The notes beneath the pieces are model-generated. The model was not told the DNA's origin. It made no database searches and was given only the letters and a program-made list of their open reading frames with translations. A stretch of 35,938 bases of DNA, from the NCBI GenBank assembly GCA_946407675.1, contig CAMJPK010000006.1:1-35938 (forward strand), given 5' to 3'. This document shows, piece by piece, positions 1 through 35,938 of the stretch. The DNA comes from an uncultured Clostridia bacterium. GTDB taxonomy: Bacteria; Bacillota; Clostridia; Oscillospirales; Oscillospiraceae. Position numbers and translations under genes: made by a program. Position 1 is the stretch's first letter. Each line of letters begins with the position of its first letter.

Positions 1-69
1 GCGCTCGGAATGACAAAAACGGAAAAACGGAAAACGCGGGGCGCTGAGAAAAAACCATACAAAACTATT

Positions 70-2148
70 TTATTCTGCAGACTCGGGAGCAATACCGGTT
101 GACTCGCCGGTTTCGGAAACCTCATAAACAAGCGCGTCGGCTTCGGGCTCCGCCGTGTCCTCCTGCGCTTCCTCCTTGTGCTCTCTTGCCGGAGCGGGAG
201 CGGGCTCGGAAAGGGCGCGGATGCTCAGAGAAACCTTGTGCTTCTCCTCGTCGATCGCGGTGATCTTGGCATCGACGACGTCGCCGACGTTCAGGACCTC
301 ACCGGGCTGGCCGATGCGGCGGTTCGCGATCTGGGAGATGTGGATCAGGCCGTCCACACCGGGCACGACCTCGGCAAATGCGCCGAAGGTCATCAGCTTG
401 ACGATGGTAACGGAGGCGATATCGCCGACCTTGTACTGATCCATGAACTTGGTCCAGGGATTCTCCGAGGGATCCTTATAGCCGAGAGAGATCTTGCGCT
501 TTTCCTTGTCGAAGTTGATGACATAGACTTCGATCTGATCGCCGACCGCGACAACGTCCGCGGGCTTGGTGATGCGCTTCCAGCTCAGCTCGGAAACATG
601 CACCATGCCGTCCACGCCGCCGATATCGACGAAAGCGCCGTAGCTGGTCAGGGACTTGACCGTGCCGGCGTAACGCTTGCCGACCTCGATCTCTTCCCAG
701 ATCTTGGCGATGGCATCACGGCGCGCCTTGGCAGTGACATCACGGATGGAGCCGACGACTCTTCTGCGGGCCTTGTTGACTTCCTTGATGCGGAGCTGGA
801 CCTTCTGCTTCAGAAGCTGGCTCATCTCGGCGTCTCTCGGCAGGCCGGACTGAGAAGCGGGAACGAACACGCGAATGCCCTTCACGGAGACGACGACGCC
901 GCCCTTGTTTTCTTCGGTCACGACGCCCTCGACAACCGTTTCTTCCTCGCAGGCGCGCTCGATGTCTTCCCAGTTTTTAACGGCATCCAGACGGCGCTTG
1001 GAGAGCATCACGGTACCCTCGACATCGTTCACGCGGACAACGCATGCTTCGACTTCGTCACCGACATGGATCAGGTCCTCGATCTTGGTCCCGTTTTCGT
1101 CGGCAAAATCTTCCACCGGTATGTAGCCGGAATGCTTGGTGCCGAGATCAACGGTCACTTCAGTCGGCGTGATTGCAGCGACAATGCCCTTGACCGTCTC
1201 CCCGTTATATATCGTTTTGATGGAATCCTCGAGGAGCTCCTCAAAGCTCTTCTCGGTTTCCGAAGCAGCAGCTTCATTGACCTCAACGGTCTCTTTGATT
1301 TCGTCGCACATCTTTTGTTTTACCTCCTTTATGATCCGCTGCGGCACAGAGGCGCCGGCGGTGATACCGATGGTATCAAATGCCACAAGCGGAGATATGT
1401 CCAGTTCTGCCGCATTTTCCGCAAACAGGACTGTGTCACAAACCTCCGCGCAAATCTCCACCAGGTGGCGGCTGTTGGCACTGTGCTTTCCGCCAACGAC
1501 CACCACAGCATCACATTTTTGTCCTAAATCTAATGCCTCTGACTGTCTAATCTGCGTAGCATCGCATATTGTATCAAATAAATCGCAGTTTGTACATATT
1601 TTTTTTTGAATTTCTTTCGATTTTTTTAAATGCTCCTGCATTTCCGTGCTTTGGAACACCAGATATACGCCATTCGGATTGTCCGCGCAGCAGTCCTTCA
1701 GGACGCGCTCCAAATCCTCGATGCGCTCCACGGCAACGCTTTGCGGGCACCAGCCGCAGATTCCGAGGACTTCCGGGTGCTCTGCCGCGCCGAAGACGAC
1801 GAGCGTCTTGCCGTTTTCCGCAGCCTGGCGCGCGATATTGTGGATGCGGGTCACGCGTCCGCAGGTGCCGTCGATGATGCGGCAAGCGCGCTTTTCCAGC
1901 GCGTCATAAACCGCTTTCCCGGCGCCGTGGGAGCGGATCAGCACCGTGCTCCCCTCCGGGATCTCCGAAACGGACTGCGCAGTGATCATGCCCAACGCTG
2001 CAAGCCGCGCGACCTCGTCCCGGTTATGGATCAGCTCCCCGAGACACCACAGCGTTCCGTTTTCTTCCAGTGCCTTTTCTGCCAGCGCCACCGAGCGCGC
2101 CACGCCGGCGCAGAATCCCGCGTGCTTTGCAACGATGATCTGTTTCAT
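70..2148 (-). CDS. ispH: Fused 4-hydroxy-3-methylbut-2-enyl diphosphate reductase (IspH) and ribosomal protein S1-type RNA-binding protein
   Basis: A 692-residue fusion. Residues 1-280 are IspH, the last enzyme of the MEP isoprenoid pathway, which reduces HMBPP to IPP and DMAPP with a [4Fe-4S] cluster. The three cluster cysteines are visible: C13 (AGFCAGV), C96 (DGTCGRV) and C195 (TICDATQIRQ). The substrate-site residues H41, H74 and H124-x-E126 are also present. A charged linker (about 281-315) leads to four S1/OB repeats at about 318-385, 403-470, 489-557 and 574-643, the last two being the most canonical. The acidic, Pro/Ala-rich tail (about 648-692) is unusual. IspH-S1 fusions are known in Clostridia. 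The S1 part probably binds mRNA or the ribosome. The start codon overlaps the cmk stop (ATGA), so translation is probably coupled. It is the last gene of the block; after the stop there is only T-rich sequence and no clear hairpin. Confidence 0.96.
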   Translation of the reverse strand: MKQIIVAKHAGFCAGVARSVALAEKALEENGTLWCLGELIHNRDEVARLAALGMITAQSVSEIPEGSTVLIRSHGAGKAVYDALEKRACRIIDGTCGRVTRIHNIARQAAENGKTLVVFGAAEHPEVLGICGWCPQSVAVERIEDLERVLKDCCADNPNGVYLVFQSTEMQEHLKKSKEIQKKICTNCDLFDTICDATQIRQSEALDLGQKCDAVVVVGGKHSANSRHLVEICAEVCDTVLFAENAAELDISPLVAFDTIGITAGASVPQRIIKEVKQKMCDEIKETVEVNEAAASETEKSFEELLEDSIKTIYNGETVKGIVAAITPTEVTVDLGTKHSGYIPVEDFADENGTKIEDLIHVGDEVEACVVRVNDVEGTVMLSKRRLDAVKNWEDIERACEEETVVEGVVTEENKGGVVVSVKGIRVFVPASQSGLPRDAEMSQLLKQKVQLRIKEVNKARRRVVGSIRDVTAKARRDAIAKIWEEIEVGKRYAGTVKSLTSYGAFVDIGGVDGMVHVSELSWKRITKPADVVAVGDQIEVYVINFDKEKRKISLGYKDPSENPWTKFMDQYKVGDIASVTIVKLMTFGAFAEVVPGVDGLIHISQIANRRIGQPGEVLNVGDVVDAKITAIDEEKHKVSLSIRALSEPAPAPAREHKEEAQEDTAEPEADALVYEVSETGESTGIAPESAE

Positions 2149-2828
2149 TCGCCCAGCTTCTCCCGCACGAGCTTCGCCGCCGCTTCCACGCTTTCCTCAA
2201 AGCTCAGATGGCTGCTGTCTATGAACACCGCATCCTCGGCCGGCTTCAGCGGCGCCGCCGCGCGCGTGGAATCCTGCAGATCCCGGTACTCGATATCCCG
2301 CAGAACCTCCGCGAAGGTTGCGACGCTGCCCCGCTGCTGCAGCTCGATGTAGCGGCGGCGTGCGCGTTCCTCCGCGCTGGCGGTCAGGAAGATCTTCAGG
2401 TCGGCCTTCGGCAGCACGACGGTGCCGATATCCCGCCCGTCCATCACAACGCTGTAGCGCTCCGCCATGCCGCGCTGCATGTCCATCAGGAACGCACGGA
2501 CCGCCGGGATCGCGGAGACGTCCGAAGCGTAGATGGAGCTTTTCGGCGTGCGGATCTCGTCTGACACGTCCTCGCCGTTGAGCAGCATCCGCTGTGTGCC
2601 CTCCGCATCGTAGGCGATGTCGATCAGCAGCCCCGGCAGCAAGGCAATGATCGCCTCCGCGTCCTTCGAGGAGACGTCTGCGCGCTGTGCGGCCAGTCCG
2701 ACCGTGCGATAGATGGCGCCGGTATCGACATACACCAGGTGGAATCGTTTTGCCAGCGCCTTGGCAACCGTGCTTTTCCCGGCGCCGGAAGGCCCGTCGA
2801 TGGCAACGGAAATCTTCTTTTCGCTCAT
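2145..2828 (-). CDS. cmk: Cytidylate kinase
   Basis: A 227-residue CMP/dCMP kinase that transfers phosphate from ATP to CMP or dCMP in cytosolic pyrimidine nucleotide synthesis. The N-terminal P-loop is at residues 10-20 (IDGPSGAGKST), followed by VDTGAIYRTVGL. The MDGRDIGTVVLP segment typical of bacterial Cmk and a DIEYRD motif near the C-terminus are also present. The length matches the family. The frame stays open 19 codons further upstream, but ATG at 2826-2828 is chosen because GGAGG lies 7-8 nt upstream of it and the kinase fold begins there. It overlaps ispH by 4 nt. In many Clostridia an acyltransferase gene (plsC) sits between cmk and ispH; none is present here. Confidence 0.95.
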   Translation of the reverse strand: MSEKKISVAIDGPSGAGKSTVAKALAKRFHLVYVDTGAIYRTVGLAAQRADVSSKDAEAIIALLPGLLIDIAYDAEGTQRMLLNGEDVSDEIRTPKSSIYASDVSAIPAVRAFLMDMQRGMAERYSVVMDGRDIGTVVLPKADLKIFLTASAEERARRRYIELQQRGSVATFAEVLRDIEYRDLQDSTRAAAPLKPAEDAVFIDSSHLSFEESVEAAAKLVREKLGE

Positions 2829-2848
2829 ATGTACCTCCATGCTGTGGA

Positions 2849-4081
2849 TCACAGGTTTTCCCCGGCGAGCTTGCCGGTAGACCATGCGATCTGCAGATTG
2901 AAACCGCCGGTATATGCGTCTACGTCGATGACCTCTCCGGCGAAAAACAGGCCGCGGACGCGCTTGGATTCCATGGTGCGCGGGTTGATCTCCCCGACTG
3001 CAACGCCGCCGGAGGTGACGATTGCCTCGGCAACCGGGCGGGTGCCGGATATGGCGACGGTGAAGTGCTTGAACAGCTCCACCAGTTTCATGCGCTGCTC
3101 CCGCGTGATCGTGTGCACCTTTGTCTCCGGCGGGATTCCGGATCTTCTGACCAGCACCGGGATCATCGTCCGCCCTGCCAGATCACACAAGGCGTTAGAA
3201 AAATCGCGGTTGCGGTATTTTTCAAAATCCCGCAGGATTCTGGCGTCGAGCTTCTTCTCATCCAGCCCCGGCTTGAGGTCGATCTCGATCGTGAACGGCC
3301 TTGCCGCCTCATCGTGCATGTGCGCGCTGGCCGAAAGCACCAGCGGACCTGTCACGCCGAAATGGGTAAACATCATCTCGCCCAGCTCGGTGTACAGCTT
3401 CCGGCCTTCCCTGTCACAGAGCGTAAGTGTTACGTTTTTCAGGGAAAAGCCCTGCATTTTGGCGCAGTCGGGATCATCGGATGTCAGCGGCACAAGCGAC
3501 GGGCGCAGCGGCGTGACCGCAAGGCCGAGCGCGCGCGCCATGCGGTGGCCGTCCCCCGTGGAGCCGGTGCGCGGATAGGACACGCCGCCCGTTGCGACCA
3601 GAGCCGACGCACACTCGATCACGCCGTCGCTGCATTTTACGCCGCAAACCGCACCGTCAGCGGTCAGGATCTCCGTCGCTTCCTCTTTTCGGATGCGTAC
3701 GCCCGATGCGCGCATGGCGCGTTCCAGCGCCCGCGCGACGTCGTGCGCGTTGTCCGATACCGGAAACACGCGGTTCCCCCGCTCCGTTTTGAGCGGCACG
3801 CCGAGCGATTCGAAAAACGCGATCGTATCCGCCGGTGAAAAGCGGCTCAGCGCGGCATACAGGAACTTCGGATTGACCGGAACGTTTTGCAGAAACGTCT
3901 TGACATCACAGTCGTTGCAGACGTTGCAGCGTCCTTTTCCGGTGATCCGCAGCTTCTTTCCGCAGAAGTCCTCGTGCTCCAGCACGATGATGTTTTTCCC
4001 GCGCCGTCCGGCAGCGATCGCGGCCATCATGCCGGCCGCCCCGCCGCCGATGATCACGGCGTCAGCTTTCCTTGTGTCCAT
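2849..4081 (-). CDS. HI0933-family NAD(P)/FAD-dependent oxidoreductase (flavoprotein of unknown substrate)
   Basis: A 410-residue flavoprotein of the HI0933/YhiN-like family. The N-terminal Rossmann dinucleotide-binding motif is at about 10-18 (IIGGGAAGMMAA), followed by the family signature GKGRCNVCND around residue 50. The C-terminal FAD-contact segment EVIDVDAYTGGFNLQIAWSTG is largely intact at about 380-400. No membrane segment is seen, so it is probably cytosolic. The physiological substrate of the family is not established. The gene overlaps the end of rluB by 20 nt, and cmk follows 20 nt downstream, an arrangement common in clostridial genomes. The ribosome-binding site is weak (AGGA very close to the ATG), which fits coupling to rluB. 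Confidence 0.9.
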   Translation of the reverse strand: MDTRKADAVIIGGGAAGMMAAIAAGRRGKNIIVLEHEDFCGKKLRITGKGRCNVCNDCDVKTFLQNVPVNPKFLYAALSRFSPADTIAFFESLGVPLKTERGNRVFPVSDNAHDVARALERAMRASGVRIRKEEATEILTADGAVCGVKCSDGVIECASALVATGGVSYPRTGSTGDGHRMARALGLAVTPLRPSLVPLTSDDPDCAKMQGFSLKNVTLTLCDREGRKLYTELGEMMFTHFGVTGPLVLSASAHMHDEAARPFTIEIDLKPGLDEKKLDARILRDFEKYRNRDFSNALCDLAGRTMIPVLVRRSGIPPETKVHTITREQRMKLVELFKHFTVAISGTRPVAEAIVTSGGVAVGEINPRTMESKRVRGLFFAGEVIDVDAYTGGFNLQIAWSTGKLAGENL

Positions 4082-4781
4082 ATCCTGCGCAGTCCTTGAG
4101 TGCGTTCAATTCCTCGTCCGTGAGGTCCCGCCACGCGCCGGGGCGCAGATCGCCCAAGCGCAGCGGCCCCTCCGCGATCCTCGTCAGCCGCCGCACCTTG
4201 AGGCCCGCAGCGGCGCACATTTTGCGAATCTGCCGGTTTCGCCCCTCGTGAATCGTGATCTCCAGCACACCGTCGCCCAAAACCTTTACCTCTGCCGGGC
4301 GGATGCGGTAACCGTCGATCTCCATCGCGCCGCGCAATATCGGCAGCGCGGCCTCGACATCGCCGCCGACCTCCGTCCGATAGGTTTTCCGGACCTCGCC
4401 GCGCGGATGCATGACCGCGTCGGCAAGCGCGCCGTCGTTTGTAAGCAGCAGCAGACCGTCGGAATTCAGATCCAGCCGTCCGATCGGATACACGCGCGTT
4501 CCAACGCCGCCCACCAGCTCCGCAACGGTCGGTCTCCCCTTTTCGTCGCTGAGCGTCGTCACATAGCCGCGCGGTTTGTTCAGCATGATGCAGCGCGCCT
4601 CTCCGCGCCGCGCCAGCACTTGCCCATCCAGCGTGATCACGTCACAATCCGGATCGGCGCTCTGTCCCAGCGCAGCGACGGCGCCGTTTACGCATACGCG
4701 ACCTTCCTCGATCATTCGCTCGGCTTGTCTGCGCGAAGCGAGCCCCGCCGCGGAAATGAGCTTTTGCAGCCGCTCCTTCAT
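4062..4781 (-). CDS. rluB: 16S/23S rRNA pseudouridine synthase, RsuA/RluB family
   Basis: A 239-residue protein with an N-terminal S4 RNA-binding domain (about 1-60, MKERLQKLISAAGLASRRQAE) and an RsuA-type pseudouridine synthase domain (about 63-239). The catalytic aspartate is D104 in the motif GRLDLNSDGLLLLTNDG, and the C-terminal motif EGRNRQIRKMC is intact. It isomerises a specific uridine in rRNA. Position next to scpA/scpB and dacF matches B. subtilis RluB, so 23S rRNA helix 80 is the likely target, but motifs alone do not separate RluB from RsuA or RluF. GGGAGG lies 5 nt before the ATG. It follows the D,D-carboxypeptidase gene after 17 nt. Confidence 0.92.
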   Translation of the reverse strand: MKERLQKLISAAGLASRRQAERMIEEGRVCVNGAVAALGQSADPDCDVITLDGQVLARRGEARCIMLNKPRGYVTTLSDEKGRPTVAELVGGVGTRVYPIGRLDLNSDGLLLLTNDGALADAVMHPRGEVRKTYRTEVGGDVEAALPILRGAMEIDGYRIRPAEVKVLGDGVLEITIHEGRNRQIRKMCAAAGLKVRRLTRIAEGPLRLGDLRPGAWRDLTDEELNALKDCAGYGHKES

Positions 4782-4798
4782 GCCATCCTCCCGATGTG

Positions 4799-5935
4799 TC
4801 AGACAAAGTATTCTCTGCTTTCAAAGCCGCCGGCGCAGCGCTGCGTCCAGTTCTTCCAAAAGCGTCTCCACGGCAGCACGCTCTCGTCTTCGTCGCGGGC
4901 GACGGACGCGGCGGCACAGATCTCCGTCGCGCAGATCTGCTTGCCGTTTTCATAGACCGTTACCTGCCCGAGCGCGTCTCCTTCTCCGACCGGCGCAAAG
5001 ACGAAGCGCAGCAGCTCCACGCGCGTTTCTACGCGTGCGCCGGCATGAACCAGCACGCCGGGCGTTTCGCAGCGCAGGGGAACCTGCGTCGCCGTGCCGG
5101 AGATCACAGGGATCGTCTTCCACAGCGCCCCCGGAAACGAGATCAGGTTGTATGCCGCATACGCGTCGTCATAATACCGGCAATGGTCTTCCCAGTCGTC
5201 GGGGTCGTTCAGCGTCACGCAGATCAGCCGCAGCCCTTCCCGCTCCACGCAGGAAACCAGCGTTCTGCCTGCCGCGCGGGTATAGCCCGTTTTTCCGCCG
5301 ATGCAGCCCTCGCAGCTGTCCAGCAGCTTGTTGTGATTCTTGTATTCCACGCCGTGCGTCTCGTAGCTTCGTGCGGCGAACACCTCGCAAAATACCGGGT
5401 GCTCCATGGCCGCGGCTGTCAGCAGCGCGAGATCGCGGGCACTGGAATAGTGCTCCGGATCGTTCAGCCCGTGCGGGTTCGCAAAAAGCGTGTTGGAAAG
5501 CCCGAGGGCGCGCGCCTTTTCATTCATCAGCGCGGCAAACCCTTCGATGCTTCCCGCGGTATGCTCCGCGAGCGCGCAGGCAGCGTCGTTGCCGGACGCG
5601 AGCATCAGGCCGTAAAGCAGCTCCTCCACCGTATAGAGCGCGCCCGGCACAAGCGAAGCCGAGGAGCCCTCGATCTGCGTCTGCTCCGCCGTGACCATGA
5701 CGGTCTCATGCAGGGCGCAATGCTCCAGGACCACCAGCGCCGTCATGATCTTTGTCGTGCTGGCGATCAGCAGCGGTTCATCCGGATGAAGTGCCTGCAA
5801 TACCGTTCCGGTCTGCGGCGCGTACAGGATCATGGAGGCGGGGCCGCCCTCCTGCGCGTGCGCGCTGACGCGCGGAAGCGCCAGCAGGAGCAGCAGCATC
5901 AACGGCAAAATTCTTCGTCTCAAAATAAGCACCAC
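4799..5935 (-). CDS. dacF: D-alanyl-D-alanine carboxypeptidase (PBP5/DacF-like, peptidase S11)
   Basis: A 378-residue exported serine peptidase that trims the terminal D-Ala from peptidoglycan stem peptides. A signal peptide covers about residues 1-27 (RRR, hydrophobic run, AHA-Q). The three penicillin-binding motifs are intact: SxxK at S59-TTK, SGN at 114-116 and KTG at 215-217. A C-terminal beta-rich domain (about 270-350) follows, as in PBP5. No obvious C-terminal amphipathic membrane anchor is seen. The start is uncertain: it is read as GTG at 5933-5935, but TTG at 5921-5923 with an upstream AAGGGTGG is a reasonable alternative. The start region lies inside a strong hairpin (5924-5962). 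Neighbours ytfJ and the scp genes suggest a DacF/DacB-like role in spore or vegetative wall maturation. Confidence 0.93.
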   Translation of the reverse strand: MVLILRRRILPLMLLLLLALPRVSAHAQEGGPASMILYAPQTGTVLQALHPDEPLLIASTTKIMTALVVLEHCALHETVMVTAEQTQIEGSSASLVPGALYTVEELLYGLMLASGNDAACALAEHTAGSIEGFAALMNEKARALGLSNTLFANPHGLNDPEHYSSARDLALLTAAAMEHPVFCEVFAARSYETHGVEYKNHNKLLDSCEGCIGGKTGYTRAAGRTLVSCVEREGLRLICVTLNDPDDWEDHCRYYDDAYAAYNLISFPGALWKTIPVISGTATQVPLRCETPGVLVHAGARVETRVELLRFVFAPVGEGDALGQVTVYENGKQICATEICAAASVARDEDESVLPWRRFWKNWTQRCAGGFESREYFV

Positions 5936-5962
5936 CCTTCTCTTTTCCGGGCAGTGCTTATT
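5924..5962 (-). terminator. Strong hairpin between ytfJ and dacF, spanning the dacF start
   Basis: Read on the minus strand, AATAAGCACTGCCC (5949-5962) pairs with GGGTGGTGCTTATT (5924-5937). All 14 positions pair, two of them as G-U, around an 11-nt purine-rich loop (GGAAAAGAGAA). A short run TTATTTT follows, so it could act as a terminator or processing site after ytfJ. The GTG start read for dacF lies within the 3' arm and a Shine-Dalgarno-like sequence lies in the loop, so it could also control dacF translation. Structure is seen; function is inferred. Confidence 0.6.
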
Positions 5963-5982
5963 ATGGTTGTGGGTTCGGATAA

Positions 5983-6366
5983 TTATTCTTTCTCCTCCGG
6001 CGTGCGCTTCTTCAGGAAGCTCTCCACGGTGTCCATCAGCTCCGGTGCCTTCTCGATCACGCGATCAATCGTGTTGCTGGCAGGCGGCGTAATGGAGACC
6101 ATGCGGACATTTCCTTCCTTGACGACGAGGAAGCCGATGGGCTCGATCTTCACGCCTGCGCCGTTTCCGCCGCCGAAGCCGGGCTTTTCCTTCACGCGGA
6201 AATCGCTGCCGCCGCTGGCAAAGGCATAGCTGACGCGGCTGACAGGGATGATCGTAATGCCATCCGGCGTGTTGATCGGCGAACCGACGACCGTATTTGC
6301 GTCTACCATTTCATGGATCTTCTGCATGGTAATGTCCATGAGGTTTCCGATACTAGAGTTCTCCAT
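5983..6366 (-). CDS. ytfJ: GerW-family sporulation protein (YtfJ)
   Basis: A 127-residue protein of the YtfJ/GerW family. It begins MENSSIGNLMDITMQKIHEM, and the conserved core TVVGSPINTPDGITIIPVSRVS is followed by a glycine-rich stretch (ASGGSDF ... GFGGGNGAGV), all hallmarks of the family. In B. subtilis the protein is made in the forespore and is needed for germination by L-alanine. The biochemical function is unknown. ATG at 6364-6366 is chosen because AAGGAG lies 8 nt upstream; the 15-codon upstream extension has no such site. The gene overlaps the preceding DUF2953 gene by 14 nt, which links the two, as in many spore-forming Clostridia. Confidence 0.92.
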   Translation of the reverse strand: MENSSIGNLMDITMQKIHEMVDANTVVGSPINTPDGITIIPVSRVSYAFASGGSDFRVKEKPGFGGGNGAGVKIEPIGFLVVKEGNVRMVSITPPASNTIDRVIEKAPELMDTVESFLKKRTPEEKE

Positions 6367-6985
6367 CCGATATGCTCCTTTCAGAGGCGGCCGCAGCAGC
6401 GGCGCGTTCATTGCGTTTTTTATTCATCAGCCAGCGCAATCCCTTCGCGCCGGCGCATAGACCGATCCATAGGATTTCCCAAATCTGTATGCTGAGGATC
6501 AGGCAAACCTCGATCAGCGGTTTTTCCCGCGTCAGATCAAACTGCGCCTGAATATCCTCGTCGCGTATCGTGAGCGAAGCATGCGCTTTCCCCGCCATGA
6601 TGCCCAAAACCGCGTTGATCCTTCCGTACTGCTGCACCGCGTCATATGGGTCTTTCGCGGCGGCGGTCCAATGCAGCAGGAATCGGTCCACGGTCAAATG
6701 CATACGGAAGGCGTGCAGCGTATCCAATGCGATCTCCGCGAGCGTCAGGATATCGTCCGGCGTGATCTTCCGCTTTTTCTTTTCCTCGCGCGGCTTTTCT
6801 TCCTGCTTTTCTGTATTGGGGGGCTTCTGCGGCTTTTTCTTTTTCTCAGCCGGCAGCAGCTTCTTCCGAAACGGGCCGATCTTCAGCTTGAGATGGCGCT
6901 TATCTTGCGTGCAGGCCGCGTCGATCCCGACGGGACAGGCAAGGATCAGCAGAAGAAGTACGATCACTATGATCCATACAAGCAA
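6353..6985 (-). CDS. DUF2953 membrane-associated protein
   Basis: A 210-residue protein. It has an N-terminal membrane segment (about 3-17, WIIVIVLLLLILACPVG) and a short domain of basic and beta character. A strongly charged Lys/Glu/Pro linker (about 46-75) and an amphipathic C-terminal region follow. The motif YGRINAVLGIM is the DUF2953 signature. Function is unknown; the family is conserved beside ytfJ in spore formers, suggesting a sporulation-linked membrane role (inference). It starts with TTG at 6983-6985, preceded by AAAGGGGG at about 8-nt spacing. A second hydrophobic stretch near 160-180 may be another membrane segment. Confidence 0.82.
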   Translation of the reverse strand: MLVWIIVIVLLLLILACPVGIDAACTQDKRHLKLKIGPFRKKLLPAEKKKKPQKPPNTEKQEEKPREEKKKRKITPDDILTLAEIALDTLHAFRMHLTVDRFLLHWTAAAKDPYDAVQQYGRINAVLGIMAGKAHASLTIRDEDIQAQFDLTREKPLIEVCLILSIQIWEILWIGLCAGAKGLRWLMNKKRNERAAAAAASERSISDGEL

Positions 6986-7016
6986 GCGCAGCGCCCCCTT
7001 TCCATATCAGGGATTC

Positions 7017-7628
7017 TTAGTCCCCGTCGCTTTCGGAAAAGCTGATCTGTCCCTCCAGCTCGCCGGACTGCAGCTTCTCGATCTTGTTCTGCAGCGCGAT
7101 GATCCCCTCATCCGTGCCGATGTCCGGCAGGGTCGGCAGCTCGTCAAGCGACGATATGCTCATTGTGCGCAGGAATGCGTCCCCCGTGCGGTAGAGCGTC
7201 GGTCGTCCGGGCACCTCCAGCTTCCCGCAGGGCTCGATCAGGCCGCGTTCGGTCAGCACGCCGACCGTGTAGGAGCTGTCCACGCCGCGCACCTGGTCGA
7301 TATAGGCGCGCGTGACCGGTTGGAAGTAAGCGACAATGGCCAGCACCTCCAATGCCGCCGCCGAGAGCTTCGGCGGTCTTCTCTGCTCCAGTGCGCGCGT
7401 GATAACGTCTGCAAAGGCAGGCGCAGAGCAAAGCTGGAGATTGCGGTCAAGCCGGACCAGGCGGATCCCGCTCTCCTGCGCGCCGTAGCGCTGCGCCAGC
7501 ACCTCCGCCGCTTCAAAAACGCGGTCCTCCTCCACACCGAGCACCTGCGCGACGCGCGCGGCAGGCACCGGATCGCCGGAAGCGAACAGGATCGCCTCCA
7601 ACGCGGCTGCAATTTCTTTCAGTTCCAT
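7017..7628 (-). CDS. scpB: Segregation and condensation protein B
   Basis: A 203-residue winged-helix protein that dimerises and binds ScpA in the SMC condensin complex compacting and segregating newly replicated chromosomes. The signature SAAALEVLAIVAYFQPVTRAYIDQVRGVDS is in the middle of the protein, followed by GLIEPCGKLEVPGRPTLYRT, both diagnostic of ScpB. ATG at 7626-7628 is preferred over the TTG two codons upstream because GGGGAG lies 7 nt before it. It lies 2 nt downstream of scpA. The length is typical. Confidence 0.95.
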   Translation of the reverse strand: MELKEIAAALEAILFASGDPVPAARVAQVLGVEEDRVFEAAEVLAQRYGAQESGIRLVRLDRNLQLCSAPAFADVITRALEQRRPPKLSAAALEVLAIVAYFQPVTRAYIDQVRGVDSSYTVGVLTERGLIEPCGKLEVPGRPTLYRTGDAFLRTMSISSLDELPTLPDIGTDEGIIALQNKIEKLQSGELEGQISFSESDGD

Positions 7629-7630
7629 TC

Positions 7631-8434
7631 TCAATCTCCCCAGATCTGCTCGAGGATCTCGTCAATATCGCCGCCTGCGAAGCTCACCATGATCTGGTCG
7701 CCCTCGCGCTGCAGGCCGGTCCGCCCAATGCTGCACAGCTCCAGAATGGAGATGAACGTTGCGACCACCTCGCTGCGGCTGCGGCTCATGCGGTAAAACT
7801 CGTTGAGGGACAGCCGGCCGGCCGTACGCAGGCGCAGCAGAATTTCCCGGCTTTTGTCCCGGACGTTGTAAACAATCCGTTTTGGATAGATGCGCCGCCG
7901 TCTTTCCGGCCCGGCCGCTTCCTCCTCCGGCGCGGAATTTGCCCGCAGCACCACGGCGAGCATGCTCTTCAGCAGCTCCCAGCCCTCGTGCCGATAGCGG
8001 TACTCTCGCGCGCCCGGCAGGACCTCCTGCGGCTTTGTCAGATAGCGGCTGCCAAGCTCCGAGGCCTTCTGCAGCTGTGGGCAGATCTCGCGTACAGACG
8101 CGTAGACGTCCCGGGATTTCAGCTGCTCCAGGGATGCGATCAGCAGCTCCAGCTCGTCGGGCTCCTCCTGCGTGCTCAGCAGCATCTTCGTCTTGATATA
8201 GAGGAGATAGCTTGCCATTTGGACAAACTCGCTGGCGATCTCCAGATCCATCGCCTTCATCTCGTCCAGATAAGCCAAATACTGCTCCAGGATCTCGGAC
8301 ACCTGGATATCGCGGATCTCGATTTTGTTTTTGCTCAGGAGCATCAGAATCAGCGTGAGCGGGCCCTCAAAGTCCTCCATCTCCTGCCTGCTTCTGATGA
8401 CGCCCTCCAGATGATAGGTCGGTTCCTGTTCCAT
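7631..8434 (-). CDS. scpA: Segregation and condensation protein A (kleisin)
   Basis: A 267-residue kleisin that bridges the SMC head domains. The family N-terminus is clear: DFEGPLTLILMLLSKNKIEIRDIQVSEI, followed by EFVQMASYLLYIKTKMLL. The C-terminal winged-helix part ends FLSILE-like (VATFISILELCSIGRTGLQREGDQI). It starts 3 nt after the engB stop, with GAGGG about 10 nt before the ATG. scpA-scpB adjacency supports the call. Cytosolic and nucleoid-associated. Confidence 0.95.
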   Translation of the reverse strand: MEQEPTYHLEGVIRSRQEMEDFEGPLTLILMLLSKNKIEIRDIQVSEILEQYLAYLDEMKAMDLEIASEFVQMASYLLYIKTKMLLSTQEEPDELELLIASLEQLKSRDVYASVREICPQLQKASELGSRYLTKPQEVLPGAREYRYRHEGWELLKSMLAVVLRANSAPEEEAAGPERRRRIYPKRIVYNVRDKSREILLRLRTAGRLSLNEFYRMSRSRSEVVATFISILELCSIGRTGLQREGDQIMVSFAGGDIDEILEQIWGD

Positions 8435-8437
8435 CGT

Positions 8438-9019
8438 TCAAACAGCCCTCATGATCTCGCTGAGAAGGATATCTTTCCCGATCCCCTTCTCCGCGGAAAA
8501 CGGGATCAGCAGCGTGGACGGCTGCAGCGCAAGCGTTTCGCGGATCAGCGCCATATTGCCGTCGATCTCGCGCTTGGCAAGCTTGTCCACCTTGTTCGCG
8601 ACGACGACCGTCGGGCAGTCGCTTTCACGAAACCAAGCCGCCATCGTCACATCGTCCGCTGTCGGTTTGTGGCGGGCGTCAACGATCATAACGCCGAGCG
8701 TGATCCGCTCTCTTTGGGAGAAAAACGCCTCCATCAGCGCAGCCCAGCGCTCCCGTTCCTTTTGGGATACCTTTGCATAGCCGTAGCCCGGCAGGTCTGT
8801 GAAATAGACGCTCCCGTCCACAAGAAAATAGTTGATGTGGACGGTCTTTCCCGGCTGCGCGCCGACGCGGGCAAAGTTTTTGCGGTTCAGCAGGCAGTTG
8901 ATGACAGAGCTTTTCCCGACGTTGCTCTTGCCGGAAAAGACGATGTTCGGCCTGCCGTCGCTGAGAAACGCATTGGGACTCGCAGCGGACTTAATGAATT
9001 CCACATTGTGAATGTTCAT
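8438..9019 (-). CDS. ysxC: Ribosome biogenesis GTP-binding protein YsxC/EngB
   Basis: A 193-residue TRAFAC-class GTPase needed for late assembly of the 50S subunit. The G1 loop GKSNVGKSS is at 30-38, G2 sits in the threonine after PGKT, G3 is DLPGYGYAKV and G4 is NKVDKL. Length and the motif order match YsxC/YihA. The ribosome-binding site AAGGA overlaps the lon stop codon, so the two are probably translated together. The order lon-engB, with clpX upstream, is widespread in Firmicutes. Confidence 0.96.
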   Translation of the reverse strand: MNIHNVEFIKSAASPNAFLSDGRPNIVFSGKSNVGKSSVINCLLNRKNFARVGAQPGKTVHINYFLVDGSVYFTDLPGYGYAKVSQKERERWAALMEAFFSQRERITLGVMIVDARHKPTADDVTMAAWFRESDCPTVVVANKVDKLAKREIDGNMALIRETLALQPSTLLIPFSAEKGIGKDILLSEIMRAV

Positions 9020-9028
9020 GCTGATTCC

Positions 9029-11431
9029 TTACTGTCGGATGCGCTGTACGCCGTGCTCGTGCATCGGTGCAAACGGCGATGCAGCCTCTTCCGTCCGTGC
9101 GGTTCGGACCAGCACCGTGTCGAGGATCTTGTCGACATGATCCGTCGTCACAAAATTCAGCGCGCTGCGCACCGTCTGGTCGATCTCCGCGAGATCCTTT
9201 TCGTTTTCCGAAGGGATGATCACCGTGTGGATCCCCGTCCGCAGGGCCGCCATCGTTTTTTCCTTCAGTCCGCCGATGGGCAGGATCCGCCCGCGGATGC
9301 TGATTTCGCCGGTCATGGCGATATCGCGGCGGACTGGCAGGTTCGTCAGCGCGGAGATGAGCGCGATGCAGATCGTGATGCCTGCGCTCGGCCCGTCCTT
9401 CGGAACGGCGCCCTCCGGGAAATGGATGTGGATATCCTTCGTCTTATAAAACTCCGGGTCGATGCCGAGCACCGCGCAGCGTGTGCGGATATAGCTGACG
9501 GCAGCGCGGGCGGATTCCTTCATCACGTCGCCGAGGTTTCCGGTCAACTCCAGCTTTCCGGTGCCGTCCATGACGGCGGCCTCGACATCGAGCACCTCGC
9601 CGCCGACGCTGGTCCATGCCAAACCGCGCACAAGGCCGACCTCGTCCTTCGGGTAGAGGCGGCTTTCCTTATACTTCGGCACGCCGAGATACTTCTCGAG
9701 CTGTCCGGCGTGGACGTTTGCGCTCTTTCGCTCGCCCGAGGCGATGATCTTCGCGGTCTTTCGGCAGACGGCTGCGATCTCGCGCTCCAGAATGCGGACG
9801 CCGGACTCGCGCGTATAATCGGAAATGATCTCCCGCAGCGCGTCGTCGCTGATGCGCAGCTGCACAGCGTTCAGGCCGTGCTTCTTTCTCTGCTTGGGCA
9901 GCAGATGGGCGCGGGCGATCTGCAGCTTTTCCTCGTCCGTATAGCTGCCGAGCTCAATGACCTCCATACGGTCCAGAAGCGCGCGCGGAATCGTGTCCGT
10001 CGTATTGGCGGTCGTGATAAACAGAATGTCGCTGAGGTCGAGCGGGATCTCAAGGAAATTGTCGCGGAAGGCGTAGTTCTGCTCCGCGTCGAACACCTCA
10101 AGCAGCGCCGAGGAGGGGTCGCCGCGGTAGTCGGAGCCGAGCTTGTCGATCTCATCGAGGACCATGACGGGGTTCATATGCTTCGCCTGCTGCAAGCCCG
10201 TGACGATGCGGCCGGGCATGGCGCCCACATAGGTCTTGCGGTGGCCGCGGATCTCCGCCTCGTCATGCACGCCGCCCAGCGAAATGCGGGCGAGCGAGCG
10301 GTTCATCGCGCGCGCGACAGATATTGCAATGCTCGTCTTGCCGACGCCCGGCGGCCCGACAAGACAGAGCACGCTGCTCTTTGTCTGCGGCGAGATCTGG
10401 CGGACGGCAAGGAATTCAAGGATTCGTTCCTTGACCTTATCCAGTCCGAAATGATCCTCGTCCAGGCACTTTTTCGCCTTTGCGACGTCAATGGTGTCCT
10501 TGGTGCGCTGATTCCACGGCAGCTCCAGGCAGGTGTCGAGATAGGCGCGGATGACCGCGCTTTCGCTGCTGCCGAAGGGCTGCTTTGTCAGCCGTGTCAC
10601 TTCCTTGAGAAGCTTCTCCTCCACTTCGGGCGTGAGCTTCAGCTCGCGGATCCGGCTGCGATAGTCCGCAACATCGTCGACGTCGACATCCTCGCCCTCG
10701 CCGAGCTCGCTGCGGATGATCTTCATCTGCTCCCGCAGATAATAGTCGCGCTGCGCGCGATCCATCTCCTCTTTCGTCGCGTCGTCAAGGTCTTTTTCCA
10801 GCGTCAGGATCGTGATTTCGCGGCGCAGCATGCGGTTGAGCATCGTCATGCGCTGTCGCGCGCGCAGCTCCTCGAGGAGCATCTGCTTCTCTTCGTGCTT
10901 CAGGCCGGTGTTTTGTGCCACGTAATCCGCGGTCTGCCCAAGGTCCTTGCAGTCCGCCGCGGTCAGGAACATCTCCGGCGTCACCGCGCCGGATTGCGCG
11001 GCATACTCCTCAAACAGCGTCAGGCAGCGTCGGAGCAGGGCCTCCAGATTCGCCGTCGTGACCGGGCAGGGCTTTGTGTCGATCCGTTCCACATCCACCG
11101 TATAGCTCGGCATGGTCTCGTGGATCTCTACCGCACGGGCGCGATACTGCCCCTCCACCATGACCTTGATCATTCCGCCGCCGGGGATGCGCAGGATCTG
11201 GCGGATCGTGCAGACCGTACCGACGCTGTAAAGCTCCGCTTCGGTCGGAACGGCGGTGGAGATGTCCTTCTGCGTCACCAGAAAGACCTGCTGGTCCGAT
11301 CCGAGCGCGGCGTTCAGCGCCGCGACGGACATCGGACGTTCCACATCAAAATTCAATATCGTTCCCGGGAATGCCGTCAGCCCGCGCAGCGGGAGAAGCG
11401 GCATCGTCAGGATCAGATTGCGTTCTTCCAT
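9029..11431 (-). CDS. lon: ATP-dependent Lon protease (LonA)
   Basis: An 800-residue cytosolic AAA+ serine protease that degrades misfolded and regulatory proteins. The order is an N-terminal LAN domain (about 9-200), a coiled region, an AAA+ module with Walker A GPPGVGKTS and Walker B VMVLDEIDK, and the S16 protease domain. The catalytic dyad is S682 (DGPSAGI) and K725 (GGLKEK). The length is that of LonA; there is no membrane insertion as in LonB. ATG has GAGG 7 nt upstream. Downstream of clpX by about 50 nt, with a small hairpin (11447-11464) between them. No CtsR/HrcA-type operator is evident in front of it. Confidence 0.97.
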   Translation of the reverse strand: MEERNLILTMPLLPLRGLTAFPGTILNFDVERPMSVAALNAALGSDQQVFLVTQKDISTAVPTEAELYSVGTVCTIRQILRIPGGGMIKVMVEGQYRARAVEIHETMPSYTVDVERIDTKPCPVTTANLEALLRRCLTLFEEYAAQSGAVTPEMFLTAADCKDLGQTADYVAQNTGLKHEEKQMLLEELRARQRMTMLNRMLRREITILTLEKDLDDATKEEMDRAQRDYYLREQMKIIRSELGEGEDVDVDDVADYRSRIRELKLTPEVEEKLLKEVTRLTKQPFGSSESAVIRAYLDTCLELPWNQRTKDTIDVAKAKKCLDEDHFGLDKVKERILEFLAVRQISPQTKSSVLCLVGPPGVGKTSIAISVARAMNRSLARISLGGVHDEAEIRGHRKTYVGAMPGRIVTGLQQAKHMNPVMVLDEIDKLGSDYRGDPSSALLEVFDAEQNYAFRDNFLEIPLDLSDILFITTANTTDTIPRALLDRMEVIELGSYTDEEKLQIARAHLLPKQRKKHGLNAVQLRISDDALREIISDYTRESGVRILEREIAAVCRKTAKIIASGERKSANVHAGQLEKYLGVPKYKESRLYPKDEVGLVRGLAWTSVGGEVLDVEAAVMDGTGKLELTGNLGDVMKESARAAVSYIRTRCAVLGIDPEFYKTKDIHIHFPEGAVPKDGPSAGITICIALISALTNLPVRRDIAMTGEISIRGRILPIGGLKEKTMAALRTGIHTVIIPSENEKDLAEIDQTVRSALNFVTTDHVDKILDTVLVRTARTEEAASPFAPMHEHGVQRIRQ

Positions 11432-11446
11432 ATGATTCCTCGGTTG

Positions 11447-11464
11447 TTCTGCCCAGGGGCAGAA
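11447..11464 (-). other. Small hairpin in the clpX-lon gap
   Basis: TTCTGCC and GGCAGAA pair perfectly (7 bp) around a 4-nt loop, 17 nt before the lon start and just upstream of its ribosome-binding site. There is no T-tract, so it is not a normal terminator; it may protect or process the mRNA between clpX and lon. Function is inferred only. Confidence 0.4.
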
Positions 11465-11482
11465 AGTCGTTTAGCGTAACGC

Positions 11483-12751
11483 TCAGGCGCGCAGCATTTC
11501 CGGCTGGGTGCCGTTTCGGATGCAGTCGGCGGTGACGACGACCTTGCGGATCGTCGGATCGGACGGCACCTCGTACATAACGGAGGTCATCGTGCGCTCC
11601 ATCACGCTGCGCAGTCCGCGCGCGCCGATCTCCATTTCGATCGCCTTGTCCGCGATGGCCTCAAGCGCCTCCGGCTCATAGATAAGCTCCACGTTGTCAA
11701 GCGCCATGAGCGCTTTATACTGCTTCGTCAGCGCGTTCTTCGGCTCGGTCAGAATGCGGACGAGATCCTCTCTTCCGAGGGAATTGAGCGGGGTGATGAC
11801 CGGCAGACGCCCGATCAGCTCGGGAATGATGCCGAAGCGCAGAAGATCATGCTGCTGCACATGCTGCAAAATGCTGCCGACGTCGCGCTCCTTGTTGCTC
11901 TTGATCTCCGCCTCAAAGCCCATGCTCTTTTTGTCCAGGCGCTGCTCAATGATCTTGTCAAGCCCGTCGAATGCGCCGCCGCAGATAAACATGATGTTCG
12001 TCGTGTCGACGTGGATAAACTCCTGGTGCGGGTGTTTTCTCCCGCCCTGCGGCGGAACCGCCGCGACCGTGCCCTCGAGGATCTTCAAAAGCGCCTGCTG
12101 CACGCCCTCGCCGGATACGTCGCGCGTGATGGATGTATTCTCGCTCTTGCGCGAGATTTTATCCAGCTCATCAATGTAAATGATGCCGTGCTGCGCGCGC
12201 TCCACGTCAAAATCCGCCGCCTGCAGCAGCCGCAGCAGGATGTTTTCCACATCCTCGCCGACGTAACCGGCTTCGGTCAGCGTCGTCGCATCCGCAATGG
12301 CAAACGGAACATTCAGCAGCCGCGCCATCGTCTGCGCAAAGAGCGTCTTGCCGCTGCCGGTGGGTCCGACGAGAAGGATATTGCTTTTCTGCAGCTCCAC
12401 ATCGTCGTCGCCGCTGCCGCAGAAGATGCGCTTATAGTGGTTGTAGACCGCGACGGACAGGGCGATCTTGGCGCGCTCCTGGCCGATGATGTAGTCATCG
12501 AGCACCTTGCGGATCTCGGCGGGCTTGGGCAGGTTGTCCGCTTTCGGCTCTTCCGCCTTCCGCATTGATCCGGTGTGCTCGTATTCCTCCGGATCGTAGT
12601 TCTCGTCAATGATGCCCATGCACAGACGGACACACTCGTCGCAGATATAAGATCCGTTGCCTGCGATCAGGCGATTGACCTCTGCCTGCGGCTTGCCGCA
12701 AAAGGAGCAACGGATGGTTCTTGTTCCGTCAGATCTCGTCATAGATTGCAA
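11483..12751 (-). CDS. clpX: ATP-dependent Clp protease ATP-binding subunit ClpX
   Basis: A 422-residue AAA+ unfoldase that recognises substrates and feeds them to ClpP. The N-terminal zinc-binding domain has C15-x2-C18 and C37-x2-C40. The Walker A GPTGSGKT is at 129-136, Walker B is [10 protein letters not shown], and the sensor/arginine-finger region [10 protein letters not shown] is intact. The IGF-type ClpP-docking loop appears as [15 protein letters not shown], in which the docking motif proper is not obvious; the GF-like residues lie earlier at KSMGFEAE. Start: TTG at 12749-12751 has AAAGGA at 5-nt spacing; ATG at 12740-12742 is the alternative. It lies directly downstream of clpP. Confidence 0.96.
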
Positions 12752-12777
12752 TTCATTCCTTTGCCAAAATATATATC

Positions 12778-12804
12778 AATAGGGGGTAATGACTACCCCC
12801 TATT
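12778..12804 (-). terminator. Perfect 11-bp inverted repeat between clpP and clpX
   Basis: AATAGGGGGTA (12778-12788) and TACCCCCTATT (12794-12804) pair perfectly around a 5-nt loop, 5 nt after the clpP stop. Downstream on the minus strand there is only a mixed TATATATTTT run, so this looks like a weak terminator or attenuator giving more clpP than clpX mRNA. That role is inferred from the structure. Confidence 0.65.
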
Positions 12805-12809
12805 GTCCG

Positions 12810-13391
12810 TTACCTTTTGAAGATAACCTTGTCGATGAGGCCGTAATCCCGGGCCTCCTCCGCGCTCATGAAATTGTCACGCTCACAGTCTGCGCGGACA
12901 ATCGCGACATCCTTGCCGCAGTTGGCCGCCATGATGCTGGTCAGCTTATCCTTGATCTTGAGGATCTGCTGTGCGTGGATCTCAATGTCGGTGGCCTGAC
13001 CCTGAAAGCCGCCCAGCGGCTGATGGATCATGATCTCCGCATTGGGCAGCGCGATGCGCTTTCCCTTTGCGCCGCTGGAGAGCAGGAACGCGCCCATGCT
13101 GGCGGCCATGCCGATGCAGATGGTGGAAACATCGCATTTGATGTACTGCATCGTGTCGTAGATGGCCATGCCGCTCGTAACGGAGCCGCCGGGGCTGTTG
13201 ATATAGAACTGAATGTCCTTGTCGGGATCCTGCGCCTCCAGATAGAGGAACTGCGCCACGATCAGCGATGCGGTGACGTCATTGACTTCCTCGCTGAGCA
13301 TCACGATGCGGTCATTGAGGAGACGGGAAAAGATGTCATAGGAGCGCTCTCCGCGGGAGGTCTGCTCCACGACATACGGAACTAAGCTCAT
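12810..13391 (-). CDS. clpP: ATP-dependent Clp protease proteolytic subunit ClpP
   Basis: A 193-residue serine peptidase forming the tetradecameric ClpP barrel. The catalytic triad is intact: S98 (GMAASMGA), H123 (MIHQPLGG) and D172 ([11 protein letters not shown]). The oxyanion-loop NSPGGSV precedes S98. ATG at 13389-13391 ([10 protein letters not shown]) is chosen because it is the conserved ClpP N-terminus, with AAAGGAG upstream at about 12-nt spacing; the frame's 20-residue upstream extension is not ClpP-like. It works with ClpX encoded next to it and follows the chaperone gene tig, a classic order. Confidence 0.97.
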
Positions 13392-13421
13392 GTGATACGT
13401 TCTCTCCTTTCGTAGGATTGC

Positions 13422-13444
13422 CTGAAACGCTCTTCCGGTTTCAG
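13422..13444 (-). other. Hairpin in the tig-clpP gap
   Basis: CTGAAAC and GTTTCAG form a perfect 7-bp stem with a 9-nt loop, upstream of the clpP ribosome-binding site. No T-tract follows. It may be an mRNA stabiliser or processing site between tig and clpP; this is an inference. Confidence 0.4.
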
Positions 13445-13468
13445 AGAGCATGCCCGATTCCTGCCAGA

Positions 13469-14908
13469 TTATTCCTCGGTCTTCTTGGCAGCGGTCTTTT
13501 TTGCCGCGGGCTTCTTCTCTGCCGGCTTCTCCTCCGCGGGCTTCTTTTCCTCGGATTTCTTTGCGGTGGTCTTCTTCGCGGGCTTTTCCGCATCGGCGGT
13601 CTCATTGGTCTCGGTCTTTTCCTCGGTCTCCGCCTTTTCAACCGCAACGCCGCTGGCGGCAATGAGATCGACGGCCTTCTTCATCTTGAGGTCGCGCTCG
13701 ATCATCTCGGCGGCAACGCTCTTCTTGACCGTCTCGACGTCCACATTGTATGTCTTGGCGGCGTTCTGGTATTCTTCCTCGATCTCCTCGGGCGTGACCG
13801 CGATGTTCTCGACCTCTGCGACCTTTTCAAGCAGCAGCTCGCTCTTGACCTCATTCTCGGCATTGGGACGGATGTAGGCGCGGAAGGTGGCCTCGTCAGC
13901 GCCCATCATCTTGAAGTACTGGTCCAGCGTAAGGCCCTGCATTGCGCAGTTGCGCGCGTAGTCGTTGAGGACGGTGTTGACGCGCTCGTCGATCATGGCG
14001 GCGGGCACGTTGACGGTCATGTTCTCAACGGCCTTGCTGAGCACGCGGTTGCGGAAGGCGTTCTCCGCGGCGGCCTTCTTGTCGGCGGTAAGGTTCTTCT
14101 TGATGTCCGCCTTGTATTCCTTGAGCGTGTCGAACTCGGAGACGTCCTTGGCAAACTCGTCATCCAGCGCGGGCAGCTGGGACTCCTTGACCTCGTTGAC
14201 CTTGATCTTGAAAACGACGGCAGCGCCGGCCAGGCCCTCGTGGTAGTTCTCCGGGAAGGTGATGTCGATGTCCTTCTCGTCGCCGGCCTTCATCCCGACG
14301 ATCTGCTCCTCAAAGCCGGGCACAAAGCTGCCCGAGCCGAGCACGAGGTCGTGCCCCTCGGCCTTTCCGCCGTCAAAGCGGACGCCGTCCTTGTAGCCGT
14401 CGTAGTCGAGGTTGACGGTATCGCCCATCTTCGCCTTGCGCTCCACCGTCACGATGCGGGCGTTGCGCTTGCGGACGCTCTCCAGCTCCTTGTTCACATC
14501 GGCGGCGGAGATCTTGTCGCTGTCCTTTTCCGCCTCGATGCCCTTGTACTGGCCGAGCGTCACTTCGGGATACAGAGCAGTCTCAAAATCAATCGTGAGC
14601 GTTTTGTCGTCGTTCACGTTATAAGCGGTGATCGCGGGGTCGCCGACCGTGCGGTCCTTAGCCTCGTCCATTCCGGCCTTGAACGCGTCCAGCGCGATGC
14701 CTTCCACAGCGTCGTCATAGAAGACCTTTTCGCCGTACATGCCCTCAATGACCATCCGGGGCGCTTTGCCCTTGCGGAAGCCGGGGACGTAAATGTTCTT
14801 CTTTGCCTTCAGATACGCCTGATTGACGGCCTTTTCAAACGATTCGGCGTCGACCAGCACCTGAAAGCTGAGCTTTCCATCTTCTCTTTTTATGTTCTTG
14901 ATGTCCAT
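13469..14908 (-). CDS. tig: Trigger factor (ribosome-associated chaperone, peptidyl-prolyl isomerase) with Lys/Ala/Glu-rich tail
   Basis: A 479-residue chaperone that docks at the ribosomal exit tunnel. The N-terminal ribosome-binding domain carries the signature [15 protein letters not shown] (about 43-57). The FKBP-like PPIase domain is at about 150-250 ([42 protein letters not shown]), and the C-terminal helical chaperone domain extends to about 420. The last 57 residues (423-479) form a low-complexity tail of repeated AAKK, KKPAE and EEK units; most trigger factors end before this. AGGAGG lies 9 nt before the ATG. The gene heads the tig-clpP-clpX-lon block and has its own sigma-A-type promoter. 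Confidence 0.96.
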
Positions 14909-14996
14909 GGGGTTTTCCTCCTATATTGATCAGACTGCTCTGATTTTTCTGCGCGCAATGGCAAAGCTTACATGCTCTGCCCAATAATGCCATAGT

Positions 14997-15025
14997 AGTA
15001 TATCAGATGGCTGCGGGAATTGCAA
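14997..15025 (-). promoter_or_regulatory. Sigma-A-type promoter of tig
   Basis: On the minus strand, the -35 box TTGCAA (15020-15025) is separated by 17 nt from the -10 box TATACT (14997-15002), and TG precedes the -10 by one base (extended -10). The expected transcript starts near 14990, about 80 nt before the tig ATG. Just upstream of the -35 lies the inverted repeat ACAATT-n6-AATTGT (15026-15043), a possible operator. Confidence 0.75.
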
Positions 15026-15042
15026 ACAATTTCACGGAATTG

Positions 15043-15729
15043 TCAGAATATTTTTTGGGGAATGAACTGCACATGATCTGCGGAAACAAGCTTGAAGCGG
15101 ATGCCCCTGTATTCGCCCTCGAAGGCCTGCGCACAGCCCGGTCCGTGTAAATGTCCGTACCAGCACCGCTGCACGCCGTAAGCCTCCATCAGGTCGATCG
15201 CTTCCGTCCACTCGTTAGACAGCAGCTTTGGCGGATAATGCAGAAATACCAGCTTCTCCCGATCGCCCGCGGCTTTCAGGCTTGCCTCCAGCCGCATGAG
15301 CTCGCGCCGAAGCATTTTTCGGTCGTGTTCTTTGCGCTCCGACGGTTCTGTTGTCCAGCCGCGCGTGCCGCACAGGGCCGTTTCCCCGTACAGAAGGCAG
15401 TTGTTGTTCAAAAACTCCACGCTGTCGATACCGTTGTCTGTCAAAAACCGCAAGGCCTGTGAAGCCGTCGTCCACCAATAATCGTGGTTGCCCTTGAGAA
15501 TGATCTTTCGCCCCGGCAGCGCGTGAATGAAGCGGAAATCCTCGCGCGCCTCCTGCAGCGACATCGCCCAGGAAAGATCGCCGCACAGCACGGTCGTATC
15601 CTCCGGCCGGACGGTCGAGAAGCCTGCGCGCAGCTTCTCCGTATAGTTTTCCCAGCGGCCGCCGAATACATCCATCGGCTTGTCACAGCCGAAGGACAGG
15701 TGCAGGTCGCCGATCACGTAAAGCGCCAT
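15043..15729 (-). CDS. Metallophosphoesterase (calcineurin-like)
   Basis: A 228-residue calcineurin-like phosphoesterase. The metal-binding motifs are in order: GDLHLS (7-12), GDLSW (about 50), GNHDYWW (about 80), a histidine in LHYPPKLL (about 165) and GHLHG (about 197). The WTTEPSERKEHDRKM and CWYGHLHG segments resemble a clostridial subgroup of unknown substrate (COG1768-like). No signal peptide or membrane segment, so cytosolic. A nuclease, phosphatase or cyclic-nucleotide esterase role cannot be told apart. It follows thrC after a hairpin, with AGG 7 nt before the ATG. Confidence 0.88.
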   Translation of the reverse strand: MALYVIGDLHLSFGCDKPMDVFGGRWENYTEKLRAGFSTVRPEDTTVLCGDLSWAMSLQEAREDFRFIHALPGRKIILKGNHDYWWTTASQALRFLTDNGIDSVEFLNNNCLLYGETALCGTRGWTTEPSERKEHDRKMLRRELMRLEASLKAAGDREKLVFLHYPPKLLSNEWTEAIDLMEAYGVQRCWYGHLHGPGCAQAFEGEYRGIRFKLVSADHVQFIPQKIF

Positions 15730-15755
15730 AATGAAACCTGCCTTTGTCAGAATAA

Positions 15756-15792
15756 GCCCCCGCCCGGCGACGAGACCGCATCGGACGGGGGC
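15756..15792 (-). terminator. GC-rich hairpin between thrC and the metallophosphoesterase gene
   Basis: Arms 15756-15766 and 15782-15792 form an 11-bp stem of almost only G-C pairs, with one G-U on the minus strand and a 15-nt loop. It begins 14 nt after the thrC stop and is followed by GCTTATTC. The T-tract is poor, so termination is probably partial. Confidence 0.55.
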
Positions 15793-15805
15793 CCTTCGTT
15801 CCGGT

Positions 15806-17275
15806 TTATTGCAGGAAGGCGTCGACCGTTGCGCGCATATCCGCCTTTTCCGTCACGCCGTCAAAGCGGACGGGGCGGGCGTCGAGGCCGCTGAGGGGCG
15901 CGGGCGTCGGAATACCGCAGTAAGCGGAGAGCGCGGCAAGCGGGTCCTCCCCCGCCTGCGTGCCAAGCGCCGCGCAGACGTCGGCTGCAAACTTGAAGGG
16001 GCTCGCCGTAGAGACGACGACCGCCGGCGTCGCATCTCCGGTCTGCGCGCGGTACTGGTCGATGGCATCCGCGGCGACGGCGGTATGCGTGTCGATCAGA
16101 TAGCCGCTGTGCTTCCACACAGTTTGGATCCTCGCGCGCGTGGCATCGTCGTCACAGCAGGCCGCGTAAAACTGCTTCGCGATCTTCTCATGGTTTTCCG
16201 CGCCGACGTCATAGCGCCCCTCCGCGGAAAGCTGCGCCATAAAGCCCTTGGTCTTTTGGTCGCCGCAGAGCATATAGAGCAGGCGCTCCAGATTGCTCGA
16301 CACGAGGATGTCCATGCTCGGCGAGATGGTCAGATGGAACGGGCGGTTCTTGTTGTAAACGCCGGTGCGGATAAACTCGGTCAGCACGTCGTTGGCGTTG
16401 GACGCGCAGACAAAGCGCTTGACCGGCAGGCCCATCTGCTTCGCAAACCAACCGGCGAGGATGTTGCCGAAGTTTCCGGTGGGCACGCAGAAGACGATCT
16501 CGTCGCCCGCCGCGAGCTTTCCGGCGTTGACAAAGTCGCAATAAGCGGAGAAATAATAGACGATCTGCGGGAGCAGACGGCCCCAGTTGATCGAGTTTGC
16601 CGAGGAGAGGAAGAAACCGCGGCGGCTCAGCTCCTGCGCGAACTGCGCGTCCCCGAAGATCTTCTTTACGCCGGTCTGTGCGTCGTCAAAGTTGCCCTTC
16701 ACCGCGCACACGCCGACGTTCTCGCCGCGCTGCGTCACCATCTGCAGGCGCTGGATCGCTGACACGCCGCCGGAGGGGTAGAATACGAAAATCCGCGTGC
16801 CCGGAACGTCTGCAAAGCCCTCAAGCGCCGCCTTGCCGGTGTCGCCGGAGGTGGCGACGAGGATGCAGACCTGCCGCTCCTCGCCCGTCTTTTTCAGCGA
16901 GGCGGTCAGGAGATACGGGAGCATCTGCAGCGCCATGTCCTTGAACGCGCAGGTCGGGCCGTGCCACAGCTCCAAAAACGCGGTGTGCTCGTCCACAAAG
17001 CGCAGCGGCGCAATGCCGCTATGGCCAAAGTTCTCCGCATAGGCGTGCGTCACGAAATCCTGCAGCTCCGCTGTGGAAAACTCCTCCAGATATCGCTGCA
17101 TGATGTTGACCGCGCGGGCGCGGTAGTCCATCGCGCAAAGCGCCTTCAGCTCCTGCGCGGACACGGTCGGGATCGTCTCCGGGACGAACAGGCCGCCGTC
17201 CGGCGCCAGGCCCATGGCCATCGCCTGCGCGGCAGAATAGGTGTTCTTCTCATTTCTGGTGCTGTAGTACTTCAT
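15806..17275 (-). CDS. thrC: Threonine synthase
   Basis: A 489-residue PLP enzyme converting O-phospho-L-homoserine to L-threonine and phosphate. The N-terminus MKYYSTRN, followed by GLAPDGGLFVPE, is typical of the bacterial ThrC group. The PLP lysine is K112 in HGPTCAFKDMALQ, and the phosphate-binding SGDTGKAALEGF and FCVPTGNFGNILAG motifs are intact. Length fits the long ThrC type. Its start overlaps the yraN stop (ATGA) and has GAGGTGG 6 nt upstream. Being the last gene of the lepB-rbgA-rnhB-yraN run is less usual; no other threonine pathway gene is nearby. Confidence 0.96.
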   Translation of the reverse strand: MKYYSTRNEKNTYSAAQAMAMGLAPDGGLFVPETIPTVSAQELKALCAMDYRARAVNIMQRYLEEFSTAELQDFVTHAYAENFGHSGIAPLRFVDEHTAFLELWHGPTCAFKDMALQMLPYLLTASLKKTGEERQVCILVATSGDTGKAALEGFADVPGTRIFVFYPSGGVSAIQRLQMVTQRGENVGVCAVKGNFDDAQTGVKKIFGDAQFAQELSRRGFFLSSANSINWGRLLPQIVYYFSAYCDFVNAGKLAAGDEIVFCVPTGNFGNILAGWFAKQMGLPVKRFVCASNANDVLTEFIRTGVYNKNRPFHLTISPSMDILVSSNLERLLYMLCGDQKTKGFMAQLSAEGRYDVGAENHEKIAKQFYAACCDDDATRARIQTVWKHSGYLIDTHTAVAADAIDQYRAQTGDATPAVVVSTASPFKFAADVCAALGTQAGEDPLAALSAYCGIPTPAPLSGLDARPVRFDGVTEKADMRATVDAFLQ

Positions 17276-17637
17276 AATGCCACCTCAAATGCGTTTTCTA
17301 TATGGTTGATGGAGCGGACGACGCCGTCCGAACAATAGACCTCTATTACGTCAAACCGCGGCTGCTTTTCCGTCGGGTTTTGCATCAGCCAAAGCTGCGC
17401 GGTCGCAATCAGCCGCCGCTGCTTCGCCTCGGTCACGAATTCCCGCGCCTGCGCAAAGCCTGCGCTCTTCCGGCTTTTGACCTCGACGAAGACGATGAAA
17501 TCCCGATCCTCCGCGATCAGGTCGATCTCGCCGAAGCGGTAGCCGTAGTTCATGGCGACAATGCGGTATTTCTTCTTTTTCAGATATGCGGCCGCCGCGC
17601 TCTCGCCCTGCCGGCCGATCAGCTTTTTTGCGTCCAT
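17272..17637 (-). CDS. YraN/UPF0102 family endonuclease-like protein
   Basis: A 121-residue protein of the UPF0102 family with a predicted restriction-endonuclease-like fold. The diagnostic segments GRQGESAAAAYLKKKKYRI, then NYGYRFGEIDLIAED and FVEVKSRK, supply the E..D..ExK-type residues. Its cellular role is not settled; a DNA-repair or recombination nuclease function is suspected. It overlaps the stop of rnhB by 1 nt (TGATG) and that of thrC by 4 nt. The rnhB-yraN order is very common in bacteria. Confidence 0.93.
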   Translation of the reverse strand: MDAKKLIGRQGESAAAAYLKKKKYRIVAMNYGYRFGEIDLIAEDRDFIVFVEVKSRKSAGFAQAREFVTEAKQRRLIATAQLWLMQNPTEKQPRFDVIEVYCSDGVVRSINHIENAFEVAL

Positions 17638-18239
17638 CAGTGCATCTTCTTCAGAAACGACGGCCTGTGGATCGCACAGGGGCCGAATTCCCGGATCGCG
17701 GCATAATGCGCCTTCGTTCCGTAGCCCTTGTGCTTTTCAAAGCCGTACTGCGGATAACGCTGCGCCATTTCCAGCATGTAGCGGTCACGCGTCACCTTGG
17801 CGAGGATCGACGCCGCGGCGATGGAAGCGCACTTCGCGTCTCCGTCCACGATGCAGCGGCTGGCCGTCTCGATGCCGGTGTTCCGGTTCCCGTCTATGAG
17901 CGCGAGCGCCGGGGCGGGGTCAAGCTGGGCGATCGCGCGGTTCATTGCAAGAAAGGTCGCGCCGAGGATGTTCTTGTCTTCGATCTCCTCCACCGACGCA
18001 AAGGCGATCCCGTAAGATATTGCCTTGTCCGTGATCTCACCGTAGAGCGCTTCCCGCTTCGCCTCACTGAGCTTCTTCGAGTCGTTCAGTCCCGCGATCT
18101 CCAGCCCCGCCGGCAATATGACCGCGGCCGCGCAAACCGGTCCGGCGAGCGGGCCGCGGCCCGCCTCATCCACGCCGCACAGCGGCGATACGCCGCTTGC
18201 AATAATTTCTCTTTCGATTTCCCACAGATCCATCTTCAT
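17637..18239 (-). CDS. rnhB: Ribonuclease HII
   Basis: A 200-residue RNase HII that cuts RNA in RNA-DNA hybrids and single ribonucleotides in DNA. The N-terminal GVDEAGRGPLAGPV holds D24 and E25. The second metal aspartate lies in LALIDGN (about 117) and the DGDAKCASIAAASILAKVTRDR segment is diagnostic. The first ATG overlaps the rbgA stop (ATGA) but its GGAG is only 2 nt away; the ATG two codons further on (18231-18233) has better spacing (8 nt) and may be the real start. Confidence 0.95.
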   Translation of the reverse strand: MKMDLWEIEREIIASGVSPLCGVDEAGRGPLAGPVCAAAVILPAGLEIAGLNDSKKLSEAKREALYGEITDKAISYGIAFASVEEIEDKNILGATFLAMNRAIAQLDPAPALALIDGNRNTGIETASRCIVDGDAKCASIAAASILAKVTRDRYMLEMAQRYPQYGFEKHKGYGTKAHYAAIREFGPCAIHRPSFLKKMH

Positions 18240-19111
18240 GTCTCCGGCGGCACTTCCAAAGAAATGCGGCCAAGCACCCCGTCGTGAAATTCCTTCAACA
18301 GCGTCGCCGCCATGCGGTCGATATCGACCTCGCCGCCGGAGATGCGAAAGCCGCGCTTTGCGCCCGCGTCCTCCAGCAGCTCATACCCGTTCTTATCCGG
18401 GTCGGGAGTAAACTTGTAGCGTTCCTCAATTGTGCCGGGATAGATCTCGCGCAAGCGGATCATAAAATTCGCCGCCAGCGCCGTGCGGTCAATGACGTCC
18501 GCCTTGATCGCATTCGTCAGGGCCAGCGCTTCTCCCACCGCCTGCGAGTCGAATTTCGGCCAAAGGATGCCGGGCGTGTCCAAGAGCTCCAGCCCGCCGC
18601 CGATGCTGATCCACTGTTTGCCGCGCGTCACGCCGGGCTTGTCTCCGGCAACGGCTGCGCGGCGCCCTGCCAGTTGGTTGATCAGCGTGCTTTTGCCCAC
18701 ATTAGGGATCCCGAGGATCATAATGCGCAGCGGTCGGCTGCCCTGCCCCTTTTCCTCCAGCGCCGCGATCCGATCCTTCAGCACCTCGCGGACCGCAGCG
18801 GGAAACTGCTTCACGCCCTTTCCGCTGCGGGCGTCCGTCTCAAGAACGGCAAGTCCCTGCGCGCGGAAATACGCTCTCCAGCGCGCCGTCACCGCAGGGT
18901 CGGCAAGGTCGGCGCGGTTGAGCACCAGCAGATGCGGCTTGTCGCCGGCCAGGCGATCCACGTCGGGATTCCTGCTTGCGGCGGGTATGCGCGCGTCCAG
19001 CAGCTCGCAGACGGCGTCCACCTGGCGCATGGTCTCTCCGATCATGCGCTGGGCTTTCGTCATGTGCCCCGGGTACCACTGGATCGCGATCTTTTCGTAT
19101 GCTTCGTTCAT
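18236..19111 (-). CDS. rbgA: Ribosome biogenesis GTPase RbgA/YlqF
   Basis: A 291-residue circularly permuted GTPase required for late 50S assembly. The family N-terminus IQWYPGHMTKAQRMI is present. The permuted motif order is visible: G4 NRADL (about 85), then G1 GIPNVGKST (about 137), then the G3 region DTPGILWPKF. The C-terminal RNA-binding domain starts near 205. AAGGA lies about 10 nt upstream of the ATG. Neighbours lepB and rnhB and the nearby rplS (L19) match the B. subtilis rplS-ylqF-rnhB order. Confidence 0.95.
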   Translation of the reverse strand: MNEAYEKIAIQWYPGHMTKAQRMIGETMRQVDAVCELLDARIPAASRNPDVDRLAGDKPHLLVLNRADLADPAVTARWRAYFRAQGLAVLETDARSGKGVKQFPAAVREVLKDRIAALEEKGQGSRPLRIMILGIPNVGKSTLINQLAGRRAAVAGDKPGVTRGKQWISIGGGLELLDTPGILWPKFDSQAVGEALALTNAIKADVIDRTALAANFMIRLREIYPGTIEERYKFTPDPDKNGYELLEDAGAKRGFRISGGEVDIDRMAATLLKEFHDGVLGRISLEVPPET

Positions 19112-19126
19112 GGCGCCGTCCGTCCT

Positions 19127-19693
19127 TCAGCTGACGCGGCCGAATTTGTTCAGAGGCGCGATGCGCAGCAGGGCTCTGCCGATGATATAGCGGTTGTCCA
19201 CGCAGCCCACGCTTGCGCTGCGGCTGTCCGTTGAGCGGTTGCGGTTGTCGCCCATGACAAAGACATGCCCCTTCGGCACCGTGACCGGCTCGGTAAAGTT
19301 CTCCGGCTCCAACGTCGGCGCATTGGTGTACGGCTCATCCAGCGCAACGCCGTCCACATAGACGACGCCCGCCTGAAAATCAATGTCCACCGTCTGCCCC
19401 TCCGTGGCGATCACACGCTTCACGATCGGGTCCGACATAAAGGACGCCTTGCGCAGCACAACGATATCCCCGTATTTCGGCTCATAGAACAGCCGGCTGA
19501 CGATCAGCAGATTGCCTTCCTCCAGCGTCGGCACCATGCTGCTGCCGACGACCGTGATCGTCCGCGCGATAAATGTGAAGATCAGAATCGCCGCGACCAG
19601 CGCGGAGACGATGCACTGCAGCCAGTCCAGCGCCTCGCCGGTGCCTTTCTCCTTCTCGCGCTTTTTCGCCCGGACTTCGGGATTCTCATTCAT
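19127..19693 (-). CDS. lepB: Type I signal peptidase (S26, SipS/LepB)
   Basis: A 188-residue membrane protease that removes signal peptides outside the membrane. There is a charged cytoplasmic N-terminus (about 1-22), one membrane segment (about 26-45) and then the catalytic domain. The Ser/Lys dyad is S52 (GSSMVPTL) and K92 (KRVIATEG); the GDNRNRSTDSR box is at about 147-158. A single N-terminal membrane anchor is typical of Gram-positive SipS enzymes. AGGAG lies 6 nt upstream of the ATG. It is the first gene after the rplS terminator and has its own promoter. Confidence 0.96.
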   Translation of the reverse strand: MNENPEVRAKKREKEKGTGEALDWLQCIVSALVAAILIFTFIARTITVVGSSMVPTLEEGNLLIVSRLFYEPKYGDIVVLRKASFMSDPIVKRVIATEGQTVDIDFQAGVVYVDGVALDEPYTNAPTLEPENFTEPVTVPKGHVFVMGDNRNRSTDSRSASVGCVDNRYIIGRALLRIAPLNKFGRVS

Positions 19694-19746
19694 AAGCTTT
19701 CTCCTGTGATTTATGAAAACGGTGTATATCCAATACTTGACTATTT

Positions 19747-19776
19747 ATTATACAACATACATCGAATCCAGCGCAA
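19747..19776 (-). promoter_or_regulatory. Promoter of the lepB-rbgA-rnhB-yraN-thrC unit
   Basis: On the minus strand, TTGCGC (19771-19776) lies 18 nt upstream of a perfect TATAAT (19747-19752). The -35 box directly abuts the T-tract of the rplS terminator, so termination and re-initiation are packed back to back. Transcripts would start near 19740, about 50 nt before the lepB ATG. Confidence 0.7.
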
Positions 19777-19813
19777 GAAAAAAATCGGCATGACTGTCAT
19801 CACGCCGATTTTT
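19777..19813 (-). terminator. Rho-independent terminator of rplS
   Basis: On the minus strand AAAAATCGGCGTGAT and GTCATGCCGATTTTT form a 15-bp stem (two G-U pairs) closed by a GACA tetraloop, followed by a run of Ts and C (TTTTTTTC counted from the stem). It begins 24 nt after the rplS stop. Confidence 0.9.
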
Positions 19814-19837
19814 CTCTGATTGAGATGGGAGGCCGGA

Positions 19838-20182
19838 TTACAGGCGCTCCTTGACCTTTGCCGCCTTGCCGACGCGATCGCGCAGGTAGTACAGCTTGGC
19901 TCTGCGGACCTTGCCCTTGCGGACAGTGTCAACAGAAACGATGGTGGGAGAGTGCACCGGGAAAACCTTCTCGCAGCCGACATTGTAGGAGATGCGGCGG
20001 ACCGTGATGGTCTCGTTGATGCCGCCATGCTTCTTGGCAATGATGGTGCCTTCAAAGGCCTGGGTACGCTCGCGGTTGCCTTCCTTGACGCGGACGGTCA
20101 CACGGACGGTGTCGCCGACGTTCATCTCAGGCAGAGCAGCCTTCATGTACTGCTCGGTCAGGGTCTTGATCAGATCTGCCAT
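19838..20182 (-). CDS. rplS: 50S ribosomal protein L19
   Basis: A 114-residue ribosomal protein at the 30S-50S interface. The sequence is canonical: [19 protein letters not shown], then [12 protein letters not shown], then [23 protein letters not shown] and [19 protein letters not shown]. Length is exactly the family's. AAGGAAGG lies about 9 nt before the ATG. It has a strong promoter, a structured leader and a terminator, so it is a one-gene unit here, whereas in other bacteria it usually ends the rpsP-rimM-trmD operon. Confidence 0.98.
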
Positions 20183-20191
20183 ATCGGATAT

Positions 20192-20262
20192 TCCTTCCTT
20201 TTATAGACGTTCATACCGGAGGGCGCCCACTTACGCCGCGGAAGCGGACCGTCTGTACTATG
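20192..20262 (-). ncRNA. Structured 5' leader of rplS (L19 leader candidate)
   Basis: Between the promoter and the rplS start, AGACG (20250-20254) can pair with CGTCT (20205-20209), the latter just before the ribosome-binding site. Inside, GTCCGCTT pairs with AAGTGGGC (8 bp with G-U pairs) around a 9-nt loop. A short closing helix next to the Shine-Dalgarno site is what the Firmicute L19 autoregulatory leader looks like. Identity as an L19 leader is inferred from position and fold, not from a covariance search. Confidence 0.6.
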
Positions 20263-20277
20263 CCAACAGGCCAAAGT

Positions 20278-20306
20278 ATATTATCACGCAGCTTATGGAA
20301 TTGCAA
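20278..20306 (-). promoter_or_regulatory. Sigma-A-type promoter of rplS
   Basis: On the minus strand TTGCAA (20301-20306), 17-nt spacer, TAATAT (20278-20283), with TG one base before the -10 (extended). The transcript would start near 20271, giving an unusually long leader of about 88 nt. The layout is nearly the same as that of the tig promoter. Confidence 0.75.
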
Positions 20307-20321
20307 GCATTATTTTTCTTT

Positions 20322-20993
20322 TTACCGGAATTCTTTCATTTCGGCGTCATAGACCGCCTGCCGTGTGAACTCCGCATAGTCCGGTTTGAGCTCCGGCGCA
20401 AGCTGCGCCAGCGCGGAAACAAGCAGATCCGGGTTCAGCGTCGGCTCCTGCGCGGAGATCACGGCGCTGAGCAGAATGCGCCGCGCTTCCGCCGCAAAGC
20501 CGATGGAGCGGATCGCCGGGGCAATGTCGCTCTCCCCCTCTCCGCGCTTCGTCTTTTTCCGGATGAGGATCGTCTCCTGTGCAAAAAAGCGCTGCAGTCC
20601 GTCCCGCACGGCAAGCACGTCGGCCGTATCGTATTCCAGCACGCCGGAGATGCGCAGCCATTTCAGCTCCCGGACCTTTCGCCCCTCCGGATAGGTCTCC
20701 AGCACGCGGATGCCCTCCGGCATCGCCGCTGTCAGCGCGTCCGGCAGCGCCGCAAGGTCCGTCTCCTGCGCCAGTTGAAAATCCATCAGCTCGCAGACGC
20801 TGGACGTTCCGACGCCCAGCGGCAGCAGGATCGAGAGGATCGGGTGCGGATTGAATCCCTCACTGTACTTCAAGCCGTATCCGGCGCGCTGGAAGGCGCG
20901 CTGCATCGTTCGCATCAGGTCCAGGTGGGAGATATAGACCGCCCTGCCCTCTTTCGTAAAGCGCAGCCGCAGCTTTTCAGACATCGCAGGCAC
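20322..20993 (-). CDS. TIGR03936-type radical SAM-linked protein (DUF2344)
   Basis: A 223-residue protein beginning KLRLRFTKEGRAVYISHLDLMRTMQRAFQRA, with KYSEGFNPHP and LPLGVGTSSVCELMDF segments. These are the signatures of the DUF2344 family, which is encoded next to, or fused to, the large radical SAM protein. It has no radical SAM cysteines itself and was suggested from genome context to take part in tRNA or ribosome-related modification; its function is not proven. It overlaps the upstream radical SAM gene by 17 nt with GGAGG 7 nt before the ATG, so the two are co-translated. Confidence 0.9.
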   Translation of the reverse strand: MPAMSEKLRLRFTKEGRAVYISHLDLMRTMQRAFQRAGYGLKYSEGFNPHPILSILLPLGVGTSSVCELMDFQLAQETDLAALPDALTAAMPEGIRVLETYPEGRKVRELKWLRISGVLEYDTADVLAVRDGLQRFFAQETILIRKKTKRGEGESDIAPAIRSIGFAAEARRILLSAVISAQEPTLNPDLLVSALAQLAPELKPDYAEFTRQAVYDAEMKEFR

Positions 20994-22809
20994 CTCCGTT
21001 CAGCGCGCGTGCGCCGCAGTTTTCGCAGCCGTGCCGGCAGTCCGGAGAGAGCGCGCCTTCATAGGCCCGCGCCCGCTCCCGCAGCAGGAATTCCTTCTTC
21101 ACGCCCATGTTGATATGATCCCACGGCATACGCTCCTGCGCGCCGCGCTCGCGCGTCGTATAAAAACCGCCGTCGATCCCGCAGTCCTCCAGCGCCTTCG
21201 TCCATCTGTCATAGCGGAAAAAGTCGCTCCACGCCTCCAGCCGTCCGCCGCTGCGCCACACCTGCTCGATCACGGCGCCGATGCGCCGGTCGCCGCGCGA
21301 AAGGATGCATTCGATCTCGCTCGTCTCCGCGTCATGCCAGTTGTATACCACGTTCCGCGCGGTCAGATTATCCCGCAGCAGGCGGACCCGGCGCAGATAC
21401 TCCTCGCGGCTGACCTGCTTTTCCCACTGGAAGGGCGTGTGCGGCTTGGGGATAAAGCAGGAGGTCGAGATCGTGATGCGGACGCCTCGATTCTTGTTTG
21501 CCGCGTTTTCACGCCAGCAGTGCAGCACGTCGTTGGCGATCTGCGCGATGCCCAAAACGTCCTCGTCGGTCTCGGTCGGAAGGCCGAGCATAAAATATAG
21601 CTTCACATTGTTCCAGCCGCCCGCGAAGGCGACGCGGCAGGATTCCAACAGGTCTTCTTCCCGCACGTTTTTGTTGATCGCGTCGCGCAGGCGCTGTGTT
21701 CCCGCCTCCGGCGCGAAGGTCAGGCCGCTCTTGCGCACCTTCTGGACACGCTGCATGATATCCATGGAGAAGTTGTCCGCGCGCAGGCTCGGCAGCGCCA
21801 GACCGATGCTTCGCGGCACGCAATAGTCGAGCAGCCCGTCGCACAGTTCGCCGAGCTGTCGGTAATCGCTGCTGCTGAGCGAGGAGAGCGTGATCTCCTG
21901 ATAGCCGGACTTCTCCAGCGCCTCGATCCCCTGCGCCACGAGCTTTTCGGCGCTTCTGGAGCGCACGGGACGGTAGATCTGCCCCGCCTGACAGAACCGG
22001 CAGCCGCGCACGCAGCCGCGGAAGAGCTCGAGATTCACGCGGTCGTGTACGATCTCGGTGCTTGGGACGATTTGATCCGTCGGAAAGGGGCTGTTTTCAA
22101 AGTCCCGCACCAGCCGCTTTGTGACCGTTTCCGGTGCGCCGTCCTTCGGCGTGACGGAAGCGATCGTGCCGTCGGCATGATAGGCGACATCGTACAGACT
22201 CGGCACATACACGCCGGGGATGTCCGCCGCCGCGCGCAGAAAGCGCCGCTTGTCCCAGCCCTCGCGCTTCGCGCGGTTCAGGAGCAGCAGCACCTCGTTA
22301 TCCATCGCCTCGCCCTCGCCCAGCACCATCAGGTCAAGGAAATCCGCCATCGGCTCCGGATTGCAGCAGCTCGAGCCGCCGGCAAACACCAGAGGCAGAA
22401 GCGCGGTACGCTCCGCCGCGTGCAGCGGGATACCGCCGAGGTCCAGCATATCCAAAACGGTCGTGTACGCCACCTCATAGCCGAGGGAGAAGCCGATCGC
22501 ATCAAACGCCGTCAGAGGGTCTCCGCTTTCCAGTGCATACAGCGGGATGCCGTTTTCCCGCATTTCGCGCTCCATGTCATCCCACGGCGCAAAGACGCGC
22601 TCGCACCAAACGCCGTCCAGCGCATTGATCGTGCTGTACAGAATGCGCATGCCGACGTTGCTCATCCCGATCTCATAGACGTCGGGAAAGCAGAACGCCA
22701 TGCGCAGGTCAACGGCGGCTTTGTCCTTGATGATCTCGCGGTACTCGCCGCCCGTATAGCGCGCGGGCTTTTGCACCCGCGGCAGGATTCGTTTCAATCT
22801 CTTGTCCAT
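20977..22809 (-). CDS. TIGR03960-type B12-binding-like radical SAM protein
   Basis: A 610-residue protein of the TIGR03960 family. An N-terminal cobalamin-binding-like domain (about 30-200; VDLRMAFCFPDVYEIGMSN) precedes the radical SAM core. The [4Fe-4S] cysteines are C266-x3-C270-x2-C273 (FRGCVRGCRFCQAG). TFAPEAGTQRLRDAINK follows. The C-terminus holds more cysteines (PDCRHGCENCGA), perhaps a further metal site. Function is unknown; DUF2344 next door is the usual partner. In many Clostridia this pair precedes ribonuclease G and rplU-rpmA, which are absent here; rplS follows instead. Confidence 0.92.
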   Translation of the reverse strand: MDKRLKRILPRVQKPARYTGGEYREIIKDKAAVDLRMAFCFPDVYEIGMSNVGMRILYSTINALDGVWCERVFAPWDDMEREMRENGIPLYALESGDPLTAFDAIGFSLGYEVAYTTVLDMLDLGGIPLHAAERTALLPLVFAGGSSCCNPEPMADFLDLMVLGEGEAMDNEVLLLLNRAKREGWDKRRFLRAAADIPGVYVPSLYDVAYHADGTIASVTPKDGAPETVTKRLVRDFENSPFPTDQIVPSTEIVHDRVNLELFRGCVRGCRFCQAGQIYRPVRSRSAEKLVAQGIEALEKSGYQEITLSSLSSSDYRQLGELCDGLLDYCVPRSIGLALPSLRADNFSMDIMQRVQKVRKSGLTFAPEAGTQRLRDAINKNVREEDLLESCRVAFAGGWNNVKLYFMLGLPTETDEDVLGIAQIANDVLHCWRENAANKNRGVRITISTSCFIPKPHTPFQWEKQVSREEYLRRVRLLRDNLTARNVVYNWHDAETSEIECILSRGDRRIGAVIEQVWRSGGRLEAWSDFFRYDRWTKALEDCGIDGGFYTTRERGAQERMPWDHINMGVKKEFLLRERARAYEGALSPDCRHGCENCGARALNGGACDV

Positions 22810-22836
22810 GTGTCTCTCCAGCCGAAAAGTGATGCT

Positions 22837-22865
22837 ATTCTATCGCAGCACGGCTGAAAAAACAA
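22837..22865 (-). promoter_or_regulatory. Possible promoter of the radical SAM gene pair
   Basis: On the minus strand TTGTTT (22860-22865), 17-nt spacer, TAGAAT (22837-22842), in the 61-nt gap before the radical SAM gene. An inverted repeat CAGCCG / CGGCTG overlaps it, with the 3' arm directly beside the GGAGAG ribosome-binding site. The -35 match is weak. Confidence 0.45.
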
Positions 22866-22870
22866 GTATT

Positions 22871-23425
22871 TCATTTGCTCGCGTCGCCCCGAAGATTGTG
22901 TACCGCCAGCCATATCCCCATCGCCGCCATGGAAACGGACCGAAAGCGCAGCGCAATCGCGATACCCCCGGCCAAAAAGAGCAGCGCCGCGATCCGTGAG
23001 ATCGTCCGTGCCTGCGCCGCGGGCAGTAGGGAGAACAGGATGCGCCCGCCGTCCAGCGGCATTATGGGCAGGCAGTTGAATACGGACAGCGCGAAGCTGA
23101 TCGCGCCGCTCATGCGCCAGAAGGCGCCGCCCACGGTGCAGGCAGTCACGGCATAGACGGCGCCTGCCAGCGGTCCGGCGAGACAGCACAGCGCACTGCG
23201 CAGTCCCTCCAAGCTCGGCGCGTAATCCAGCTGCGCCCCCGTGACCGAAATGCTGACGCGCGTCAGGCGGCAGGCGCACAGCCGCAGCGCCGCGATGTGC
23301 CCCAGCTCATGCACAAGCGCCGCGGGCAACAGCGCGGACATGACGCCGTCACCGTCGACAAAATACAACAGCGCAGCGAGCAAGATCGCCCCCGCGCTGA
23401 TGTTCCATTGGACATGCCGCATCAT
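22871..23425 (-). CDS. M50 site-2 metalloprotease, SpoIVFB-like
   Basis: A 184-residue intramembrane zinc protease. HELGH at 39-43 supplies two zinc ligands and the catalytic Glu. D125 in NCLPIMPLDGGR is the third ligand. Four or more hydrophobic segments are visible (about 10-24, 32-50, 78-100, 146-160). It is close in size to the short SpoIVFB-like class, without a CBS domain. ATG at 23423-23425 overlaps the stop of the M23 gene (ATGATG), so the two are coupled. In B. subtilis SpoIVFB cleaves pro-sigma-K in the mother cell; that substrate here is an inference from the pairing with an M23 protein. Confidence 0.88.
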   Translation of the reverse strand: MMRHVQWNISAGAILLAALLYFVDGDGVMSALLPAALVHELGHIAALRLCACRLTRVSISVTGAQLDYAPSLEGLRSALCCLAGPLAGAVYAVTACTVGGAFWRMSGAISFALSVFNCLPIMPLDGGRILFSLLPAAQARTISRIAALLFLAGGIAIALRFRSVSMAAMGIWLAVHNLRGDASK

Positions 23426-24201
23426 TCGTTGATGTAGTATTCCGGATTGACGTACACCCCGTCGTGCGACAGCTCGAAATGCAGATGCGGCCCGGTCGCC
23501 AGCCCCGTCGCGCCGACCAGCGCAACCGCGTCCCCTTTTGATACCGTTTCGCCCGCCTTGACGAGGAGCTTGCTGCAGTGGCAGTAGTGGCTGACCCAGC
23601 CGTCGCCGTGGTCGATCTTCATATGCCACCCAAAGCTTTCATCATATCCGGCGAAGGACACCGTGCCGTCTGCGAAGGCGCCGACGCACTCCCCCGCATT
23701 GGCCGCAACATCCGTTCCGAAATGGAACCGGACGGTATGCAGAATCGGATGGAGCCGATAGCCGAAGCCGGAGGACTGTCTGCCCGCCACAGGCAGCGCA
23801 TGATCGAAGGGCAACTTTTCATAGGCATAGTCCACATTCTCCGGAAGCGAATAGTCCGAAAAGGCAGCTTGGCTTTCCAAAAACGCCGCAACGGCGGGCA
23901 TCTGCGTTTCTTCGGGCGCCTGCGTCTCCTCGATGGTCCGGCTTTCCTCCACGCGGTAGCTGACATAGCGCTCCATCGTGCGCAAATCCGACGAAACCGT
24001 CTGCGCGGCCTGAACCGCCTCATCTGTCTTTTCCCGCCGGAGATCCAGCCGGTCCCCGAGCTCACGGAACACCTGAATGGCATCCCGTTTGCTCTCAAGC
24101 GCAGAGCGCAGCGGCGCAAACGCCTGTGGAAACAGCACCTTTGCCAGCGAGAGCAGAAAGAACAAAACCGCGGCTGCAAGCGCGGCGATCTGCTTTGACA
24201 T
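23422..24201 (-). CDS. Membrane-anchored M23 (LytM-type) peptidase, SpoIVFA-like
   Basis: About 259 residues: a short basic N-terminus, one membrane segment (about 3-23), a coiled region, an acidic linker and a C-terminal M23 domain. All zinc motifs are kept: H160-x3-D164 (HFGTD) and H239-x-H241 (GPHLHFEL), with HYCHCSKL between. It may therefore be an active endopeptidase, or a scaffold like SpoIVFA, which holds SpoIVFB. The start is uncertain: ATG at 24199-24201 has AAAGGA at 11 nt; ATGs at 24211-24213 and 24220-24222 are alternatives, and the frame is open to 24282. The 4-nt overlap with the M50 gene supports a functional pair. Confidence 0.85.
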   Translation of the reverse strand: MSKQIAALAAAVLFFLLSLAKVLFPQAFAPLRSALESKRDAIQVFRELGDRLDLRREKTDEAVQAAQTVSSDLRTMERYVSYRVEESRTIEETQAPEETQMPAVAAFLESQAAFSDYSLPENVDYAYEKLPFDHALPVAGRQSSGFGYRLHPILHTVRFHFGTDVAANAGECVGAFADGTVSFAGYDESFGWHMKIDHGDGWVSHYCHCSKLLVKAGETVSKGDAVALVGATGLATGPHLHFELSHDGVYVNPEYYINE

Positions 24202-24284
24202 TCTTCGCGCCATCCTTTCCATTCGAGATTGCTTGGATTCCCTGTATGGCATCCGCCGTTGCGGTATCGCCATGCGCTGCAATC

Positions 24285-24290
24285 ATTATA
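24285..24290 (-). promoter_or_regulatory. Isolated -10-like box upstream of the M23 gene
   Basis: A perfect TATAAT on the minus strand about 63-85 nt upstream of the candidate starts of the M23 gene. No good -35 box lies 16-18 nt upstream, so a promoter is possible but not well supported. It is the only candidate in the interval 24202-24384. Confidence 0.3.
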
Positions 24291-24384
24291 CCGGCAGCGG
24301 AAGCAGAATTTGCGCGAATCGCGTCGCTTCCGAGCCACGCGAAATCTCTTGTCGTTGTCTTTTTTGCGAAAGATGATTTTATGC

Positions 24385-24413
24385 TTGACAAGTCGGGGGA
24401 TATCCTTTATTAT
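24385..24413 (+). promoter_or_regulatory. Consensus promoter of tRNA-Pro
   Basis: A perfect -35 TTGACA (24385-24390), 17-nt spacer and -10 TATTAT (24408-24413). Transcription would start near 24420, giving a leader of about 34 nt before the tRNA. It is the closest to consensus of any promoter in the window. Confidence 0.85.
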
Positions 24414-24453
24414 GATGTGGCGCGTTTTCGACGATGTTGAAACGCTTTCGATC

Positions 24454-24530
24454 TCCGGGTGTAGCGCAGCTGGTAGCGTGCTTGGTTCGGGACCAAGAGG
24501 CCGTGGGTTCAAATCCCGCCACTCGGACCA
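24454..24530 (+). tRNA. tRNA-Pro (anticodon CGG)
   Basis: A 77-nt cloverleaf. The acceptor stem TCCGGGT / ACTCGGA has one G-U pair and CCA is encoded at 24528-24530. The D-arm is in GTAGCGCAGCTGGTAGCGTGC. The anticodon stem CTTGG / CCAAG holds the loop TTCGGGA (anticodon CGG at 34-36). The T-arm is GTGGG TTCAAAT CCCGC. It reads CCG proline codons. Its promoter lies 40 nt upstream and a terminator begins within the CCA end. Confidence 0.97.
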
Positions 24531-24570
24531 AAAGAGAACTGTCCCTTCTGGGACAGTTCTCTTTTGGTTT
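24528..24570 (+). terminator. Terminator hairpin overlapping the tRNA CCA end
   Basis: A perfect 18-bp stem, CCAAAAGAGAACTGTCCC (24528-24545) with its complement (24550-24567), and a TTCT loop, followed by TTTG. The 5' arm starts with the tRNA's own CCA bases, so the stem could form only by melting into the mature 3' end or shorter by 2-3 pairs. Works on either strand as a structure; the T-tract after it is short. Confidence 0.75.
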
Positions 24571-24577
24571 GTATGAC

Positions 24578-24594
24578 TTGAACCCACGGCCTCT
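24578..24594 (-). repeat. Partial inverted copy of the tRNA-Pro 3' half
   Basis: Bases 24578-24594 are the exact reverse complement of 24496-24512 in the tRNA (the end of the anticodon stem through the T-stem and T-loop). The match is 17 of 17, and beyond it similarity drops. It is followed by further hairpins, GGGCGC-GAA-GCGCCC (24595-24609) and GTTCAA-TTAT-TTGAAC (24610-24625). It is too short to be a functional tRNA; it looks like a remnant. Confidence 0.75.
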
Positions 24595-24638
24595 GGGCGC
24601 GAAGCGCCCGTTCAATTATTTGAACGTTTACGGCCGTG
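24595..24638. repeat. Clustered hairpins between the tRNA and ppdK
   Basis: Two tight perfect hairpins (24595-24609 and 24610-24625) are nested inside a wider inverted repeat, CACGGCC (24585-24591) with GGCCGTG (24632-24638). No open frame crosses it with coding character. The interval 24639-24690 holds nothing else recognisable. Confidence 0.65.
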
Positions 24639-24690
24639 AAACAGCCATGGCACGACTTTGTGAAAAATTTGTGAATCTGCAAACTTTCCC

Positions 24691-24719
24691 TTGCACTGAA
24701 TAACAATATAGTGTATAAT
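24691..24719 (+). promoter_or_regulatory. Promoter of ppdK
   Basis: TTGCAC (24691-24696), 17-nt spacer, perfect TATAAT (24714-24719). The transcript would start near 24726, leaving a leader of about 58 nt with AGAAAGGAA before the ppdK ATG. No clear operator is seen. Confidence 0.85.
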
Positions 24720-24783
24720 GCGCTGGTATTTCCGAGAACAAACCGTCAGGATTTGAGATACGAACCAGAAAGGAACGAAAAAC

Positions 24784-27627
24784 ATGAGCAAAAAGTACGT
24801 CTATCTTTTCTCCGAGGGCAACGCGAGTATGCGTGAGCTGCTCGGCGGCAAAGGCGCCAACCTGGCCGAGATGACCAACATCGGTCTGCCGGTTCCGCAG
24901 GGCTTCACGATCACGACCGAGGCCTGCACACAGTATTATGAGGATGGCCGCCAGATCAACGAGCGCATCATGGCGGAGATTATGGAATATGTCGGCAAGA
25001 TGGAGCAGCTCAACGGCAAGAAGTTCGGCGATCGGACCAACCCCCTGCTGGTCTCCGTCCGCTCCGGCGCCCGTGCGTCCATGCCCGGCATGATGGATAC
25101 GATCCTGAACCTCGGCCTGAACGACGAAGTCGTCGCCGCGATGATCGCCGGCAACCCGGACCCCGCGTTTGAGCGTTTCGTCTATGACTCCTACCGCCGT
25201 TTCATCCAGATGTTCTCCGACGTCGTCATGGAGGTCGGCAAGAAATACTTCGAGCAGCTCATCGACCAGATGAAGGAAGCGCGCGGCGTCAAGCTCGACG
25301 TTGAGCTGACCGCCGCCGACCTGAAGGAGCTGGCCGCGCAGTTCAAGGCGGAGTACAAATCCAAGATCGGCGCGGACTTCCCGAGCGATCCGAAGGTGCA
25401 GCTGACCGAGGCCATCAAGGCCGTGTTCCGCTCCTGGGACAACCCGCGCGCCAACGTCTACCGCCGCGACAACGACATCCCCTATTCCTGGGGCACCGCC
25501 GTCAACGTCATGCCGATGGTCTTCGGCAACCTCAACGACAACTCCGGCACCGGCGTCGCCTTCACGCGCGACCCCGCCACCGGCGAGAAGAAGCTGATGG
25601 GCGAGTTTTTGACCAACGCCCAGGGCGAGGACGTCGTCGCCGGCGTCCGCACGCCGATGCCCATCGCGCAGATGGCCGAGAAGTTCCCGCAGGCATACGA
25701 TGAATTCGTTCAGGTCTGCGACCGGCTCGAAAAGCATTATCGCGACATGCAGGACATGGAGTTCACCGTGGAAAACGGCAAGCTCTATATGCTCCAGTGC
25801 CGCAGCGGCAAGCGCACCGCGCAGGCCGCCCTCCAGAGCGCTTGCGACCTCGTGGACGAGGGCATGCGCACGGAGGAAGAGGCCGTCGCGATGATCGACC
25901 CGCGCAACCTTGACACCCTGCTGCACCCGCAGTTTGACGTCGCCGCGCTCAAGGCCGCGACGCCCATCGGCAAGGGCCTCGGCGCCTCCCCCGGCGCCGC
26001 CGCCGGCAAGGTCGTCTTTTCTGCCGACGACGCCGAAGCATGGGCAGGCCGCGGCGAGAAGGTCGTTCTCGTCCGTCTGGAGACCAGCCCCGAGGACATC
26101 ACCGGCATGAAGGCCGCGCAGGGCATCCTCACGGTGCGCGGCGGCATGACCAGCCACGCGGCCGTCGTCGCCCGCGGCATGGGCAAGTGCTGCGTCTCCG
26201 GCTGCGGCGAGATCGCCATGGATGAGGCCAACAAACGCTTCACCCTCAGCGGCAAGACCTACTGCGAGGGCGACACCATCAGCATCGACGGTTCCACCGG
26301 CAACATCTATGACGGCATCATCCCCACCGTGGATGCGCAGATCGCCGGCACCTTCGGCCGCATCATGGCCTGGGCGGACAAGTACCGCCGCCTCGGCGTC
26401 CGCACCAACGCGGACACGCCGGCCGACGCGAAGAAAGCCCGCGAGCTGGGCGCGGAGGGCATCGGCCTTTGCCGCACCGAGCATATGTTCTTCGAGGCAG
26501 ACCGCATCGCCGCGTTCCGCGAGATGATCTGCTCCGACACCGTCGCCGAGCGCGAGGCGGCGCTGGCGAAGATCATGCCCTATCAGCAGGGCGACTTTGA
26601 GGCGCTCTATGAAGCGATGGAAGGCCGTCCGGTCACCATCCGTTTCCTGGATCCCCCGCTGCATGAGTTCGTCCCCACCGCAGAGGAAGACATCGCGCTG
26701 CTGGCCAAAAACCAGGGCAAGAGCGTGGAGCAGATCAAAAACATCATCTCCTCCCTGCATGAGTTCAACCCGATGATGGGCCACCGCGGCTGCCGTCTGG
26801 CCGTCACCTTCCCGGAGATCGCCGCGATGCAGACGCGTGCCGTCATTCGCGCCGCCGTCAACGTGCAGAAGCGTCACCCGGATTGGAACATCGTTCCCGA
26901 AATCATGATCCCGCTGGTCGGCGAGGTCAAGGAGCTCAAGTTCGTCAAGTCCACCGTCGTCAAGACCGCGGATGAGGAGATCGCCGCCGCCGGCATTGCG
27001 ATGAAGTACAAGGTCGGCACGATGATCGAGATCCCGCGCGCCGCCCTGACCGCGGATGAGATCGCCAAGGAGGCCGAATTCTTCTCCTTCGGCACCAACG
27101 ACCTCACGCAGATGACCTTCGGCTTCAGCCGTGACGACGCCGGCAAGTTCCTCGGCGCCTACTACGACAACAAGATCTACGAAAACGATCCCTTTGCCAA
27201 GGTCGACCAGATCGGCGTCGGCAAGCTGGTCAAGATGGCGGCCACCCTCGGCCGTCAGACCCGCCCGGACATCCACCTCGGCGTCTGCGGCGAGCACGGC
27301 GGCGATCCCAGCAGCGTGGAATTCTTCCACAAGGCCGGTCTGGATTACGTCTCCTGCTCTCCCTTCCGCGTGCCCATCGCCCGCCTCGCCGCTGCGCAGG
27401 CCGCGATCAAGGAGAAGGCCGAGCGCACGAAGAAGGACGAGATCCAGGCCGAGGTCGAGGCGAAGGTCGCTGCCGCGAAGGTCGCCCTGAAGGACGCCGC
27501 GGATCGTCTGTCCACCGTCGCCGCCGACAAGGGCGCGGAGCTCAAGGACATCGCACAGGCCGGCATCAAGAGCCTGAAGGCCGGCTGGGACGAGGCCAAG
27601 AAAACCTTCGGCGAAGAACGCAAGTAA
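24784..27627 (+). CDS. ppdK: Pyruvate, phosphate dikinase with 73-residue C-terminal extension
   Basis: A 947-residue enzyme that interconverts pyruvate + ATP + Pi and phosphoenolpyruvate + AMP + PPi; in anaerobic Clostridia it commonly works with PPi-linked glycolysis. The N-terminal ATP-grasp domain has LLGGKGANLAEM and VRSGARASMPGMMDT. The phosphohistidine domain has H458 (GGMTSHAAVV) and the C-terminal TIM barrel has GLCRTEHMFF and C835 (GVCGEHGGDP). The canonical enzyme ends near residue 874, at AAAQAAI; the final 73 residues are Lys/Ala/Glu-rich and helical in character (several KD, AK and DA heptad-like units) and are not part of the fold. Codon use is strongly biased to C-ending codons, suggesting high expression. 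It has its own promoter and terminator. Confidence 0.97.
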   Translation: MSKKYVYLFSEGNASMRELLGGKGANLAEMTNIGLPVPQGFTITTEACTQYYEDGRQINERIMAEIMEYVGKMEQLNGKKFGDRTNPLLVSVRSGARASMPGMMDTILNLGLNDEVVAAMIAGNPDPAFERFVYDSYRRFIQMFSDVVMEVGKKYFEQLIDQMKEARGVKLDVELTAADLKELAAQFKAEYKSKIGADFPSDPKVQLTEAIKAVFRSWDNPRANVYRRDNDIPYSWGTAVNVMPMVFGNLNDNSGTGVAFTRDPATGEKKLMGEFLTNAQGEDVVAGVRTPMPIAQMAEKFPQAYDEFVQVCDRLEKHYRDMQDMEFTVENGKLYMLQCRSGKRTAQAALQSACDLVDEGMRTEEEAVAMIDPRNLDTLLHPQFDVAALKAATPIGKGLGASPGAAAGKVVFSADDAEAWAGRGEKVVLVRLETSPEDITGMKAAQGILTVRGGMTSHAAVVARGMGKCCVSGCGEIAMDEANKRFTLSGKTYCEGDTISIDGSTGNIYDGIIPTVDAQIAGTFGRIMAWADKYRRLGVRTNADTPADAKKARELGAEGIGLCRTEHMFFEADRIAAFREMICSDTVAEREAALAKIMPYQQGDFEALYEAMEGRPVTIRFLDPPLHEFVPTAEEDIALLAKNQGKSVEQIKNIISSLHEFNPMMGHRGCRLAVTFPEIAAMQTRAVIRAAVNVQKRHPDWNIVPEIMIPLVGEVKELKFVKSTVVKTADEEIAAAGIAMKYKVGTMIEIPRAALTADEIAKEAEFFSFGTNDLTQMTFGFSRDDAGKFLGAYYDNKIYENDPFAKVDQIGVGKLVKMAATLGRQTRPDIHLGVCGEHGGDPSSVEFFHKAGLDYVSCSPFRVPIARLAAAQAAIKEKAERTKKDEIQAEVEAKVAAAKVALKDAADRLSTVAADKGAELKDIAQAGIKSLKAGWDEAKKTFGEERK

Positions 27628-27645
27628 TCGCCCCATACAGAACGA

Positions 27646-27688
27646 AAGCACCGCATCCCGAACAAAACGGGATGCGGTGCTTCTTGTT
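27646..27688 (+). terminator. Terminator of ppdK
   Basis: AAGCACCGCATCCCG (27646-27660) and CGGGATGCGGTGCTT (27668-27682) form a perfect 15-bp stem with a 7-nt loop, followed by CTTGTTT. It lies between converging genes and could terminate both. Confidence 0.9.
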
Positions 27689-27726
27689 TCCGGCCTTGCT
27701 ATCAGTTGCTGCGCGCAGCGCGCAAA

Positions 27727-28650
27727 TCAGGCGTTTTTCAGGTATTCCATCAGCCGCCGGGCGTGTCCGGCGCTGTGAATGAGCCGCCCGTCCGAGCGCG
27801 CGCGGAGAAAGCGCACCGCCGGCGTCCGGTCGACGCTCATTCGATACAGCGGCTTTTCCGCGAGCTGCGCGTCCGTGAGGTAGATGACCTCTCTGTGAAC
27901 GCCCATAGCCTCCATGGCAATTTCCAGCTGCAGCGCAAAGGTCTCCCGTTTCTCGCGGAAGCGGTACAGATACGTCGCCGCGTCCTCCCCCGCGTAGAGC
28001 TCCACGGCGCAGACGCCGGGCGCGAAGGCGGCGTTCCAGTACTGGTCGGGCCGCTCGGTGCGGAACAGGCCCTTTTCCGTAAACGGCGCGTTCACGGGCA
28101 GCTTTTGCGCCGCCGCGGCGCGCTCCTTTTTCACCTGGTCCGCCCGCTGCATCGCTCGCTCGGCAAACGGCTTTGTATCGTAGCCCATTTTCGCCACGGT
28201 ATACGTTTCGCCCGCGCGCATGGTGAAGTCCAGCCGGTATCCGTCGAGGCGGATGTCGCTTGTAAAGCACAGCGGTATGCGCACAGCCCTGCGTGTCTGC
28301 GGAAGGACGCAGACCGCGTCCGGATACAGCGCGATCCTCCCCCGGCCGCTCTCACCGGGGATCGCATATTCTCCCTCGCAGAGCATGAGCTGCTCTTCGT
28401 CGACAAACAGCGATTCCAGCGCGCGCTTTCCGTAGCAGTCCAGCAGCTCCTCCCAAAAGCCGTCAAAGGAAAAGCCGAGCATGGAGATCTCGATCTGCTC
28501 CCCCGCGACGGTGTCGATCAGGACGCGATGATTGATCGGGCACATGGCGTCTACGTCCGCGTAATCAAGGAATCTCTGCCCGATGCGAAGCCCTTCCCGC
28601 TCCACGGAAAGCTCGGCGTCCTTTCCGAGCGCATGTGCGTTGTATTTCAT
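27727..28650 (-). CDS. Uncharacterised protein, partner of the zinc-ribbon protein
   Basis: A 307-residue protein that I do not recognise. There is no signal peptide or clear membrane segment, so cytosolic. Residues 1-85 alternate short hydrophobic strands (AELSVEREGLRIGQRFLDYADVDA) and end in an amphipathic helix (DGFWEELLDCYGKRALESL), which resembles a PH-like fold; 90-160 look like a second copy of similar beta-rich character (EGEYAIPG ... RIALYPDAVCV ... YRLDF). A helical linker with K/A (about 180-200) precedes a C-terminal region ending in RRLMEYLKNA. Its ATG overlaps the stop of the zinc-ribbon gene by 1 nt (TAATG) without its own clear ribosome-binding site, so it is translated by coupling and probably works with that protein. 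Confidence 0.75.
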   Translation of the reverse strand: MKYNAHALGKDAELSVEREGLRIGQRFLDYADVDAMCPINHRVLIDTVAGEQIEISMLGFSFDGFWEELLDCYGKRALESLFVDEEQLMLCEGEYAIPGESGRGRIALYPDAVCVLPQTRRAVRIPLCFTSDIRLDGYRLDFTMRAGETYTVAKMGYDTKPFAERAMQRADQVKKERAAAAQKLPVNAPFTEKGLFRTERPDQYWNAAFAPGVCAVELYAGEDAATYLYRFREKRETFALQLEIAMEAMGVHREVIYLTDAQLAEKPLYRMSVDRTPAVRFLRARSDGRLIHSAGHARRLMEYLKNA

Positions 28651-29396
28651 TACAGCTTGCTGCCGCAGTTGCCGCAGAACTTCATGCCCGGCTCGTTTTC
28701 AAAGCCGCAGGAGGGGCATTTCCCGCTCTTTTGCATGGGCGAACCGCACTCGCCGCAGAACTTCAGGCCGAGCGCGACCTCCGCGCCGCAGTTCGGGCAG
28801 CGCTGTGTACCCAGCGGCGCGCCGCAGTAGTTGCAGAACTTCCCGTTTCCGGCGGGCTTGCCGCACTTCGGGCATACCGTGGTCCGCGTTTCGATCTTGC
28901 CCTGCCACACCGTAGCGGTCTCGGCGGCCTCGTCAATGTTGCGGCGCATCGCCTGATTGCGCGCCTGCGCCACATAGCTTGCCTCGCGCGGGGCACAGTC
29001 GGTGCACAGGCCCTCATCCTCGTTCCAGCAGTCCGCGCAGACCCACTTGTTGCAGGACGGGCACTTTCTGAACTGCGGGCGTACCTCCGCCTGCGCCTCG
29101 TCGAAGGCCTTCTCCTGTTCTTTGCGCCATTCCGGAGACTGCTCGCTGAAGCGGTTGCTCACGATGTCGCTGCCGCGCTCAAGCGCCCAGCCGAGATCGC
29201 TCGCTCTGCCGCCGAGCAAGCTGCCGAGCGTCGAGGCGATGCGGCCGGTCCGTTCGGAGCGCTGCCGCTGACCGTAGGTGCTGGACTGGATAAAGCTGCT
29301 TTTGAATCCGTTCCCGCAGCAGTCGCAGTAAAATTCAAACTGGAAGCCCGCCTCGGTCGACAGATCATTGAAATTGCGCGTAAATGAATGCAGCAT
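28650..29396 (-). CDS. Multi-zinc-ribbon protein of unknown function
   Basis: A 248-residue protein with many CxxC knuckles. C24/C26-C27 are near the N-terminus. C112-x2-C115 with C120-x2-C123 and C131-x2-C134 suggest a RING- or double-ribbon-like site. Three C-terminal zinc ribbons follow, 175-178 with 188-191, 200-203 with 214-217, and 227-230 with 241-244. Residues 50-83 are a Gly/Ser-rich amphipathic segment (TLGSLLGGRASDLGWALERG) that could bind a membrane or oligomerise, and 85-105 is a charged helix. No transmembrane segment. AAAGGAGGAGG precedes the ATG. Coupled with the next gene. Not a known family to me; zinc-ribbon proteins of this kind often act as adaptors. Confidence 0.82.
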   Translation of the reverse strand: MLHSFTRNFNDLSTEAGFQFEFYCDCCGNGFKSSFIQSSTYGQRQRSERTGRIASTLGSLLGGRASDLGWALERGSDIVSNRFSEQSPEWRKEQEKAFDEAQAEVRPQFRKCPSCNKWVCADCWNEDEGLCTDCAPREASYVAQARNQAMRRNIDEAAETATVWQGKIETRTTVCPKCGKPAGNGKFCNYCGAPLGTQRCPNCGAEVALGLKFCGECGSPMQKSGKCPSCGFENEPGMKFCGNCGSKL

Positions 29397-29487
29397 GGTA
29401 TGACCTCCTCCTTTTTGTTCGGAACACTCGGTATATGTTATTCTTTCTGATTTTACAGTGTATCACATCCGCGGCGCATAGTCCAGT

Positions 29488-30531
29488 TTATTCGCTGAAA
29501 AAGCGATAGACCGTTTTCTCGCAGTACTGCTCGCCCGGACGCAGCAGCGTGCTCGGAAAGTCCGGGAAGTTCGGACTGCAGGGGTAGTGCTGGGATTCCA
29601 GGCAGAAGCCGCCGTAGCGCGGATAGCGGACGCCGCCCTTTCCGCACGGCGCCGCGTCGCGGTCCACGAAGTTGCCGGTGTAAAGCTGCATGGCCGGCTG
29701 GGTCGTGTAGGCCTCCATCCGGATGCCGCTCCCATCGCCCGTCGCCGCCGCCATCTTCCGCAGCGTGCCCGCCTGTCCGTTCAGAATGAAGTTATGGTCG
29801 TAACCGTGGGCGAGCTGCAGCTGCTCCCAGTCCGACGCGATCTCCTCGCCGATGCGCTTTCCCGCGCGGAAATCCATCGGCGTGCCGATCACACGCGAAA
29901 TCCGTCCGGTGGGCAGCGTCTGCGCGTCCCCCTCCATAAAGCGGTCTGCCCAGATCGTCAGCCGGTGTCCGAGCACGTCCCCGGCGCCGTTGAGATTGAA
30001 ATACGTATGGTTCGTGAAGTTTACGACCGTGTCCGCATCGGTCTGCGCGCGGTACTCCATCTCCAGCGCATTGTCGTCCGTGAGGCGGTAGCGCACCTCA
30101 TACGTCAGCGTTCCGGGATAGCCCTCCTCGCCGTCCGGACTGACGCGGGAGAATACCAGCGTGTCCCCTTCCGTCTGCGCGTCATACACCTGCCGGCAGT
30201 ACACGCCGTGCAGATGGTTCTCTCCGTCGTTCTTTTCCAGCGTATATTCCCTGTCGTTCAGCCAGAAGCGCGCGCCCTTGATCCGGTTGGCATAGCGCCC
30301 GATGAACGCGCCGAAGAAGCAGGTACCGCGCTCGTAGCCGCTGATGTCATCGTAGCCGAGTGCAACGTCGATCCGTTTGCCTGCCGCATCCGGCACGAGG
30401 ATCTGCTGCACCGTGCAGCCATAGTTCAAAATCGCGACCTGTATTCCCGCGCTGTTGCGCAGCGTATAGCGCGTGACCGCTTCGCCCTTAGCCGTGACGC
30501 CGAAGGGCTCCGCCATAATGGAAACACTCAT
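29488..30531 (-). CDS. galM: Aldose 1-epimerase (galactose mutarotase)
   Basis: A 347-residue cytosolic enzyme interconverting alpha and beta anomers of aldoses. The expected residues are all visible: N82-R83 (GRYANRIKGA), H108 (NHLHG), the catalytic acid H175 (TNHTYFNL), D245 (GYDHNF) and the catalytic base E312 (GFCLESQHYPCSPNF). Length is normal. It starts 15 nt after the DUF2804 gene, whose stop overlaps the GAAGGAG ribosome-binding site, so the two form a unit. No Leloir pathway genes are nearby, so the sugar is uncertain. Confidence 0.96.
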   Translation of the reverse strand: MSVSIMAEPFGVTAKGEAVTRYTLRNSAGIQVAILNYGCTVQQILVPDAAGKRIDVALGYDDISGYERGTCFFGAFIGRYANRIKGARFWLNDREYTLEKNDGENHLHGVYCRQVYDAQTEGDTLVFSRVSPDGEEGYPGTLTYEVRYRLTDDNALEMEYRAQTDADTVVNFTNHTYFNLNGAGDVLGHRLTIWADRFMEGDAQTLPTGRISRVIGTPMDFRAGKRIGEEIASDWEQLQLAHGYDHNFILNGQAGTLRKMAAATGDGSGIRMEAYTTQPAMQLYTGNFVDRDAAPCGKGGVRYPRYGGFCLESQHYPCSPNFPDFPSTLLRPGEQYCEKTVYRFFSE

Positions 30532-30546
30532 CTGATTCTCTCCTTC

Positions 30547-31620
30547 TTACCAACGGTTTTCCACATACTCGCAGAACGCGTACATGTCCTTGATTTCAAG
30601 CTGCGTTCCGTCGTCCAGCGTCACGCTGCCGCTCCACAGTCCATGCACCTGATGGGAGTGCATGCGCATGACGCCGATGTTCAGATCGGAGTGGTGGTCG
30701 TAAAACGGCTGCATCGTCAGCCGGAAGCGATCGTCCTGCGATACGAACACCCATGGTTCCATGTATTTGTCCGGCTTCGGGAAGGTTTTTACGTCGATCG
30801 GTCCGAATTTATGCGCCTTTCCGTCATAGAAGATGCAGGTCTCCGTCGCCGCCGATTCATCTCCGATGCCCCAGGTGATCTCAAAGCCGAACAGATGCCG
30901 CTTCCCCTGCGCGTCGGTCAGATACGTCGAGCCGTTGCCCCAGTACCACACCAACGAATACGGCGTGCATACGCGGCCCCAGTCCAGCACGCAAAACGCG
31001 GTATCCTTGGAAAAGCGCACCGTTTCCCCGCCGAAGCGAAACGTCCCCTCACACGGCAGGCAGTTCTGCTTCGTCGTCATGAAATAGCGGTCCGGATACC
31101 CCTTGAACGGCAGGACGGTCGTGATGTTCTCCAGACCCGGCGCGATGTCCATCGTGAAATCGCACGCCACATCGCCCAGCGCAAAGCGCACCGTGCGCTT
31201 CTCGGTCTCCGTCACGGCCTCAAAGACGGACTTCCCCACCGCCATGTGTACGCGGTTCGGCACATCGCCCTTCGGCGGCAGCACATATTTGTCCTTTCCG
31301 CCGAGGAACGGCGCCATCGTCGAGCACAGCGTTTTGCCCTGATGCAGGTCCACAAGCACCGCCGAGGCATAGCCCCCCAGCGAGATGTTGGCAAAGCTGA
31401 TCTGCGCCATATAGCTTCCGTCGGAGATCTGGTAGAAGTCCCATTCCTTGCGGCGCAGCGCATGGCGCACTTTCGTGCGGTCGTAATCAAAGACGTTTTT
31501 CCGCGCCCAGCCGGCGGCGCGCAGCGTCCCGTCCGCGGCCAGCAGCGGCGTCGGTTCGGTATACTCCTTCTGTTCGCTCACAAAGCCGCCATCCAGCCAG
31601 CTTTTGTAGGTTCGATCCAT
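30547..31620 (-). CDS. DUF2804 family protein
   Basis: A 357-residue, beta-rich protein of the DUF2804 family. It begins MDRTYKSWLDGG, contains AGWARKNVFDYDR, SDGSYMAQISFANISLGGYAS, RVCTPYSLVWYWGNG and LFGFEITWGIGD, and ends in HSHQVHGLWSGSV. This pattern of conserved Trp, Tyr and Gly is typical of the family, whose function is unknown. No signal peptide. ATG at 31618-31620 is chosen (GGAAGGG about 7 nt upstream); the frame extends a further 35 codons upstream over the promoter. Pairing with galM hints at carbohydrate metabolism (inference). Confidence 0.85.
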   Translation of the reverse strand: MDRTYKSWLDGGFVSEQKEYTEPTPLLAADGTLRAAGWARKNVFDYDRTKVRHALRRKEWDFYQISDGSYMAQISFANISLGGYASAVLVDLHQGKTLCSTMAPFLGGKDKYVLPPKGDVPNRVHMAVGKSVFEAVTETEKRTVRFALGDVACDFTMDIAPGLENITTVLPFKGYPDRYFMTTKQNCLPCEGTFRFGGETVRFSKDTAFCVLDWGRVCTPYSLVWYWGNGSTYLTDAQGKRHLFGFEITWGIGDESAATETCIFYDGKAHKFGPIDVKTFPKPDKYMEPWVFVSQDDRFRLTMQPFYDHHSDLNIGVMRMHSHQVHGLWSGSVTLDDGTQLEIKDMYAFCEYVENRW

Positions 31621-31660
31621 TTCCAGCCCTTCCTTCGGACAGATTCGGAATCCTACTGGC

Positions 31661-31689
31661 ATAGTAGCACGTTCCCGCCCCGGAATCAA
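31661..31689 (-). promoter_or_regulatory. Promoter of the DUF2804-galM unit
   Basis: On the minus strand TTGATT (31684-31689), 17-nt spacer, TACTAT (31661-31666), with TG one base before the -10. The start would be near 31655, about 35 nt before the chosen ATG. It supports that start over the longer reading. Confidence 0.65.
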
Positions 31690-31709
31690 CGGCTTTTCCC
31701 CTCGTATGC

Positions 31710-31744
31710 TGGACAAATCGGACAATGCGCGGTAGAATCATTGT
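31710..31744 (+). promoter_or_regulatory. Promoter and possible operator of the molybdoenzyme module
   Basis: TGGACA (31710-31715), 17-nt spacer, TAGAAT (31733-31738). The inverted repeat ACAATG (31722-31727) / CATTGT (31739-31744), with 11 nt between, spans the -10 box and is a plausible repressor site. A direct repeat GGACAA occurs at 31711-31716 and 31720-31725. The leader would be about 30 nt. Confidence 0.65.
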
Positions 31745-31773
31745 ATTAGAATATGAAAACAGGAGCGAACGCT

Positions 31774-33846
31774 ATGGCAGAAACCAAGCTGGCAGTCTGC
31801 GGCCTTTGCAGCCAGGGCTGCCTGATCGACGCGACCGTGGAAAATGACCGCATCGTTTCCGTGATGAAGGCGCAAAACCACCCGCACGTCAAGGGGGCGC
31901 TGTGTGTCAAGGGCGCAGCGCTGAAGCAGTACGTACACCACCCCGACCGGTTGACGCAGCCGCTCAAGCGCGTCGGCCCGAAGGGCAGCCGAAGCAGCTA
32001 TGTCCCCGTGCGCTGGGATGAGGCGATCAGCGCAATCGCGCAGCGCCTTTTGCGCGCGCGCGAGGAGAGCGGCGCAAAGTCCTGCGTTTTCTTTGCGGGC
32101 CACCCGAAATGGTTCCGCCGGGCGCTCGGCGACCTTGCGGCGGCTTACGGCAGTCCGAACTACGGCTCGGAATCCAGCTGCTGCAACCGCGCGCACGGCA
32201 TGGCGTGGGATCTTGTCTACGGCTGCAACCTGCGGCCTGATATTGCCCACTGCCGCAACCTTCTCATCTGGTCGAACAACCCGGCCTATTCCCGCGACGG
32301 CTCGCTGGCGCAGCTCCGATCCGTCCAAAAGCGCGGCGGAAAGGTCATCGTCGTCGACCCGCGCGTGACGCCCACCGCCGCCGCTGCGGATCTGCACCTG
32401 CAAATCTACCCGGGCACGGACGGCGCGCTGGCGCTGGCCGTCGCAAACGTGCTCATTCAGGAAAACCTCTACGACCGGGAATTTATCGAGAACTACTGCG
32501 TCGGCTTTGATGCGTTTCGCGCCTATGCCGCGCAGTTTCCGCCGGAGCGGACCGCGGCGATTTGCGGCGTTTCCGAGGAAATCATCGTCCGCTTTGCGCG
32601 CGAAATCGCCGGCGGCGGTCTCTCGATCCTGATCTCCAGCTGCTCCATTGTCCACTGCGTCAACGGCGTACAGAACGAGCGGGCGGTCATCATGCTCTCC
32701 GCCCTGACCGGCAGCTTTGACCGCCCCGGCGGCAACTGCAGCGCCCCGACGGAAAAGGCGGCGCTGAATGACAACCATCAAAAGCTGGCGCAGCGCCCGG
32801 ACATCGACGCGGACATCTCCGGCGGCGCCTATCCGGTCTGGCAGGCGCTGGTGAACGAGGCGCAGTGCATCCGCCTTGCGGACGTGATTCTCACGCAGCA
32901 GCCCTATCCGGTCCGGAACCTCATCTCCTTCGGCCTCAATCCGCAGATGTGGCCGCAGCCGCAGCGGATGCTGGAGGCGCTGGAAAAGGTAGAGTTTTTC
33001 GTCGTGACCGATCTGTTCTGGAACGAGGCGTGCGAGCGGGCGGATTACGTTCTGCCCGCCTGCACGGCCATCGAGCGCGATCAGGTCGTGCTGACCCCGG
33101 ACAACCACCTTTTCTATCTTCCCTCGCCGCTCACGCCGGGCGACAAGCTGCCGGATGTGGAGATCATGCTCCGGCTCGCGCACGCGATGGATCTGCACAG
33201 CGAAATTCTGGACCTTACAGACTTTGACGCCTATCTCGATTACATTCTCGCAACGGCCGGCGTTTCGCTCGCCGAGTTGAAGGCGGCGCCGGAAGGTCTT
33301 CCCGCGCGCGTAACGAAGGCCGGAAAGCCCTACAGCTACGAGCGCGGCCTGAAAACGCCGAGCGGCAAGGTGGAGTTCGTCTCCGGCCTTCTCTCCCGCT
33401 ATGACCGGGAGGGCTACGCCGCGCTGCCGGAATTCCGTGACTGGCGCGCGCTTGCAGGGGATCGGGCGCGCTATCCCTTCCTGCTCGTCAGCGGCGGGCG
33501 CAGGCCGCAGCTGTTCCATTCCTGCACCTATCGCGTCCCGTGGCTTTCCGGACTGGAGGCGCACCCGATGGTGTTCCTGCACCCGGACGACGCCGCGCGT
33601 CTCGGCCTTGCCGCCGGAGACGCGGCCGACGTCTCCACACCGCTCGGCACGATGCGCTTCACGGTGTTCGCCGACATCGGCGTCAAGCCCGGCGTCGTGC
33701 ACATCTATCACGACGATCCGGGCGGCAACATCAACCGGCTGATCGGCAGCGACTGGCTCGATCCGATCTCCGGCTTCCCCGGCTTCCGCAGTACGATCTG
33801 CGCTGTGGAAAAAGCAAACGCCCCGCAGGAGGTGGACAGCAAATGA
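31774..33846 (+). CDS. Molybdopterin (bis-MGD) oxidoreductase, DMSO reductase family, cytoplasmic type
   Basis: A 690-residue catalytic subunit. The N-terminal [4Fe-4S] site is C9-x2-C12-x3-C16-x27-C44. The probable metal ligand is C136 or C137 (SESSCCNRAHG), at the usual position. Cofactor-contact segments include LIWSNNPAYSRDG, VIVVDPRVTPTAAAADLHL and PGTDGALALAVANVL; the C-terminal MGD-binding domain has HPMVFLHPDDAARLGL and ends near HIYHDDPGGNINRL. No Tat signal, so cytoplasmic. The substrate is unknown; polysulfide/thiosulfate, formate, or another small oxyanion or organic acceptor are open. ATG at 31774 is chosen because AGGAG lies 8 nt upstream; ATG at 31753 has none. The stop overlaps the ferredoxin start (ATGA). 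Confidence 0.9.
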   Translation: MAETKLAVCGLCSQGCLIDATVENDRIVSVMKAQNHPHVKGALCVKGAALKQYVHHPDRLTQPLKRVGPKGSRSSYVPVRWDEAISAIAQRLLRAREESGAKSCVFFAGHPKWFRRALGDLAAAYGSPNYGSESSCCNRAHGMAWDLVYGCNLRPDIAHCRNLLIWSNNPAYSRDGSLAQLRSVQKRGGKVIVVDPRVTPTAAAADLHLQIYPGTDGALALAVANVLIQENLYDREFIENYCVGFDAFRAYAAQFPPERTAAICGVSEEIIVRFAREIAGGGLSILISSCSIVHCVNGVQNERAVIMLSALTGSFDRPGGNCSAPTEKAALNDNHQKLAQRPDIDADISGGAYPVWQALVNEAQCIRLADVILTQQPYPVRNLISFGLNPQMWPQPQRMLEALEKVEFFVVTDLFWNEACERADYVLPACTAIERDQVVLTPDNHLFYLPSPLTPGDKLPDVEIMLRLAHAMDLHSEILDLTDFDAYLDYILATAGVSLAELKAAPEGLPARVTKAGKPYSYERGLKTPSGKVEFVSGLLSRYDREGYAALPEFRDWRALAGDRARYPFLLVSGGRRPQLFHSCTYRVPWLSGLEAHPMVFLHPDDAARLGLAAGDAADVSTPLGTMRFTVFADIGVKPGVVHIYHDDPGGNINRLIGSDWLDPISGFPGFRSTICAVEKANAPQEVDSK

Positions 33847-34241
33847 GCCGCATCGTTTCCGACAATGACAAATGCGTCGGCTGTCTCGCCTGCGTCGTGA
33901 CCTGTATGGACCATCACTTCACCGGCGACGACCCGAATGCCGTTTCCTACCGTAAATACAAACCCTTCGACCTGCCGCGCGGCCTCACGCAGTATCTCAC
34001 CGAGAGCTGCCGCCACTGCGCCGACGCGCCGTGCATCGACGCCTGTCCGGTCGGCGCGATCACGCGCGATGCAAAGGGCTGGACGCATGTGGACCGCGAC
34101 AGGTGCGTCGGCTGCCGCGCCTGCCTGCACGCATGTCCCTATGACAGCCCGGTGTTTGACGCCGCGGGAAAAAGCCGGCGCTGCGACGGCTGCATGGCCT
34201 GTGTGCAGGTCTGTCCCAACGGCGCGCTGCATTTGGAATAA
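33843..34241 (+). CDS. Four-cluster ferredoxin, electron-transfer subunit of the molybdoenzyme
   Basis: A 132-residue protein with 16 cysteines in four groups: CVGCLACVVTC, CRHCADAPCIDAC, CVGCRACLHAC and CDGCMACVQVC, each followed or preceded as in DMSO reductase subunit B/NrfC-type proteins carrying four [4Fe-4S] clusters. It presumably passes electrons between the catalytic subunit and an outside donor or acceptor. No signal peptide or membrane segment. GGAGG lies 9 nt before the ATG, which overlaps the catalytic-subunit stop by 4 nt. No third, membrane-anchor subunit follows; a terminator does. Confidence 0.93.
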   Translation: MSRIVSDNDKCVGCLACVVTCMDHHFTGDDPNAVSYRKYKPFDLPRGLTQYLTESCRHCADAPCIDACPVGAITRDAKGWTHVDRDRCVGCRACLHACPYDSPVFDAAGKSRRCDGCMACVQVCPNGALHLE

Positions 34242-34253
34242 GGTGATTCATAG

Positions 34254-34295
34254 CAAAGCGCCTGACCGGATCGGTCAGGCGCTTTGATTTTGTTT
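34254..34295 (+). terminator. Terminator of the molybdoenzyme module
   Basis: CAAAGCGCCTGACC (34254-34267) and GGTCAGGCGCTTTG (34273-34286) form a perfect 14-bp stem with a 5-nt loop, followed by ATTTTGTTT. It lies between converging genes and may serve both. Confidence 0.9.
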
Positions 34296-34304
34296 CCGCT
34301 CCGG

Positions 34305-35938
34305 TCATTCCCCGACGAGCGCTTTGATGGAATCGGAGTATTCGATCTCGCCAAGCGTTTGCCCGGATTGCAGCAACGCAGGATGAATGATGCTGATGGT
34401 CGGATAGCCGTAAGAACCGTTCTGATTCTTCATCGGGCCGGAAATGTTGTCGATCAACAGAGCATTGCTGAGGTTGCGGACGCCGTCAAACTGAAAGGGT
34501 ACGCAAACCGTCTGGCTGGCGCCGTTTGCGTCCGTATACCGGACGGAAAACATGACGAGCAGGATCACCATATCCGGCTTGTCGGTATTGGTCGGAAGAA
34601 TCAGATACTCGCCGAGGCACTCCGGCGTTTCCGTGACGGTCTTTCCCTCATTTTCTTTCATAAGCGTTGTGATGGAGTCCGCCGCATAGCTTCTGATGCT
34701 CACCAAACCGCCGATGTCGATGTCGGACAGATGCCGGATCGTTCCGTCGCCCTCGCTGTAATAGGACATCTCACCGCCATAGGAGAGCGTCTGATGATTA
34801 TCCGCGGCATCCTGCTTGAGATCGGACACAAACTCCCACGGATCATCGATCCCATCGACGAACGTGCCCGCAATATAACTGAGACTGTTGGTTCCGTATC
34901 TCCGATGCAGATGCTCCGAAATGTCGTCTGTATTCAGGATACGCTCATAAGCTTCCGCGTAGAAGAACGCGCGCGGCGCGGTATACGCATTCACCGAATC
35001 GATCTCGGAGCGGAACACCAGATATAGCGTGTTGTCCGCCGCCTTATCGGGGGACTGCTCCTGACTGAACACGTATCCGATGCAATTCGGCTCCGTATAA
35101 GATACCTTTCCGTTCAGCTTTGTAAGCTCTTCCTGCATGTTCTCCTTGGTCGTCTGCTTGAGCTGCTCGAGCGCAACCTTGGAGATTTCGTCGAAGCTCG
35201 TCACATACGTGGAAAGCCCCTCGACCGTGTATTCCACTTCCGTCTTCGTCGGGTAAAAACCGTAAAGATCGACACAGGTATCCGGATCATAATACAGCCG
35301 GACCGTCACGGTATCCCCGTTTTTCACGTTGGCATACGGTTCTACATTGAAGTCGATATAGGTCAGATTCGGCGCATCCCCGTGATAATCGCACTCTACA
35401 AAATTGCTGCCGTTGACGCCATCAATCAGCAGTTCAAGTCCAATAAACGGATCATACTGCGGGATCGACGGCAGGCCGCTTACGGTCACATGCGCGTCCT
35501 CAAACCGCAGAAGACCGCTTTCGGCTTTCTCATCATACAGGATCACAACGTCGAAGGTGTCTCCGTTTTTCGCCCCGCGATCATTCGTCCCGTAATACCT
35601 GCTCGAAAAAGAGTCTTCATCGATTCTGACATACGGCTCGGCATACGGAAGGGAGTTGTAGATATCCGCCACTGCCTTCGGCGGTTCGCTGCCGTCGGTT
35701 AAAAACGCGGGGTCGATCTTGCGTTCCTCGCAGATGTCGCGCATCAGCCGGTCGCGGTCAAATTCTAGTTCGCCGACCGCGTAACCGTCATATCCGTCGT
35801 ATTCGACAGTGATGTATTTGCCGAGGTCATAAGCCTTGTCATTCTTGCCGCCGCCTGTTTTTGCAGAAAGCTTGGGCAAGAAGATCACCGCCGCGGCGAT
35901 CGCCAGTACGACGACGACCGCGATCGCAATGATCAGGC
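34305..35938 (-). CDS. Membrane-anchored extracytoplasmic protein with repeated beta domains (5' end outside window)
   Basis: At least 543 residues; the frame is open to the window edge, so the start is missing. The first visible residues are a hydrophobic segment (LIIAIAVVVVLAIAAAVIF) followed by KLSAKTGGGK, a membrane anchor with the rest outside. Next, DLGKYITVEYDGYDGYAVGE starts a domain I have seen described only as part of uncharacterised secreted Firmicute proteins. Two diverged Ig-like repeats follow, each with a KNGDT(F/V)xV(x)(I/R)LY core. The second half is unrecognised, beginning with a helix (EQLKQTTKENMQEEL) and containing FVDGIDDPWEFVSDL and PTNTDKP. Few cysteines. Likely a cell-envelope protein of unknown function. 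The GTG at 35886-35888 is not a credible start, since it lies inside the hydrophobic segment. Confidence 0.7.
   Translation of the reverse strand, partial: LIIAIAVVVVLAIAAAVIFLPKLSAKTGGGKNDKAYDLGKYITVEYDGYDGYAVGELEFDRDRLMRDICEERKIDPAFLTDGSEPPKAVADIYNSLPYAEPYVRIDEDSFSSRYYGTNDRGAKNGDTFDVVILYDEKAESGLLRFEDAHVTVSGLPSIPQYDPFIGLELLIDGVNGSNFVECDYHGDAPNLTYIDFNVEPYANVKNGDTVTVRLYYDPDTCVDLYGFYPTKTEVEYTVEGLSTYVTSFDEISKVALEQLKQTTKENMQEELTKLNGKVSYTEPNCIGYVFSQEQSPDKAADNTLYLVFRSEIDSVNAYTAPRAFFYAEAYERILNTDDISEHLHRRYGTNSLSYIAGTFVDGIDDPWEFVSDLKQDAADNHQTLSYGGEMSYYSEGDGTIRHLSDIDIGGLVSIRSYAADSITTLMKENEGKTVTETPECLGEYLILPTNTDKPDMVILLVMFSVRYTDANGASQTVCVPFQFDGVRNLSNALLIDNISGPMKNQNGSYGYPTISIIHPALLQSGQTLGEIEYSDSIKALVGE

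Follow-up and report, generated by a model that had tools for sequence, protein, structure and literature searches.

Soluble alpha-beta molybdoenzymes are already known as a kind (PMC7028382, PMC11574389, PMC10100899). The catechol dehydroxylases of Gordonibacter (Dodh, Cldh and Eadh) are soluble alpha-beta enzymes with neither a Tat signal nor an anchor (PMC7028382, PMC11574389, PMC12771579), and pyrogallol transhydroxylase and resorcinol hydroxylase are cytoplasmic enzymes (PMC10100899). In the human gut, those members of the DMSO reductase family that have been characterised as phenol-dehydroxylating molybdoenzymes come from the Coriobacteriia (PMC12771579). Here we describe a module of two genes in a stretch of 35,938 nucleotides, hereafter the window, from an uncultured Clostridia bacterium, a gut-type member of the Oscillospiraceae (contig CAMJPK010000006.1). 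The two genes are as follows.

31774..33846, plus strand: gene A, catalytic subunit of the DMSO reductase (MopB) family, 690 aa (Pfam domains, ortholog start, ribosome-binding site, dN/dS)
33843..34241, plus strand: gene B, electron-transfer subunit, 132 aa, with 16 Cys in four [4Fe-4S] motifs (Pfam Fer4 families, PDB relatives, dN/dS)

The first ATG of the A reading frame is at 31753. The gene probably starts at ATG 31774 rather than with this longer reading, as suggested by an AGGAG 8 nt upstream and by the ortholog in a genome of the same genus (G002, 74% identical), which opens at an identical MAETK. A good ribosome-binding site precedes both genes, and the ATG of B at 33843 overlaps the TGA of A (an ATGA overlap). 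Three Pfam domains, Molybdop_Fe4S4, Molybdopterin and Molydop_binding, are found in A above their cut-offs, which places it in the DMSO reductase family, and the PDB relatives of B include PsrB and ArrB. Between the window and G002 the dN/dS ratio is 0.21 for A and 0.16 for B, indicating purifying selection, and the two are therefore not chance open reading frames. Frames, ligands and promoter are all intact in both the window's genome (G000) and G002. The initial annotation had read the locus as a molybdoenzyme gene followed by the gene of a four-cluster ferredoxin, and the Pfam domains, the 16 cysteines in four motifs and the dN/dS values confirm this. Judged from the sequence, A and B are a real two-gene operon. 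Structure prediction from two sequences gave no usable model (pLDDT 34, pTM 0.23).

The surroundings of the operon comprise the following features.

31710..31738, plus strand: predicted promoter of the operon, TGGACA, 17-nt spacer, TAGAAT (consensus scan; conservation in G002)
34254..34286, plus strand: predicted intrinsic terminator 3' of B, 15-bp stem and T-rich tail (stem and tail)
30547..31620, minus strand: DUF2804 gene, the divergent neighbour, its start trimmed to that of the ortholog (Pfam PF10974; same place in G002)
29488..30531, minus strand: galM, aldose 1-epimerase, downstream of the DUF2804 gene (Pfam, NCBIfam; same place in G002)

The counterpart of the promoter in G002 is TGGACA-17-TACAAT, so that both hexamers and their spacing are conserved. 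The terminator is strong in the window but is not common to G002, where a pseudouridine synthase gene overlaps the end of B. That the module has its own promoter and terminator, as first proposed, thus holds for the window. The galM-DUF2804 block upstream of A and B is the sole micro-synteny, seen in two genomes of the genus; in other genera DUF2804 occurs with neither galM nor A in the flanks examined. A functional tie between the operon and this block was considered and is weak, as the block is conserved in these two genomes only. Elsewhere in the window, a 1007-aa open reading frame on the minus strand (24628-27651) has no Pfam match and overlaps a 947-aa open reading frame on the plus strand with pyruvate phosphate dikinase domains (24784-27627); the former is probably spurious.

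There is no space for a Tat signal in the N-terminus of A, MAETKLAVCGLC, and the contig has no anchor gene, both as the initial annotation had noted. Searches for NrfD, DmsC and TatC in six genomes (that of the window, G002 and four others of the family) found none, while control genomes were positive. Completeness is about 85% for the assemblies of G000 and G002, and three near-complete genomes give the identical absence. The possibility of an anchor encoded elsewhere in the genome, which would have spoken against a stand-alone enzyme, therefore finds no NrfD or DmsC gene behind it. No Tat translocase having been detected, one would not expect the lineage to export such an enzyme, and the missing anchor and Tat signal are a trait of the organism group, not of the module. 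The clade of 46 sequences to which A belongs likewise shows A and B with no adjoining anchor gene in the neighbourhoods examined. The anchorless layout is normal for a large enzyme family among the relatives, which makes that of A and B ordinary. The suggestion that this layout is unusual does not survive: six genomes of the lineage lack TatC, the whole clade is anchorless and soluble alpha-beta enzymes had already been described. The observation that no molybdopterin synthesis gene is nearby stands, in that neither the scanned genes of the window nor the contig yielded a recognisable cofactor gene. Four MoCF_biosynth matches lie on other contigs of the window's genome, and MobA-like or MoeA-like genes adjoin the operon in several relatives; cofactor genes are normally unlinked.

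The active site and the clusters were compared in an alignment of the 46 clade sequences with references. The motif SSCCNRA comprises residues 134-140 of A, counted from the start at 31774.

31798..31905, plus strand: FS0, the N-terminal [4Fe-4S] motif of A, C9-C12-C16-C44 (Pfam Molybdop_Fe4S4; column alignment)
32182..32184, plus strand: Cys137, second Cys of SSCCNRA, predicted Mo/W ligand (ligand-column alignment)
32179..32181, plus strand: Cys136, adjacent first Cys of SSCCNRA, a local change (column alignment)
34182..34214, plus strand: fourth Fe-S motif of B, shortened, C-x2-C-x2-C-x3-C (Cys patterns of B proteins)

Cys137 falls in the column of the ligand Cys of PsrA (2vpw), PhsA, acetylene hydratase (2e7z) and NapA and of the Cys/Sec of FdhF. 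This column is Cys in the clade, with Ser in one relative, L046 (G034:C11), a possible change of ligand. The column of Cys136 holds S, T, A, V or M in nearly all relatives, the exception being L116. The initial annotation had drawn attention to the two adjacent cysteines. Both are present and only C137 lies in the molybdenum-ligand column; by this alignment Cys136 is a local substitution and not a shared active-site feature, and the column comparison rules out the pair as a special centre. Selenocysteine was also considered, since an internal TGA is reported in several relatives including a paralog in the window's own genome (G000:C3), but the active-site column of that paralog is Cys. In the window and in G002 the spacing of the fourth motif of B is ferredoxin-like; in most relatives the insert that precedes the third Cys is longer.

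In a reference tree, for which PsrA, acetylene hydratase and the FdhF of the HDCR were represented by their aligned stretches without unaligned ends, 21 representative clade sequences form one group (support 99/95). The closest PDB match of A is PsrA, followed by acetylene hydratase and HDCR FdhF. The clade sits next to PsrA/PhsA, weakly (56/71), and PsrA and PhsA give the best PDB and NCBIfam matches of A and share with it the Cys ligand and a conserved Arg. This could suggest a soluble reductase of sulfur compounds, like PsrAB or PhsAB without the quinol-oxidising third subunit, that reduces polysulfide or thiosulfate with electrons from ferredoxin. We consider this unlikely: the sister position is not significant, A scores 274 bits against the PhsA model, for which the cut-off is 694, and the neighbours of the relatives are genes for organic acids and sugars rather than for sulfur compounds. 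A cytoplasmic formate dehydrogenase or CO2 reductase of the FdhF and HycB type would share with A and B the soluble layout of the HDCR, where FdhF is likewise paired with a HycB-like protein, and A scores 260 bits with the Fdh-alpha model. The cut-off of that model is 666, however, the His that follows Cys/Sec in formate dehydrogenases is Asn in A (C137-N138), and the topology test rejects (p-AU 7e-5) a tree that unites the clade with the FdhF proteins of E. coli and the HDCR, so that we regard this reading as highly improbable. Acetylene hydratase, the second-best PDB match, brings in enzymes of the hydratase, dehydratase or transhydroxylase type, such as acetylene hydratase and pyrogallol transhydroxylase, in which there is no net redox change at the metal and the clusters only set its redox state. 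In the best tree the clade is separate from the acetylene hydratase group, and joining it to the group of acetylene hydratase and the dehydroxylases is not rejected (p-AU 0.211). A B subunit is present in transhydroxylase but not in acetylene hydratase, and transhydroxylase (4v4c) is distant, matching A with an E value of 5.7e-9 over about 175 residues, and has a Ser ligand (PMC10100899). Such a non-redox role appears improbable to us, also in view of the flavoprotein genes discussed below. Tight clustering of A with formate dehydrogenase or thiosulfate reductase, the result that the initial annotation had named as evidence against itself, was not seen. From the tree and from NCBIfam scores under half of the cut-offs it follows that the clade belongs to none of the named classes tested, and a literature search that covered few subscription journals found no paper describing it.

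G002 (isolate SIG466, a MAG of the Oscillospiraceae) is the only genome with a full ortholog of A, which lies downstream of the same galM-DUF2804 block; a literature search for the habitat of SIG466 found nothing. The clade, at about 31-45% identity to A, comprises 46 sequences in the tree, all from Bacillota. B is adjacent to A in 45 of them, the exception being L120, in which the contig ends in A, and the window shares this adjacent four-cluster B. A gene for a PadH-like FAD protein lies near A in 26 of the 46, usually directly upstream, and this count is a lower bound, some loci having only 1.5 kb of flank. The protein has a Pfam Pyr_redox_2 domain, and its best NCBIfam model, below cut-off, is PadH of the NADH-dependent phenylglyoxylate dehydrogenase. 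This suggests that NAD(P)H is the donor in the relatives, and an NAD(P)H-type FAD gene in most clade members speaks for net electron flow, against a hydratase-type reaction. The window and its four-member subclade (window, G002, G145 and G284; support 100/100) lack the gene, which therefore does not strictly define the clade. In a smaller tree its presence and absence require at least four changes. The conserved third gene that had been looked for near homologues thus exists among the relatives and is missing here. The absence of the FAD subunit, the shortened B and a broken related copy in G055 could together indicate a relic that is losing its function. Orthologs more than 70% identical occur in only two of three genomes of the genus, and the decayed copy (L053, G055:C42, 5650-6815) has kept no more of A than its C-terminal part, split over two frames (62% and 50% identical), beside an open B. 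We nevertheless think a relic very unlikely, given the low dN/dS of both genes and the conservation between G000 and G002 described above.

The window's genome holds a second molybdoenzyme of the clade (L035, G000:C3, 5732-11000), 37% identical, which forms a full trio with B and a PadH-like FAD protein. A CoA transferase gene comes next, and the locus is flanked by a LysR gene upstream and, by eye, an FmdE-like gene downstream. The catabolic neighbours of the relatives, from heuristic gene calls that may miss or mis-start genes, include members of the MmgE/PrpD, arylmalonate decarboxylase/Asp-Glu racemase-like, ornithine cyclodeaminase (OCD) and enolase families, creatininase, a glycyl radical enzyme and CoA transferase. 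An operon that recurs in L110, L109, L115, L116, L121 and L037 consists of two arylmalonate decarboxylase/Asp-Glu racemase-like genes, two MmgE/PrpD genes, the PadH-like FAD protein, A, B and ornithine cyclodeaminase; next to it stand a gene predicted to act in membrane transport and, in some cases, MobA/MoeA. The operon has the appearance of a single catabolic pathway with a molybdenum step, and a literature search found no paper on an operon of MmgE, racemase and OCD genes with a molybdoenzyme. In two genomes a glycyl radical enzyme lies beside the A gene (L105, 191-9297; L047, 1-4308), its scores with the nearest models (sulfopropanediol dehydratase and PFL2-like) all staying below cut-off; L105 also has a CapA-like gene, a split transketolase and an activase, the last recovered from the open reading frame listing. 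A similar soluble layout outside the Bacillota is seen on the Rhizobium plasmid pCB3090_2 (L127, 4269-9338), where the genes for a ferredoxin, an FAD/NAD(P)-binding protein and MoaA line up with that of a distant molybdoenzyme (33% identical).

On balance we favour the reading, with somewhat more confidence than doubt, that A and B encode a soluble alpha-beta molybdenum (or tungsten) reductase that is fed by ferredoxin or by an unlinked flavoprotein and acts on a small organic substrate. We infer that the two proteins would form a cytoplasmic heterodimeric bis-pyranopterin enzyme working in the reductive direction. The donor would be soluble and of low potential; the likeliest carriers are ferredoxin and an NAD(P)H-dependent flavoprotein whose gene lies elsewhere, such as the FAD protein that accompanies the C3 paralog. 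Electrons would pass from the carrier through the four [4Fe-4S] clusters of B and FS0 of A to the metal, presumably held by Cys137, where a small oxygen-bearing organic compound would be reduced, probably by removal of an oxygen atom or dehydroxylation. As A and B have neither a transporter nor a substrate gene next to them in the window, the class of substrate is borrowed from the neighbours of relatives that are about 37-45% identical. The coupling to a soluble pool of ferredoxin or NADH that was first suggested is supported as far as the enzyme is soluble and anchorless, while the donor is an extrapolation, with NAD(P)H pointed to in the relatives. More tentatively, and leaning towards doubt, we speculate that the clade represents a class, not yet described, of molybdenum reductases in the cytoplasm of Bacillota, NAD(P)H-fed FAD-Mo-FeS trios employed across many catabolic operons, and that the subclade of the window, having lost the flavin subunit or never had it, is supplied by ferredoxin directly for a reaction on a metabolite of the host gut.

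Ordinary as the layout of this one module is, following it up reveals a large set of molybdoenzymes of gut-type Bacillota, cytoplasmic and spread over varied catabolic operons, that fits no named class. The operons around the relatives offer direct candidates for study, and substrates of the clade, once found, would show how Oscillospiraceae use molybdenum.

Among the described systems, Dodh, Cldh and Eadh of Gordonibacter resemble A and B in being soluble alpha-beta enzymes with the catalytic subunit beside a small Fe-S protein. Compared by description only, their catalytic subunit has no FS0 and fewer clusters are predicted (PMC11574389), whereas A has FS0 and B four motifs. Pyrogallol-phloroglucinol transhydroxylase (4v4c) is likewise cytoplasmic and pairs a large with a small Fe-S subunit, but has Ser (PMC10100899) where A has Cys in the ligand column, and its sequence is very distant. 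PsrA/PhsA share with A and B the Cys ligand column, FS0, a four-cluster B and the best sequence matches, and differ in that A and B have no third membrane subunit or Tat signal and score far below the cut-off. Acetylene hydratase (2e7z) is cytoplasmic, with FS0 and a Cys ligand aligned with C137, but is a single subunit in a separate, supported group of the tree. HDCR FdhF and E. coli FdhH are also cytoplasmic, with FS0 and a HycB/HydN-like partner; their Cys/Sec-His motif is absent in A, and a single grouping is rejected. Phenylglyoxylate dehydrogenase is no molybdoenzyme, and the likeness to its PadH/PadI lies in the FAD gene of the relatives, which resembles PadH, and in B, which matches the PadI model weakly; the window has no PadH-like FAD gene. 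A-B, which does not group with the formate dehydrogenases, differs from the described soluble alpha-beta enzymes in its FS0, its four-motif B and its Cys ligand.
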